The translations under genes were made by a program, and so were the position numbers. The notes below the pieces were generated by a model. The model was not told the DNA's origin. It searched no databases and was given only the letters and a program-made list of their open reading frames with translations. Source: an uncultured Bacilli bacterium (GTDB taxonomy: Bacteria > Bacillota_I > Bacilli_A > RF39 > UBA660). Taken from it: DNA of 64,000 nt. Numbering within the stretch: position 1 is the first letter of the stretch; the number at the start of each line of letters is the position of its first letter. The stretch is taken from NCBI GenBank assembly GCA_944371995.1, contig CALVYD010000002.1, forward strand, positions 1 to 64,000. The letters run 5' to 3'. This document shows, piece by piece, positions 1 through 64,000 of this stretch.

Positions 1-65
1 AAACTACAAATTCATCCAAAATCACAACATTTTTAAAAAAAATTACAAAAACTACTTGTAAAAAC

Positions 66-752
66 TTAGAAAGTCACATACTTTATTTGTCCTTCTTTTT
101 TTAAATAATTAATGATTCCATTAGTAATAGATTTTGCTAATTTTTTTTGATAGTTTTCTTGTTGTAGTAGAGTTCTTTCGGTTGGATTCGATAAATATCC
201 ACATTCTACCAGCACTCCTGGTGTTGTTGTATTACGATACATGTATAAATCTGTTGTTTTGATAGTTCTAGTACTTCCTAAGTCAGTTTTAAATTCTTTC
301 ATAATAGATTTTGCTAATTTTTCATTATTTTCATTAATTGAATTATATAGTACTTCTGCTCCTTTCATAGAAGTATTTTGATACCAATTTATATGAATAG
401 AGATGTATAAATCACTCTTTGTTTCTTTTATCTTTAATAGTCTTCGGTATAAATCCCCTCTTTTTTTAGCTGAATCATATATCGATGATAAATCTATATC
501 TCTTGTTCTAGTCATATAGACAATGGCTCCATTTTTTGTTAGCTCTTCTTCTAGGGCTTTAGAAATTTCTAAATTAATATCTTTTTCATATATTTCTCCA
601 TAATAAGTTCCAGAATCTCTTCCACCATGACCAGGATCGACCATAATAATTGTGTCTTGCAAAGGTAATGTTTGTGCAGATATTACTTGTAATGATAATA
701 CTAAAAGACAAAAAATAATTAGCAGTATGGTTTTATATTTTACTTTTAACAT
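66..752 (-). CDS. cwlD: N-acetylmuramoyl-L-alanine amidase, CwlD-like
   Basis: Zinc amidase of the Amidase_3 family that cleaves the lactyl-amide bond between muramic acid and the stem peptide. A hydrophobic N-terminal segment (about residues 8-26) gives a signal peptide or anchor. The first zinc site is in VDPGHGGRDSG, the second ligand is the Glu of the EKDINLEISKAL segment, the third is the His of SIHINWYQN, and the catalytic Glu is in VLVECGYLSN. At 228 residues with no SPOR, SH3 or other wall-binding domain it matches CwlD, which makes muramic-delta-lactam in spore cortex, better than larger vegetative amidases. The presence of spo0A in the window supports a sporulation role, but a vegetative amidase is not excluded. 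Confidence 0.85.
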   Translation of the reverse strand: MLKVKYKTILLIIFCLLVLSLQVISAQTLPLQDTIIMVDPGHGGRDSGTYYGEIYEKDINLEISKALEEELTKNGAIVYMTRTRDIDLSSIYDSAKKRGDLYRRLLKIKETKSDLYISIHINWYQNTSMKGAEVLYNSINENNEKLAKSIMKEFKTDLGSTRTIKTTDLYMYRNTTTPGVLVECGYLSNPTERTLLQQENYQKKLAKSITNGIINYLKKEGQIKYVTF

Positions 753-824
753 AGAATCACCTACTAATTATATGCGTAATTTTTAGTTATTATTTTATAT
801 TCTTTTCTGTTTTCTAATATGATA

Positions 825-1526
825 TTATAAATTTTTTTTATTTACTTTTTCTTTTAATATAATTCTATCCTCTGTATTTATTACTTCAAGATTATATGCT
901 TTTCTTCTTCTTCGATTTAAAACTAACTCCACATTCTTTCTACTACTTAGACTATTATCGATTATATTTCTATAGTAGTCAGAAAATAATTCACTAGGTA
1001 TTGGAGTTTCTAATATATCGTGCATTTCTTCTTCTGTAAATATTCCTCTTTTCTTATAAAAATCGATTCGATCTTGATCTATATAATATGTCATTTCTTT
1101 AATAATATTTTTCCAATATAACCAAATTGTACCATAGGAAATATTTAGGTTAATTTCATCTTGCTGATGACTAAAACAACTTATTGATGGTAAACTCCTA
1201 CTAAATTCATCTTGTAACATTTCATCTGCTATTATTTTAAAAGAGTCTTGATTAATAATCTGCAATGTATCACCTGTATAATAGCCATCTTCTTTTTTCT
1301 CTATAGCTTCTGCTATTATGTTAGGATGTGTGAGGCTAAATAGATTCTTGTGCTTATAAGCAAAATCATAAATTATTCTATCACCTACAATAGTAAAATT
1401 TAGATCTTTGTACTTGCTATTTAATTTTGTGTATTTCTTTAATATTTCTAATCTTTTTTTGATTCTTATATATTCATCTCTTAAACCAAAAACAACTTCA
1501 TTTGCTTTATAGTATTCCTTTTTCAT
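825..1526 (-). CDS. hypothetical protein, 233 aa
   Basis: I do not recognise this protein. It is soluble in appearance, without signal peptide or membrane segment, and begins with a Lys/Glu-rich probable helix (about residues 1-40, ending KKRLEILKKYTK). The middle is rich in Asp, Ile and Tyr, and the C-terminus is basic with an RRRRK run. It lies 43 bp downstream of the next membrane-anchored gene in the same direction and is probably the last gene of a three-gene unit (3413 to 825). No catalytic motif is visible. Confidence 0.6.
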   Translation of the reverse strand: MKKEYYKANEVVFGLRDEYIRIKKRLEILKKYTKLNSKYKDLNFTIVGDRIIYDFAYKHKNLFSLTHPNIIAEAIEKKEDGYYTGDTLQIINQDSFKIIADEMLQDEFSRSLPSISCFSHQQDEINLNISYGTIWLYWKNIIKEMTYYIDQDRIDFYKKRGIFTEEEMHDILETPIPSELFSDYYRNIIDNSLSSRKNVELVLNRRRRKAYNLEVINTEDRIILKEKVNKKNL

Positions 1527-1569
1527 TATCCATTTGTCAAATAAATCTAGTTTGACTTCTCCCTTCTTA

Positions 1570-2370
1570 TTATTTTAGAATAATTTCTTCTTCATAAGAT
1601 GATAAATAATTATCTAATAACTTTAGTTCTTTGTTTTCTATTTCAAACACAGATATTTTTGGTATAGTAATATCACTTGATTTTTCTTCTATTTCGGTTC
1701 TTGTGTAATATAATTTATTTTCTTTTATTTCAAAAGTTCCCGTAGATTTTTCAAGTGTTTTACCTTGTAGTTTATCCCAGCCTTCTTCAGATTCAGTTAA
1801 ATAGTAAGCTGTTAATTCTGCTTGATATTCCTTTGTTTCTTTTTCATAACTATCTAAGAAAGTTACTACTAATCTTGGTGTAAATTCTTTGTCCGGAGAT
1901 AATTTTATTCCTTCTCCATTCATTGTATGAAGTCTTGCTAGTCCGCCTAGCTTTTCTGATATTTTACTTCTTTCTTGTTCATAACAATAGTCTCCATAGC
2001 GAATTTGGTAGGAAATAGTGTTATATAATATATTATTTTTTACAGAATATTCTATTATTGTAAAATCATTTTCTTTATCGTAGTAGTAAGTTGTATTATT
2101 ACATTTTGTTTTTTCTAGGTTATTTAAAAAGTCATTTACTTCTTTTGTTAGTACTTTATTTCCTCTTATATTTTTATAAGAGTAACTTCTATCATTTTCT
2201 TTTTTTAAGAAAGATAGTTTTGGTACTCCTAATTTGACTGTTTGACTTCCATCTGTCATATCATAAATTATGGACTCTATGTCATATCCTAAAGGCAATG
2301 TTTTTAATAAGATTATGATGAGTAATATAATTCCTACAGGGATTACAATCAGTAATTTTTTCTTTTTCAT
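1570..2370 (-). CDS. membrane-anchored hypothetical protein, 266 aa
   Basis: One N-terminal hydrophobic segment (about residues 5-24) follows a KKKK start, which predicts an uncleaved anchor with the remaining 240 residues outside the cell. There is no lipobox cysteine after the segment, so it is not a typical lipoprotein. The exterior part is rich in charged residues, Thr and Tyr and looks like beta-sheet, with no motif I recognise. Only 14 bp separate it from the upstream Asp-box membrane protein, so the two are probably co-transcribed and may act together at the surface. Confidence 0.65.
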   Translation of the reverse strand: MKKKKLLIVIPVGIILLIIILLKTLPLGYDIESIIYDMTDGSQTVKLGVPKLSFLKKENDRSYSYKNIRGNKVLTKEVNDFLNNLEKTKCNNTTYYYDKENDFTIIEYSVKNNILYNTISYQIRYGDYCYEQERSKISEKLGGLARLHTMNGEGIKLSPDKEFTPRLVVTFLDSYEKETKEYQAELTAYYLTESEEGWDKLQGKTLEKSTGTFEIKENKLYYTRTEIEEKSSDITIPKISVFEIENKELKLLDNYLSSYEEEIILK

Positions 2371-2384
2371 ACTCTTTCCTTTCT

Positions 2385-3413
2385 TTATTCATCCGGTTGC
2401 CAAGTTAAACCATTATCGTTACTTTTTAACTTCTTTATCTCAGGTGTTTTTGCATAGTACATACTTGCATCTAATTTTAAAGTGTTATCTTCGAAATAGG
2501 GCATGTTATCTATATAAAGATATGGTAACTCTTCTTTTTTTACTTTAAAGATAACTTCTTCAAAGGTCTTTCCTCCATCTTTTGTTACTCTTAAGCCTCT
2601 ATTTTCATTTTCTTTTAATTCTTTTATAAATCCTATATTTTCATTTAAGAATATGTATTCTGCTTCATCACCTACAATTAAACTATCTTGTGTTAGCACG
2701 TTTGTGAAGGTTTTCCCTCCATCTGTTGATTTTTCAACAATCACTGCAAGTCTTCTAGCTAATATGGCATCGATACTTGTTATTTTAATTACTACGTTAT
2801 TATCAAATGTTCTTGTATATAGTACTTCTCTTGGAAATGTATAGTCTTTTTGTGCATTCTCTTCTGCATCTGTTTCTAATTCTTCTGTCTGGTTATTATT
2901 TCCTGTAGTACTCCTTATTACATTTTCTTCCTCATCATAATAGGTTGTTCCAATATAGTTTTCAGGCGTAAAATAGTTATTATAATTTTGTACAAATTTA
3001 GGTTGTTTTTTTCTAAATATTAAGTATTTTAAGTCATAATAGTTAAGACTAGCATCTACTAAGGTACTTCTTTTTATTTCTACATACCAGGTATTATCTA
3101 TCATGGTAATTCTTTCTCTTTGATATAAAAGGGGAAATAAAACAATAGCTAGAAGTACTATAGATAAAATTCCTTCTAGTAGAAAATAAGCAGTATATAG
3201 TTGTATTTTTATTTGCTTTTCATAGTTTGATTTTTTGATTGCTATTATGGTTCCAATTACTACTCCTACAATTATTAGTAATGTAGATATTAGTTTAAAA
3301 TAGAATAAATAGGTATAGTTACATATAGATAAAATTATCCATCCTATAATAAATAATATTAGATAAATAATGGATATCCATAGAATTTTATTTTCTGCTA
3401 TTTTATTTTTCAT
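2385..3413 (-). CDS. membrane protein with extracytoplasmic Asp-box (BNR-like) repeats
   Basis: Three hydrophobic segments lie in the first 110 residues (roughly 10-32, 37-59 and 75-97), followed by an exterior domain. In that domain three Asp-box type turns are visible: STDGGKTF, TKDGGKTF and SNDNGLTW near the C-terminus. Asp-boxes mark blades of beta-propeller folds in sialidases and related sensor or binding proteins, but no sialidase active-site residues (RIP, Arg triad) are seen, and three repeats are too few for a whole propeller. It is probably first gene of the unit with the two genes downstream. A role as ligand-binding membrane protein is inference. Confidence 0.7.
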   Translation of the reverse strand: MKNKIAENKILWISIIYLILFIIGWIILSICNYTYLFYFKLISTLLIIVGVVIGTIIAIKKSNYEKQIKIQLYTAYFLLEGILSIVLLAIVLFPLLYQRERITMIDNTWYVEIKRSTLVDASLNYYDLKYLIFRKKQPKFVQNYNNYFTPENYIGTTYYDEEENVIRSTTGNNNQTEELETDAEENAQKDYTFPREVLYTRTFDNNVVIKITSIDAILARRLAVIVEKSTDGGKTFTNVLTQDSLIVGDEAEYIFLNENIGFIKELKENENRGLRVTKDGGKTFEEVIFKVKKEELPYLYIDNMPYFEDNTLKLDASMYYAKTPEIKKLKSNDNGLTWQPDE

Positions 3414-3518
3414 ATTTTTCCTCTATACTTTAAAATTTAAGCTCTTGTAATTTTATGTAATATTATTATATTACTATTATAACATATATCTTGTATTTTT
3501 CTTTCATGATTCTATAGC

Positions 3519-3554
3519 AAAAAAGTAGGTTACTTTATCTAAAGTCCTACTTTT
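3519..3554 (-). terminator. intrinsic terminator of the 1766-aa gene
   Basis: Read on minus, AAAAGTAGG (3554-3546) pairs with CCTACTTTT (3529-3521) and runs into a T tract. The intervening bases can extend the stem through ACTTT/AAAGT. It lies just after the stop at 3561. Confidence 0.8.
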
Positions 3555-3560
3555 AGCATT

Positions 3561-6500
3561 TTACATTTTTTTAGATTGTGATATTTGTGTTGTTGGAACA
3601 TCCATCATCATTGATTGTAAATCTTGTCCATTTTCTCTTTCTTTTATATATTTACTTAATACACTTACCATTTTGTCATAACCTTCTTTACTCATATTGT
3701 TAGCAACGAAATTATCGTGTGGATATTGGCCTCTTTTTAATGCAAAATGGTTTTCTCCGAAATCCCAAATTTGATATACTGATTTAAATTCTTCAAAGCT
3801 TTTACCTTCTGCCGCTTCTACGAAACTCTTTGCAGCTTCTAAAAACGAGCCTCCATTTTGTAAAATCCAATTTTCTATTCCTATTCCACCTAAACCTCCT
3901 TGACTTTGGTTGCTACGCCTAGACTTATATACATTATTTTCTTTTAAATATTTTTTTGCAAATATAATATTAGATAGCACCTGTTTATATTTTTCTGGAT
4001 TTTGATTTTTAATATTATTTAATCTATCTCTTATACATTCATCTGAAGAATAATCCAATTTATCTGTCTTTACTACAAATGATAAATCCATATCTACTGT
4101 TCTTTCATCATCTAATTTTAATCCTTTTAGACGAAAGTCGCCGTCAGAAGTAATATTAATTTCGTCAACTCCCTGTTTTTTTACTTCCTCTAAAATCCTA
4201 TCTTTCAATTTTTTATATTCTTTATCATCTTTCATTATTTGTTGATCTATCCTTAATAAAAAGTCAAAATCTCCATCATATAATGCATTTGTATCTCTAC
4301 CTGTTGATCCTGTATCTAACATTTCAATTGTTCCTGGTGTTAAATCTCCATCTATTTTTTCTTTTACCTTTAAATTAAACTCTTGGAAAATATTATTCAT
4401 TATTTCTATGATTTTATCTCTTTTTTCTGTGATTGATTTTTTAGAATTATCTAGTTCGCCTATAATCTCTGTTGATTCTTCAAAATCTAGTAAATTAGAA
4501 AAGGTATATGCTTCTTCACCATAATAAGAAAGACCTTGCATTTTAGAGTGTAATTCTTCATACTCTTCTTCATTAAATATTAGTTTTCCGCTAAAATCAA
4601 TCACTGGAATATAATAGCCATTTCTAGCAATTTCAAATTTTAAAATTGATAAATCATCTATATTTTCACTTTGATCATTTGTTGTAATATAATTTACGTT
4701 TCCATTTGTATCGTAAGGGTTGTTAGAATCAATTATTTGCTGCTTTTTATATAAAATATAATCTACATCTGTAAAAGCAATTCCGGTACGAACTCCCCAG
4801 TGTGTTTCATAGCCAAATACTCCATTAGTAGTACCAAAAAGTTCTATTTTTGTAGGATCATATTTAGCTCCTGTTAAATTACCATTTTTGTCTCTAGTTA
4901 TGTTTAAATTGGGATTATTCTTTCTTAATATTATGTATATATTTCCAAATCTAAAACCTGTTGGTGTATTTTCTATAGAATGGTAAATGTCTGTAGGGTT
5001 TTTTACTAATGTCAAATCAATATCAAGTGGTGTTGTATCAGATTTTTCTTGTCGATCTATAAATGTAGTCAAAAATTCTTTACTTACATTTCCGTTTTGA
5101 AGTGTACTTCCTAAAATCCTGTAATCTCCTATTCCTCTGACAAAGTCTCCATTTTCAAAATGAAATGGTTTTTCTTTTAATTCTTTAGCATATTTTCTTC
5201 CTCTTTTGTCTGCTTCTTTTACCGCTTCATCCATTTTTTTTCTTAATTCATCGAAGGATTTTATACCTGCTGAATAACAAAATGATCTTACAATTCTATC
5301 TTTTAGATTATATTGGGAAGTTTCCTCAAATAATTCTCCAAATATTTTTATTTTATCTACTGTACTACATTGTTCAAAGTCTACTTTTTTAGCTGATGTT
5401 TTAGTATTGGCATATAGTGCTTCTAAATGATTTAAAAATATTTCTAGTGTTTTTCTCTCCTTGACAGAGTACTGTTTAATCTCAAAATTATTTTGTAAAA
5501 TATCACAATACATTTGATATCCTTCTTCTATATTATCTACATAGTTCTTAAACTCTCTACAATTAGATCGATAAGAAATTCTTAACAAATCGTTATATAT
5601 TATTAGAAATCTTGTCTCAGTTGGTGAACGATAAGGCAAAACAGTTGGTAGACTTTCATCTTTTAATTGAGGTGCAATTCTACTCTCACTGCCATAATAA
5701 AATTTTTTTAAATCTGGATTTAATATTTGAAAACATAAAAATACTTTTCCAAATGTTGGTAAATTTTTTTTAATATATATATTTTCTATTTGCTCTAAAG
5801 TCTTTAACGGTTCATCTGTTTCTAACACTTGACTAACTAGCTTATCTTGTAATGCTCGTAGTGTACTTGAATTTGAATATACAATTTTGGTTAATATATT
5901 GATGACAGTATCAATATTTTCATTATTAAAATAATCTTTATTCTTTAAGATATAATTTCGTAATTGATTATCTTGTATTTTACTATACATTAAAATGACC
6001 TTTAGTCTTCTAATATTGGCTTCTTTTATACTGGTACTTTCACTAAATAATGGGATTACCCAGGATAATTCCTTTGAAAACCCGCAACCAATATTAGTCT
6101 TTTCAAATATATCTAATAAGTCTGGATTTTCGTTAAAATCACTTAAAGTAAATTCTCTATTATAAAATTTGTTACGAATAGGTTCGGGAATATTTTTATC
6201 TAAAAAAAATGATGGATAATTCATTTTAAAATTAGTTGCAATATTTTCATCATATTTCATTCCTTCATCAACAATTAATTTATATAATAGTTTATTCATA
6301 TCATCTAATAGCATTTTTTTGGTAACCTTATTTATTACATCATAACGTTCTTTTGTAAAAGTTGAATATATTATACTTTCTTCAGGAAAAATCTGCATAT
6401 ATTCCTTATATTGTAGCATAATATCGAAATATTGTAGTATAATATCGAAGGCTTCTTCTTTAAATACTTCTGATATCAAGGCTACAAAATTTCTTTCTTG

Positions 6501-8861
6501 TGCTTGGATTGGTATGTATTGAAACATCAACTCTACATCAGCATTTTTAAGATACTTTATATATTCAGGATTAGATAATATAAATTCTTTTGTTATTTTT
6601 CCTCTATAATACCGCTCTTTTAGCTCTTTTGGACTATTGCTATCTAAATGTTTTATGATAATTTCAGGAATTATTTCTAGGTAGTTTATAGTCATAGTGC
6701 GATATCGATTTTTTAACAGTTCATTTTTAATTGATCTATTTATTTTTTTCTGAATTTCTTCAGTGCTATCTTCTTGAGAAAAGTTGATATCCTGTATACT
6801 TTGATTCCAGATGTCAGTTGGTACTGTCTTATATTCTACTATAAAATCTAAAAAATTATTATTACCAACTTTTTTTCTAAGGAAGGTATAAAAATTTTCA
6901 TAATGTTGTCTATTATCGACTTTTATATCTATTGGTACTAAACAATCCTCAAGGTTTTTGCTTTTTAAGTATGAGAAATACTCTGGATGGTTGTTAAAAA
7001 AATCTAAATATATTTCTGGTTTATAACTATAATATATTCTTTGTAAACTTTCTGGAGCATCTGATTCTAGAAAGAAGGAAGGATATTTCCTTATGATACT
7101 TTCGGGAATTTCTATGGAATTCGAATTCCTATTTTTATTAATAATATATTTTTTAAACTTCCTAATCATTTTCATTTGAATTTCATCAATATTGTCATCC
7201 TTTGAAAAATCTATTCCATCTTCATAGTCATAGTCATAATCATTCGGACTTACTTCATAAAAAATATTAAGCGTATCATGATAATTTACAATCAGATTCA
7301 ATGTGCCATTAGAACCTAGCTTTTGTCCAATAAATGAATAAAAATTTTCATAATTATTATCCACTTTAATTAATATCGGGTGAAAAAAGCAATCTATTTT
7401 TTTACCATTCAAATATGGTATATATTCTGGATGTTCTACTAATAATTTAGGTGTTACTGATTTAGAGTAAAATTCTCTCTGTAACTTTTCTGGAGCTTGC
7501 TCTGAAAGAAATAGTTCTTTATTTCTTTCTCTAAATTCACCAGTTAAATTTCTATAACTAGAAGCTAAATCTACATATCGGTAATTTTTTGGACCATTTA
7601 TTATCATTCTTTTGATAATCTCGTAGAACTCATCTTTGGTATATGTTCTAACAGTAGTATCCCATTTTTCAATTTGGTGATATTGTTCTAACGGAGAATA
7701 TTTTTTTCCATTGCCACGTTGAATAAAGTACCTAGGATAACTTCTCATCTCTGCAAAGTTTAAATTAATATCTGAACAATACATCAAATACATATAACTT
7801 AAGATGAACATGTTACCTTCAGTAAAAAAATGATTATTTTCATTATCAAAATCAATGATATTTTTTAATCCATACGTACCAATAAATTTTAATATATTTG
7901 AGTTGTTTATCAACTCATCAAAATGTATTGGTATACTAAATATATAATCTACTGGTAATGTTGTTAAATCTTCACATGCTCTAGTTATTCTGCTATCTTT
8001 ATCTACATTTATTCTTTTTGTATAATCTTCTATTGAAGAATATTTAAATAATTTTTCATACTGACTATTAGATATCTTGATATTTGTGTGATTCTGTTCA
8101 TTAGTAATTGCTTGCTCTAATATTTTATCAGTAATCGTTTTTATGTAATTATGTTTATCATTTTCATCATTAATATTATTAATATTATTTATCACTGAAT
8201 ATATAGGAGCAGTTTCAGATATTAAAACTGCTATATCAGCAAATTCAGCCATAAATTTTTTTATTTGACTATCGGTTATTTCATATTTATTTTCAGGGTC
8301 ACGTAGTAAACAATAACCTAAATCTTTTTCTTTATATAATTCCCAATCTTGTATTATTTCTTTAAGTGTAGTACGTCCTGAATTAAAATCATATTTTATG
8401 TCAGCTAGCGATCTATTATTTCTAAAAACTTCGTAATCTTCTCGTTTCCTTTCAAATAATCTATCACTATATACTTTTTTCATCTTTTTAGAATACTCAT
8501 ATGGTGGAATTATGTCTTTTACAAGTTCATATAAACCCGTATTTAAATCTACTTCTGATGGATTTATACTCATTAATAGTTTTCTAGAATCTAGATTTAT
8601 ATTTGATGCTATTCCAGTAGGTTTGGATAATTCTAATATATGTAATAATTCCCAATCTAGTTGTTTTACCTTTTCTATTCCAAATTTTTCTACAATTTTT
8701 CTATCTTCTGGTGTAATACATGATATAGGGACTTTATCCATTAAATCGAAGCTTATATATTGTTCTAAGGGTAATTGTGAATTATAAATACTTTGCTCCA
8801 CCTCAGATGGTACTGATAATCTTTTTCTAAAAATTTGACTTCTTTTATATCTCCATTTCAT
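3561..8861 (-). CDS. giant repeat protein with C-terminal nucleotidyltransferase core (1766 aa)
   Basis: A 1766-residue, apparently soluble protein with no signal peptide or membrane segment. Residues about 440-1000 hold four diverged repeats of about 145 residues, starting near 449, 594, 735 and 882. Each opens with a pattern like PSFFLE..AP..LQ..YY and continues to NPEY..YL and a YENFYSFI segment. Near 1240-1370 is an unrecognised conserved-looking block (GIGDYRILGSTLQNGN, HWGVRTGIAFTDVDYIL). Near 1516 is a polymerase-beta type nucleotidyltransferase signature, TGSTGRDT, then DGDFDFLL with the paired Asp, and a third carboxylate in VDMDLSF near 1589. The tail (GGLGGIGIENWILQ, then FVANNMSKEGYDK) resembles the helical part of archaeal CCA-adding or OAS/cGAS-like enzymes. 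All expected acidic residues are present, so catalysis is plausible. Substrate and role are unknown. It is monocistronic, with its own terminator. Confidence 0.75.
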   Translation of the reverse strand: MKWRYKRSQIFRKRLSVPSEVEQSIYNSQLPLEQYISFDLMDKVPISCITPEDRKIVEKFGIEKVKQLDWELLHILELSKPTGIASNINLDSRKLLMSINPSEVDLNTGLYELVKDIIPPYEYSKKMKKVYSDRLFERKREDYEVFRNNRSLADIKYDFNSGRTTLKEIIQDWELYKEKDLGYCLLRDPENKYEITDSQIKKFMAEFADIAVLISETAPIYSVINNINNINDENDKHNYIKTITDKILEQAITNEQNHTNIKISNSQYEKLFKYSSIEDYTKRINVDKDSRITRACEDLTTLPVDYIFSIPIHFDELINNSNILKFIGTYGLKNIIDFDNENNHFFTEGNMFILSYMYLMYCSDINLNFAEMRSYPRYFIQRGNGKKYSPLEQYHQIEKWDTTVRTYTKDEFYEIIKRMIINGPKNYRYVDLASSYRNLTGEFRERNKELFLSEQAPEKLQREFYSKSVTPKLLVEHPEYIPYLNGKKIDCFFHPILIKVDNNYENFYSFIGQKLGSNGTLNLIVNYHDTLNIFYEVSPNDYDYDYEDGIDFSKDDNIDEIQMKMIRKFKKYIINKNRNSNSIEIPESIIRKYPSFFLESDAPESLQRIYYSYKPEIYLDFFNNHPEYFSYLKSKNLEDCLVPIDIKVDNRQHYENFYTFLRKKVGNNNFLDFIVEYKTVPTDIWNQSIQDINFSQEDSTEEIQKKINRSIKNELLKNRYRTMTINYLEIIPEIIIKHLDSNSPKELKERYYRGKITKEFILSNPEYIKYLKNADVELMFQYIPIQAQERNFVALISEVFKEEAFDIILQYFDIMLQYKEYMQIFPEESIIYSTFTKERYDVINKVTKKMLLDDMNKLLYKLIVDEGMKYDENIATNFKMNYPSFFLDKNIPEPIRNKFYNREFTLSDFNENPDLLDIFEKTNIGCGFSKELSWVIPLFSESTSIKEANIRRLKVILMYSKIQDNQLRNYILKNKDYFNNENIDTVINILTKIVYSNSSTLRALQDKLVSQVLETDEPLKTLEQIENIYIKKNLPTFGKVFLCFQILNPDLKKFYYGSESRIAPQLKDESLPTVLPYRSPTETRFLIIYNDLLRISYRSNCREFKNYVDNIEEGYQMYCDILQNNFEIKQYSVKERKTLEIFLNHLEALYANTKTSAKKVDFEQCSTVDKIKIFGELFEETSQYNLKDRIVRSFCYSAGIKSFDELRKKMDEAVKEADKRGRKYAKELKEKPFHFENGDFVRGIGDYRILGSTLQNGNVSKEFLTTFIDRQEKSDTTPLDIDLTLVKNPTDIYHSIENTPTGFRFGNIYIILRKNNPNLNITRDKNGNLTGAKYDPTKIELFGTTNGVFGYETHWGVRTGIAFTDVDYILYKKQQIIDSNNPYDTNGNVNYITTNDQSENIDDLSILKFEIARNGYYIPVIDFSGKLIFNEEEYEELHSKMQGLSYYGEEAYTFSNLLDFEESTEIIGELDNSKKSITEKRDKIIEIMNNIFQEFNLKVKEKIDGDLTPGTIEMLDTGSTGRDTNALYDGDFDFLLRIDQQIMKDDKEYKKLKDRILEEVKKQGVDEINITSDGDFRLKGLKLDDERTVDMDLSFVVKTDKLDYSSDECIRDRLNNIKNQNPEKYKQVLSNIIFAKKYLKENNVYKSRRSNQSQGGLGGIGIENWILQNGGSFLEAAKSFVEAAEGKSFEEFKSVYQIWDFGENHFALKRGQYPHDNFVANNMSKEGYDKMVSVLSKYIKERENGQDLQSMMMDVPTTQISQSKKM

Positions 8862-8973
8862 AAGTTACTCCTATCTTTTTTTCATTATATCATATATTTT
8901 ATTTATTTTGTTTTTTTAGTTATTTGCCCATACTCTCTTATTATTTTAGAATACGCTATAATGGTGAGTTATA

Positions 8974-9783
8974 ATGATTAGTTTTTTCGAGAATTTATCT
9001 CCTGTTATGCAAGCTTTTTTAGCAACGCTTTTTACCTGGGCAGTAACTATGCTTGGTGCTTCTATTGTTTTCTTCTTTCGAGAAGTTAAAAAGGAAATTA
9101 TGGATGCTTTACTTGGCTTTTCAGCAGGTGTTATGATTGCGGCTTCTTTTTGGTCATTACTTAGTCCTGCTATTGATATGGCTAATAGTATGGAAATGGT
9201 TTCCTGGCTTGTTGTCTTTTTCGGTTTCTTTAGTGGTGGTCTTTTATTATTTTTAGGGGATAAATTTTATGATTTTATGCAAAAAAAGATGAGAAAAAGA
9301 GAGTCTACTACCTCTCACCGGTTGAAGCGTTGTCTTATGCTTGTTTTCTCTATTACATTACATAATATTCCTGAAGGTTTAGTGGTTGGTGTTGCCTTTG
9401 GTTCTTTAGCTTATAGTTTAGAAGGATCTACTTTAGCATCGGCTTTAACGTTAGCTTTAGGAATCGGATTACAGAATTTTCCAGAAGGTAGTGCTGTTAG
9501 CTTACCGCTTCGAAGAGAAGGCTTCTCTCGAAAAAAAGCGTTCTTTTTTGGTCAATTAAGTGGTGTAGTTGAACCAATTGCAGCAATTATTGGTGCTATT
9601 TTAGTATTAAAGATACAAGTATTGTTGCCATTTTTACTGGCTTTTGCTGCTGGTGCTATGATATATGTTGTTGTGGAAGAATTAATACCTGAGAGTCAGT
9701 CAAATAAGAAGAAAGATTTAATGGCATTATTTACCTTAATTGGTTTTTCTATTATGATGATTTTAGATGTTGCTTTAGGATAA
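8974..9783 (+). CDS. ZIP family divalent metal transporter
   Basis: A 269-residue polytopic protein of the ZIP/ZupT-GufA type, which carries Zn2+ or related ions into the cytoplasm. About eight hydrophobic segments are visible. The two metal-binding helices are clear: HNIPEGLVVGVAFG in TM4 and NFPEGSAVSLPLRR in TM5, followed by GQLSGVVEPIAAIIGA. A short basic loop (KKMRKRESTTSHRLKR) replaces the His-rich loop of many relatives. The start follows GGTGAG at good spacing. It is one of only three genes here on plus and is divergent from the giant 1766-aa gene. The preferred metal cannot be told from sequence. Confidence 0.9.
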   Translation: MISFFENLSPVMQAFLATLFTWAVTMLGASIVFFFREVKKEIMDALLGFSAGVMIAASFWSLLSPAIDMANSMEMVSWLVVFFGFFSGGLLLFLGDKFYDFMQKKMRKRESTTSHRLKRCLMLVFSITLHNIPEGLVVGVAFGSLAYSLEGSTLASALTLALGIGLQNFPEGSAVSLPLRREGFSRKKAFFFGQLSGVVEPIAAIIGAILVLKIQVLLPFLLAFAAGAMIYVVVEELIPESQSNKKKDLMALFTLIGFSIMMILDVALG

Positions 9784-9784
9784 A

Positions 9785-9813
9785 AAAACTATTTCTTTTT
9801 TGGAAATAGTTTT
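9785..9813 (+). terminator. bidirectional terminator between ZIP and endolysin-like genes
   Basis: AAAACTATTTC (9785-9795) pairs with GAAATAGTTTT (9803-9813), with T-rich tracts on both sides. It serves the ZIP gene on plus and the convergent gene ending at 9812 on minus. Confidence 0.8.
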
Positions 9814-10519
9814 ATTTTAGATATAATTGTTCTCCTTCTTTTAAGTAAATGCCATATAAGTCATCTTTTGGACATGTATAGATTAATTGAGGTGGTGTTT
9901 CTTGGTTTTCTAAATTGGAGTTTTCTTCCTCATCATTTGATTGCTCTGGTAATGGTTCTAATTGCTCTATATTAGAATCTTCTTCTGGTTTCGTATTCGT
10001 ATTTTCTTCTGTTATCTTTTTGAAGTTATATCCATTACTATTTATTATATTTGTTTCATCTTCTATCCATAGGCATTCTTCAGGATTTTTACCGTTTATT
10101 ATTACATAATAACCTTCGGAATTTGCTGTCCAGCCAGGGCTTTGATATTTTCCTTTCGCACATTCTATATGACAATGATTCCCTGTAGCATTCCCTGATG
10201 TTCCTTCTTTGTAGAATGCTTCCTTCTGACTTATTTTCTTTCCTACATATAAATTACTAATATCATCAGCATGAGCAAATAGAATTGTCATATAATCTAT
10301 TGTACCATCAGGATATTCTACAGGATTATCGCTTTCTAACCAGACTTCATTAGCATCTTGTGGATATATCTTTTTTATTGTTCCTGTAAATGGGGCATAT
10401 ACCTCTTCTATCCCTGTATCTTTGCCAGCATCATCGATTGCAAAACTATTGATATGAGTTCCTTCTCCATACCTTTGCGTAATTCTCATATTTTTTAATG
10501 GATATATTGGCTTTTCCAT
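9812..10519 (-). CDS. M23 (LytM-like) peptidase, endolysin-like
   Basis: A 235-residue protein with an N-terminal M23 metallopeptidase-type domain (about residues 8-135). It has the first zinc ligands in YGEGTHINSFAIDD (His, Asp), the beta-sheet core with APFTGTIKKI, and the HxH pair in GNHCHIE. M23 enzymes cut peptidoglycan cross-bridges. There is no signal peptide. After the domain come a Glu/Asn/Pro-rich linker (about 165-210) and a short C-terminal segment (CPKDDLYGIYLKEGEQLYLK) that may bind the wall. Its start ATG shares a base with the stop of the holin-like gene upstream, which gives the gene order of a phage lysis cassette. No other phage gene is near. Confidence 0.75.
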   Translation of the reverse strand: MEKPIYPLKNMRITQRYGEGTHINSFAIDDAGKDTGIEEVYAPFTGTIKKIYPQDANEVWLESDNPVEYPDGTIDYMTILFAHADDISNLYVGKKISQKEAFYKEGTSGNATGNHCHIECAKGKYQSPGWTANSEGYYVIINGKNPEECLWIEDETNIINSNGYNFKKITEENTNTKPEEDSNIEQLEPLPEQSNDEEENSNLENQETPPQLIYTCPKDDLYGIYLKEGEQLYLK

Positions 10520-10869
10520 TATTTATTATCCTCCTCATTGATTATATTTTCTTTTGATATAGTTACTGTTTTTCTACTTATTAAATCCGTATGTGATGCT
10601 AATTTTCCTTCTAATGATTTATAGATAGTATCAGCACCAATAAATGAGAAGAAGCCAATCCAAAGACTGGTTGGTAATTTAATATTTGTAAATGTATAGC
10701 AGAAAATTATTCCTACAAGCATGTTTATGATAAAAGAATATATACATAGATATTTACTTGTTTTAAAGCAGGATTTTGTTTTTTGTATTACTGCACAAGT
10801 AATTGCACTTAATGCAATTGCAATTACTAATAGTTGTTGTAGATAATCTAAGTTTAGCATGTTAATCAC
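10519..10869 (-). CDS. phage-holin-like small membrane protein
   Basis: 116 residues with three hydrophobic segments (about 10-26, 40-60 and 66-82) and a charged C-terminal tail (KLASHTDLISRKTVTISKEN), the usual layout of small phage holins. The IGFFSFIGADTIYKSLEGKL stretch after the third segment is typical of holins from Bacillota phages. It overlaps the endolysin-like gene by one base. With no signal peptide on the endolysin, the holin would provide the exit route. Another small membrane protein cannot be excluded, but the pairing argues strongly. Confidence 0.65.
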   Translation of the reverse strand: MINMLNLDYLQQLLVIAIALSAITCAVIQKTKSCFKTSKYLCIYSFIINMLVGIIFCYTFTNIKLPTSLWIGFFSFIGADTIYKSLEGKLASHTDLISRKTVTISKENIINEEDNK

Positions 10870-10902
10870 CTGATGTATTATATGTTTATTTTTTTATTTT
10901 GA

Positions 10903-10930
10903 CACAAAAAAAGCATCTTTCGATGCTTTT
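10903..10930 (-). terminator. rpsI terminator
   Basis: On minus, AAGCATC (10928-10922) pairs with GATGCTT (10917-10911) around a GAAA-type loop and continues into a run of T. It lies directly after the rpsI stop and separates it from the holin-like gene. Confidence 0.85.
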
Positions 10931-10945
10931 GAAACAGTATTTTGA

Positions 10946-11371
10946 TTAACGCTTGCTAAATTGTGGAGCACGACGTGCTTTCTTTAATCCTGGTTTCTTA
11001 CGTTCTTTCTTACGAGGATCTCTAGTAATAAATCCAGCAGCTTTTAAGATTTTTCTGAAACTATTATCAGAATCATCTGGAGTTGTTGAATCATATTCTA
11101 ATAATGCTTTTGTAATACCATGACGGATAGCTCCTGTTTGACCAGTATATCCACCACCACTTACTTTAGCATCTACATCAAAGATTTCTCTAGTATTAGT
11201 CATTTCTAATGGTTGACATAAATCCATTACACAAAGTTCAGATGGGAAGTATTCATTTACATCTCTTCCGTTAACAGTGATTTTTCCAGTTCCTGGAGTT
11301 AAAGTAACTTTAGCAACACTAGTCTTTCTATGACCAGTTCCATAATATTTATTTTTCTTTTCTTTTGCCAT
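10946..11371 (-). CDS. rpsI: 30S ribosomal protein S9
   Basis: S9 of the small subunit head; its C-terminal tail reaches the P-site tRNA. Seen: the N-terminal [16 protein letters not shown], the [15 protein letters not shown] core and the invariant C-terminal SKR after a basic [18 protein letters not shown] tail. The length of 141 is slightly above the usual 130 because of the N-terminal MAKEKKNK. It follows rplM by 14 bp, as in nearly all bacteria, and ends at a strong terminator. Confidence 0.97.
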
Positions 11372-11385
11372 AACCTTTTAACCTC

Positions 11386-11817
11386 CTATTTCACTTCAAG
11401 CACTTCAGGCTTTTGTGCCTCATGTTTGTGCTCGCTTCCTGTGTATACAAATAATTTCTTATACATTTGTCTACCTAATCTGTTATGTGGTAGCATACCT
11501 TTTACAGCTCTTTCTACCATTTCTACTGGATATTTTTCAATCATTTCTTTTGCTGTTCTTTCTCTTAGACCACCTAAATATTGTGAATGGTTGTAATACA
11601 TCTTATCGTTTAATTTATTACCAGTTAATTTTACTTTTTCTGCATTTACGATAATGATGTTATCTCCGCAATCAATATGTGGAGTATAAGTTGGTTTGTG
11701 TTTTCCACGTAAGTATTTTGCAGCAAGTGATGCTACACGACCTAAAGATTTACCTTCAGCGTCGATAACGTACCATTTACGTTCTACTGTTTCTTTCTTT
11801 TGCATATAGCTTTTCAT
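11386..11817 (-). CDS. rplM: 50S ribosomal protein L13
   Basis: L13, an early-assembly protein of the large subunit that binds 23S rRNA. Seen: [35 protein letters not shown], the [12 protein letters not shown] loop and the [15 protein letters not shown] helix. At 143 residues it is normal size. It is first gene of an rplM-rpsI transcript that starts from a promoter at 11895-11923 and has a short hairpin-bearing leader. This differs from the Bacillus order only in that two unknown genes separate it from truA. Confidence 0.97.
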
Positions 11818-11838
11818 AATTACTCTCCTTTACCTTTA

Positions 11839-11861
11839 ATTAGGTTTTCCCAGGACCTAAT
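11839..11861 (-). promoter_or_regulatory. hairpin in the rplM 5' leader
   Basis: In the roughly 70-nt leader, ATTAGGT (11861-11855 on minus) pairs with ACCTAAT (11845-11839) around a 9-nt loop, just upstream of the ribosome binding site. Firmicutes rplM often carries an L13-leader autoregulatory structure at this place. Whether this matches that family was not tested. Confidence 0.4.
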
Positions 11862-11894
11862 CAATGTGGGGATATTTCGAATGTACCGATTATG

Positions 11895-11923
11895 ATTATA
11901 CTAAAAAAAGTATTAAAAATCAA
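11895..11923 (-). promoter_or_regulatory. rplM-rpsI promoter
   Basis: On minus, -35 TTGATT (11923-11918), 17 bp, -10 TATAAT (11900-11895). The -35 bases lie inside the terminator of the preceding transcript. Confidence 0.7.
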
Positions 11924-11929
11924 TACTTT
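11903..11929 (-). terminator. terminator of the 12344/11938 transcript
   Basis: On minus, AAAGTATT (11929-11922) pairs with AATACTTT (11914-11907) and runs into a T tract. It overlaps the rplM promoter. Confidence 0.75.
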
Positions 11930-11937
11930 TTTTTATT

Positions 11938-12330
11938 TTATAAATGTTTTATGTGGACTTTTTCTTCTTGTTGTTCTAAAGATGCTAGTTCTTGTTCTCT
12001 TGCATCTATCATGGCAAGAAGTGCATCTAAATCATCTGGTGACTGTGCAGCTATCATTTCCTGAGTATCTCTTACCACGTTTGCTTGTTTTAGTTGATTT
12101 AGAGCTCTTTGGTATTCTTGATTATTATGATTATTAGTTGCTATTATAGCAGTTGTTCCTGCGGTTGATACACTCAATGTTGATGATACTTTTTTAGGAT
12201 TAAACTCTCTTTCTCCTTTTTTACCATCAATTACAAAAGCAGTTGTAGCCGTTGTACCTACTGCAGTTGTAGTTCCTTGGAATACTGGATTTGGCGTTAA
12301 TAACATAGTAGTCGTATTTTCTAATTTCAT
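11938..12330 (-). CDS. hypothetical protein, 130 aa, Thr-rich
   Basis: I do not recognise this protein. The first half is Thr/Ala/Val-rich and low in complexity (TTAVGTTATTAFV). The second half is a predicted charged helix with Gln, Glu and Leu (QEYQRALNQLKQANVV, then ALLAMIDAREQELASLEQQ) that could form a coiled coil. There is no signal peptide. It lies 13 bp after the 396-aa coiled-coil membrane protein and shares its transcript, so the two are likely partners. The pair interrupts the usual truA-rplM neighbourhood. Confidence 0.6.
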   Translation of the reverse strand: MKLENTTTMLLTPNPVFQGTTTAVGTTATTAFVIDGKKGEREFNPKKVSSTLSVSTAGTTAIIATNNHNNQEYQRALNQLKQANVVRDTQEMIAAQSPDDLDALLAMIDAREQELASLEQQEEKVHIKHL

Positions 12331-12343
12331 TAATAATTCCCCC

Positions 12344-13534
12344 TTATTTTTTTATATTTCCTATTAAAATAGTATTTGACTTTTGTTCTTGTGTAGTTTG
12401 TAATACTACACTTTTCATTGATTGTAATGCATTTATACTTGTTGCATTATTTATAATTTGATCTGCTTGACTACTGAATGTATCTTGTTTAGTAGCAGAT
12501 GAATTATTATTTCCTTTTTTATTTGCTTCTTCTAATGCTTGCTTCTGCTGTAATATCATGGCTCTCATTTGCTCTAAAGATTCTTTACTTCTCATGCTTT
12601 CTACTATTTGTTCTAATGAATCTATATTTTCTCCTCTTGTTTTTGCCTTAGATATATCAGAAATTAATTCTTTGTTTTCTTCTCGTAGCTGATTAATTTC
12701 TCCTATATTTGCTCTTACAATTACTTTCTCAGCTGCTTTCATTCTAGATAAATTATAGTCTTGAATATTTATACATTGCATATTTTTGAATGCTGCAATG
12801 ATTTGATATCCACCTACTATTTGAGGTAAGATAGGTATACCTAACATTCCTAACCCTATACAAGCACTAAATATTATTCCATTTCTCTTTAAACAATCTT
12901 TATGTATTCTTTTATTCATTTCTAGTGTTAGTGGAAACTGCTCTTTTCTTCTATTTACTCCTATATGGTAATTAATACTTTTTCTCTCATTCAGTTCTAC
13001 TCTAATTAAAGTTTTTCTTCTTCTTTCATCTTCTAACAATTCTTCTTTCTGTTTGTCTGTTAAATCTTTACATAGAAATTTGTCTGTTTGGTTTTGAATT
13101 ATTTTATCTGCCAATTTTAAATATTTTTTTCTTATAGACTTTTTATTTAGAAATTTAAATTTTACTTTATCAAACTTTAAAACAAAATTTTGAAACTTTT
13201 CTGCACCAAGTTTTTCGTGTAGCTTCATCTTTTTTTGATACAGATTTCTTCTCCACTTTTCTTGCTCTTTTTTGGATAGACCTTTAGGTACTTTAATTGC
13301 AGCTGGTTTCATTATTAAGCGATAGGCATACTTTACTTTTTCAACTTTACTACCTATTTTTTGAATTTGTTTAGCACCCTTTTTTCTTTCTAGTTTTTCT
13401 TTTTCTTCTTTTACTTGGTCTATCCATCCTTTTTGTTCTTCTTCTGATAAGTTTTTTGGCATGTCTATTTCATCTGGATTGCAAAGCAAATAGTACTTGT
13501 ATTTTAAATTTTCAACTAGCCCTTTCTTTTTCAT
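12344..13534 (-). CDS. coiled-coil membrane protein with tandem N-terminal repeat, 396 aa
   Basis: No known family is recognised. Residues about 10-59 and 67-116 are diverged tandem copies of one unit: K(Y)KYYLLCNPDEIDMPKNLS..EQ and VKYAYRLIMKPAAIKVPKGL..KEQ, each followed by a Lys/Glu-rich helix with GAKQIQK or GAEKFQN. A long basic helical region follows. One hydrophobic stretch lies at about 219-249 (IFSACIGLGMLGIPILPQIV), then a Glu/Gln/Lys-rich coiled coil (about 270-345) and a Ser/Asn/Gln-rich tail. Topology therefore looks like a large basic N-terminal cytoplasmic part, a membrane hairpin and a coiled coil. It has its own promoter (13565-13593) and is co-transcribed with the 130-aa gene. 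Confidence 0.65.
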   Translation of the reverse strand: MKKKGLVENLKYKYYLLCNPDEIDMPKNLSEEEQKGWIDQVKEEKEKLERKKGAKQIQKIGSKVEKVKYAYRLIMKPAAIKVPKGLSKKEQEKWRRNLYQKKMKLHEKLGAEKFQNFVLKFDKVKFKFLNKKSIRKKYLKLADKIIQNQTDKFLCKDLTDKQKEELLEDERRRKTLIRVELNERKSINYHIGVNRRKEQFPLTLEMNKRIHKDCLKRNGIIFSACIGLGMLGIPILPQIVGGYQIIAAFKNMQCINIQDYNLSRMKAAEKVIVRANIGEINQLREENKELISDISKAKTRGENIDSLEQIVESMRSKESLEQMRAMILQQKQALEEANKKGNNNSSATKQDTFSSQADQIINNATSINALQSMKSVVLQTTQEQKSNTILIGNIKK

Positions 13535-13564
13535 TTTTTCCCCCTAATATCCTTAATTGCGCAT

Positions 13565-13593
13565 ATTATACCATAAAATGTGAAAAAAAGCAA
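13565..13593 (-). promoter_or_regulatory. promoter of the 396-aa/130-aa pair
   Basis: On minus, -35 TTGCTT (13593-13588), 17 bp, -10 TATAAT (13570-13565). The -35 lies in the 3' arm of the truA terminator. Confidence 0.65.
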
Positions 13594-13620
13594 TAGCTAA
13601 TAATTATACGGCTATTACTT
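13583..13620 (-). terminator. truA terminator
   Basis: On minus, AAGTAATAGC (13620-13611) pairs with GCTATTGCTT (13597-13588, one G-U) before a T run. The stem includes the truA stop codon. Confidence 0.75.
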
Positions 13621-14352
13621 GTACCTGATATTTGTTAGATATAGACCTTCTGCAGGAGCTGTTTTTCCTCCTTGTGATCTATCTTTTTTATTTAAAAAGG
13701 TTTCCACATATTCAGGGGATTCTTTTTCTTCTCCTACTTTAATTAGTATACCAACCATGTTGCGAATTTGATAACGTAGGAAGCCATTTCCTGTAAATGT
13801 AAATTTTATGATATTATCAGTTGTTTTTTCTACTGTTGCCTTAGAGATGGTCCTTACACAATTTTCTTTTTCTTTACTTTCTGTTACAAAGGCTCTAAAG
13901 TCATGTTCTCCTAATAAATACTTTATTCCTTCTTGCATCTTTTCCACATTTAATTTGTAATTATATTGAAAAACATAGTTTCTTTCTATAGGATTATATT
14001 CTCCTATATTGATATAGTATTCATAAGTCTTTTCTAAAATATCATATCTTGCATGAAAATTATTCTCTACCTTTTCTGTTTTAATTACATGGATATCTTC
14101 TGGTAAATTACTATTCATTGCTCGTTTTAATTTATATTCTGTAATATTGATATCTAAATCTGCATGACCACATTGCATCTTTGCATGTACTCCTTTATCT
14201 GTTCTACCAGAAGAAGTAAATGCTGTCTTTTTCCCATTATTGATCTTGGTTAACGCTTTTTCTATTTGTTCTTGAATGGTTATTAGTCCTGGTTGTGTTT
14301 GATAACCTTTATAATTTGTTCCGTCATATGATAATGTTATTAAATACCTCAT
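13615..14352 (-). CDS. truA: tRNA pseudouridine(38-40) synthase TruA
   Basis: Converts uridines 38-40 in the anticodon arm of tRNAs to pseudouridine. Seen: SYDGTNYKGYQTQPGLITIQ at the N-terminus, the catalytic Asp in SSGRTDKGVHAKMQCGH, the ARYD-type segment NNFHARYDILEKTYEYYI, and the C-terminal FLRYQIRNMVGILIKVG. The length of 245 is usual. It follows the EcfA2-like gene by 29 bp, as in Bacilli where ecfA-ecfT-truA are linked, but ecfT is missing between them. Confidence 0.95.
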   Translation of the reverse strand: MRYLITLSYDGTNYKGYQTQPGLITIQEQIEKALTKINNGKKTAFTSSGRTDKGVHAKMQCGHADLDINITEYKLKRAMNSNLPEDIHVIKTEKVENNFHARYDILEKTYEYYINIGEYNPIERNYVFQYNYKLNVEKMQEGIKYLLGEHDFRAFVTESKEKENCVRTISKATVEKTTDNIIKFTFTGNGFLRYQIRNMVGILIKVGEEKESPEYVETFLNKKDRSQGGKTAPAEGLYLTNIRYK

Positions 14353-14364
14353 ATTTTCTCCTTT

Positions 14365-14381
14365 TCCACAGAAATTGTGGA
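14365..14381. repeat. 17-bp dyad TCCAC-N7-GTGGA in the truA 5' region
   Basis: A perfect TCCACAGAAATTGTGGA dyad lies between the EcfA2-like stop and the truA start, just upstream of the truA ribosome binding site. It is one of six identical-spacing dyads in the window. Confidence 0.7.
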
Positions 14382-15173
14382 TTATACATGTTTATAAATA
14401 TCTTTAATTATATCCCTAATATCTTTGTGATAATCTATTTTTACTTTTTTCTTTTTTATTGCCTTATATGTGAACTGTACAATTTCTGGAATTTTATATC
14501 CATTTCTTTTTAAATAATCTACTCTCTCATAAGTTTCTTCTGTTGTTCCTTCTAGAAAGATTCTTTTGTTTTTTACGAATAGCATTTTTGTTGTATATTG
14601 ATATAGCATATCAGCATTATTACTACCAATAATAATTATTTTATGGTATTGTTCTTTTAATTTTGTTAATACCATCATAATTTTTTTTCTACTTTTATTA
14701 TCTAAATATTGAAATAGATCATCAAAAATCAAAACATCAGGATTAGATAAAAGTCCTATTGCAATTTGGACTTTCTTTTGTTCTGATTTAGAAAGTGTCG
14801 TTATGTTTCTATCTAACATATTAGTATCTAGACCTACTATTTTTAATGAGTCATGTTCTTTTTTATCAATGTTTTTTATTTGAAGATGATAATAGTTAAT
14901 GATATAGTCCATATGGTCTTTAATCGTATTTAAATATGGCAGTTTTTTAAATTGTTTTTCTATTATACTTATTTTTTTATAATATTCTAAATAATTTTCT
15001 GGAGTTAGTTCTTGATTATCTATGGTAATTTTTCCTTCTGGTAGTTTTTTTAATGTCAGGATATTTAATAGTTCTGCATATTCTGGTCCAGTAATTCCTA
15101 TCATGTCACTACTAGATAAAGTCATTGTTAATTCCCAATCGTCTTGTTTTATATTTTCTAATATTACTTCCAT
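14382..15173 (-). CDS. degenerate ABC ATPase, EcfA2-like position
   Basis: By position (ecfA1-ecfA2-truA) and fold pattern this is the second ATPase of an energy-coupling-factor transporter, 263 residues. The P-loop is gone: where GxxGxGK(S/T) is expected there is GITGPEYAELLNI (about residue 27), without the Lys. The signature is altered to LSKSEQKKVQIA, Walker B reads VLIFDDLF with Asp in place of the catalytic Glu, and the switch His is absent (IIIIGSNNAD). It probably cannot bind ATP productively by its own Walker motifs. It overlaps the upstream ATPase gene by 10 bp, so the two chains are translationally coupled and likely form a heterodimer. No EcfT-like membrane gene follows. Confidence 0.65.
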   Translation of the reverse strand: MEVILENIKQDDWELTMTLSSSDMIGITGPEYAELLNILTLKKLPEGKITIDNQELTPENYLEYYKKISIIEKQFKKLPYLNTIKDHMDYIINYYHLQIKNIDKKEHDSLKIVGLDTNMLDRNITTLSKSEQKKVQIAIGLLSNPDVLIFDDLFQYLDNKSRKKIMMVLTKLKEQYHKIIIIGSNNADMLYQYTTKMLFVKNKRIFLEGTTEETYERVDYLKRNGYKIPEIVQFTYKAIKKKKVKIDYHKDIRDIIKDIYKHV

Positions 15174-15958
15174 ATTGTATCTACCATCCTGTCCATATTT
15201 AACTCTATTTTATCTACCACATTATAATCTCTTAGTTTAACAGACAAGTCTACCATAAATGGTAAGTCTAAGCCTATTTTATTTAATGTATTATCTTTTT
15301 CTATTACCGTTAATGGTTCTCCTTCTAGTAGAATTTTACCGTCATTTATTACCAATAAATAATCACTTTCTAGTGAAATATTTAAATTTGATGTTGTCAT
15401 AATAATGGCGATTTTTGTTTCTAATTGTAATGTTCTTAACAGTTTTATAAACTCTTCTTGTTCTTTTTCTTCTAATTCCTGACAAATATCATCTAAAAAT
15501 AATATTTGGGGAGTTGCTAGCATTTTTTCTGCTAAAAGCATTTTTATTTTTATGAAAATAGGTACCATGTTAGGGTCCTTCTTCTGAAATTTGGTTAGTT
15601 TATATTTTTTAATTATTTCTTTATAGGTTTCTTTTTTATCCTCTTCTGTCTTTTTAAATAAATGAATCACGTAATTTAATTCTTCTTCTACCGTATCAAA
15701 AAGAAATTCCGGGTTATCCTGTGGAATAATTGTTCCTGTAATTTCTTTCCACAAGTTTTGTGGATATTTTTCTACATATGTTCCTAATAATTTTATCGTT
15801 TCTTTTACTTCAAATTGTCCACTTAATATTCTAATTAATGTTGTTTTACCACAATTATTACCACCTGATACAGTTATAAATTGTCCCGATTTTATCTGGA
15901 AGGAGATATCTTCAAAAATATTTTTATATTTTAAGTTATTTATTTCTAATAATTCCAT
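15164..15958 (-). CDS. ABC ATPase, EcfA1-like, with degenerate signature
   Basis: 264-residue ABC ATPase in the EcfA1 position. Walker A is intact (SGGNNCGKTTLIRIL, residues 31-45) and a Q-loop is present (IIPQDNPEFLF). The LSGGQ signature is replaced by an unrelated stretch (NMVPIFIKIKMLLAEK), Walker B is ILFLDDI with Asp instead of the catalytic Glu, and the switch His is missing (IIMTTSNLN). Together with its partner, only one composite site (this Walker A with the partner LSKSE) could hold ATP. The gene begins a unit after an SDR terminator, with a promoter at 15989-16018. A 17-bp TCCAC-N7-GTGGA dyad lies in the coding region at 15748-15764. The transport substrate is unknown. Confidence 0.7.
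   Translation of the reverse strand: MELLEINNLKYKNIFEDISFQIKSGQFITVSGGNNCGKTTLIRILSGQFEVKETIKLLGTYVEKYPQNLWKEITGTIIPQDNPEFLFDTVEEELNYVIHLFKKTEEDKKETYKEIIKKYKLTKFQKKDPNMVPIFIKIKMLLAEKMLATPQILFLDDICQELEEKEQEEFIKLLRTLQLETKIAIIMTTSNLNISLESDYLLVINDGKILLEGEPLTVIEKDNTLNKIGLDLPFMVDLSVKLRDYNVVDKIELNMDRMVDTIWK
15748..15764. repeat. 17-bp dyad TCCAC-N7-GTGGA in EcfA1-like CDS
   Basis: Perfect TCCACAAGTTTTGTGGA inside the coding region; part of the six-member dyad set. Confidence 0.65.
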
Positions 15959-15988
15959 TTTATCTTCCCTCCTTTTGTTTTACTTTCT

Positions 15989-16018
15989 ATTATATAATAA
16001 AGCTTTTAAAAAAGCCAA
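15989..16018 (-). promoter_or_regulatory. promoter of the EcfA-like pair and truA
   Basis: On minus, -35 TTGGCT (16018-16013), 18 bp, -10 TATAAT (15994-15989), then GGAGGG before the start at 15958. The -35 is inside the SDR terminator. Confidence 0.55.
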
Positions 16019-16033
16019 CTATTTGGCTTTTTT
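16008..16033 (-). terminator. SDR gene terminator, symmetric
   Basis: AAAAAAGCCAA (16008-16018) and TTGGCTTTTTT (16023-16033) form a perfect 11-bp stem with a 4-nt loop that includes the SDR stop codon; able to work on both strands. Confidence 0.85.
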
Positions 16034-16771
16034 CTTTTGTATTCTATAGGCGCAACGTAATAAAAACTTGTCAGATGCAAATCTTCCAAAAAACTTTGCA
16101 CACTTCATTGTGAATCCAGGAATTATCAACATTTTTCCTTTCAACATCTCATCAATTGCGTATTTCGCAACATACGTACTTTTTAATGGCTTCACTCCAA
16201 ATTTTACTCCTGCTACTGCATTGAAATTAGTATCTACTGGTCCTGGACAAAGAACAGATACTTGAACATTTGATTTCTTTTTCTTTTGCTCATACCATAG
16301 AGCTTCTGATAATTGGTATACATAAGACTTTGTTGCATAATACGTACTCATCAATGGTCCCGGCTGAAATGCAGCAGAGGATGCAACATTTAGAATATAA
16401 CCAGAATTTCTTTTTTCCATATCTTTTAAAAATGCTTTTGTTAAGATGTGTACTGCCTTAATATTAGTATCAATCATAGTTAATTCTGTTTGCAGATCTG
16501 TCTTGGTAAATTCCCCAAACGCTCCAAATCCGGCATTGTTAATTAGGATATCAATGTTTTCTTTTTTTGTTAATACATATAATTCTTTTACTTTTTGTTC
16601 GTTGGATAAATCAGCAACAATGATTGTTACTTTTGTAGGGAGAGATTCTTGAATCTCTTCTAGTTTTTCTTTATTTCTTGCGACTAGAATAAGCTCATAT
16701 TTCTTGGTTGCTAAATATCTTGCCATATCTAGTCCTATTCCAGATGATGCTCCTGTAATTAGTGCTTTCAT
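16019..16771 (-). CDS. short-chain dehydrogenase/reductase (SDR)
   Basis: Classical SDR of 250 residues: NAD(P)-binding TGASSGIGLDMA (about residues 6-17), ILINNAGFGAFG, catalytic Ser in NVASSAAFQPGP and YxxxK in YYATKSYVYQ, then LCPGPVDTNF. The Arg at the end of strand 2 (LVARNKEKLEEI) suggests NADP preference. The group resembles DltE/YqjQ-type SDRs of unknown substrate. A basic C-terminus (AYRIQKKKAK) is normal for that group. It stands alone between two terminators. Confidence 0.9.
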   Translation of the reverse strand: MKALITGASSGIGLDMARYLATKKYELILVARNKEKLEEIQESLPTKVTIIVADLSNEQKVKELYVLTKKENIDILINNAGFGAFGEFTKTDLQTELTMIDTNIKAVHILTKAFLKDMEKRNSGYILNVASSAAFQPGPLMSTYYATKSYVYQLSEALWYEQKKKKSNVQVSVLCPGPVDTNFNAVAGVKFGVKPLKSTYVAKYAIDEMLKGKMLIIPGFTMKCAKFFGRFASDKFLLRCAYRIQKKKAK

Positions 16772-16825
16772 ACCGACACCTCTTTTACCTATCTTTTTCT
16801 CATTCTTATTATATAATAAAATGAC

Positions 16826-16855
16826 TGAAAAAAAAAGAATGTTGACATTCCTTTT
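16826..16855 (-). terminator. terminator separated from its gene by the repeat element
   Basis: On minus, AAAGGAATG (16854-16846, one G-U) pairs with CATTCTTTT (16841-16833) and runs into nine T. With copy 1 of the repeat removed it would lie about 45 bp after the 17306 gene, so it probably ended that transcript before insertion. Confidence 0.65.
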
Positions 16856-17287
16856 ACTATTTTCGTAGATTTTTATTTGGAATTCCGTTTTATAATAAAA
16901 AACTGAAATAAGTCTGATAGTAGTCTAATAAAATATAAAAATCAAGGGCGAATGAAATGAGTTTATAAAACCCTTGATTTTTACATTTTATTGAATATAA
17001 TACTTAATACAAACAAAGTTCATCTTTGTTTGTTATCTATAAATATACACATCTTACGACTATTCAATTACTCTAGTTATATTGAAAAAACTGAAATTAG
17101 TATGAAAAACGGAAATAACCTCCGTAATTTTGTCATGCAATAATTTAAATAATATTAGCTAATATTAAACAAAATTAAAAGACTTATTTCCGTTTTCTTA
17201 TTCTAAACCAGTAATAAGTCTTGTAAATTAAGTTTTATTTTTTAAAACTGCATTTAGTTTAAAAATTCACGTCCTTTTACTATTTTC
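16849..17287. mobile_element. dispersed non-coding element, copy 1
   Basis: A 411-bp core (16862-17272) is identical, as read by eye, to 41981-42391 in the same orientation. The copy is bounded by a 16-bp direct repeat, TCCTTTTACTATTTTC, at 16849-16864 and 17272-17287. The ends are imperfect inverted repeats (CGTAGATTTTTA inward from the left, CGTGAATTTTTA from the right, 10 of 12 matching). Inside are a 13-bp-stem hairpin with T-rich flanks (AAATCAAGGG / CCCTTGATTT), a second hairpin ACAAACAAAG-ttcat-CTTTGTTTGT, a 16-bp palindrome AATATTAGCTAATATT and several AAAC(T/G)GAAAT motifs. No open reading frame of note is present, so it is likely non-autonomous. It fills the gap between the SDR gene and the 17306 gene. 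Confidence 0.8.
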
Positions 17288-17305
17288 TTATTACTCTTTT
17301 ATATT

Positions 17306-17899
17306 TTATTTTTTATGATTTCCCTTTTGATTTGGTTCTTCATTTATACTATTAAACATAGCATCTAGTTCGTTTTCTTGTGCTCTATATTCTCTTTCTG
17401 TTTGGAGTATCATTCTCGTTAATTTATCATCTATATCTTGTTCTAAAGAGAAGGGATTCCCTTTTGGTTTTTGATAATTCTTATATTTATCTAATCTTTT
17501 TGTTGAATCTAGTCTTATGAATCTATTTAAATCATAATCTTCTTTAAATCTTCTTTCTTGTTCTTTACCTCCTGTCATTTTGATTGCTCCAGCAACTGTT
17601 GTATAATCCAGTACTCCTTGATCTAACAGTTCTTCTTTTGTAATACCTAAAGCTTTTTGTGCTGGTGTTAATGATAAATTATCTAAATATTCCATCACTG
17701 CAGCATATTCTTTACGATATTTATTTTGTAAAAACGTATTCGATAAAAACTCTTCCTCTGAAATAAATTCTTTTTCTTCGCGTTCTTGTATATATTCGTG
17801 CAATTCTTGATATATCTTTTTTTCTTGTCCTAAGTATTTTTCACCAAGTTGTCTCTCAGAAATGTCTTTCTTTTTCGGTAAATTTAAATCTAAGAACAT
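17306..17899 (-). CDS. hypothetical protein, 197 aa, Glu/Lys-rich
   Basis: No family recognised. I place the start at the ATG at 17899 (MFLDLNLPKKKD), because the longer reading frame would run back through the rplQ terminator and into rplQ. The protein is soluble, highly charged and mostly helical (EKKIYQELHEYIQEREEKEF), with a Pro/Asn-rich tail ending in KKGNHKK-like residues. The only motif-like stretch is LTPAQKALGITKEELLDQG. It comes directly after the rplQ terminator. Its 3' end is 19 bp from the right direct repeat of the dispersed element. Confidence 0.65.
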   Translation of the reverse strand: MFLDLNLPKKKDISERQLGEKYLGQEKKIYQELHEYIQEREEKEFISEEEFLSNTFLQNKYRKEYAAVMEYLDNLSLTPAQKALGITKEELLDQGVLDYTTVAGAIKMTGGKEQERRFKEDYDLNRFIRLDSTKRLDKYKNYQKPKGNPFSLEQDIDDKLTRMILQTEREYRAQENELDAMFNSINEEPNQKGNHKK

Positions 17900-17928
17900 A
17901 TTTATCACCGAAATTAGTATATCATAAT

Positions 17929-17954
17929 AAAAAAAAAGACACAACTGTGTCTTA
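17929..17954 (-). terminator. terminator at the end of the ribosomal run
   Basis: On minus, AAGACACA (17953-17946) pairs with TGTGTCTT (17943-17936), followed by nine T. It includes the rplQ stop and ends the S10-spc-alpha transcript. Confidence 0.8.
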
Positions 17955-18353
17955 CTTTTCTTCTGCTTCTTTCTTCTTAGCTTTTTCTTTAGCAGGTTTT
18001 TCTTCTGGTTTAGCTTCATCTACTAATTTTAAAATTACCATTAATGAATTATCTCCGCGACGTTCAGATAATTTTAAAATTTGAGTATATCCACCATTTC
18101 TGTTTTCATAACGTTTTGCTAAATCATGGAAAATTTTATCCACAACTTTTTTATCATTATGTAAGAATGCTAATGCTTTACGACGAGAAACTAAATCACC
18201 TTTTTTACCATAAGTAATCATTTTTTCAACAAACTTACGAACTTCTTTTGCTCTAGTTTCTGTAGTAGTAATACTTTCGTTAATTACTACTTGTTTAGTC
18301 ATAGTAGCTAGCATGCTTCTTCTATGTTTGTTATCTACACCTAATTTTCTCAT
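17952..18353 (-). CDS. rplQ: 50S ribosomal protein L17
   Basis: L17 binds 23S rRNA near the exit tunnel. Seen: [38 protein letters not shown] and the R-G-D region of [16 protein letters not shown]. The conserved body is about 113 residues. It carries an extra Lys/Glu/Ala/Pro tail ([20 protein letters not shown]) of about 20 residues. It closes the long ribosomal run, 20 bp after rpoA. Confidence 0.96.
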
Positions 18354-18373
18354 AGTTATTTCCTCCTTATATA

Positions 18374-19324
18374 TTAGTCATCATCACGTAATACTAGACC
18401 CATGTCTCTGATTTTGTCTAATACTTCTTTTAGTGATTTTTTACCTAGATTACGTATTTTCATCATGTCTGATTCACTCTTATTAACAAGATCTTGTAAT
18501 GTATGAATTCCAGCTCTCTTTAAGCAGTTATATGCTCTTACAGAGAAATCTAAATCTTCAATAGATGTCTCTAGTGCTTTTACTTTTGGATCTTCTGTTT
18601 TTTCAATCATCATTCCACTTACATCTGCAATTGATGACAAATCAGTTAAAATTGTGAAATGTTCAATTAAAATTCTAGAAGCTAAAGCAATTGCTTCTTC
18701 TGGTTTGATTGAACCGTTTGTCCATACGTCTAAAATTAATTTATCATAACTTTCATCTTGTCCAACACGAGCACTTGCAACTTCATATGATACTCTTTCA
18801 ATAGGAGAATATAATGAGTCAATAGCAATAACTCCTGCTTTTTTAATATCATAAATCTTCTTGTTGTCTTCACTTCTTACATATCCACGACCATTTGTTA
18901 CAGTCATTTCCATGTTTAGAGTTGCTCCTTTTGATAATGTAGCGATAACTTTATCTTTGTTAATTACTTCAATATCAGCATCGTGTTCAATATCTCCAGC
19001 AGTAATTTCTCCTTCTTTACTAGTATTGATACGAACTACTTTTGGTTCATTTGAATGATTTTTAAATACTACACCTTTTAAGTTTAAGATGATAGTTGTA
19101 ACGTCTTCATAAACTCCTTCGATTGTTTGGAATTCATGTAACACTCCATCAATTTTAATACTACTAATAGCACTTCCTGGAAGAGATGATAACATTACTC
19201 TTCTTAATGCATTACCAATTGTAGTTCCGAATCCTCTTTCTAAAGGTTCTAATTCAAATCTACCATAGAAATTGCTTTCTACAGAATCTGTTATTTTGTA
19301 AATTGGTTTTTCAAATTGTAACAT
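18374..19324 (-). CDS. rpoA: RNA polymerase subunit alpha
   Basis: Alpha subunit that nucleates the core enzyme and contacts UP elements and activators. The N-terminal dimerisation domain shows [21 protein letters not shown] and [21 protein letters not shown]. The C-terminal domain shows [40 protein letters not shown] and [13 protein letters not shown]. At 316 residues it is a normal Bacillota size. It lies in the usual rpsM-rpsK-rpoA-rplQ order. Confidence 0.98.
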
Positions 19325-19349
19325 GAAACTAACCTCCCTTATTTATTAA

Positions 19350-19733
19350 TTATACACGTGGACGTTTTGGTGGACGACATCCATTGTGTGGTATTGGTGT
19401 AACATCAACGATTGTTGTTACTTCTAATCCAGCAGTTTGAAGTGAACGAATTGCTGTTTCTCTACCTGGTCCTAAACCCTTTACGCGTACTTCTACTTTA
19501 CGCATTCCCATATCATATGCTGCTTTACCTGCTGCTTCTGCAGCCATTCCAGCAGCGAATGGTGTTGATTTTTTACTACCTTTAAATCCGATAGCACCAG
19601 CTGATGCCCAGCTAATTACGTTACCATCCTTATCTGTGATTGTAGTAATTGTATTATTGAATGTTGAATGAATATGTGCAATACCTTCTGGAACATTCTT
19701 TTTTACTTTTCTTTTTCTTGTCTTGTATGCCAT
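19350..19733 (-). CDS. rpsK: 30S ribosomal protein S11
   Basis: S11 of the small-subunit platform, next to the E site. Seen: [38 protein letters not shown] and the C-terminal [17 protein letters not shown]. 127 residues, standard. Sits 40 bp after rpsM and 25 bp before rpoA. Confidence 0.98.
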
Positions 19734-19773
19734 GAGTTTACCTCCTTCAAAAATTATCCTTGTTAATTTCTAA

Positions 19774-20142
19774 CTAAACTTTCTTCTTGTTTGCTACTAC
19801 TTTTCCTTTACCTTTACGAGTACGAGCATTACGGTTTGTTCTTTGTCCTCTTACAGGTAATCCTTTTTTATGGCGACTTCCTTGATAAGAATTGATCTCC
19901 ATTTTAGTTTTGATATTCATACTTACTTCACGACGAAGATCACCCTCAGTTAAGTGTTTGTTAATTTCATCACGAATCTTAACTAATTCTTCTTGTGATA
20001 AGTCTTTCGTCTTTTTTGTTGGATCAATGTTTACTGCTTTTAAAATTTGTCTTGCTAAACTTTTTCCAATACCATAAATATAAGTTAATGAAATGCAAAT
20101 GTGTTTATCATTTGGAATATCTACACCTTTAATACGTGCCAT
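19774..20142 (-). CDS. rpsM: 30S ribosomal protein S13
   Basis: S13 of the small-subunit head, which contacts P-site tRNA and forms bridges to the 50S. Seen: [32 protein letters not shown], the helix-two-turn-helix region with [15 protein letters not shown] and the [20 protein letters not shown] tail. 122 residues. It follows rpmJ by 20 bp. Confidence 0.98.
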
Positions 20143-20162
20143 TTAATACACCTCCTAAAAAA

Positions 20163-20276
20163 TTATCCTTGTTTTTGTTTATGCTTTGGATTTTCACAGA
20201 TTATTCTTACTGTACCTTTACGTTTTACAACTTTGCATTTTTCGCAAATTGGTTTTACTGATGCTTTAACTTTCAT
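20163..20276 (-). CDS. rpmJ: 50S ribosomal protein L36, zinc-binding form
   Basis: A 37-residue gene, easily missed because of its size. It reads [20 protein letters not shown] and ends NPKHKQKQG. The zinc ligands are Cys in ICEKC, a third Cys in IICEN and His in NPKH, so this is the C+ (zinc) paralogue. It sits between infA and rpsM exactly where Bacilli keep it, with a GGAGGG ribosome binding site just upstream. Confidence 0.96.
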
Positions 20277-20290
20277 TTTTATCCCTCCTA

Positions 20291-20506
20291 TTATTTACGA
20301 TAGGTTATACGCCCACGTGTTAAATCATAAGGTGAAAGTTCTATCATTACGGTATCTCCTGCTAAGATACGAATATAGTTCATTCGTATTTTACCAGAAA
20401 CGTGAGCTTCCACAATGTGTCCATTTTCTAGTTGAACTTTGAATTTCCCACCTGGGATAATTTCAAGAACTTTACCTTCAATTTCAATTGTATCTTCTTT
20501 GGCCAT
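20291..20506 (-). CDS. infA: translation initiation factor IF-1
   Basis: OB-fold factor that covers the A site during initiation. I place the start at the ATG at 20506 ([20 protein letters not shown]), because the upstream GTG at 20515 is only two bases from the AGGAG site. The resulting 71 residues match the family. Also seen: [20 protein letters not shown] and [18 protein letters not shown]. Its ribosome binding site overlaps the end of map. Confidence 0.97.
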
Positions 20507-20511
20507 CTTTA

Positions 20512-21258
20512 TCACTCTCCTGTTAAGATTTGATATCCATCTTTTGTTACTACGACTGTATGTTCAAAATGGGCAGATAAGCTACCATCTTGTGTGTCTA
20601 CAGTCCAATCATTATCATGTAAGAATACTTTTGGACTACCTAAGGTTAACATTGGTTCTACCGCAATTACCATGCCTTCTTTTAATCTTGGACCGGTATT
20701 AGGTATTCCATAATTTGGTACTTCTGGATCTTCATGTACAGAAGTTCCTACTCCATGACCACATAGTTCTCTTACAACACCTAGATTATGTTTTCGGGCG
20801 TACTGTTCAATCGCATAACCAATATCTCCTATTCTGTTTCCTGGCTTTACTTGTTCTAGGCCTACAAATAGGGATTTTTCAGTGTCTTCTAGTAACTGTT
20901 TTGTTTTTTCATCTACTTCTCCTACGGTGTAAGTCCAAGCAGAATCTCCATGGTATCCTTTATAACAGGCTCCAATATCAATAGAGATAATGTCTCCATT
21001 TTTTAATTTTCTATCACTTGGAAACCCGTGGACTACTTCTGAATTGATACTTGTACATAGTGTAGATGGGAAACCCTCGTATCCTTTAAAAGAAGGAGTA
21101 GCATCCTTACTTCTTATGAAGTCTTCTGCTAACTTATCTAACTCTTTGGTTGTGATTCCTTCTTTTATATATGGTTTTAGATACTGATGAGTTTGATATA
21201 CGATATTACCAGCATTTTTTAATAATTCAATTTCTCTCTTACTTTTAATTGTTATCAT
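20512..21258 (-). CDS. map: methionine aminopeptidase, type I
   Basis: Removes the initiator Met from nascent proteins. The five metal ligands are visible: Asp in [18 protein letters not shown] (two Asp), His in [13 protein letters not shown], Glu in AVEPMLTLG and Glu in [11 protein letters not shown]. 248 residues without N-terminal extension, the minimal Bacilli form. It ends in TGA, which shows TGA is a stop in this organism. It follows adk by 29 bp in the usual secY-adk-map-infA order. Confidence 0.97.
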
Positions 21259-21287
21259 TATTTTTCATCTCCATTATTTGCATAGCT

Positions 21288-21950
21288 TTATTTTGATGAT
21301 AAGCTGATAATTTTATCTACTTGTTTAAAAACATTTTCAATTGTATCATTTCCGTCTACCTCATATAATACACCTTGTTTTTTATAGTGTTCTATAATTG
21401 GTTCTGTTTTTTCTTGATACATTTTATATCTAGTTTGGAATGCTTCTAAGTTGTCATCGTTTCTTTGGTATAGTTTTCCGCCACAGATATCACAGACAGA
21501 CTCTTGTGCTGGTGCACTCGATGCTTCATTAATGTTATAGACTGCATGACAGTCCTCACATACTCTTCTGCCTGTTATTCTTCTTTCTAATGTTTTTTCA
21601 TCGATTACAATTGAAATTACATTTCCTACTTCATATCCTAATTTCTTTAGGATGTTATCATATTCAACTGCTTGCTCTAGACTTCTTGGAAATCCGTCAA
21701 TAATGTAACCATTTTTACAGTCTTTCTGTCCTAGTCTTTTTTCAATTAGTTGATATGTAATTTCATCTTTTACTAATTTACCACTTGCTAGTGTTTCTGC
21801 AACATAATTTCCTACTTCACTATCTTCTTTAGCGATTTCTCTTAAGATATCACCAGTAGAGATATGGGGAATATGATATTTCGCAACTACTAGCTCCGCT
21901 TGTGTTCCTTTTCCAGCAGCAGGTGGTGCTATAAACATAATATTTTTCAT
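21288..21950 (-). CDS. adk: adenylate kinase, zinc-lid type
   Basis: Interconverts 2 ADP with ATP and AMP. The LID carries a four-Cys zinc site (CEDC then CDIC), as in Gram-positive enzymes. The AMP site shows STGDILR and the G-F-P-R of GFPRSLEQA. The P-loop reads APPAAGKGTQ rather than the usual GPPGAGKGTQ, with two Gly-to-Ala changes; the GKGT core is kept, so activity is expected. 220 residues. Starts two bases after the secY stop. Confidence 0.96.
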   Translation of the reverse strand: MKNIMFIAPPAAGKGTQAELVVAKYHIPHISTGDILREIAKEDSEVGNYVAETLASGKLVKDEITYQLIEKRLGQKDCKNGYIIDGFPRSLEQAVEYDNILKKLGYEVGNVISIVIDEKTLERRITGRRVCEDCHAVYNINEASSAPAQESVCDICGGKLYQRNDDNLEAFQTRYKMYQEKTEPIIEHYKKQGVLYEVDGNDTIENVFKQVDKIISLSSK

Positions 21951-21952
21951 TT

Positions 21953-23227
21953 TTACCTTCTACTATATCCTCTCTTATAACTTCTGGTTAAAATACTTCC
22001 TTCCAATTGTTTATAAGTTTCAAGTGCTACACCTACGACGATTAATAGTCCTGTACCACCAATGGATACACTTGTAGGTAAGCTTGTCAATTTAGAAAAT
22101 AGAATTGGTAATCCTGCAATTACTACTAGGAAGGTTGCTCCCAGGATAGTAAGTCTTGATAATATTTTGCTTACATGTTTTTTGGTATCTTCTCCAGGTC
22201 TGATTCCAGGAATATATCCTCCATTTTCTTGTAAGTTCTTTGCAAACTCTTCTGGTTTTACTTGAATAAATGTATAGAAATATGCAAAGAAGAAAATTAA
22301 GATTACATAGATTAAGAATCCTACCGGAGTTGTATACGTTAAATATTTTTCTACAACTAAAGTAAATGTTTCATTTTTAATTACTTGTGCTAAAATTCCA
22401 GGAATTGCAAGTAAGCTTGATGCAAATATAACTGGAACAACACCAGCTGTGTTAATTTTGATTGGCATAAAACTTTGAGCTGAAGCACCATATGCACTTG
22501 TTGATTTATTGGCGTATTGAATTGGTATTCTTCGTTCAGATTCTTGAACAAAAATCATGCCGATGACTATTGCAAAGTATACTATTACAAATAGAATAAA
22601 CTTAATAATTCCTAAAGTAATTACTTGTGCTGTACCATCAAAAGCAATCAATCCAGTAAAGGCATCAATAAACATTTGAGGTAATGTTGCAATGATACCA
22701 GCCATGATAATTAGGCTGATTCCATTTCCTATTCCCTTTTGTGTTATTTGATCACCTAACCAAAGTAAGAATGCGGTACCAGCTGTTAAAACTGTTGCTA
22801 TATAAAGATATTCTACAACATCTCCTGATTTACCAATAAAGGCGAATGAGAATGCATATCCTTCAATAAAAGCAAAGATTATACCTACATATCTAGTAAT
22901 TTGATTTAATTTACGTCTTCCTGTTGCACCTTGGTTCTTTAGCTCTGTAAAATATGGAATAATATCCATTTGTAATAATTGCATGATGATTGATGCCGTA
23001 ATATATGGCATAACACCTAATGCAAAGATTGAGAAGTTTTTTAGTGCTCCACCACCAAGTGTGTTGATTAATTCTAAGAATCCTAAACTACTCGTTAAGT
23101 CTTCTGTTCCAGGAACACGTATTGAAATACCTAGTATGAAGATCATTAATGCCGCAAGAGTAAAGTAAATACGATGACGTAAATCTTTATTCGTTGAGGT
23201 AAATAATTGCTTCATAGTTTTAAACAT
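21953..23227 (-). CDS. secY: protein translocase subunit SecY
   Basis: Channel subunit of the Sec translocon in the cytoplasmic membrane. Ten hydrophobic segments can be followed. Characteristic stretches are RVPGTEDLTSSLGFLELINT, NFSIFALGVMPYITASIIMQ in TM2, GIGNGISLIIMAGI, QESERRIPIQYAN and the C-terminal SYKRGYSRR. At 424 residues it is standard. It is between rplO (1 bp gap) and adk, so translation is probably coupled. Confidence 0.98.
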   Translation of the reverse strand: MFKTMKQLFTSTNKDLRHRIYFTLAALMIFILGISIRVPGTEDLTSSLGFLELINTLGGGALKNFSIFALGVMPYITASIIMQLLQMDIIPYFTELKNQGATGRRKLNQITRYVGIIFAFIEGYAFSFAFIGKSGDVVEYLYIATVLTAGTAFLLWLGDQITQKGIGNGISLIIMAGIIATLPQMFIDAFTGLIAFDGTAQVITLGIIKFILFVIVYFAIVIGMIFVQESERRIPIQYANKSTSAYGASAQSFMPIKINTAGVVPVIFASSLLAIPGILAQVIKNETFTLVVEKYLTYTTPVGFLIYVILIFFFAYFYTFIQVKPEEFAKNLQENGGYIPGIRPGEDTKKHVSKILSRLTILGATFLVVIAGLPILFSKLTSLPTSVSIGGTGLLIVVGVALETYKQLEGSILTRSYKRGYSRR

Positions 23228-23228
23228 A

Positions 23229-23672
23229 CTAGATCACCTCAGCTTTACTTCCTGATTCTTTGATCTTTTCTAGAGCAGTTTTTGAGAATTTATTTGCTTG
23301 AATTGTAAGCTTACGCTCTAATTTTCCATTTCCTAAAACTTTTAGTCCATCTAAACCTTTTTTAATAATTCCTTTATCCTTTAGTAATGCAGGTGTTACT
23401 ACAGTACCATCTTCAAATACATTTAAATCTTCTACATTGATTGTTGCATAAGTTGTCTTAAATAATGCATTTTTGAAACCTCTTTTTGGAAGTCTTCTAT
23501 ATAATGGTAATTGTCCACCTTCAAATACTGGATTGATACTACCACCACTACGTGCTTTTTGTCCTTTTTGTCCGCGTCCACTTGTTTTACCAAGACCACT
23601 ACCTGGACCGCGTCCTACACGTTTTCTTGCATGAGTAGCACCGATATTTTTTTCTAATTCATGTAATTTCAT
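23229..23672 (-). CDS. rplO: 50S ribosomal protein L15
   Basis: L15, late-assembly large-subunit protein. Seen: [51 protein letters not shown] and a C-terminal [20 protein letters not shown]. 147 residues. Shares one base with rpsE. The spc-operon rpmD (L30) that usually lies between rpsE and rplO is absent here. Confidence 0.97.
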
Positions 23673-24181
23673 TATCCTAATATCTCCTCTACTGTTTTAC
23701 CGCGAAGTGCTGCTACTTGCTCAACTGTTTTCATTGATTTTAATGCATTTAATGCAGCAGTTGCAGTATTGATTTTAGTTCTTGCTCCTAGTGATTTAGA
23801 GACAACATCACGAATTCCTGCTAATTCTAAGATAGCACGAACAGATCCACCAGCAATGATACCAGTACCAGCTGGAGCAGGTTTAATAATTACTCTAGCA
23901 GCACCACTTGTTCCTATCATTTCATGAGCTACTGTTCTTCCTTCAATTAGAGGTATTGTGATCATTTTCTTGTTTGCATCTTGAATTGCTTTCTTTATTG
24001 CATCAGGTACTTCGTTTGCTTTTCCAATACCTAATCCAACTTTACCTTTACGATCACCTACGACAACAGTTGCTGAATATCTTCTACGACGTCCACCTTT
24101 AGTAACTTTTACTACGCTTTTAACGTCGATTACTAATTCTTCAAACAACTTTTCTCTAGGTTCGCCTGTCTTTCTTTGCAT
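23672..24181 (-). CDS. rpsE: 30S ribosomal protein S5
   Basis: S5 helps keep translational accuracy at the decoding site. Seen: [59 protein letters not shown] and [19 protein letters not shown]. 169 residues. Directly joined to rplO by a one-base overlap with no L30 gene between. Confidence 0.97.
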
Positions 24182-24193
24182 AATACCCTCCTA

Positions 24194-24556
24194 TTAGAAT
24201 TCTAATCCATTTTCACGTGCAGCATCAGCTAATGCTTTTACACGTCCATGATAAAGGTATCCTCCTCTATCAAATACCACTTTTGTAATTTTTGCTTTTG
24301 TTGCTTTTTCGGCAATTGCCTTACCAACAACTTTAGCTGCTTCAACATTACTTCCATTTTTGATATTTAAATCTTTGTCTAATGAGGAAGCAGATACAAG
24401 AGTAGTTCTAGTTTCATCATCGATAATTTGTGCATAAATTCCAGTGTTAGAACGGAATACGCATAATCTAGGTACTGCGCTTGTTCCCATCAAATTTTTA
24501 CGAATTCTTTCATGACGAACTTCACGCATACTATTACGAGATTGTTTCTTTATCAT
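24194..24556 (-). CDS. rplR: 50S ribosomal protein L18
   Basis: L18 binds 5S rRNA with L5. Seen: [36 protein letters not shown] and the C-terminal [20 protein letters not shown] followed by RENGLEF. 120 residues, standard; 12 bp before rpsE. Confidence 0.97.
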
Positions 24557-24581
24557 AATTTGATTTCTCCTTTCCTACTTA

Positions 24582-25112
24582 CTAAGCAGCTTTCTTTCCT
24601 TCTTTACGACGAACATGTTCATCTTTATAACGAATACCTTTACCTTTATATGGTTCAGGTGGTCTTACTTTTCTAACATTAGCAGCAAATTCTCCAACTA
24701 ATACTTTATCAATACCTTTGATAGTAATTTCAGTATTTCCGTTAGCTTCTACTGTTAATCCTTCTGGTATTTCCATCTCTACTGGATGAGAATAACCAGC
24801 ATTAATTACTAATTTTTTACCTTGAACATTGAAACGATATCCAACACCAATGATTTCTAGTCCTTTTTCAAAACCTTTAGTAACACCTTCGATCATGTTG
24901 TGGATTAAAGCGTTCATTGTACCGTGCATTGCTTTTGCATTTTCATTTTTACGTTCTAAAGTAATTTTATTATCATCTTGTTTCATAGTAATATCTTTTA
25001 GCATTACTTGAGATAGAGTTCCTTTTGGTCCAGTTACTGTTACTGTATTATTTTCTTCTTTTACTGTAACTCCTTCAGGAACAATAATTGTACGATTTCC
25101 TATACGGCTCAT
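24582..25112 (-). CDS. rplF: 50S ribosomal protein L6
   Basis: L6 lies near the factor-binding site of the 50S. Two homologous domains are visible; the second ends with [20 protein letters not shown] and [11 protein letters not shown]. The N-terminus is [17 protein letters not shown]. 176 residues, standard. Confidence 0.97.
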
Positions 25113-25138
25113 CTTGACACCTCCTTATATTTTCTTTA

Positions 25139-25537
25139 TTACCAAATATAAGCTAGAACTTCCCCACCTATATTTTCTTTACGTGCTTCTTTATCAGTCA
25201 TAATTCCTTTAGATGTAGAAAGGATAGCGATTCCTAATCCATTTAATACTCTTGGAATTTCGTTACTGTTTACATATACACGAAGTCCTGGTTTAGAAAT
25301 TCTCTTTAGCCCTGTTATAACTCTTTCTTTCTTGTTATATTTTAAAGTTAAAAGAATTTTTCCTTGAGCATCTTCTTTTACAACTTTATAATCTTTAATA
25401 AATCCTTCATCTTTTAAAATTCTTGCGATTTCTTCTTTCATTTTAGATGCAGGAACTTCAACTTCTTCATAACGCATTTGATTTGCATTACGAATACGAG
25501 TTAACATATCTGCAATTGTATCTGTTACTACTGCCAT
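25139..25537 (-). CDS. rpsH: 30S ribosomal protein S8
   Basis: S8 binds helix 21 of 16S rRNA and often represses the spc operon. Seen: [40 protein letters not shown] and [20 protein letters not shown] ending in LAYIW. 132 residues. Confidence 0.97.
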
Positions 25538-25556
25538 TTTATATCCTCCTTTCCAA

Positions 25557-25742
25557 TTACCAACTTGATTTCTTAAGTCCTGGTATTTGTCCTTTATAAG
25601 CTAATTCACGGAAGCAAATACGGCAGATTCCGAATTTACTCATAACTGCGTGAGGTCTACCACAACGAGCACATCTAGTGTATTCACGTACTTTATACTT
25701 CTGTGGTCTATTAGCTTTTACTATCATACTTTTCTTTGCCAT
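25557..25742 (-). CDS. rpsZ: 30S ribosomal protein S14, type Z
   Basis: Short zinc-binding S14 of 61 residues with four ligands in [20 protein letters not shown] (CxxxxH-free CARC and CRIC pairs). Starts [20 protein letters not shown] and ends IPGLKKSSW, typical of Bacilli. It sits between rplE and rpsH as usual; a zinc-independent paralogue, if any, is elsewhere. Confidence 0.97.
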
Positions 25743-25757
25743 AATATTCCTCCCATT

Positions 25758-26297
25758 TTACTTTCTAAAAGGAATTCCAAGTCCATTTAATAAATCGAAT
25801 GATTCTTCATTAGTTTTTGCTGTTGTTACAAATACGATATCCATACCACGTACTTTTACAACATCATCATAATCAATTTCTGAAAAGATTAATTGTTCTT
25901 TAATTCCTAATGTATAGTTTCCTCTACCATCAAATGCTTTTGGACTAACTCCACGGAAGTCTCTTACACTTGGTAGTGCGATTGCAATTAGTTTATCCAT
26001 AAAGTTATACATGTTTTCTCCACGTAATGTAACTTTACATCCAATTGCATGTCCTTCTCTTAGTTTGAATCCAGCAATTGATTTTTTAGCACGTGTTACT
26101 ACTGGTTTTTGTCCAGAGATTTTTGCTAAATCATTCACTGCTGCATCAATTAGTTTTGAGTTAGATGTAGCATCACCTACACCGATATTAATAACAATCT
26201 TTTCTAACTTTGGAACTTCCATAATTGATTTATAATTATATTTTTCTTTTAAACTTGGAACAACTTCATTTAAGTATTTCTCTTTTAGGCGGTTCAT
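25758..26297 (-). CDS. rplE: 50S ribosomal protein L5
   Basis: L5 binds 5S rRNA and contacts P-site tRNA. Seen: [59 protein letters not shown] and [20 protein letters not shown]. 179 residues. Confidence 0.97.
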
Positions 26298-26314
26298 AGT
26301 TACCCTCCTTCCAA

Positions 26315-26626
26315 CTAATCAAGCTTCTCGTTTGATTTTTTTGTAATTCTTATTTTTTTACCTGTTTTTGTATCTGTTGTATGTCCGATTCTAGTTCCTT
26401 TTTTTGTCTTAGGATCAACGATCATAACATTTGATGCATGAATTGGTTTTTCTACTTCAATAATTCCACCAGATTCATTAGCTGTAGGTTTTTGATGTTT
26501 CTTAACTACGTTTACACCTTCAACTACAACTTTGTTTTCGCTTCTTAATGTTTTAATAATTTTTCCTTCTTTACCTTTATCAGAACCAGCGATAACTACA
26601 ACTTTATCTCCTACTTTAAAGTTCAT
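26315..26626 (-). CDS. rplX: 50S ribosomal protein L24
   Basis: L24 starts 50S assembly. KOW motif [20 protein letters not shown] at the N-terminus, then [15 protein letters not shown] and a C-terminus with [20 protein letters not shown]. 103 residues. Confidence 0.97.
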
Positions 26627-26641
26627 AATTTATCCTCCTCA

Positions 26642-27010
26642 TTATAGTACTTCTTTTGCTAAAGAAACAATTTTCATGTAGTCTTTATCACGAAGTTCTC
26701 TTGCGACTGGTCCAAAAATACGAGTACCTACTGGACTCTTGTCATCACGAATGATAACACAAGCATTGTCATCGAACTTAATATAACTTCCATCTTCACG
26801 ACGAACGCCTTGACGACTACGAACGATAACTGCTTTTACAACTTTTCCTTTTGGTAATGATGAATTAGGAATGGCATTTTTTACTGTTCCTACTACTACA
26901 TCACCAATGTTACCTGTTTTTACTTTGCTTCCGCCAAGTACACGAATTACTAATAATTCACGTGCACCAGTGTTGTCTGCAACTTTTAAGCGGCTTTCTT
27001 GTTGTAACAT
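26642..27010 (-). CDS. rplN: 50S ribosomal protein L14
   Basis: L14 lies at the subunit interface and binds the silencing factor RsfS. Seen: [40 protein letters not shown] and [20 protein letters not shown]. 122 residues, standard. Confidence 0.98.
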
Positions 27011-27044
27011 AGATTATTCCTCCTTCTTTCCAATCATCTAAGCG

Positions 27045-27305
27045 TTAAATAATAACTGCTTCTTTTACTACTTCTTTTAAATAGAAGTGTTTTGTTTTTG
27101 ACATAGGTCTTGTTTCTGCAATACGTACTGTGTCTCCAACTTTAGCGATATTTTTTTCATCATGTACACTATATTTCTTAGAGCTTTTTACTCTTTTGTG
27201 ATATAACGGATGGTTTTTATGAGTTTCAACTAAAACGCTTATTGTCTTATCATTAGTTGCGCTAACTACTTTTCCAACTAATTCTCTTTCAATTTTCTTT
27301 TCCAT
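27045..27305 (-). CDS. rpsQ: 30S ribosomal protein S17
   Basis: S17, primary 16S rRNA binder with an OB fold. Seen: [39 protein letters not shown] and [20 protein letters not shown]. 86 residues. Confidence 0.97.
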
Positions 27306-27316
27306 TATACAACCTC

Positions 27317-27511
27317 CTATTCGTTACTTTCACGTTCTTTTAGAACTGTTTTCATTCTTGCAACGGTGTGTCTTAAATCTCTAATTCTAGAAGGTTTTTC
27401 AAGGTTTCCAGTCGCTTGTTGGAAACGTAAGTTAAATAGTTCTTGTTTTGCTTCGAATAACTTTGTATTAATTTCTTCAGTTGTTAATTCTCTAATCTCT
27501 TTAACCTTCAT
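27317..27511 (-). CDS. rpmC: 50S ribosomal protein L29
   Basis: L29 lies at the tunnel exit and helps dock trigger factor and SRP. I choose the ATG at 27511 ([20 protein letters not shown]), giving 64 residues; a longer frame starting MVVKI would lie wholly within rplP. It overlaps the rplP stop by 11 bp. Also seen: [20 protein letters not shown]. Confidence 0.95.
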
Positions 27512-27932
27512 TATTTTCACCACCATTTTCTTTCATTACAAATTTTGTTGCTATTGGTAGTTTGTGAGATGCTAAACGTAATGCCTCACGTGCTACTTCT
27601 TCAGTAACTCCTGAAATCTCAAAAAGGATTTTTCCTTCTTTTACAACAGCAACCCAGCCTTCAACGTTACCTTTACCTTTACCTTGTCTTGTACCAATTG
27701 GTTTTCTAGTAAGTGGCATATGAGGGAATACGTTGATCCAAACTTTACCACCACGTTTCATGTAACGAGTCATAGCAATACGAGCAGCTTCGATTTGATT
27801 TGCAGTAATCCAAGCTCCTTCTTTTGCTTGAAGACCATATTCTCCGAAACTTAATGTTCTATTTCCACGTGATCTTCCTTCGTAAGGTAATCTATGAACA
27901 CGACGATATTTAGTTCTTGACGGTATTAACAT
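27501..27932 (-). CDS. rplP: 50S ribosomal protein L16
   Basis: L16 contacts the A-site tRNA elbow. Seen: [60 protein letters not shown] and [20 protein letters not shown]. 143 residues. It begins one base after the rpsC stop. Confidence 0.98.
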
Positions 27933-27933
27933 A

Positions 27934-28584
27934 TTAATTACCTCCCTTAGATTTCTTGTTTAGGATTTCTCCTTTATAGATCCATACCTTTACACCAATT
28001 TTACCAAATGTTGTATCAGCTTCACTTGTTGCATAATCAACATCTGCTCTTAATGTATGTAGAGGAATAGTTCCTTCTGTGTATCCTTCGCTACGTGCCA
28101 TATCAGCACCACCTAAACGTCCAGATACTGATGTTTTAATTCCTTTAGCTCCTGCTTTCATAGCATTTCTAATTGCACGTTTTTGAGCCATACGGAATGA
28201 TGCTCTATTAGTAATTTGATTAGCAATTGAATCAGCAACTAATTGAGCGTTCATGTCTGCTTTTTTAATATCAACGATTGAGATTTGTACATTTTCATCA
28301 GCAATCTTTGATAGTTGTTTCTTTAATTTTTCAATTTCTTCTCCACCACGGCCAATCATAACTCCTGGTTTAGAAGTATGGATTACAACTTCACATCTTT
28401 TAGCATTTCTTTCGATTTCAACTTTTGCAATTCCAGCATTCTTTAAGTTCTTTTCTAAATATTTACGGATTTCAATATCTTTTGCTAACACTTTAGAAAA
28501 GTCTTTTTTATTTGCATACCATTTTGCTTCCCAATCTTTGTTGATGCCAAGTCTTAACCCGTTTGGATTAACTTTTTGTCCCAT
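27934..28584 (-). CDS. rpsC: 30S ribosomal protein S3
   Basis: S3 forms part of the mRNA entry channel. The KH domain shows [20 protein letters not shown]. Also seen: [25 protein letters not shown]-type N-terminus and [20 protein letters not shown] with [12 protein letters not shown]. 216 residues. Confidence 0.97.
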
Positions 28585-28599
28585 GTTTTAACCTCCTTA

Positions 28600-28935
28600 T
28601 TAGTTTTTTGTAGCCACTACGATAATAATGTGACTAGTTCTATGATCTCTATGTCCTATGTGAGAACGTGAATCAAAAAAGTGACGTTTCATAACAGGAC
28701 CAGCATCTACTCTTGCTTCTTTTACATAAAGTGTAGCAGCATCAGCATTGTTATTGTTAACAGCGTTAGCAATAGCAGAATCTAGAACTTTTTTGATAAG
28801 TCTTGCTGACTTATTAGTTGTGTTAGCTAAGATGTTAGCTGCTTCTTGTACACTTTTACCACGAATCATATCGATTGTTAATCGAGCTCTGATAGGTGAT
28901 ACTCTAAGGCCTTTAGCAATTGCTCTTGCTTCCAT
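28600..28935 (-). CDS. rplV: 50S ribosomal protein L22
   Basis: L22, whose beta-hairpin lines the exit tunnel. Seen: LRVSPIRARLTIDMIRGKSV, NTTNKSARLIKKVLDSAIAN and the hairpin tip with GPVMKRHFFDSRSHIGHRDH. Positions in the hairpin usually read PRARGRA; here it is DSRSHIGHRD, a mild departure. 111 residues. Confidence 0.95.
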   Translation of the reverse strand: MEARAIAKGLRVSPIRARLTIDMIRGKSVQEAANILANTTNKSARLIKKVLDSAIANAVNNNNADAATLYVKEARVDAGPVMKRHFFDSRSHIGHRDHRTSHIIIVVATKN

Positions 28936-28961
28936 TTCTTTCCCTCCTAGTCATTTTTCAA

Positions 28962-29228
28962 TTATTTTTTGTCTGAACCATGTCCACCGAATTTACGAGT
29001 TAATGCAAATTCACCTAATTTATGTCCAACCATATCTTCAGTAACATATACTGGTATAAATTCTTTACCATTGTGAACTGCAAATGTATGTCCTATAAAA
29101 TCAGGATAAATTGTGGAACGGCGTGACCATGTTTTAATGACTTCTTTTTTACCAGACTTATTTAATTCTTGAACCTTTTTTAATAATCTTTGAAATACAT
29201 AAGGTCCTTTTTTTAAACTTCTTGCCAT
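28962..29228 (-). CDS. rpsS: 30S ribosomal protein S19
   Basis: S19 of the small-subunit head. Seen: [40 protein letters not shown] and [18 protein letters not shown]. 88 residues, standard. Confidence 0.98.
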
Positions 29229-29245
29229 TATTTAATCATCCTTTC

Positions 29246-30076
29246 CTATTTACTATTACGACGACGTACGATGAACTTGTCAGATTGTTTTTTCTTACGT
29301 GTCTTTAATCCAAGTGCAGGTTTACCCCATGGAGTCATTGGTGCTTTACGTCCTACTGGAGCACGTCCTTCACCACCACCATGTGGATGGTCGTTAGGGT
29401 TCATAACAGAACCACGAACTGTTGGTCTTATTCCCATATGACGTTTACGTCCTGCTTTACCTAATCTAACAAGTGATGAATCTTCATTTCCAACTTCACC
29501 AACTGTTGCCATACATGTTCCTAAAACTTTTCTTTGTTCACCAGAAGATAGACGAACCATTACATATTTTCCTTCACGTCCAAGGATTTGTGCTGAAGTA
29601 CCAGCAGATCTTGCTAGTTCTCCACCTTTACCAGGACGTAATTCAATATTATGAATCATTGTACCTACTGGGATATTCATGATTGGTAATGCGTTACCAA
29701 CTTTAATATCAGCATTTGCTCCAGCTTCAATTTTCATTCCTACTTGTAATCCTTTTGGAGCAATGATATATCTTTTCTCACCATCTGCATAATTGATTAA
29801 TGCGATGTTTGCTGTTCTATTTGGATCGTATTCGATACTTGCTACTGTTCCAGGTATCTCTAATTTGTTTCTTTTGAAATCAATGATACGATATTTTCTT
29901 TTTACTCCGCCACCTTGATGACGAACTGTTATCTTACCTTGATTGTTACGTCCACTATTTTTCTTAATAGTAGTTAATAGAGATTTTTCTGGAGTACTTG
30001 TTGTGATATCTTCATTCACTAATGTACTCATTTTTCTACGACCTGGTGTAGTAGGTTTATATGTTTTGATAGCCAT
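29246..30076 (-). CDS. rplB: 50S ribosomal protein L2
   Basis: L2, the conserved large-subunit protein at the subunit bridge and peptidyl-transferase region. Seen: [40 protein letters not shown] and the C-terminal [20 protein letters not shown] with the critical His. 276 residues. Confidence 0.98.
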
Positions 30077-30092
30077 AATTTATTTCCTCCTT

Positions 30093-30377
30093 CTAACCAA
30101 GATCAATTGTTTGTCCTTCAGCTAAAGTAACAATTGCTTTCTTTGTACGATTCGTTAATCCTGTATAACGACCAACTCTTCTTTTTTTAGGTTTTACATT
30201 GATTGTTCTAATTGATGTAACCTTAACATTGAAGATTTTTTCAATTGCATTTTTGATTTCAATTTTGTTAGCTCTTGGATCAACTTTGAATGTATATTTT
30301 CCATTTTCTTTGTCTGCCATTGATTTTTCAGTAATAACTGGTGCCTTGATGATTTCTAGATATTTAGTGTCTTTCAT
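30093..30377 (-). CDS. rplW: 50S ribosomal protein L23
   Basis: L23 at the tunnel exit, docking site for trigger factor and SRP. Seen: [40 protein letters not shown] and [20 protein letters not shown]. 94 residues; shares one base with rplD. Confidence 0.97.
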
Positions 30378-31003
30378 TATTTAAGCACCTCCTCTACAGC
30401 ATTTAATGCATCTTGTGTAAATACTAATACATCAGTACCTACAACATCTAATACATTGATTTCGTCTGCTGAAATTAATACTACGTTTTGTAAGTTTCTT
30501 GATGCTAAAATCATATTATCATCAAATTCTTTTACTACTAATAATACTTTTTTATCAGCAATTTTTAATGTTTCTAATAAAGCTTTCATATCTTTAGTCT
30601 TTGGTGTTGTTAAATTTAAGTTTTCTAAAACCATGATTGCTTTTTCTTCTGCTTTTTCAGCTAAAGCTGACTTGATAGCAAGTCTTCTTTCTTTACGATT
30701 TTGTTTCTTGCTGTAATCTCTTGGTACTGGAGTTCCATATCTTCCTCCACCTACCCATTGTACAGCTCTGATAGAACCTTGACGAGCACGTCCAGTTCCT
30801 TTTTGTCTCCATGGCTTTCTTCCGCCACCACTTACTTCTGATCTATTCTTAGTACTATGTGTTCCTTGTCTTAATGATGCTCTTGCTAAAATGATTGCAT
30901 CATATAAAACGTTTTTATTTGGTTCGATTCCAAATACGTTTTCATTTAAGTTAATGTCCTTTACTTTTTCACCTTTAAGATTTAAAAGTTCTACTTTTTT
31001 CAT
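30377..31003 (-). CDS. rplD: 50S ribosomal protein L4
   Basis: L4, with an extended loop in the exit tunnel; in some bacteria it represses the S10 operon. The loop is clear: [20 protein letters not shown] and [20 protein letters not shown]. 208 residues. The long S10 leader at 32125-32247 could be its target, which is inference. Confidence 0.97.
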
Positions 31004-31074
31004 TTACGATTCCTCCTTTCATCACATTTCATTATTATATTTATATTCATTTTTTATTTGTTCCTGTGATGATT

Positions 31075-31797
31075 TTATTCTGCTGTTTCTTCTGCAGGTG
31101 TTGTTGCTTCTTCTTTAGCTTCTACTTCTTTTACTTCGTATGAAACTAAGTCAGCTGCTTCTTTTTTCACATTTGGTTTTTTAACTGCAGTACGAATCAT
31201 AACTAATGATTTCTTTGGACCTGGAACATTACCTTTAACTAAGATTACATTGTTTTCAGTATCTACTGAAATTATTTCAAGATTTTGAACAGTTCTTGCT
31301 ACATTACCCATTTGTCCAGGCATTTTCTTACCTTTTAAAACGTGCATTGGTAGCATAGTACCTAGTGAACCTACACCTCTATGGTATTGAGAACCATGTC
31401 CCATTGGTCCACGGCTTTGGTTATGACGTTTGATAACACCTTGGAATCCTTTACCTTTGCTGATTCCGCTTACGTCAACCATTTCTCCTTCTTCGAAGAT
31501 ATCAACATTGATTACTTGTCCTAATGTATAGTCTTCTACATTTACTCCTCTAATTTCTCTTAAGAAGCGCTTAGGTTCTGTTCCAGCTTTCTTAGTATGA
31601 CCGATTGCTGGTTTGTTTGATAATTTTTCTCTGATAGTTTCTGTTGCAATTTGAATTGCATCATATCCATCTTTTGCTACTGTTTTGATTTGAGTTACAA
31701 CGTTTGGTTCAACTTCAATTACAGTAACTGGAATTAACTTACCGTTCTTAGTGAACACTTGAGTCATTCCAACTTTTTTACCTAAGATTCCTTTCAT
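31075..31797 (-). CDS. rplC: 50S ribosomal protein L3 with acidic C-terminal tail
   Basis: L3 starts 50S assembly and reaches toward the peptidyl-transferase centre. Seen: [40 protein letters not shown] (tip) and [20 protein letters not shown]. The body is about 210 residues; a Glu/Ala/Lys-rich tail of about 30 residues ([19 protein letters not shown]) is added. A 71-bp gap separates it from rplD. Confidence 0.97.
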
Positions 31798-31812
31798 TAT
31801 TGTTTCCTCCTA

Positions 31813-32124
31813 TTATTTTGTTTTGATTTCAATATCAACCCCGCTAGGTAAATCTAAATGAGCTAACGCATCAATAGTTTCCTTGCTAGGATTTTTGATA
31901 TCAATAAGTCTCTTATGTGTACGCATTTCGAATTGTTCACGTGAATCCTTATCTTTGTGAACAGCTCTTAAAATTGTAAATTTTTCAATTTCAGTTGGTA
32001 ATGGTACTGGGCCTGAGATTTCTCCACCTGATCTTTTAATTGTTTCCACAATTTTAGTTACTGCATTATCAAGAATTCTGTGATCATATGATTTTAATCT
32101 TATACGAACTTTTGATGTTGACAT
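31813..32124 (-). CDS. rpsJ: 30S ribosomal protein S10
   Basis: S10 (NusE) works in the 30S head and in transcription antitermination with NusB. Seen: [40 protein letters not shown] and [15 protein letters not shown]. 103 residues. First gene of the 28-gene run (32124 to 17952), preceded by a strong promoter and a leader of about 117 nt. Confidence 0.98.
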
Positions 32125-32247
32125 TAAAAATCCTCCCTTCGCCTATATCTAGTATAGACTTGCTCCGTGCAAATAACCCGATACCAAATTAACAACTTAA
32201 CCTGGTGTATCGACAACCTCGCACATCTAAGCAGTCACACGTAATTA
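32125..32247 (-). promoter_or_regulatory. structured leader of the S10 operon
   Basis: Between the promoter and rpsJ the minus strand can fold: CGATAC and GTATCG close a hairpin with further TTAA/TTAA pairing inside, and GTGC/GCAC encloses it. Such a leader could be an autoregulatory site. No known leader family was identified by eye. Confidence 0.4.
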
Positions 32248-32276
32248 ATTATAACAAGTAAAATCAACAAATGCAA
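32248..32276 (-). promoter_or_regulatory. S10 operon promoter
   Basis: On minus, -35 TTGCAT (32276-32271), exactly 17 bp, -10 TATAAT (32253-32248). Transcription should start about 32241. Confidence 0.8.
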
Positions 32277-32317
32277 GTGTTTTTTTGTAGAAATTTTTAT
32301 TTTTTTATAGCAATATA

Positions 32318-32346
32318 GCAAAAAAAGCAAAAATTATTTTGCTTTT
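32318..32346 (-). terminator. terminator upstream of the S10 operon
   Basis: On minus, AAAAGCAAAA (32346-32337) and TTTTGCTTTT (32332-32323) form a perfect 10-bp stem with a 4-nt loop, then T. It insulates the S10 promoter from the remnant and pilus gene upstream. Confidence 0.85.
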
Positions 32347-32353
32347 CCTTATT

Positions 32354-32640
32354 TTAGATTTTTTCTTTTGGATGTGCCATACAAATATAAGATTTAAATG
32401 ACTCTGGTAACATAGTTACTCTTTGTTCTATCAACATTTCCCTATGTTCTTCTCTTGCTTTCATTTCTTCATTATAGCGGCTTCCATTTTTACTACATCA
32501 AAAATACTAACGCCTCTAAGAACACCAGTTTCATTATATCGGTCTGCTTCTTCTTTGTATAAATGGTAATATGCCTCGAATGAAACTTGACTAACTGCAG
32601 TTTCTTCAGAAGTTGATAAAAGCGGTTTTTGATTTTGACC
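32354..32640 (-). pseudogene. frameshifted, 5'-truncated gene remnant
   Basis: The minus strand from 32640 reads an open stretch (SEETAVSQVSFEAYYHLYKE, then EADRYNETGVLRGVSIFDVV) that meets a stop soon after a run of five A. In the next frame it continues (GSRYNEEMKAREEHREMLIE, then LPESFKSYICMAHPKEKI) to the TAA at 32354-32356. One added A would join both parts into one frame. There is no start codon at the 5' end and an in-frame TAA lies just before it, so it is both truncated and frameshifted. The family is unknown. A base-calling error in the A run could explain the frameshift but not the missing start. Confidence 0.6.
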
Positions 32641-32715
32641 TTATGAAAATTATACCATTGTTTAATATTTTATAAATATTTTTAATTAAAATTTTACTTC
32701 TTTTCTTAAACCTTA

Positions 32716-35700
32716 TTAACTATTTATTTTTTTATATATTACAACACTTCCACCTATCAATACTAATAAAAACCCGCTTAGTATGTACCAGTATATGCCC
32801 GTCCCACCAGTAAAAGGTAGATTAGGAATCTTTTGATTATCATAATATAATGTTAAAATACCATCTTGTTGATAAAATGTAACACCATCAATAGTTACTT
32901 TATCTAAACTTAAATTGTTTCCTTGAGTTCCTATTAGTATACTAGGAAATCCATTTGTAATAGTAATTTCCCATTTATCGCCAATTAAATATCCTAAGGG
33001 TGCGCTTGTTTCCACTAAGTAATATTCACCATCTGGAATTACTTTAACAGAATTGTTTTCTGTATCTTTCCAGTTTATAATGCCATTATTATTAGATATT
33101 CCAGTTAAAACAACCTTGCTATTTTCTTTGTCAAGTAAATCAAATGTAGCGTTTGATAATAACAAATGATCTTTGCTACTTCGTTTCACAATTTGCCAGT
33201 TTTGAATATTATTAATAGATGCATAAAATTGATTAGGATTTTTTGTATCTTGTTCTAAGTCACTATAATTAAGAGTATATGAAATATCATTAATTGTAAT
33301 AGAATTTCCTTCATCTATTCCGATATATTCTATATCATTTATTACAAATTCTCCTGTTTCGCCAGGATTTGCCGGGCGTAATTCTTTCACTGAATATCCA
33401 CTGCCAATCACTTCATTAAATAAACCACTCCAATTATTTGAAGAATTTAACACAACCGTTTGTTCTGCAACAGGGTTATTGTTTTGATATAATCCTACAT
33501 AAATATTAACACCCGGATTCTTATCAACTCCCGTCCATTCTTTGACAATATGAATATTTTGCTTATAAGAATTAGTAATAACTACCTTAGCGTCTGTGTC
33601 AAACAAAATTGTACCACTGGCACCTTCATTATAGGAAACATTTAAAGCAGAATCATCTTTTATTTTATAAGTAGGGCTTGCATAAATTCCTTCATTATTT
33701 TCCATATTATACTCTAGCTCTACGACCTTAAAGTCCGTTCCAGATAACAGTTGAGTAATCACTATAGTATCACCTACTAAAACATCAGAAATTTGACCAT
33801 TATCTGCTAACTTTCCACAAGCCTTTTTATCAGTTCCATTAGAAACTAAAGTGCCATCGTCATTATAGTAATAATATTCTCCATTTCGAATCAAATAATA
33901 TGACCCTTCATAATTTTGTAATATGCCATCTGCTCCTTCCAGCTGGATTAAAAACGAAAACGAATCATTAGATGATTGACCAGATTGCATTTTTTTATAG
34001 ATTCTCAATTCATTACTATTTCCTTCACTACATCTATTAGTAAAAACGATAATAGGGCGTTGATATACTGTTTCTTTAGATGAAGTTGCAGTTGTGGTAG
34101 AGTTTGTAGAATCAACACTATCACTTTCATTACTATCTGTTGCCTTCTCAGCATTGATATTAGTTTGATCAAATCGATTTTTATCAATATCTACTTCTTT
34201 TATATAATATTGTTGATTCATTTTTAAGCCACTGACCATAACAGCTTGTTCCGGTTTTAAATAGAATTTTTGTCCATCTTCCGACCATCGTAAACTATCA
34301 CCAGTATAAGTATTGTTTCCTTTCAATTCTGTAGTAAGTCCCAGGGTATTCAAGTTACTTTCAGTAACCTTGATATAATTACCTGTATATACTGGCATTT
34401 CATCACTTGAATCTGGTTCTTTTTCTTCTACATATAATTCAAAAGAAAAATCTTCATTGGCGTATATTTCCTTATTGGCATTGTCCAATTCTTTCTTAAT
34501 CATAATAGTTTCACTTGGAATTGGTAACAGATTAAATCTAATATGAAAATCAGATGCGCCTCCACCTCGTTCCATATAAAACATTTTCATAGTGTGACGA
34601 GTATAGTCAGTAAAGGTATCATCTTTAAAAAAATTATTAGCTCTTTCATCATCATAGTCTGTCCAAGCAGTACCATCAGGAAATATTTTAGCTTCCCAAA
34701 ACAAATCTTTTATAGTTGATTCATAAGGTGGGATTTTACCATTACTATCAGTTCCAAGTTCAACATACACCTTACCAGTCGCAAAATTAATATAACCAGA
34801 ATGAGCATCATGGATGCCACCACTATCCAAAATTAGAACGTCATCTATGAATATCCAGAAATCATCATCACCATTAAATTCATAAATCATATCAGAGCGA
34901 GTATCTTTATATACTGAAACACCATCTTCAGGCTGAAAAAAATCTATATTTAGTGTGACTGCAAAATTATAATTAACGTTTTCTCCTCCACCAGCTAAAT
35001 ATAAAGGTTCATTATAACGTTCGTCGTCTTCTTCTAATGGTTCTCCATTTTCGTCATATAAATTGGTATAAGGAGAAAATACACCATCCACAATATTATC
35101 ATATGGCATAAAATTACCTCGATAAAAGCTGTAATTTGGGTTGATATGGTACGGTGTGCCAAGAGCGTCATAGACAATGAAATTATTGTCACTTTTTAAA
35201 TAAGCATAATTTTCGAAACTACTATACTCGAAATAGCCAGTATCATTATATGTAGATTCTAAAAGAAGATGATTAACATTCACTGTATCATTATTATTAA
35301 ATAATGGTTCTAGACTATCACCCTCTACTCTACCACGTCCACCCTCACCAGAAAGGGTAGGATATCCCCTTTCATCTAAGGTTCTATTTAAAATTCCTTG
35401 CTCGACATTAAAGTAACCAATTCCATTAACACTGCTTACAAGTCCCCCTGCTCCCAATATTTCTTCTTGATCACTTTTTTCTAAATCAGTCATTGTCATA
35501 GTGATTCCGTATTCACTATTATCTAATGTGTTTATAGAATTTAGATTTTTTTCATAATATTTATATACAAAATAAATATCAATATAATTAATATCATTTT
35601 GTGATAAGCTATCACCTAATTCATAATACTTGTTATTGTAATATCCGTAAAAATAATAGTCTGCTTTATTATTATTAACATCATTCACACTGATTCGACT

Positions 35701-36585
35701 AGTTTTGTTATCTAAAGAAAAAGGTGCATTTTCACCACGCGTAAGATAACTGGTTTGATACTTATAAACACCATTATTGTCAGGTTTTTCTATATCCTCT
35801 GCATACTCATTTAAATAATAATCTCCACCATCATATTGATTGTTATATCCATCTTGCCATCTATCTGGTAATTTAGCTCCTTTATATTCATCGCTAATCT
35901 CTATAAAATTATTATTTTCATCCAAATATCCATAATGTGAAGTCAAATGAATTGGGTAATCACCATCTTCTTCACCAGTGCTAGTCCACACAACAGTATA
36001 TGCAGAAAAACTGTTTGATGTAAATTCTATTTTTTCTACTTCTGCGTTTTCCGTAGTCTCAACTTTTGCCTTCAAAGACATATCTTCTACTACAATTTCA
36101 TCTGTTCCACTTTTAACTTCTTTTAAATGTTTTAACGTGACATTAGCATCGTTTGATACTTCTGCAGGAATTGTAGATTCTTTGAAATCCATAACCACTT
36201 TTATGTATTCACTTGGTTCAACTTCTTTACCATCTATCAAAAAACTAATATCATAAGCTAAAAACCCTTCCACATGACTAGAAGTTTTTTTAGCATCATC
36301 AAGTAACTGCTTTTCAATCAAATCGTATTGCTCATTTATTTTTTTTGCTTGAAGTATTTCCTCCTCGTTCATGTCATTAGTAATCTCCACTTTTGTAAGG
36401 GGAGTAATAGATAACTCTGCATCTTCAGGGATAATGTCTGCGCCATCAGTATGTGCAGTAATAATAATATCCTCATCTTCATATTTATATTCAGAGCTCA
36501 CTCCTGCATAGGATATATTAAAGCAAAGAATTACTAACATGCATAAAAGAAATGATATAATCCATTTCTTTTTTATCCTAAACAT
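32716..36585 (-). CDS. LPXTG-anchored pilus tip adhesin-like protein with fibro-slime domain (1289 aa)
   Basis: Large surface protein. Residues 1-27 are a signal peptide. Around 540-620 is a fibro-slime/PA14-like domain with FNGDDDFWIFIDDVLILDSG followed by GIHDAHSGYINFATGKVYVE. From about 700 on there are several Cna-B type immunoglobulin-like repeats (one begins VKEWTGVDKNPGVNIYVGLY) and a SpaA-type domain near 1150-1215 with the isopeptide Glu in YYLVETSAPLGY. The sorting signal is LPFTG (about 1257), a hydrophobic span and the tail KKINS. In Bacillota pili such large proteins form the adhesive tip. It lies after the sortase, behind its own promoter (36668-36696), which is less usual than being first in the operon. 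Confidence 0.85.
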   Translation of the reverse strand: MFRIKKKWIISFLLCMLVILCFNISYAGVSSEYKYEDEDIIITAHTDGADIIPEDAELSITPLTKVEITNDMNEEEILQAKKINEQYDLIEKQLLDDAKKTSSHVEGFLAYDISFLIDGKEVEPSEYIKVVMDFKESTIPAEVSNDANVTLKHLKEVKSGTDEIVVEDMSLKAKVETTENAEVEKIEFTSNSFSAYTVVWTSTGEEDGDYPIHLTSHYGYLDENNNFIEISDEYKGAKLPDRWQDGYNNQYDGGDYYLNEYAEDIEKPDNNGVYKYQTSYLTRGENAPFSLDNKTSRISVNDVNNNKADYYFYGYYNNKYYELGDSLSQNDINYIDIYFVYKYYEKNLNSINTLDNSEYGITMTMTDLEKSDQEEILGAGGLVSSVNGIGYFNVEQGILNRTLDERGYPTLSGEGGRGRVEGDSLEPLFNNNDTVNVNHLLLESTYNDTGYFEYSSFENYAYLKSDNNFIVYDALGTPYHINPNYSFYRGNFMPYDNIVDGVFSPYTNLYDENGEPLEEDDERYNEPLYLAGGGENVNYNFAVTLNIDFFQPEDGVSVYKDTRSDMIYEFNGDDDFWIFIDDVLILDSGGIHDAHSGYINFATGKVYVELGTDSNGKIPPYESTIKDLFWEAKIFPDGTAWTDYDDERANNFFKDDTFTDYTRHTMKMFYMERGGGASDFHIRFNLLPIPSETIMIKKELDNANKEIYANEDFSFELYVEEKEPDSSDEMPVYTGNYIKVTESNLNTLGLTTELKGNNTYTGDSLRWSEDGQKFYLKPEQAVMVSGLKMNQQYYIKEVDIDKNRFDQTNINAEKATDSNESDSVDSTNSTTTATSSKETVYQRPIIVFTNRCSEGNSNELRIYKKMQSGQSSNDSFSFLIQLEGADGILQNYEGSYYLIRNGEYYYYNDDGTLVSNGTDKKACGKLADNGQISDVLVGDTIVITQLLSGTDFKVVELEYNMENNEGIYASPTYKIKDDSALNVSYNEGASGTILFDTDAKVVITNSYKQNIHIVKEWTGVDKNPGVNIYVGLYQNNNPVAEQTVVLNSSNNWSGLFNEVIGSGYSVKELRPANPGETGEFVINDIEYIGIDEGNSITINDISYTLNYSDLEQDTKNPNQFYASINNIQNWQIVKRSSKDHLLLSNATFDLLDKENSKVVLTGISNNNGIINWKDTENNSVKVIPDGEYYLVETSAPLGYLIGDKWEITITNGFPSILIGTQGNNLSLDKVTIDGVTFYQQDGILTLYYDNQKIPNLPFTGGTGIYWYILSGFLLVLIGGSVVIYKKINS

Positions 36586-36667
36586 TATTCATTCCTCCTT
36601 TACGATACTATGACATTGTGAATATAAATCTTCTAAATTAGCGGCCTTTTCTATTATCTCTATTGTT

Positions 36668-36696
36668 AATATACACTAACTTTGATACTTTTACAA
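36668..36696 (-). promoter_or_regulatory. promoter of the pilus tip gene
   Basis: On minus, -35 TTGTAA (36696-36691), 17 bp, -10 TATATT (36673-36668). The -35 region TTGTAAAAG is the same as in the pilus operon promoter at 40719-40747. Confidence 0.55.
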
Positions 36697-37046
36697 CAAA
36701 TCTTATTTTTTAATAATTAATTATGTATGTAAATCCTCCAAAGATAATATTTTTAAATCGTTTAATTAATATATTTTTACTTATGTAATAAACGACTCTA
36801 TTAGTTCTACTTGTTGTACCCAAACGGCTAGCGTTCAGTTCTACGGAATATAAAATCATAAATTCACAACTAGTATGTAGTTATTGATTCAAATTATCTG
36901 AGAATTCTTAATTTAGTAAATTATAGTAATTTTTTAGTAAAAACCTATATTATTAGTATCCTTACTATTTTTTTTAATTATTTACTATTTATTCTTCGAA
37001 TTTATTACTTTTTTATAAATTTAATTATTCTTACTATGAATAAAAA

Positions 37047-37101
37047 CTATGGAAAAGTACTAAATCAATTTTAACAATTGCTATTTTACTTTTTTCCATA
37101 G
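37047..37101 (-). terminator. terminator after the sortase gene
   Basis: On minus, CTATGGAAAAAAGTA (37101-37087) pairs with TACTTTTCCATAG (37059-37047, two unpaired A) and continues into TTTTTATT. It separates the pilin-sortase operon from the tip gene. Confidence 0.7.
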
Positions 37102-37163
37102 TAATCATTTTATTGATAAAAATCATTTGTAAATGTTCAATACCTTCTATATTAGAAACTTCT

Positions 37164-38027
37164 TTATTTAATATTTTTGTCTATTACCTTTCTTTTTTGA
37201 TAATGAGTGATAGAAATGATTGAGCCGATGATTAATAAAACAGCAAATATCAAACATGTATATAACACAATATCTGCAATTGACATTTTTTTATTAATGG
37301 CAATACTTTCTTCCTCTTGAGCACTATATTCTATTCTTTCTCCACGAACTAGCAATCTATGGGTATTAATAGCATATGGAGTACAGGTAACTAGTGTTAC
37401 ATAATCCTTTCCCTTTACTATCTGTAAAAAATCGATATCTGATGGTTCTACTACCAACACTTGATTAACACGATAGGCTAAAACTTCATCTAAAATATGA
37501 ATATAGAAAGTGTCTCCTACTTTTAGCTGATCTAAATCTGTAAATAATCGTGACGATGGTAATCCTCTATGAGCAGATAGAACAGCGTGTGTATTTTCTC
37601 CTCCTATTGGTATAGAACTACCTTCTAAATGACCTACTCCTTTTTGTAATATATCCGAACTAGTTCCATGATAAATTGGAATTTTAATATCTATCTTTGG
37701 TATCGAGATATATCCCATCATTCCATTGTTATCAACATTCAAAACAGAAAAATACTCACTAGAAGATTGTCCAATCTGATTTTGAAATACATCTGTAATA
37801 TTAAGTGATGTAAGAGAACTATTATATTTTCTTGCTTCATTAACTAATTGTTCATTATAAGAGTTTTTCTGTTTTGCTACCTTAAAATCATAATTATCAA
37901 TAATCTCTTGATAATTAATTTTACTTAAGTGATTACTAATTACAGGATATAGGATAATTGCTATTCCTAGAATAATCATGATGACAAATATTAAAAAACT
38001 TAACTTTTCTTTTAATTTTTTCTTCAT
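37164..38027 (-). CDS. class C sortase (pilin polymerase)
   Basis: Membrane transpeptidase that joins pilin subunits through LPXTG Thr and a pilin Lys. 287 residues with an N-terminal (about 12-30) and a C-terminal (about 255-277) membrane segment, the class C layout. Catalytic residues: His in VLSAHRGLPSS, Cys in TLVTCTPYAI (about residue 212) and Arg in HRLLVRGERI. The ahead-of-core sequence YISIPKIDIKIPIYHG is typical. A DPW/DPF lid motif is not evident. It starts two bases after the major pilin stop, so they are co-translated. Confidence 0.93.
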   Translation of the reverse strand: MKKKLKEKLSFLIFVIMIILGIAIILYPVISNHLSKINYQEIIDNYDFKVAKQKNSYNEQLVNEARKYNSSLTSLNITDVFQNQIGQSSSEYFSVLNVDNNGMMGYISIPKIDIKIPIYHGTSSDILQKGVGHLEGSSIPIGGENTHAVLSAHRGLPSSRLFTDLDQLKVGDTFYIHILDEVLAYRVNQVLVVEPSDIDFLQIVKGKDYVTLVTCTPYAINTHRLLVRGERIEYSAQEEESIAINKKMSIADIVLYTCLIFAVLLIIGSIISITHYQKRKVIDKNIK

Positions 38028-38029
38028 GG

Positions 38030-39562
38030 CTAATTATTTTTTTTGGTGGATGATTCTTCTTTTTTTCTGCGGTAAATAAAGAAGAAATAGAAAGCTCCAA
38101 CAATAATTGCTAACCCTATTATTGTAAGGATAATTGTACCAGCACCACCAGTAACCGGTAATAAACCAACAGCTGCATTAGCAATGTCCAGTTCATAATA
38201 ACCATCATTATTAGTATCTTGAAGTTGATTTCCACTTGCCTGATTTGGTCCGATTGTAACCGTAATGGGATCCATTAATAACTGATATCCAGTAGGTGCT
38301 GAGGTTTCTTTTATATAATATGTACCTGAAGCTAAACCTTTAGTTTTGACATATCCATCAGTAGCCGTTGTAACAGTATCCACTAAGTTATCAGAAGTCA
38401 TAGAAATATCGCTATAAATTTCAAAGGTTGCTCCTTCTAATGGAGTATTACCTTGTGCTGCATGTTTAAATATTTGGATACCATATATATAAATTGGAAC
38501 TTCTTTATCACCTTCACCACCAGCATCAGTAGCAGTATTATGAGTACCAGTACCATACGGATCATTAGAATACTCTAAACTAGCTTTGTTTACATTACCA
38601 TTTCCACCAATAATAGCATTATTATTAACAGTGGCTTTATATTCAATTCTAATTAAATTAGAAGTTACATTGTCTACCATAAATGTAATTGTTAGTGTTT
38701 TTCCACTAATTTTTGCAATCGCAACAGTTTTTCCATCATTTGTAAATGTACCATTGTTATTTGTTAAAGCCGTAATACCATCCGTAATCTTAATACTTGT
38801 AACTGCTTCAAAATCTAATCCTTCAGAAATTGTGTCTGTAATTACATATGTTTTGTTTATAGCATTCGTAGGATAAAGTGGTACCGTGGCTTTAATTACA
38901 TATGGAACCACATCTCCTATACCATAAGAACCAGAAGATGCCTCTTTATTACCTATGGCTTTTGTGATTCCGGCATCCTCTACTTTAGCAACAATACTTT
39001 CATTATTAATTTCCCACGCATTTCCATTAGCTGTATAATCTAAATTACCAACCATAACTGCGTAAACTCTTAATGTTTTAGTAGGTAAAACTAAGTAAGC
39101 TCCAGCATCTAAAGTCTGATATGCTGTAGTCCCTGATATACTCATAGCAGTACCCTTTACATTATGTGATTTAATATAAGAAGCATAACCGCTAGCAAGT
39201 GTATCTAAATTTGAACTAGTTGTAACCTCTCCGCTTTCTATATCACCACTAGTTAAATTAAAATAATCTTCAATACTAAGATTATTATTTATTGAATTTA
39301 AATATGCTTTAAAATCGTTAGTAAACTCATATGAAATTACATTAGTGTTTATATTGTAAAATGCATCTAATATTTTATAGGCACTTAGTTGATCACCAGC
39401 ATCAATATCAGAAACTGTTAGGTTAGCCTTTTCAGTAATTATTTTACTTATACCATCACTGCTTGTTGTGCTGCCCGTTGTAATTGCTGCATGAACATTT
39501 AAGATTCCTACAAAAGCAATTATAGTCAGGATAATCAAAAATACCTTATTTCTTTTTTTCAT
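38030..39562 (-). CDS. major pilin, SpaA-type isopeptide-forming subunit
   Basis: Backbone pilin of 510 residues. Signal peptide (about 1-25, ending NVHAA), several Ig-like domains, a SpaA domain near the end with the isopeptide Glu in TYYIKETSAPTGYQLL, and the sorting signal LPVTG followed by a hydrophobic span and KKEESSTKKNN. A W-x9-K segment (W193 to K203, WEINNESIVAK) resembles the pilin motif that supplies the cross-linking Lys; another candidate is the Lys after YPTNAIN at 230-237. It overlaps the minor pilin gene by 17 bp and is followed by the sortase. Confidence 0.9.
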   Translation of the reverse strand: MKKRNKVFLIILTIIAFVGILNVHAAITTGSTTSSDGISKIITEKANLTVSDIDAGDQLSAYKILDAFYNINTNVISYEFTNDFKAYLNSINNNLSIEDYFNLTSGDIESGEVTTSSNLDTLASGYASYIKSHNVKGTAMSISGTTAYQTLDAGAYLVLPTKTLRVYAVMVGNLDYTANGNAWEINNESIVAKVEDAGITKAIGNKEASSGSYGIGDVVPYVIKATVPLYPTNAINKTYVITDTISEGLDFEAVTSIKITDGITALTNNNGTFTNDGKTVAIAKISGKTLTITFMVDNVTSNLIRIEYKATVNNNAIIGGNGNVNKASLEYSNDPYGTGTHNTATDAGGEGDKEVPIYIYGIQIFKHAAQGNTPLEGATFEIYSDISMTSDNLVDTVTTATDGYVKTKGLASGTYYIKETSAPTGYQLLMDPITVTIGPNQASGNQLQDTNNDGYYELDIANAAVGLLPVTGGAGTIILTIIGLAIIVGAFYFFFIYRRKKEESSTKKNN

Positions 39563-40250
39563 TTTTGTCTCCTTCCTTGTTTCTTAAAACATAAACTACT
39601 CCTAAAATCACTATAGCTGAAACCATCATTAACAAAACGTATAACATAATATTGTCTAGCGTATTAGGATTAGTGTCAATTTTACCTTCTTCTCCTGCAT
39701 CGCTTGGTGAAGTAATTTCTTGTTCTAATTCATTCCGTTCAATCTTTACATTCATTTCAATATCATACTTATATGTTTGGTTTTCTAAAATTGGGATACT
39801 AACTAACATGGGAGAAGTACTGTATCGATAATTTCCTACTTCAGTACTATCAATATGCACTAGGTACATGCCAGGAATTAAGTTTTTAAAATTAGCGATG
39901 CCATTTTGATTTATCTGCTGCTTATTATTAGGCTGTAAATTATTTTCTGAAATAAATTTCTCTATTTCTGTTGCTTTTAAATTTAAATCAGAAGAAGTAA
40001 TTCCAACCGGGTCAAAAGTAACATCTTCATACAGATTATTAAATTTATATTGACCATTTATATCAAATGTTGCTAATTGATAAAGTGATGCGTTCACATT
40101 AGAAAATTTTTCGTTTTCATATTGATAAACAAGAGTTATACTTGATGTTTTTGATATATCAATAGATTCTGCTTCTACATTCAAAACTCCAAAACATAGA
40201 ATTGAAAAGAAGAGAAATAACCTAAGTATTCCTTTTTTCGTTTCAATCAC
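39546..40250 (-). CDS. minor (basal) pilin
   Basis: 234-residue surface protein, first gene of the pilus operon. Signal peptide about 10-28 (FLFFSILCFGVLNVEA), a Cna/SpaA-like beta-rich domain with MYLVHIDSTEVGNYRY, an acidic linker and a C-terminal signal NPNTLD-hydrophobic span-KNEKKK. NPxTxD-type signals, unlike the LPXTG of the two other pilins, suggest a different sortase attaches this subunit to the wall, as expected for a pilus base. The frame opens with GTG at 40250 directly behind AAGAG; the spacing is poor, so the exact start is uncertain. Confidence 0.75.
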   Translation of the reverse strand: MIETKKGILRLFLFFSILCFGVLNVEAESIDISKTSSITLVYQYENEKFSNVNASLYQLATFDINGQYKFNNLYEDVTFDPVGITSSDLNLKATEIEKFISENNLQPNNKQQINQNGIANFKNLIPGMYLVHIDSTEVGNYRYSTSPMLVSIPILENQTYKYDIEMNVKIERNELEQEITSPSDAGEEGKIDTNPNTLDNIMLYVLLMMVSAIVILGVVYVLRNKEGDKNEKKK

Positions 40251-40718
40251 CTCTTTTGCTAATTATTTTTATAAATCATATTACTCCTCTAGCTAGGATA
40301 CCTAGTTCATATGAATTAGTTCTGCTAGATTTGATAATTTGTAAATACTACTTTTCACAAATGACAGTACCTTCTTCAGGCTTTGTATAGATATCTCATC
40401 ATCACTATACCCTTAAACTAACTTTACTAGTATTATTCTTAGTATAACCAGAAAGTTTATTTTTAACATTTGATTTAATTTGACATTTTCTTTGATTAGA
40501 GTGAAATACTATCATTAATGGAATAACTAACTTCAAAATGCTTCAATATTTACCTTGAAATTATCAGCAAAATTATTTTGGATACAGTATTACAAAAGAA
40601 AAGAATAATTTATTTTAAACCATTCTATTTTCACCCTATTTAGAAAATAAGTAAAAGTGTGTAATTTCCTATGGAAAACATTTATCGATACCAATTATAT
40701 TTATCTTCTATCACACTT
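40251..40718 (-). promoter_or_regulatory. long leader of the pilus operon
   Basis: About 460 nt lie between the predicted promoter and the minor pilin start, with no reading frame of note. Short hairpins are possible (CTAGG-tat-CCTAG near 40291-40303; GTATAG/CTATAC near 40385-40410). The function is unknown; such length allows post-transcriptional control. Confidence 0.4.
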
Positions 40719-40747
40719 ATTATACTATATTTTTTCTGCTTTTACAA
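40719..40747 (-). promoter_or_regulatory. pilus operon promoter
   Basis: On minus, -35 TTGTAA (40747-40742), 17 bp, -10 TATAAT (40724-40719). Confidence 0.65.
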
Positions 40748-40797
40748 TCATTTTCTCTGGTATTTTTTTGCCTAAAAAAAGAACAAAAATACAATTT

Positions 40798-41247
40798 TTA
40801 GATTTTTGCTCTCTTTTTATATTGTACCGGAGGCTCAAATTCGCACATTCCTATACAGAAATCAATATCTGCTGTTCCTTCTTTTAATAAGCTCTCACGT
40901 AATTTTTCTACATTCCCATTTCTATCATATAGTAGTGTTCCATACTTTACTTCTTGTTCAAAAGAATAGTCTCCACGTATTGTAGTTCTTGTTTTTTCAT
41001 CCTCTAAAATCCATAAACCTGCACTTTCTGTATGCACATACATTTCTATAGCTTCATTTTCTATATATGTTGACATAATTTGTCTTGGAGTATACCTGTT
41101 ATATAAAAACAGTAATCTCACTCCCATTCCAGGCACTGCACCAAATTCTGCTCCTGTAGCAACAACTCCCTCTAATGCTTCATAAAACTCATCTCGTTTT
41201 ATTTCATTTGTAATTGTTTGTGCTATTACATTATTCAATATTTCCAT
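40798..41247 (-). CDS. hypothetical protein, 149 aa, paralogue of the next gene
   Basis: Soluble protein, family not recognised. Its C-terminal half, GTLLYDRNGNVEKLRESLLK to MCEFEPPVQYKKR, aligns with the 203-aa protein encoded just upstream (GTIIYDKTGKIKELQTDLQN to CKFEPSIEYIPKQYRK). The pattern G-(T)-hh-YD-x-x-G-x-hxxL is also seen in small nucleotidyltransferase-fold proteins, but the catalytic G-S and D-x-D residues are not visible, so any such fold would be inactive. 98 bp separate it from its paralogue. Confidence 0.6.
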   Translation of the reverse strand: MEILNNVIAQTITNEIKRDEFYEALEGVVATGAEFGAVPGMGVRLLFLYNRYTPRQIMSTYIENEAIEMYVHTESAGLWILEDEKTRTTIRGDYSFEQEVKYGTLLYDRNGNVEKLRESLLKEGTADIDFCIGMCEFEPPVQYKKRAKI

Positions 41248-41345
41248 CTTTGATGGTTTTACTTGTATTTTTTTTTAAGTTTTCATATCCAAACCTGCCC
41301 TTCTTTGTTTCTTATTCTATAATTTATCATTAACCCAGTCATTTT

Positions 41346-41957
41346 TTAGCTTGCAGATGCAACTTTTTTTGTACTATTTAATGTTTTTACTTTTCGATAC
41401 TGTTTTGGTATATATTCAATTGATGGTTCAAACTTACAAGAGTCATTTGAGAAAAATAAAGTATAATTATCTAAAGTTAAGTCATTTTGTAAGTCTGTTT
41501 GTAATTCCTTTATTTTACCAGTTTTGTCATAAATAATTGTTCCCTGTCTTACAATAAATTCCCAGGGATGTTCTCCTCTATCTTGAAATCTTCCTTCTAG
41601 GCTATAATACCAGTCTGGCTTATTCATTATGCTAATATTCATACCAGTCTGTGATAAAATTTCCATGATTTCTGGCTTTGTTAATTCGACTGGATCAAAA
41701 TTTTTATCATTATAAATAAACAATAATTCTACTTCTGGTTTACTAGAGTCGATTTGAGAAAAATCTCTTCCCATGTAGACAATACCTTCTAAAAACTTAT
41801 TTTGATGATTGTCTGACAATATTTCGTCAATTTTATTACTGATTAGTTCATTCATCCTCTCTATACTTTTTTCATTCCTATATACCGTTCTTAACTCTTC
41901 CATACTACTATTTCCTTCCCCTATTTTCATTGTACCTTTCAAAACATGGTTCGTCAA
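41346..41957 (-). CDS. hypothetical protein, 203 aa, paralogue of the preceding one
   Basis: Soluble protein of unknown function. N-terminal helix (SMEELRTVYRNEKSIERMNE) with LEGIVYMGRDFSQIDSS and EVELLFIYNDKNFDPVEL, then RQGTIIYDKTGKIKELQTDL near the C-terminus, and a basic Ser/Lys tail. The order of these blocks resembles a degenerate nucleotidyltransferase fold (helix-GS region-strand-lid) but no catalytic Asp pair is kept. It is related to the 149-aa product. Its start is 11 bp from the left boundary repeat of element copy 2. Confidence 0.6.
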   Translation of the reverse strand: MTNHVLKGTMKIGEGNSSMEELRTVYRNEKSIERMNELISNKIDEILSDNHQNKFLEGIVYMGRDFSQIDSSKPEVELLFIYNDKNFDPVELTKPEIMEILSQTGMNISIMNKPDWYYSLEGRFQDRGEHPWEFIVRQGTIIYDKTGKIKELQTDLQNDLTLDNYTLFFSNDSCKFEPSIEYIPKQYRKVKTLNSTKKVASAS

Positions 41958-41968
41958 TCAAATTTACT

Positions 41969-42404
41969 TTATTTTACTATTTCGTAGATTTTTATTTGGA
42001 ATTCCGTTTTATAATAAAAAACTGAAATAAGTCTGATAGTAGTCTAATAAAATATAAAAATCAAGGGCGAATGAAATGAGTTTATAAAACCCTTGATTTT
42101 TACATTTTATTGAATATAATACTTAATACAAACAAAGTTCATCTTTGTTTGTTATCTATAAATATACACATCTTACGACTATTCAATTACTCTAGTTATA
42201 TTGAAAAAACTGAAATTAGTATGAAAAACGGAAATAACCTCCGTAATTTTGTCATGCAATAATTTAAATAATATTAGCTAATATTAAACAAAATTAAAAG
42301 ACTTATTTCCGTTTTCTTATTCTAAACCAGTAATAAGTCTTGTAAATTAAGTTTTATTTTTTAAAACTGCATTTAGTTTAAAAATTCACGTTATTTTACT
42401 ATTT
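41969..42404. mobile_element. dispersed non-coding element, copy 2
   Basis: Same 411-bp core as 16862-17272, here 41981-42391, in the same orientation. The direct repeat is TTATTTTACTATTT (41969-41982 and 42391-42404), 14 bp and different from copy 1 at its outer bases, which supports target duplication. The right repeat contains the dinB stop codon, so the element sits flush with the dinB 3' end and can provide its terminator through the internal AAATCAAGGG/CCCTTGATTT hairpin. Confidence 0.8.
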
Positions 42405-43622
42405 TAAATTTCTTTTTGATTTTGCCTCACCAATAATTTTTAATGATGCAGGTGCAACAATTGATTTTCCAAATTTCTGATTAATATCATCTATCGTTTT
42501 TTGTATTTCTTCTTCCTTTTGTTCTTCTTCATTATTTTCTTCAAAGAGTGTTAGTTGCCTTTCTTTCGTCTCGGATAAATCTGCTAATCTTACTCCTATT
42601 AATCTTATAGGATCTTTTTTATAACTCTTATTAAAAATTTCTATTACTAATTTATATATTTCCTTGGTACTATTTGTTAGATGAGGTAGTTTTGCTTGTG
42701 CAGAGTAGCCCTGAAAATCTTTATTTTTATAAATTACTGCGACAGTTTTAGCATATTGTTTTTGTTTTCTTAATTCTCTTGTGACATCGTCTGTTTGTCT
42801 AAATAATATATCTTTTATCTTTTCTTCATCTGTATAATCATGTGATAGAGTTTCTGATGTTGAGATACTGGTTGTTTTACTACTTCTTGGTTCTACTTTG
42901 GTATTGTCTATTCCCCGGGAAGCTTCTTTTAGATATTTAGCTTGATTTTTAAACTTCCTTTCTAATACTTTTTCATTGGCAAAAGCTAGGTCTTTTATAG
43001 TATAAATTCCTAACTTGTTTAGCTCTTCTTTGGTTCTTTTCCCAACCATGAATAAATCTCCCACGTCTAAGGGCCATAGTTTTTGTTCTATTTCATTTTT
43101 TAATAAAGTATGTACTTTATCTGGTTTTTCAAAGTCTGATGCCATTTTGGCACATAATTTATTATTTCCTATTCCAATATTTACTGTGAAACCAAATTTT
43201 TCTTTTACTTCTTCTTTTATTTTTACTGCTAATTGATAATAGTCTTTATATAAATAATTAGTACCTGTCATATCTAGGAAGCACTCGTCAATTGAAAATT
43301 TTTCTAATAAGGGAGAATATTGTGATAGGTATTCAAAAAGTTTTTTTGACTGTTCATAATACCAGCTGTGATTGGGAGGATAGATTTCTATACTTGGACA
43401 TTTCTTTTTGGCCTGATATATTGTTTCTGCTGTTTTTATTCCAAATTTTTTGGCTACTGGAGACTTTGCTAGTACTATTCCATGACGATTAGACTCTGAT
43501 CCAGCAATGATAGATGGTATTTTTCTAATATCCTTCTTATAGCCTTGCTTTAATAATAAAACTGCAGTCCAGGATAAAAAGGCATTATTTACATCTATAT
43601 GAAAAATTATTCTTTCCTTCAT
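42399..43622 (-). CDS. dinB: Y-family DNA polymerase IV (DinB)
   Basis: Translesion polymerase. Catalytic Asp in IFHIDVNNAFLSW and Asp-Glu in FSIDECFLDMTG; also GSESNRHGIVLAKSPVAKKF, the HhH region VGKRTKEELNKLGIYTIKDL and the little-finger domain. I choose the ATG at 43622 (MKERIIFHIDVNN), which has GGAG at 9 bp, over an upstream TTG at 43643. 407 residues. The last codon and stop overlap the boundary repeat of element copy 2. A C-terminal acidic stretch (ENNEEEQKEEE) is unusual. No full LexA box is seen upstream. Confidence 0.93.
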   Translation of the reverse strand: MKERIIFHIDVNNAFLSWTAVLLLKQGYKKDIRKIPSIIAGSESNRHGIVLAKSPVAKKFGIKTAETIYQAKKKCPSIEIYPPNHSWYYEQSKKLFEYLSQYSPLLEKFSIDECFLDMTGTNYLYKDYYQLAVKIKEEVKEKFGFTVNIGIGNNKLCAKMASDFEKPDKVHTLLKNEIEQKLWPLDVGDLFMVGKRTKEELNKLGIYTIKDLAFANEKVLERKFKNQAKYLKEASRGIDNTKVEPRSSKTTSISTSETLSHDYTDEEKIKDILFRQTDDVTRELRKQKQYAKTVAVIYKNKDFQGYSAQAKLPHLTNSTKEIYKLVIEIFNKSYKKDPIRLIGVRLADLSETKERQLTLFEENNEEEQKEEEIQKTIDDINQKFGKSIVAPASLKIIGEAKSKRNLK

Positions 43623-43805
43623 TAATAAATTCTCCTTTTTCAAGATATATCTAGGAATGAAACCTTCATCTAGTTTTAAAGTATTCCTTTATAAGTATTA
43701 TAAAATACTTTTTTTCTTAGTGCAATCGAACAAAATTGGTTGTTGTAGAGTTCTAGTTTACATATTGTTTTTCTGTTTTTGGGCATACTAATTCTAGGTG
43801 ATAAT

Positions 43806-44108
43806 ATGATGGATAAAGATGAGCGAAAAACATACGAAAAATTTTTTAAAAAAATTGTTATAGAGCATATTAGGGAAGCTAGGATAGAGAAAGGCTGGAC
43901 TCAAGCACGACTTGCGGAAGCTGTTAGTGTTTCTCATGAATATATTCGTGATTTAGAGTCTGAAAAAGGAGATGATTATTTTTCTACTTTTACAGTCTGG
44001 CTCATTTCTAAGACGTTAGATGTTAGTTTAGATCAATTACTTGATTTTGATATGGAGGCTTTTCGGTCTGTCATAGAAAAAGCAATGCAAGGAAAATATA
44101 ATCCTTAA
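43806..44108 (+). CDS. XRE-family transcriptional regulator, 100 aa
   Basis: Small DNA-binding protein with one Cro/C1-type helix-turn-helix: IREARIEKGWTQARLAEAVS followed by VSHEYIRDLESEKG. An N-terminal charged helix precedes it. The start at 43806 (ATGATGGAT) follows AGGTGATA at good spacing; an upstream ATG at 43779 lacks one. It is divergent from dinB and convergent with gpmI. It could regulate dinB or itself; no operator was assigned. Confidence 0.85.
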   Translation: MMDKDERKTYEKFFKKIVIEHIREARIEKGWTQARLAEAVSVSHEYIRDLESEKGDDYFSTFTVWLISKTLDVSLDQLLDFDMEAFRSVIEKAMQGKYNP

Positions 44109-44125
44109 GCATTGCTTTTATTTTT
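44078..44125 (+). terminator. terminator between XRE gene and gpmI
   Basis: AAAAGCAATGC (44078-44088) pairs with GCATTGCTTTT (44109-44119), then T. The left arm is within the XRE coding region and the right arm reaches the gpmI stop, so it can serve both strands. Confidence 0.75.
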
Positions 44126-45620
44126 CTATTAAACTTTCTCCAGTCATTTCAACTGGTTTTTCTAAATTCATTAACTCTAGTATTGTAGGAGCGATATCTC
44201 CTAGTTTACCTTCATGTAGTTTTAATCCTTTTTCAGTGATAATAAATGGTACTGGATTCGTCGTATGAGATGTGATTACATTATTATCGTCATCTAGCAT
44301 TTCTTCACAGTTACCATGGTCTGCGGTTACGATTAATATTCCACCTAATTCCATGACTTTGTCATATATTAATTTTAAATCTTTATCTACTGTTTCTACG
44401 GCTTTGATAGCTGCTTCTAATACACCTGTATGTCCTACCATATCACCATTTGCAAAGTTTAATATTACTAAATCTGTATGTGGTAGTTCTGCAAGTAACT
44501 TTTCTGTTACTTCATCAGCACTCATTTCTGGTTTTAAATCATAAGTTGCAACTTTGGGTGATGGTACTAGTATTTTCTTTTCATTTTTATAATCTACTTC
44601 TTTTCCACCATCGAAGAAGAACGTAACATGAGCATATTTTTCTGTTTCAGCAATTCTTAGTTGTGATAAGTTTTGTTTTTCTATATATTCTCCTAAAATA
44701 TTTGTAAGTTCAGGATCATTAAATGCATGAGGTGCTTTTACACTTTCTACAACAGGCATCATTGTAATTGTTTTTACGTTATTGAACATTACTGTTTCCA
44801 TGTCTACTGCCGCAGGGTTCGTGATGGCGGTAAATAATTCACGTAATCTATCTTTTCTGAAGTTGAAGGCTATAATTCCATCATTTTCTTCGACATTTCC
44901 TGATTGTGTAAATTTTGCTGGTAAGAAAAACTCATCTGTTATTCCGTCCTTATAACTGTTTTCAATATATTCTTTTGGAGAGGTTTGTATTTCTCCTTTA
45001 TTGTTTACAATCACATCATATGCTTTTAGTAATCTATCATAATTATTATCACGGTCCATGGCATAATATCTACCTGATATAGATGCGATTGTTCCAAATC
45101 CTATTTCTTTTAATTTTTCTTCGACTTTAGAAATATAGGTATAAGCGCTCTTTGGTGGTACATCTCGTCCATCCGTAAATAAATGTAGATAAACATTTTT
45201 AATACCTTCCATTTTACACATATCAAGTAAAGCTAATAAGTGATTTATATGAGAGTGTACTCCACCGTCACTGATTAGTCCCATTAAGTGTAGTTTTGAC
45301 TCATTTTTTCTTACATGATCCATTACACTCTTAATTGTTTCATTTTGAAAGAACTCTTTATCTTCGATTGATTTATTAATTAGTTCTAATGGTTGATAGA
45401 CAATTCTTCCGGCTCCAATGTTCATGTGTCCTACTTCACTATTTCCCATTTGTCCTTTAGGAAGGCCTACTAATTGTCCTGATGCAGTTAATTGTGTATG
45501 TGGATAAGTATTCCATAGTTCATTAAATACTGGATTGTTTGCTAGAGCTACTGCATTTCCATGAGTTTGCTCTCTTAATCCATATCCATCTAATATTGTT
45601 AATACAATTGGTTTTTTCAT
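44118..45620 (-). CDS. gpmI: 2,3-bisphosphoglycerate-independent phosphoglycerate mutase
   Basis: Glycolytic enzyme interconverting 3- and 2-phosphoglycerate with two Mn2+. Seen: TILDGYGLREQTHGNAVALA, the catalytic Ser in GNSEVGHMNIGAGR, HLFTDGRDVPPKSA, the SISGRYYAMDRDNNYDR segment and the metal ligands in NFANGDMVGHTGV and TADHGNCEEM. 500 residues. In many Bacillota gpmI follows gap-pgk-tpi; here spo0A and an ATPase gene lie between tpiA and gpmI. Confidence 0.97.
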   Translation of the reverse strand: MKKPIVLTILDGYGLREQTHGNAVALANNPVFNELWNTYPHTQLTASGQLVGLPKGQMGNSEVGHMNIGAGRIVYQPLELINKSIEDKEFFQNETIKSVMDHVRKNESKLHLMGLISDGGVHSHINHLLALLDMCKMEGIKNVYLHLFTDGRDVPPKSAYTYISKVEEKLKEIGFGTIASISGRYYAMDRDNNYDRLLKAYDVIVNNKGEIQTSPKEYIENSYKDGITDEFFLPAKFTQSGNVEENDGIIAFNFRKDRLRELFTAITNPAAVDMETVMFNNVKTITMMPVVESVKAPHAFNDPELTNILGEYIEKQNLSQLRIAETEKYAHVTFFFDGGKEVDYKNEKKILVPSPKVATYDLKPEMSADEVTEKLLAELPHTDLVILNFANGDMVGHTGVLEAAIKAVETVDKDLKLIYDKVMELGGILIVTADHGNCEEMLDDDNNVITSHTTNPVPFIITEKGLKLHEGKLGDIAPTILELMNLEKPVEMTGESLIEK

Positions 45621-45630
45621 TTTGTTCCTC

Positions 45631-46908
45631 CTATATAATATTATTATTTAAGCAAAATACAGCATATATTGGTATATATCTGATATCTTTTTTGGTTGCA
45701 AAATTATTTTCCGTTACACGATATGCTTCTGTTACTGTGAATTTCTTCATAAATACGGCTAATGATTTAGCCTTTGAATCTGCTTTAGATATTAATTCAA
45801 TTGGTATTATTTTTCCCATTCTGTTTTGTATTACGAAGTTTACTTCAGCTTTTCCTTCTGATTGATAATAATATAAAGCATATCCTGCCTCTGCTAAAGT
45901 TTTAGCAATACTATTTTCATATAATATCTCTTTTATTTTTTCATCACTTAATAATTGTTTTAAGTTTGTGTGTAACATTGAGAATAATAATCCATCATCT
46001 GGTAAATATAGTTTAAAACTGTCTGTTTCTCTACAACTACTTAGAGGAGATTTTACAGTTGATATTTTATAACTTCTATATACAATTTGATTGTTTACTA
46101 AATAATTAATTGTATTTTCATATTCTTTGGCACGTCTTCCTGTAACGATGACTCCATATTGAAATTTTTTGTTATCCTTTTTTAATTGTTCTGGAAGTGA
46201 TTCAATTACTTCTAATCCTCTAGGTATATCAATTAAATTTTTACTGTTAATTAGTTCTTTTTCGTATACTTCTAAAACCTTTTGTTTTATAATATCTATT
46301 TCATATTCACTTTTACCATCTAGACTAGCTGTAATTACTTCTGGTAGACCACCAGTCATTAAATATTCTTGAAATAGTTCTAGTGCTAATTTATGAAACG
46401 GACAAGTTTTGTGTTTAGTAAAGGATTCTCTAATTAATTCTGCTAGTGCTTTTTCATTTTTGGCCCAGAGAAACTCTTCAAAGTCCATTTCATTCATACC
46501 TTTAAATTGTAACTCTTCTCCTTTAAACTCATTTAAGTTTTCTCTACGAGAAGTAATAGCAATGATATGATATTTACTATGTTCACTTCCAAATAGTTTT
46601 AATCCTTTTACAATCTCTATACTATTTACATTGTCAAAAATAAGTAAGGAATCTTCTTGTAATATTGTTTCTCCTGATAATAAAGAGAGATTTAAAATCA
46701 ATTTTTCTGTTGACTTTTCTTTTATAAATAACTCTTCTAATGGTTTGTTGTTGCTGGTATTAAAATAAATTGTATTTTTATAATTTTCTTTTCCAAATTG
46801 TAATGCTGAATAACTTTTTCCTACTTGTTTCGGTCCATATAATATTAAGGGCTTTCTGATGATATCTTTTTGCCACTTTTGCAGGAATTTTTCTATTTTT
46901 CGTTCCAT
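45631..46908 (-). CDS. AAA ATPase with DUF4143 C-terminal domain
   Basis: 425-residue protein of the widespread AAA_14-DUF4143 type: Walker A YGPKQVGKSYSAL (about residues 23-35), Walker B LLIFDNVN, and a C-terminal part with the nuclease-like EVNFVIQN and IPIELISKAD segments (PD-(D/E)XK fold, Asp replaced by Asn). The function of this group is unknown, with links to mobile elements and defence. It has a consensus promoter overlapped by a perfect 13-bp inverted repeat (46927-46967), so it is probably under a dedicated repressor. It lies between spo0A and gpmI. Confidence 0.85.
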   Translation of the reverse strand: MERKIEKFLQKWQKDIIRKPLILYGPKQVGKSYSALQFGKENYKNTIYFNTSNNKPLEELFIKEKSTEKLILNLSLLSGETILQEDSLLIFDNVNSIEIVKGLKLFGSEHSKYHIIAITSRRENLNEFKGEELQFKGMNEMDFEEFLWAKNEKALAELIRESFTKHKTCPFHKLALELFQEYLMTGGLPEVITASLDGKSEYEIDIIKQKVLEVYEKELINSKNLIDIPRGLEVIESLPEQLKKDNKKFQYGVIVTGRRAKEYENTINYLVNNQIVYRSYKISTVKSPLSSCRETDSFKLYLPDDGLLFSMLHTNLKQLLSDEKIKEILYENSIAKTLAEAGYALYYYQSEGKAEVNFVIQNRMGKIIPIELISKADSKAKSLAVFMKKFTVTEAYRVTENNFATKKDIRYIPIYAVFCLNNNII

Positions 46909-46926
46909 AATCTGTATCCTCCTTAC

Positions 46927-46970
46927 ACATTTTATAAAATAAGTATACTTCTGTTTTTATAAAATGTCAA
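46927..46970 (-). promoter_or_regulatory. promoter with inverted-repeat operator for the AAA/DUF4143 gene
   Basis: On minus, -35 TTGACA (46970-46965), 17 bp, -10 TATACT (46947-46942). A perfect inverted repeat, ACATTTTATAAAA (46927-46939) and TTTTATAAAATGT (46955-46967), with a 15-bp centre, brackets the -10 and overlaps the -35, the place for a repressor. Confidence 0.8.
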
Positions 46971-46982
46971 TGTGGAGAAAAA

Positions 46983-47005
46983 AAGACGGAGTGTTTTTCC
47001 GTCTT
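46983..47005 (-). terminator. spo0A terminator
   Basis: On minus, AAGACGG (47005-46999) pairs with CCGTCTT (46989-46983) and runs into T; overlaps the spo0A stop. Confidence 0.85.
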
Positions 47006-47777
47006 AGTTTGCTAATGGCTTACTGAATTCTAATCTTAATTTATCAGCAACTGTAATTATAAATTCTGAATTTGTTGGTTTCGCTTTATCGATATCAACA
47101 CTATGTCCGAATATTTCTTCCATCAATTGCCAATTCCCACGGTTCCAACTAACCTCTATTGCATGTCTGATTGCTCTTTCTACACGTGAAACTGTGGTAT
47201 CAAACTTTTTTGCTACTTCAGGATATAACTCTTTTGTTATTCCTCCAACAATTTCTGGCCTTTCATACACTAGAGATATACTTTCTCTAATATATTGATA
47301 TCCTTTTATATGAGAAGGTACGCCTAATTCATGTAATGTTTTAGTGATAGCAATTTGTAAATTATTGTGATATACATCTATTTCTTTACCACCAAATTTA
47401 ACACCTTCAGCAACCTCAGTAATTCTTTTCTCTAAATCTTCTAATTCGAAAGGTTTCAAAATAAAGTAACTTACTCCTAATTCCGATACTTTTCGAATCA
47501 TATCTTGTGTATTATATGAAGTCAAGACAATGACTTTCTTGTCAATTGCTTTCTTCTTCATAAACTCCAGTACTGCAATTCCATCTTTGTTTGGCATGAT
47601 TAAGTCTAATAGAACAATATCATACTCCTCTTGTTTCTTTTCAATCAAGCGAATTCCCTCTGTACCATCATAAGCTTCTAGTGATATTGTGATGTTAGAA
47701 TTATCTTTAAAATATTCCTTTATCATTTCTACTAAACTCTTATTATCATCTACTACTAATACTCTTGTCTTTTTCAT
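47004..47777 (-). CDS. spo0A: sporulation response regulator Spo0A
   Basis: Master regulator of sporulation entry, activated by phosphorelay. Receiver domain: acidic pocket in [13 protein letters not shown], phospho-acceptor Asp in [12 protein letters not shown], Thr in VIVLTSYNT and Lys in FILKPFEL. The C-terminal Spo0A domain is highly conserved: [39 protein letters not shown] and ADKLRLE. 257 residues. It makes an endospore-forming ancestry almost certain. It is placed directly after tpiA and has its own upstream terminator. Confidence 0.97.
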
Positions 47778-47840
47778 TTATTCTCCTCTCAGTACTGCAC
47801 GTATTTTCATTATATACTACCTTTTCAAAAAATGATAGAG

Positions 47841-47861
47841 AAAAAAAAGACAAGTTTTGTC
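47841..47861 (-). terminator. probable tpiA terminator
   Basis: On minus, GACAA (47861-47857) pairs with TTGTC (47853-47849) around a short loop, followed by eight T. The stem is short. Confidence 0.5.
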
Positions 47862-47878
47862 GAAACTGTCTAATTTGT

Positions 47879-48580
47879 CTAATTTTCTAGTTTTTCTATA
47901 AAAATTTTTAACTTTTCTGGTTTTAGACTTAAACCACCTAGTAAATAGCCATCAATTTCTTCTATTTCCTTTAATAACACCACATTTTCTTCGTTAGCAC
48001 TTCCTCCATATAACACTTTATTGTTAGGAAGAATTTGTTTTATCGTTTTAAACATTTCTTTTATTTGATCATTGGTAGGGATGATTCCTGTTCCTATTGA
48101 CCAGATTGGTTCATAAGCTATAATTATTTTTTGTTTTTGTTCATCAGTTAAGTTTTCTAAGGCTATTTCTAATTCTTTTTCTATGATACTCTTTTCTAAT
48201 TGCTTTTCTCTTTCTTCTTTTGTTTCTCCTACACATAGAATGGGTATGATATCTTGTTCTAATAATCTCATTATCTTTTGATTTATTTCCTCGTCTGTTT
48301 CATGTTGATAATTTCTACGCTCTGAATGACCTACAATACAATACTTCACTTGTTCTTCTTTTAATTGTATAGCTGCTACTTCACCTGTTACTGCTCCAGG
48401 TGCTTTAGGACTAACATTTTGTGCTCCAAGTTCTACATTTTCTAAATTATAGTGTGCAATATTTAAAAATGTAGGGCATAATATCAATTTATATTTTGTT
48501 GATAGTTTTTCTAGTTCTTCTTGATATTTTAAAAACTCTTGTTTTGTTAAATTACATTTATTATTTAACGCTATAATCAT
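47879..48580 (-). CDS. tpiA: triosephosphate isomerase
   Basis: Interconverts DHAP and glyceraldehyde 3-phosphate. Catalytic His in CIVGHSERRNYQ and Glu in IIAYEPIWSIGTG; also YGGSANEENV and the C-terminal GYLLGGLSLKPEKLK. 233 residues, shorter than the usual 250. The N-terminal GNWKMN motif reads LNNKCN, keeping the Asn and Lys but losing the Trp and Met. It follows the GNAT-like gene by 12 bp. Confidence 0.95.
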   Translation of the reverse strand: MIIALNNKCNLTKQEFLKYQEELEKLSTKYKLILCPTFLNIAHYNLENVELGAQNVSPKAPGAVTGEVAAIQLKEEQVKYCIVGHSERRNYQHETDEEINQKIMRLLEQDIIPILCVGETKEEREKQLEKSIIEKELEIALENLTDEQKQKIIIAYEPIWSIGTGIIPTNDQIKEMFKTIKQILPNNKVLYGGSANEENVVLLKEIEEIDGYLLGGLSLKPEKLKIFIEKLEN

Positions 48581-48592
48581 TTTATCATTCCT

Positions 48593-49087
48593 TTACATTT
48601 GATAAGTGGTTAATTTTTCTGATTCTCTAGATTTGGTATATACTTGCATTCCTGATTCTATTCCTAAATCATCAAAACCTTGTTCTTTTAGATAACTAGA
48701 TGGAATATGATTTCCTTCTTCTTGTAATAATACAACATCTTCCATTCCTAAATTTGTAAATGCATAATTTTGTGCTTCTGTTAGCAATCTTTCTTGTATT
48801 TTAATACTGGCTGTATTATCTATTGTCATACGACAAATCTTACGATCTTTTTCCCCTAGAAGATGGGCTACTGTCATAACATTTCCGTTTTGTGTTAGAA
48901 AAAGAGTTCTTGCTATTTCGGGACTTTCTTGTTCTAATTGTCTATAATCTACTTCCGATAACATATTTCTTGTCTTTAATAAATAGTTAGTTGTAGTATT
49001 TGCTAATTGATTTTTATCTTCATATTTTTTCAACAGGTTTATATGTTCTTCGTTATAAGGATTCGCTACTTCAATTTTTTCTTTCAT
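48593..49087 (-). CDS. GNAT-like N-acetyltransferase, putative
   Basis: 164-residue soluble protein set tightly between pgk (1-bp gap) and tpiA (12-bp gap). The end of the GNAT fold is suggested by ERLLTEAQNYAFTNLGMEDV and YLKEQGFDDLG, where helix 3 and the L-x-x-x-G-F pattern normally occur. The acetyl-CoA loop R/QxxGxG/A is not clear, so this may be a degenerate or divergent member. Its place in a glycolytic operon implies co-expression but not function. Confidence 0.5.
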   Translation of the reverse strand: MKEKIEVANPYNEEHINLLKKYEDKNQLANTTTNYLLKTRNMLSEVDYRQLEQESPEIARTLFLTQNGNVMTVAHLLGEKDRKICRMTIDNTASIKIQERLLTEAQNYAFTNLGMEDVVLLQEEGNHIPSSYLKEQGFDDLGIESGMQVYTKSRESEKLTTYQM

Positions 49088-49088
49088 T

Positions 49089-50261
49089 TTATTTTATTGC
49101 TTCCAATCCAGGTAGAGTCTTTCCCTCTAGATACTCTAAAGTTGCTCCTCCTCCGGTTGATGCATGATATACTTTGTCCTTATATCCTGCAAGGGATGCA
49201 GCTGCTACTATATCACCACCGCCAAGAATCATTTTAATATTATTGTCGACAACAAATTTTAATAACTCATCTGTTCCCTTTTTATATTTTTCAAATTCAT
49301 ATACACCTAAAGGTCCATTCCATACAGCAATACTTGCCTCTTTTAAATAACTTTCAAATAACTCTACAGTTTTAGGGCCAATGTCTAATCCTTGTTCATT
49401 TTCATTCATTTCTGTGATATCTTTGGTTTTGTATGGTTCATTTTCACTATATTCTATTGTTACAGCAACATCTACTGGTAATATAATCTTATCTTTGTAA
49501 TCTTTTAAAATATTTTTACAAAATTCTAAGTTTTCTTCATCTAATAGTGATTTTCCAATTTCATATCCTTCTGCTTTTAAGAAAGTAAAAGCCATTCCTC
49601 CACCAATTAGAATTTTATCAGCTTTGGTTACTAAGTTTTCGATTACACCGATTTTATCAGCAACTTTTGCTCCTCCTAATACTACGACAAATGGATGAGT
49701 AGGATTATCTAATTCTTTTAGGGCATTTAATTCTTTTTCAATTAAGAATCCGATACATGAATCTAAGTGTGATGCAATCCCTACATTAGATGCATGAGCT
49801 CTATGGATCGTTCCAAAGGCATCATTTACAAAAACATCTCCTAAAGATGCCCAGTAGGCACCTAATTCAGGGTCATTTTTGCTTTCTTTTTTGCCATCTA
49901 AATCTTCATAACGGGTATTTTGAACTAATATGATATCTTTATTATTCATATTATTAATGGCATTCTCTAGTTCTTCTCCTCTTGTTTTTTCTACAAATGT
50001 TACTTTTTGACCAAGTAATTCTTCTAATCTTTTCGCAACAGGTGCTAAATTATTTTTTGCTAAATCACTTTCTTCTTTTACTCTTCCTAAATGTGAAAAT
50101 AAAATTACTTTGGCATTTTGATCTAGACAATACTTAATTGTTGGTAAGGCTGCAGTGATTCTGGTATCATCTGATATCTGCCCTTCTTTCATTGGAACAT
50201 TAAAGTCACAACGAATTAATACTTTTTTATTTTCTAAATTCATATCTTTGATTGTTTTCAT
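49089..50261 (-). CDS. pgk: phosphoglycerate kinase
   Basis: Makes ATP from ADP and 1,3-bisphosphoglycerate. Seen: [70 protein letters not shown] and the C-terminal [17 protein letters not shown] followed by [20 protein letters not shown]. 390 residues, standard. First gene of pgk-GNAT-tpiA. Confidence 0.98.
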
Positions 50262-50387
50262 TATCTATCCTCCTGATATTATTTTAGTCTTTTTCTTATT
50301 TTTTTTCAATATAGTCTAGTTTTAATACTATAAATTTTACAAGTAATTGATTATTTTTTATATTCTAGTTTATAGAGAAAAAGTAAA

Positions 50388-50415
50388 GAAAAAGATATGT
50401 CTATTCATATCTTTT
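50388..50415 (-). terminator. gap terminator
   Basis: On minus, AAAAGATATG (50415-50406) pairs with CATATCTTTT (50399-50390) around a 6-nt loop, then T. Confidence 0.8.
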
Positions 50416-50422
50416 CACTGTT

Positions 50423-51427
50423 TTATAGATTAGATACATATTTTGCAGTTCTTATCATTTGAGCAGTATAACTCATTTCATTGTCATACCAAGAAACTAC
50501 TCTTACTAGTTGTTTTCCATCTACTTCTAGAACACTAGTAGATAGTCCGTCTACTAAAGAACCACAATGTCTTCCGATAACATCGCTTGATACAATAGGG
50601 TCATCTGTATATTGTAATGTTTCATTTTGTGATGATTTTAATACTTCATTGATTTCTTCAGCAGATGTATTTTTTTCAAATTCAAGTACTAAATCAATTA
50701 CAGAACCAGTTGGTACTGGTACACGCATTGCTGCTCCATCTAGTTTTCCATCTAGGTTAGGGCAAACTTTACCAATTGCAGATGCTGCTCCTGTTGATGC
50801 TGGAACAATATTTGCTGCACATGCTCTACCACGACGAGCTTTAATTCCTTTTTTATGAGGTACATCAAGAGTTGCTTGATCATTTGTATAAGCATGAACT
50901 GTTGTCATATAACCTTTTACAATTCCAAAAGCTTTATCTAATACATCTACTACTGGTGCTAAGCAGTTTGTTGTACAACTTGCTGCTGAAATGATTTTTT
51001 CATCGCCTTCTAATGTCATATGGTTAACATTATAAACGATTGTTTTTACGTCTCCTTTTGCTGGTGCGGAAATAATTACTTTTTTAGCTCCAGCATTAAT
51101 ATGTGCCATAGCTTTTTCTTCTGATGTAAATTTACCAGTACATTCTAGTACTACATCAATATTTAAATCTTTCCATGGTAATAGAGATGGATCTGTTTCA
51201 GCATATACTTTAATGCTTCTATCTCCTACCATAATTGTATCATTTTCACTATGAATTTCATCAATACGATAATTTCTATGATTTGTATCGTATTTTAATA
51301 AGTATGCTAATTGCTCAGCATCTGTTAAGTCGTTAATTGCGACAACTTCAAATTCTGGATCTTCTTCCATTAGTCGAAAAGCTAGTCTTCCAATTCTTCC
51401 GAATCCGTTGATTGCTACTCTTACCAT
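50423..51427 (-). CDS. gap: glyceraldehyde-3-phosphate dehydrogenase
   Basis: NAD-linked glycolytic enzyme. Nucleotide binding VAINGFGRIGRLAFRLM with Asp in INDLTDAEQ, the mark of NAD preference; catalytic Cys in ISAASCTTNCLAP and the His in VHAYTNDQATLD; C-terminal SWYDNEMSYTAQMIR. 334 residues. It has its own promoter (51450-51478) and terminator, so it is monocistronic and separate from pgk. Confidence 0.98.
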   Translation of the reverse strand: MVRVAINGFGRIGRLAFRLMEEDPEFEVVAINDLTDAEQLAYLLKYDTNHRNYRIDEIHSENDTIMVGDRSIKVYAETDPSLLPWKDLNIDVVLECTGKFTSEEKAMAHINAGAKKVIISAPAKGDVKTIVYNVNHMTLEGDEKIISAASCTTNCLAPVVDVLDKAFGIVKGYMTTVHAYTNDQATLDVPHKKGIKARRGRACAANIVPASTGAASAIGKVCPNLDGKLDGAAMRVPVPTGSVIDLVLEFEKNTSAEEINEVLKSSQNETLQYTDDPIVSSDVIGRHCGSLVDGLSTSVLEVDGKQLVRVVSWYDNEMSYTAQMIRTAKYVSNL

Positions 51428-51449
51428 TTATTATTCCTCCTTTATTTTC

Positions 51450-51478
51450 ATTATATAGTGTTCTTTTTTTTGTTTCAA
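51450..51478 (-). promoter_or_regulatory. gap promoter
   Basis: On minus, -35 TTGAAA (51478-51473), 17 bp, -10 TATAAT (51455-51450), with AAAGGAGGA shortly after, giving a very short leader. Confidence 0.7.
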
Positions 51479-51509
51479 TATATTCTAAGTTTTTTGACAC
51501 TTTTTTGTC

Positions 51510-51542
51510 GCAAGAAAATATCCACAGGTTTTGTGGATATTT
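51510..51542 (-). terminator. terminator of the TGS-kinase gene, built on the TCCAC-N7-GTGGA dyad
   Basis: On minus, AAATATCCACA (51542-51532) pairs with TGTGGATATTT (51526-51516); the core TCCACAGGTTTTGTGGA at 51521-51537 is one of the six dyads. The T tract after it is short (TTTTC). Confidence 0.6.
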
Positions 51543-53196
51543 ATTCATGAAAACAGCTTCCGCCAATAAACTCTCTTAAAATAGAGTCTTGTGGAACAAC
51601 ATCTGCGGGAATTGGTAAAAATAATCTTAAAAAGTTTATTAATCTTTTTGCTTCTTCATAATATGGAGAGTCTTGTGGAACCGAATAAAGCAGTGGTTCT
51701 ACATAAGTTTTTAAGACACCAATTTCATAAATTAAAGCCGAATTAAATGTAAAATCAGCATCATCTTGAAATGGGAAGATATATTTTTCTTCTCCACGTC
51801 TTACACTATCCCAGGATTTTAAGGTATGTTCTACATTATTATTTCTTGTTCTGTTATCTCTTATTATTCTTCTTAACATACGATTGTCGGTTGTTGATAC
51901 ACGATTATGGTCATCTAAGTTTAACTCTGTTAAAGCAGAAATATATATTTTATATTTTTTCGCTCTAGGAATATTAGTTAGCACCTTATTATCTAGAGCA
52001 TGTATTCCTTCTATTACTAAAATATCTTCTTCACCTAGAGTCATTTCCTTATTAAATTCTTTTTTTCCTACTAAAAAACTATAGGTTGGAATTGTGACTG
52101 TTTTTCCTTTTAATAAATCTTCAATTTGCTTGTCAAATAACTTCATATCAATTGCTTCTAGACATTCGTAGTCTGGTTTTCCATTTTCATCTAATGGTGT
52201 ATCTTCTCGTTCTACAAAGTAGTCATCCATAGATAATACTTTAGGATGAAGACCAAAACTTTCTAAATACATACATAATTTCTTAGATGTTGTTGTTTTT
52301 CCTGAAGAAGATGGTCCGGCTATTAAGACAATTTTTATATCTTTTTTTCTCTTATTTATTTCTCTTGCTAAATTTAATAGACGATTGCTTTGTAGAGTTT
52401 CATCAATTCTAATTAAATCATTTATCTTTCCTAATGATACTACTCTATTTAAATCCACTGAATTTGATACTCCAATGATTTTTGCCCAGTCACGGCATTC
52501 TTGAAATACTTCGAACATATGTGGATGATGTTTATATGCTGGTATTTTTTCTGGAATATATATTGTTGGAAATTGAAGTACGAATCCATTATCTTTGATA
52601 ATTGTTATATCAAAGTCTTTTACTTTTCCTGTAGAAGTTGGCATTAGATTATAAAAATAATTATAATAATTTCCTAGACGATATAGAGTTATATAACTAT
52701 TTGTATTATACGTCATTACTCCAGCCTTCGCTTTATCATTTTTACTGTTAAAGTATTTAATTGCTTCTGCTCTATCTACTGTACTTTTAATAATAGGCAT
52801 ATCTGCTTCTATTATTTTTTTCATACCTTCTTTGATGTTTTTCATTCTAGTTTCTGTTAACTTAAAGTTTGTTTCAATATATAATCCTTTGTCTAAGGAA
52901 TGTTGGACAAAGATATTCGCATCTTCCCCGAATAATTTCTTTATTGTATATAGTAGTACATAAGTAAGTCCACTAATATGTGTTCTGTTTGCTTCTCTGG
53001 TTGTTAAATCACAAAACTCTATTTTAGAATTTTCATCTACTTCGTTTGTTAATTCCTCTAATTTATTATTTACTTTTGCTAATAAAATAGGATACTTATA
53101 TTCTTTTTGAAATTCTTTTGCTATTTCTTCTAAAGTCATGCCTTTACTTAGTTGATATTTTTTACCTTTTATTTCTACTTCTATTGTTTCTATCAT
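51541..53196 (-). CDS. uridine kinase-like protein with N-terminal TGS domain
   Basis: 551 residues. An N-terminal TGS-like domain ([20 protein letters not shown]) and a threonyl-tRNA-synthetase-like second domain ([13 protein letters not shown]) precede a P-loop kinase domain with [20 protein letters not shown] (about residue 290-309), the substrate region [20 protein letters not shown] and the lid [20 protein letters not shown]. This fused architecture is known from Thermotoga and many Bacillota as a uridine/cytidine kinase-like nucleotide kinase of uncertain substrate. It is divergent from clpP. Confidence 0.85.
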
Positions 53197-53305
53197 TTTG
53201 CTTCACCCTTTTTTATTTTCTCTTATTATTGTATCATACTTTGTCGTTTTGAAATATACATATTTTATTTTCTTTACATCTATACTAAAGATAGGTGATA
53301 TAAAT

Positions 53306-53881
53306 ATGAGTTTAGTTCCTGTAGTTATTGAAAAAGAATTAGATGGAGAACGTAGCTATGATATTTTTTCTAGATTGTTAAAAGAGAGAATTATTTTTAT
53401 CAGTGGTGAGATTAACGACTCTTTAGCTAATAGTGTGATTGCTTCTTTGTTATACTTAGATTCTATTAATCATGACGATATTTCTATTTATATTAATTCT
53501 CCAGGTGGTAGTGTTTCTTCTGGTCTCGCTATCTATGATACTATGCAATTTATTTCTAGTGACGTTTCTACCATTTGTGTTGGTATGGCAGCAAGCATGG
53601 GAGCTTTTTTACTTTCTTCTGGTACTATTGGCAAAAGGTTTGCCTTACCTAATTCTGATATTATGATACATCAACCTTTAGGTGGTGCAGAAGGACAAGC
53701 TAGCGATATTAAGATTACCTCTGATCATATTGTGTTGCTTCGTAAACGATTAAATAAAATTCTCGCTAAAAACACGAAGCAGACTCTTCGAAAAATAGAA
53801 AAAGATACGGAACGTGATTATTATTTGGATGCTAGAGAAGCTTTAGAGTATGGACTTGTTGACAAAATAATTCAAAAATAA
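53306..53881 (+). CDS. clpP: ATP-dependent Clp protease proteolytic subunit
   Basis: Serine peptidase that forms the two-ring chamber used with ClpX/ClpC. Catalytic Ser in [11 protein letters not shown], His in IMIHQPLGG and Asp in the [15 protein letters not shown] part. Also seen: [17 protein letters not shown]. The start is set at 53306 ([20 protein letters not shown]), preceded by AGGTGAT; the reading frame is open further upstream but without ribosome site. 191 residues. The oxyanion region and handle are normal. It is one of three plus-strand genes. Confidence 0.95.
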
Positions 53882-53911
53882 AACTATTAGGATTATTCTA
53901 ATAGTTATTTT
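53882..53911 (+). terminator. bidirectional terminator of clpP and whiA
   Basis: AACTATTAG (53882-53890) pairs with CTAATAGTT (53898-53906); T-rich on both sides, between the two convergent stops. Confidence 0.8.
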
Positions 53912-54849
53912 TCTTTATCTTCTAATTTTTTAAATCTTGTTGCTAGTTCCTTAATCTTTCTGAATCTATGATTTAGTCCTGATTTCGTTATTGAATTTCC
54001 TGTTTCTAGAGATATAATTTCACTTAATTCTTTTAGAGACGCTTCTGGATATTTCTTTCGATACTCTAGGGCTTGTTGCGTTTTATCATCTAACAGGCTA
54101 ATTCCTAGATTATCTTCAATAATGGCAATGTCATCTAGTTGCGCTGTTGCAGTCGCTACTACTTTATCCATATTGGCTTGTTCACAATTATTTAGGCGAT
54201 TAGCCTGATTTTTTTGATTTCTATAAATTCTTTGGTTTTCAAAATATAATACAGCATTATTTGCCTTTATTATTTTTAAAAAGTCACTTATTTTATCCGC
54301 TTCTTTGATATATAGCATGTAACCTTTATCTCTGGTTAGAATTTTTACGTTTAAATCAAATAAGTTTAATAGTTTTTGTACAAATACCGCTTCTCCTGAT
54401 TCTTCTATTAATAATTCCATATGGTATCTTGAAGTTCTAGGATCATTAATACTTCCTGATGCTAAGAAGACACCTCTTAAATACGCTCTGATTTCTTCGT
54501 TAGCGCCAACAATATATTGTGGAGGTTTTTCTAAGTATTCTCCCTGTTTATCTTGATAGCCTATATCTTCTAAGATAAAGTCTTTTTTTTCTTCTATCGT
54601 TAGAGCCAGTAAGTCTTTTTTACTAAAGTTTAGACTATCTTTTATTTCTTTTTTTATTTTTACTTCATAAAGGGCTTCTATTTGCTTTTCAATTCTTTCA
54701 CAAATGAGAGGATTTTCTGTTGTTAATTGAAAGCCAGTTGGTGTTTGATGTCCATTATTTCTAATATATCCAGATAACTCTGCAATCATTTCTGATTTTG
54801 AGACAATATTTTTGGAAATTTCTTCTTTAATATCTGTTGTATATGACAT
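53905..54849 (-). CDS. whiA: sporulation/cell division regulator WhiA
   Basis: DNA-binding protein with a LAGLIDADG-like N-terminal part and C-terminal helix-turn-helix, linked in Bacilli to cell division and chromosome organisation. Seen: EISKNIVSKSEMIAELSGYI, FLASGSINDPRTSRYHMELL, NRLNNCEQANMDKVVATATA and the C-terminal SLETGNSITKSGLNHRFRKI. 314 residues. It starts one base from the yvcK stop, in the usual yvcK-whiA order. Confidence 0.95.
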   Translation of the reverse strand: MSYTTDIKEEISKNIVSKSEMIAELSGYIRNNGHQTPTGFQLTTENPLICERIEKQIEALYEVKIKKEIKDSLNFSKKDLLALTIEEKKDFILEDIGYQDKQGEYLEKPPQYIVGANEEIRAYLRGVFLASGSINDPRTSRYHMELLIEESGEAVFVQKLLNLFDLNVKILTRDKGYMLYIKEADKISDFLKIIKANNAVLYFENQRIYRNQKNQANRLNNCEQANMDKVVATATAQLDDIAIIEDNLGISLLDDKTQQALEYRKKYPEASLKELSEIISLETGNSITKSGLNHRFRKIKELATRFKKLEDKEK

Positions 54850-54850
54850 A

Positions 54851-55804
54851 CTAATCCCTCATTAAATAGTTAAATATTAGTGCACTTAATTTTAGACTAT
54901 TATGTCTTAAAGTATTTGCTTCTATTGTTATTAAGTCATCTTCAATTAATTCTACACCAAGATTTTCTAATGCAGCATAATCTATTTTTACAGGGTCTTT
55001 TTGTTCTGCCGTTGCATATTTTTCGGCTATCTTTTTATCTATTTTAGTGTTACTAGCAATTACTACATCTATTTTTCTAAAATCTAGATATTTATTTAAT
55101 AATTTTACATGATCACTAACTGTGAAATTGTCTGTTTCACCAGGTTGAGTAACGGCATTACATAAATACATAATTGGAGCCTTCGTGTCCTTTAAAGCTC
55201 TCTTTACTTCATTGCAGATGACATTTGGTAAAATACTAGTATATAGACTACCCATGCTGAAGATGATTAAGTCTGCTTCTGCTATGGCTGTTATTACTTC
55301 AGGTAGGACTTTTGGTTCTTCTTTATAGTAGATTTTTTCAATTCTTTGATCTGATTTCGTAATTTGTTCTTCTCCTTCAATCACGTTTCCAGCTTTGTCT
55401 AATCCCATTAATGTTAGTGAGGAATCTTCTGAAATTGGTAAAACTGTATGTTTTACATCGAACAATTTACTTAGTGATGCAATTGCTTCTTTTAGCGAAC
55501 CAGTAATATCTAGCATGGACGTTAAAATTAAATTTCCCATGGCATGACCATCAAGGTCACTCGAAGTGTGAAATCTATATTCCATCATTTCTTTAATTGG
55601 TTCATCGATTTCAGATAAAGCTGTAATTACTTTTCTAATATCTCCCACGGCAGGAATATTAAACTCTTTTCTTAGTTTTCCAGTTGATGTTCCATTATCA
55701 GAGACTGTAATTACTGCTGTAATATCCACAGGAAAATCTTTTAATCCTCTCAATAAATATGATATTCCTGTTCCTCCACCAAAAACTACGACTTTCTTAT
55801 ACAT
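54851..55804 (-). CDS. yvcK: YvcK/MgfK-like gluconeogenesis factor (CofD family)
   Basis: 317 residues. N-terminal KVVVFGGGTGISYLLRGLKD, VITVSDNGTSTGKLRKEF and IPAVGDIRKVITALSE, then FGMSLGSLYT-like SMGSLYTSILPN and CNAVTQPGETDNFTVSDHV. YvcK binds UDP-sugars and is needed for growth on gluconeogenic carbon sources and for cell shape. The usual upstream partner rapZ is not in this window; lgt and uvrA are upstream instead. Confidence 0.93.
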   Translation of the reverse strand: MYKKVVVFGGGTGISYLLRGLKDFPVDITAVITVSDNGTSTGKLRKEFNIPAVGDIRKVITALSEIDEPIKEMMEYRFHTSSDLDGHAMGNLILTSMLDITGSLKEAIASLSKLFDVKHTVLPISEDSSLTLMGLDKAGNVIEGEEQITKSDQRIEKIYYKEEPKVLPEVITAIAEADLIIFSMGSLYTSILPNVICNEVKRALKDTKAPIMYLCNAVTQPGETDNFTVSDHVKLLNKYLDFRKIDVVIASNTKIDKKIAEKYATAEQKDPVKIDYAALENLGVELIEDDLITIEANTLRHNSLKLSALIFNYLMRD

Positions 55805-55818
55805 ATTTTTTCCTCCTG

Positions 55819-64000: not shown

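Follow-up and report, generated by a model that had tools for sequence, protein, structure and literature searches.

The window analysed here, a stretch of 64,000 nucleotides from an uncultured Bacilli bacterium, contains two copies of a 408-bp gene-less element that, from its sequence, is a MITE, a non-autonomous derivative of an insertion sequence (IS) of the IS30 family. The MITE and its IS insert in one orientation, at about -48/-62 of predicted sigma-A promoters, leaving the promoter intact. Their target is a position relative to the predicted promoter, not a local sequence. The best overall explanation, which we hold with considerable confidence, is that an IS30-derived MITE is moved in trans and inserts in one orientation at promoters, with RNA polymerase as its probable guide. 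Long duplications are already known in IS30-type elements, as is promoter-registered insertion in Mutator-like families. No report of promoter-registered insertion in IS30 was found in the open-access literature, with most subscription papers and ISfinder lying outside the search. A promoter register in this widespread family points to convergence on RNA polymerase as a landing platform, and how the transposase finds the promoter is a directly testable question. Many homologues are available with and without the promoter rule, which allows the determinant to be mapped, and the insertion sites provide a natural promoter map in uncultured bacteria.

The two window copies, located at 16864-17271 (copy 1) and 41983-42390 (copy 2) on the forward strand, are base-for-base identical and lie in the same orientation, offset by 25,119 bp. 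The original prediction had described a non-coding element of 411 bp occurring twice in identical form; the identity and the offset stand, while the exact borders give 408 bp. The genome, a MAG of 1.72 Mb in 71 contigs, holds four essentially identical copies, the other two being situated on contigs C24 (at 21856) and C34 (at 3948), in agreement with the recent movement that had been proposed. The left part of the MITE (positions 1-67; 16864-16930 in copy 1, 67 bp) is 100% identical to the left end of an autonomous IS (L053, positions 290-356), and the right part (positions 222-408; 17085-17271 in copy 1) matches the right end of the IS at 87%, with a central module in between. The terminal inverted repeats, CGTAGATTTTTA / CGTGAATTTTTA, are real and imperfect, as had been noticed before, and the entire MITE has a strong fold on both strands. 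The element thus combines the properties of a MITE, i.e., a lack of coding capacity, the ends of an autonomous element, its own target duplication and several copies. A search of plasmid and phage collections gave no DNA match.

The central module is a double hairpin that derives from neither IS end. In the window it is present at 16928-17047 and 42047-42166, and consists of AAATCAAGGGCGAACGAAGTGAGTTCAT..ACCCTTGATTT followed by AAACAAAGTTCACCTTTGTTTGTTATC, a conserved arrangement. Beyond the window it occurs at L031, L032, L034-L036, L038, L041, L044 and L059; in relatives it is found outside the element, including after genes. Related forms are present in the leaders of other IS (L226, L228, L236, L246). 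Several positions in the stems have changed on both sides, AAATC/GATTT becoming AAAGC/GCTTT and CAAAC/GTTTG becoming CAAAT/ATTTG. An Rfam search returned nothing above chance and no match for the module, which may be a pair of terminators or the leader RNA of an IS.

Each copy has its own direct repeat. Copy 1 is flanked by the 15-bp TCCTTTTACTATTTT at 16849-16863 and 17272-17286, where a C at both 16864 and 17287 makes the repeat appear 16 bp long, and copy 2 by the 14-bp TTATTTTACTATTT at 41969-41982 and 42391-42404. The copy on C24 has TTTTCCTAAAATAAT on both sides and the copy on C34 has TTGCTACTTATTTGC. For the empty-site search, the flanks were joined with one repeat retained and compared with 16 genomes of the genus. 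At the site of copy 1, the element is missing from G005 (99% identity across the full 978 nt) and G011 (92%), and at that of copy 2 from G011 (99% over 1129 nt), G005 (90%) and G014 (87%). These empty sites have one repeat only and no element; therefore, insertion with target duplication is shown within the genus. This bears out the target-site duplication claimed by the original prediction, which had named the finding of empty sites as a check of mobility. A shorter version of the element, with a 14-bp repeat, is present in another species of the genus (G007), and its retained parts are 99.6-100% identical.

The 11-bp core TTTTACTATTT is common to the repeats of both window copies and had been taken as a sign of strong target preference. 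This does not hold, as the core is absent from the other two copies and, at one mismatch, occurs 25 times in the window compared to 18.7 expected, which is near chance level. As a fixed target, TTTTACTATTT was rejected because the other two copies have different repeats; its sharing is a coincidence of two sites. A composite transposon of 25 kb between the copies was also rejected, since each copy has its own duplication.

In the same genome, six contig ends lie about 70 bp into a longer relative of the MITE, where the assembly breaks. Two pairs of contig ends join by 15-bp duplications, TTTTTAGACGAAAAT and AAAAATTCATTCCTA, so the longer element is multi-copy; it probably collapsed in the assembly of this MAG, the contigs breaking inside the autonomous copy. 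The full IS is found in relatives, with public entries titled uncultured Bacilli bacterium and similar. It measures 1.43-1.54 kb and has the same ends as the MITE around one ORF of 376-383 aa. The mobilisation in trans that had been suggested for the gene-less element is supported by these ends, which it shares with a transposase-encoding IS, the kind of autonomous relative that the original prediction had proposed to look for.

The ORF matches the NCBIfam IS30 transposase model at 8.5e-25, over the cut-off. With NF033563, L053 scores 88 bits (cut-off 80) and L054 scores 76 bits, just under it. HTH_38, the N-terminal HTH, matches at 2.8e-13. Residues D214, D276 and E315 are invariant in 14 relatives and, by their likeness to IS30, are assigned as the putative catalytic D-D-E. 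Pfam and NCBIfam identified only HTH_38 and IS30 in the transposase, plus a weak match to IS481, and neither found a Mutator-like transposase in the ORF. The original prediction could name no family for these ends; the autonomous relatives encode DDE transposases of the IS30 family. A PDB sequence search gave no match, and the AlphaFold model of the transposase (pLDDT 43) is too poor for use. Eight IS copies have duplications of 13-15 bp, as does the MITE, where 2-3 bp is typical of IS30. This length is not fatal to membership, as IS1630, from the same family, makes duplications of 16-26 bp. Head-to-tail tandem copies of IS or MITE with one duplication between them are present in L076 (near 2400 and 3853) and L115 (near 580). 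They fit repeated insertion at a promoter that is left intact each time, in the same register.

To define the target, left ends were taken from all loci, similar flanks were removed and four rows were dropped (one N-run, one spurious match and two tandem copies), which left 71 distinct sites. The multi-copy locus of G456, a longer repeat with ends that could not be placed, was left out of the analysis. Promoters, which read away from the left end, were predicted from sequence, a -10 box being a hexamer with at least 5/6 matches to TATAAT. Such a box starts at nt 49-51 outside the left end in 61 of the 71 junctions, compared to a mean of 2.1 sites per position elsewhere (of 71; binomial tail ~1e-54). 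TTG starts at nt 26-29 in 46/71 against a background of 4.5, and the -35 box is usually located 23 nt before the -10 box. The spacer is 17 nt in 31 of the 41 sites that have both boxes with at least 4/6 matches, and few sites in the left-end set have another spacer. An extended -10 is present in 33 junctions. When both boxes are scored together, 55/71 sites are in register, compared to 8.7 (at most 14) in shuffles. The 59 right flanks have no enrichment at any position; therefore, the orientation is fixed. Two of the 71 junctions, L024 and L028, have no -10-like hexamer in register. The register is kept by a relative with 47% transposase identity (L111, -10 at nt 50).

At 16 sites, the spacing between the -10 box and the duplication edge nearer to the promoter was determined; it amounts to 34-35 nt irrespective of duplication length (13, 14 or 15 bp). 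In three sites the scan took another hexamer (L006, L074, L028); L006 and L074 read 35 nt by eye and L028 is an exception. As this spacing does not depend on the length of the duplication, it is the promoter-side cut that is anchored, near -48, with the far cut shifting around -62. Both positions lie in the UP-element region of a promoter.

Both window copies have a predicted promoter on the reverse strand in the scan of their left flanks. At copy 1, the -10 box TATAAT (16808-16813) is preceded, with a 17-nt spacer, by the weak TTTTTT at the -35 position (16831-16836), and the gene behind it (16019-16771, reverse strand) encodes a short-chain dehydrogenase of Pfam family adh_short. At copy 2, the -35 box TTGACG (41952-41957) and the -10 box TACAAT (41929-41934) are also 17 nt apart. 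The gene behind this promoter (41346-41903, reverse strand) has no Pfam family, and its start, read from the sequence, is probably the ATG at 41903 after GGGGAAGG. This ATG is preferred because the TTG at 41957, which a mechanical call takes as the start (ORF 41346-41957), belongs to the -35 box. Pilin-like SpaA surface proteins are encoded between the MITE copies, at 32719-36585 and 38033-39562, the second with an LPXTG anchor; the window also contains rpoA (18377-19324) and secY (21956-23227).

In the proposed mechanism, an IS30-family DDE transposase, supplied in trans, would bind both ends of the MITE and join them to the target, the cuts being staggered by 13-15 bp and so producing the duplication. 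The left end faces the predicted sigma-A promoter: the cut on the promoter side falls at about -48, 34-35 nt ahead of the -10 box, and the other at about -62, within the UP-element/alpha-CTD region. As the promoter is left whole and the host gene reads away from the element, insertion should carry little cost. The kinship of MITE and IS, the duplications, the empty sites and the constant distance and orientation are shown by the sequences. The transposase would reach its site by contact with promoter-bound RNA polymerase, through sigma region 4 or the alpha C-terminal domain. We infer that such guidance is the likeliest mechanism, and a Cys-knuckle between the HTH and the catalytic domain may be involved in finding the site. 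For TnGBS, the polymerase was proposed as guide by Guerillot et al., by analogy with yeast Ty3 (PMC3942029).

Alternatively, the transposase could read the promoter DNA directly with its HTH or Cys-knuckle, recognizing the -10 and -35 boxes or the bendability of the promoter, without RNA polymerase. Both boxes are indeed visible at the sites at a fixed distance, and an insertion from a sister clade (L196) is situated within a coding frame, at sequence that resembles a promoter. However, a footprint of about 60 bp read by one transposase that tolerates weak -35 boxes such as TTTTTT and TTGCTT would be unusual. Moreover, good conservation is limited to the TTG and TA...T, in line with what the polymerase itself tolerates, and it was the polymerase that was proposed as guide in the published analogues (PMC3942029). 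Direct reading is therefore considered unlikely, although it deserves serious attention.

The remaining explanations have far less in their favor. It is very improbable that insertion occurs at random in AT-rich intergenic DNA, with selection sparing the harmless events upstream of promoters: the insertions are intergenic and the promoters whole, but selection cannot yield a 3-nt window and one orientation in 61/71 sites, nor a distance to the promoter-side cut that is independent of duplication length. Site-specific recombination at TTTTACTATTT, with the repeats as att-like cores, had been offered by the original prediction as another source of the long repeats, and the core common to the two window copies is what speaks for it. 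This reading is unneeded and has almost no chance of being correct, as the 13-15 bp repeats around the other copies and the IS relatives are unrelated, the partner gene encodes a DDE transposase and the repeat is single in empty sites. Equally remote is a casposon-like element integrated by a Cas1 casposase. Cas1 casposase duplicates 14-15 bp, and duplication length alone agrees with this reading, but the autonomous relatives encode an IS30 DDE transposase and lack Cas1, and the sole Cas1 detected in the genome lies on a different contig (C18). The casposon and integrase readings were dropped on finding full elements with an IS30 transposase.

The MITE and its IS can be compared with several known systems. 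The type element, IS30 of E. coli, similarly encodes a transposase with an HTH followed by D-D-E and has imperfect terminal inverted repeats; the IS described here is 1.4-1.5 kb likewise. E. coli IS30 makes 2-bp duplications and targets near-palindromic hot spots or its own ends (PMC9333248), whereas the duplications here are 13-15 bp and the target is a predicted promoter. The transposase also has a Cys-knuckle, which is absent from the short IS30 transposases that were examined. IS1630 of Mycoplasma fermentans shares the IS30-type transposase and the long target duplications. Going by the title of Calcutt's 1999 report, it reportedly duplicates inverted repeats of variable length. In strain M64, its duplications are 16, 23, 25 and 26 bp (PMC3317919); those of the present element are 13-15 bp, at a site set by the promoter.

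In the Mutator superfamily, TnGBS/ISLre2 and part of ISKra4 insert in an oriented way upstream of promoters at a fixed distance, described as a "unique insertion specificity" (PMC3942029). The present element resembles TnGBS and ISLre2 in its oriented insertion at a fixed distance upstream of predicted sigma-A promoters (61/71 sites), but its transposase family is unrelated to that of TnGBS, ISLre2 and ISKra4. Furthermore, TnGBS/ISLre2 turn their right end to the promoter, at 15-17 bp from the -35 box, while here the left end does so, at 26-27 bp from the -35 box, and the duplication is longer. Like other bacterial MITEs, the element is short and gene-less, has the ends of an autonomous IS and a target duplication, and is probably moved in trans; it differs from them in the promoter register inherited from its parent IS. 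IS30 goes unmentioned in a 2024 review of MITEs in prokaryotes (PMC10969869).

Canonical short IS30 served as a control. They have no positional -10 box (at most 2/18), and A6/T6 runs lie near the left end in 13/18 of them, compared to 18/71 in the group of the window element. These elements (L202-L220, from related complete genomes) often adjoin A/T runs that resemble intrinsic terminators and have repeats of about 3-5 bp. They follow a different target rule from the clade of the window. Insertion at terminator hairpins, an idea suggested by IS1630, was rejected for the window element: the sites of copies 1 and 4 are hairpin-like, but the larger set consists of predicted promoters.

A CxxC...C knuckle is common to the longer IS30 transposases (~370-450 aa), and the short ones examined do not have it. 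The longer transposases and the partner of the window element form one clade in a quick tree (SH-aLRT 100), in which long branches call for caution. Some sister subfamilies have duplications of 12-15 bp next to good predicted promoters at other distances, each measured at two to four sites. In L197 and L191, about 26-27 nt separate the cut from the start of the -10 box, and L223 and L224 are consistent with this if the left end is taken as reference. The separation is about 37 nt in L236 and L251, and 47 nt in L231, L240 and L241, with steps close to one helical turn. In L187, L190, L228 and L230, from the same clade, there is no clear register. As a lead, sister subfamilies may target predicted promoters one helical turn nearer or farther. 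Tentatively, with the odds somewhat against it, the Cys-knuckle IS30 clade could be a third, independently evolved DDE lineage guided to sigma-A promoters via RNA polymerase. Its subfamilies would then cut on different helical turns, leaving about 26, 36 or 47 nt between the promoter-side cut and the start of the -10 box, and its MITEs would inherit the rule.

Two further observations concern related IS30 elements. In L196, on contig C23 of the same genome, an IS30 with a 411-aa frame is inserted in a coding frame by a cryptic GATAAT in its left flank, and promoter-like DNA inside genes may thus be hit as well. Another IS30 subfamily (L190, L225, L226, L228) is situated by several promoters with runs of 9-10 G between the -35 and -10 boxes, e.g., TTGACAAATTTTGTCGGGGGGGGGGTATAAT near L225, which could be phase-variable spacers.
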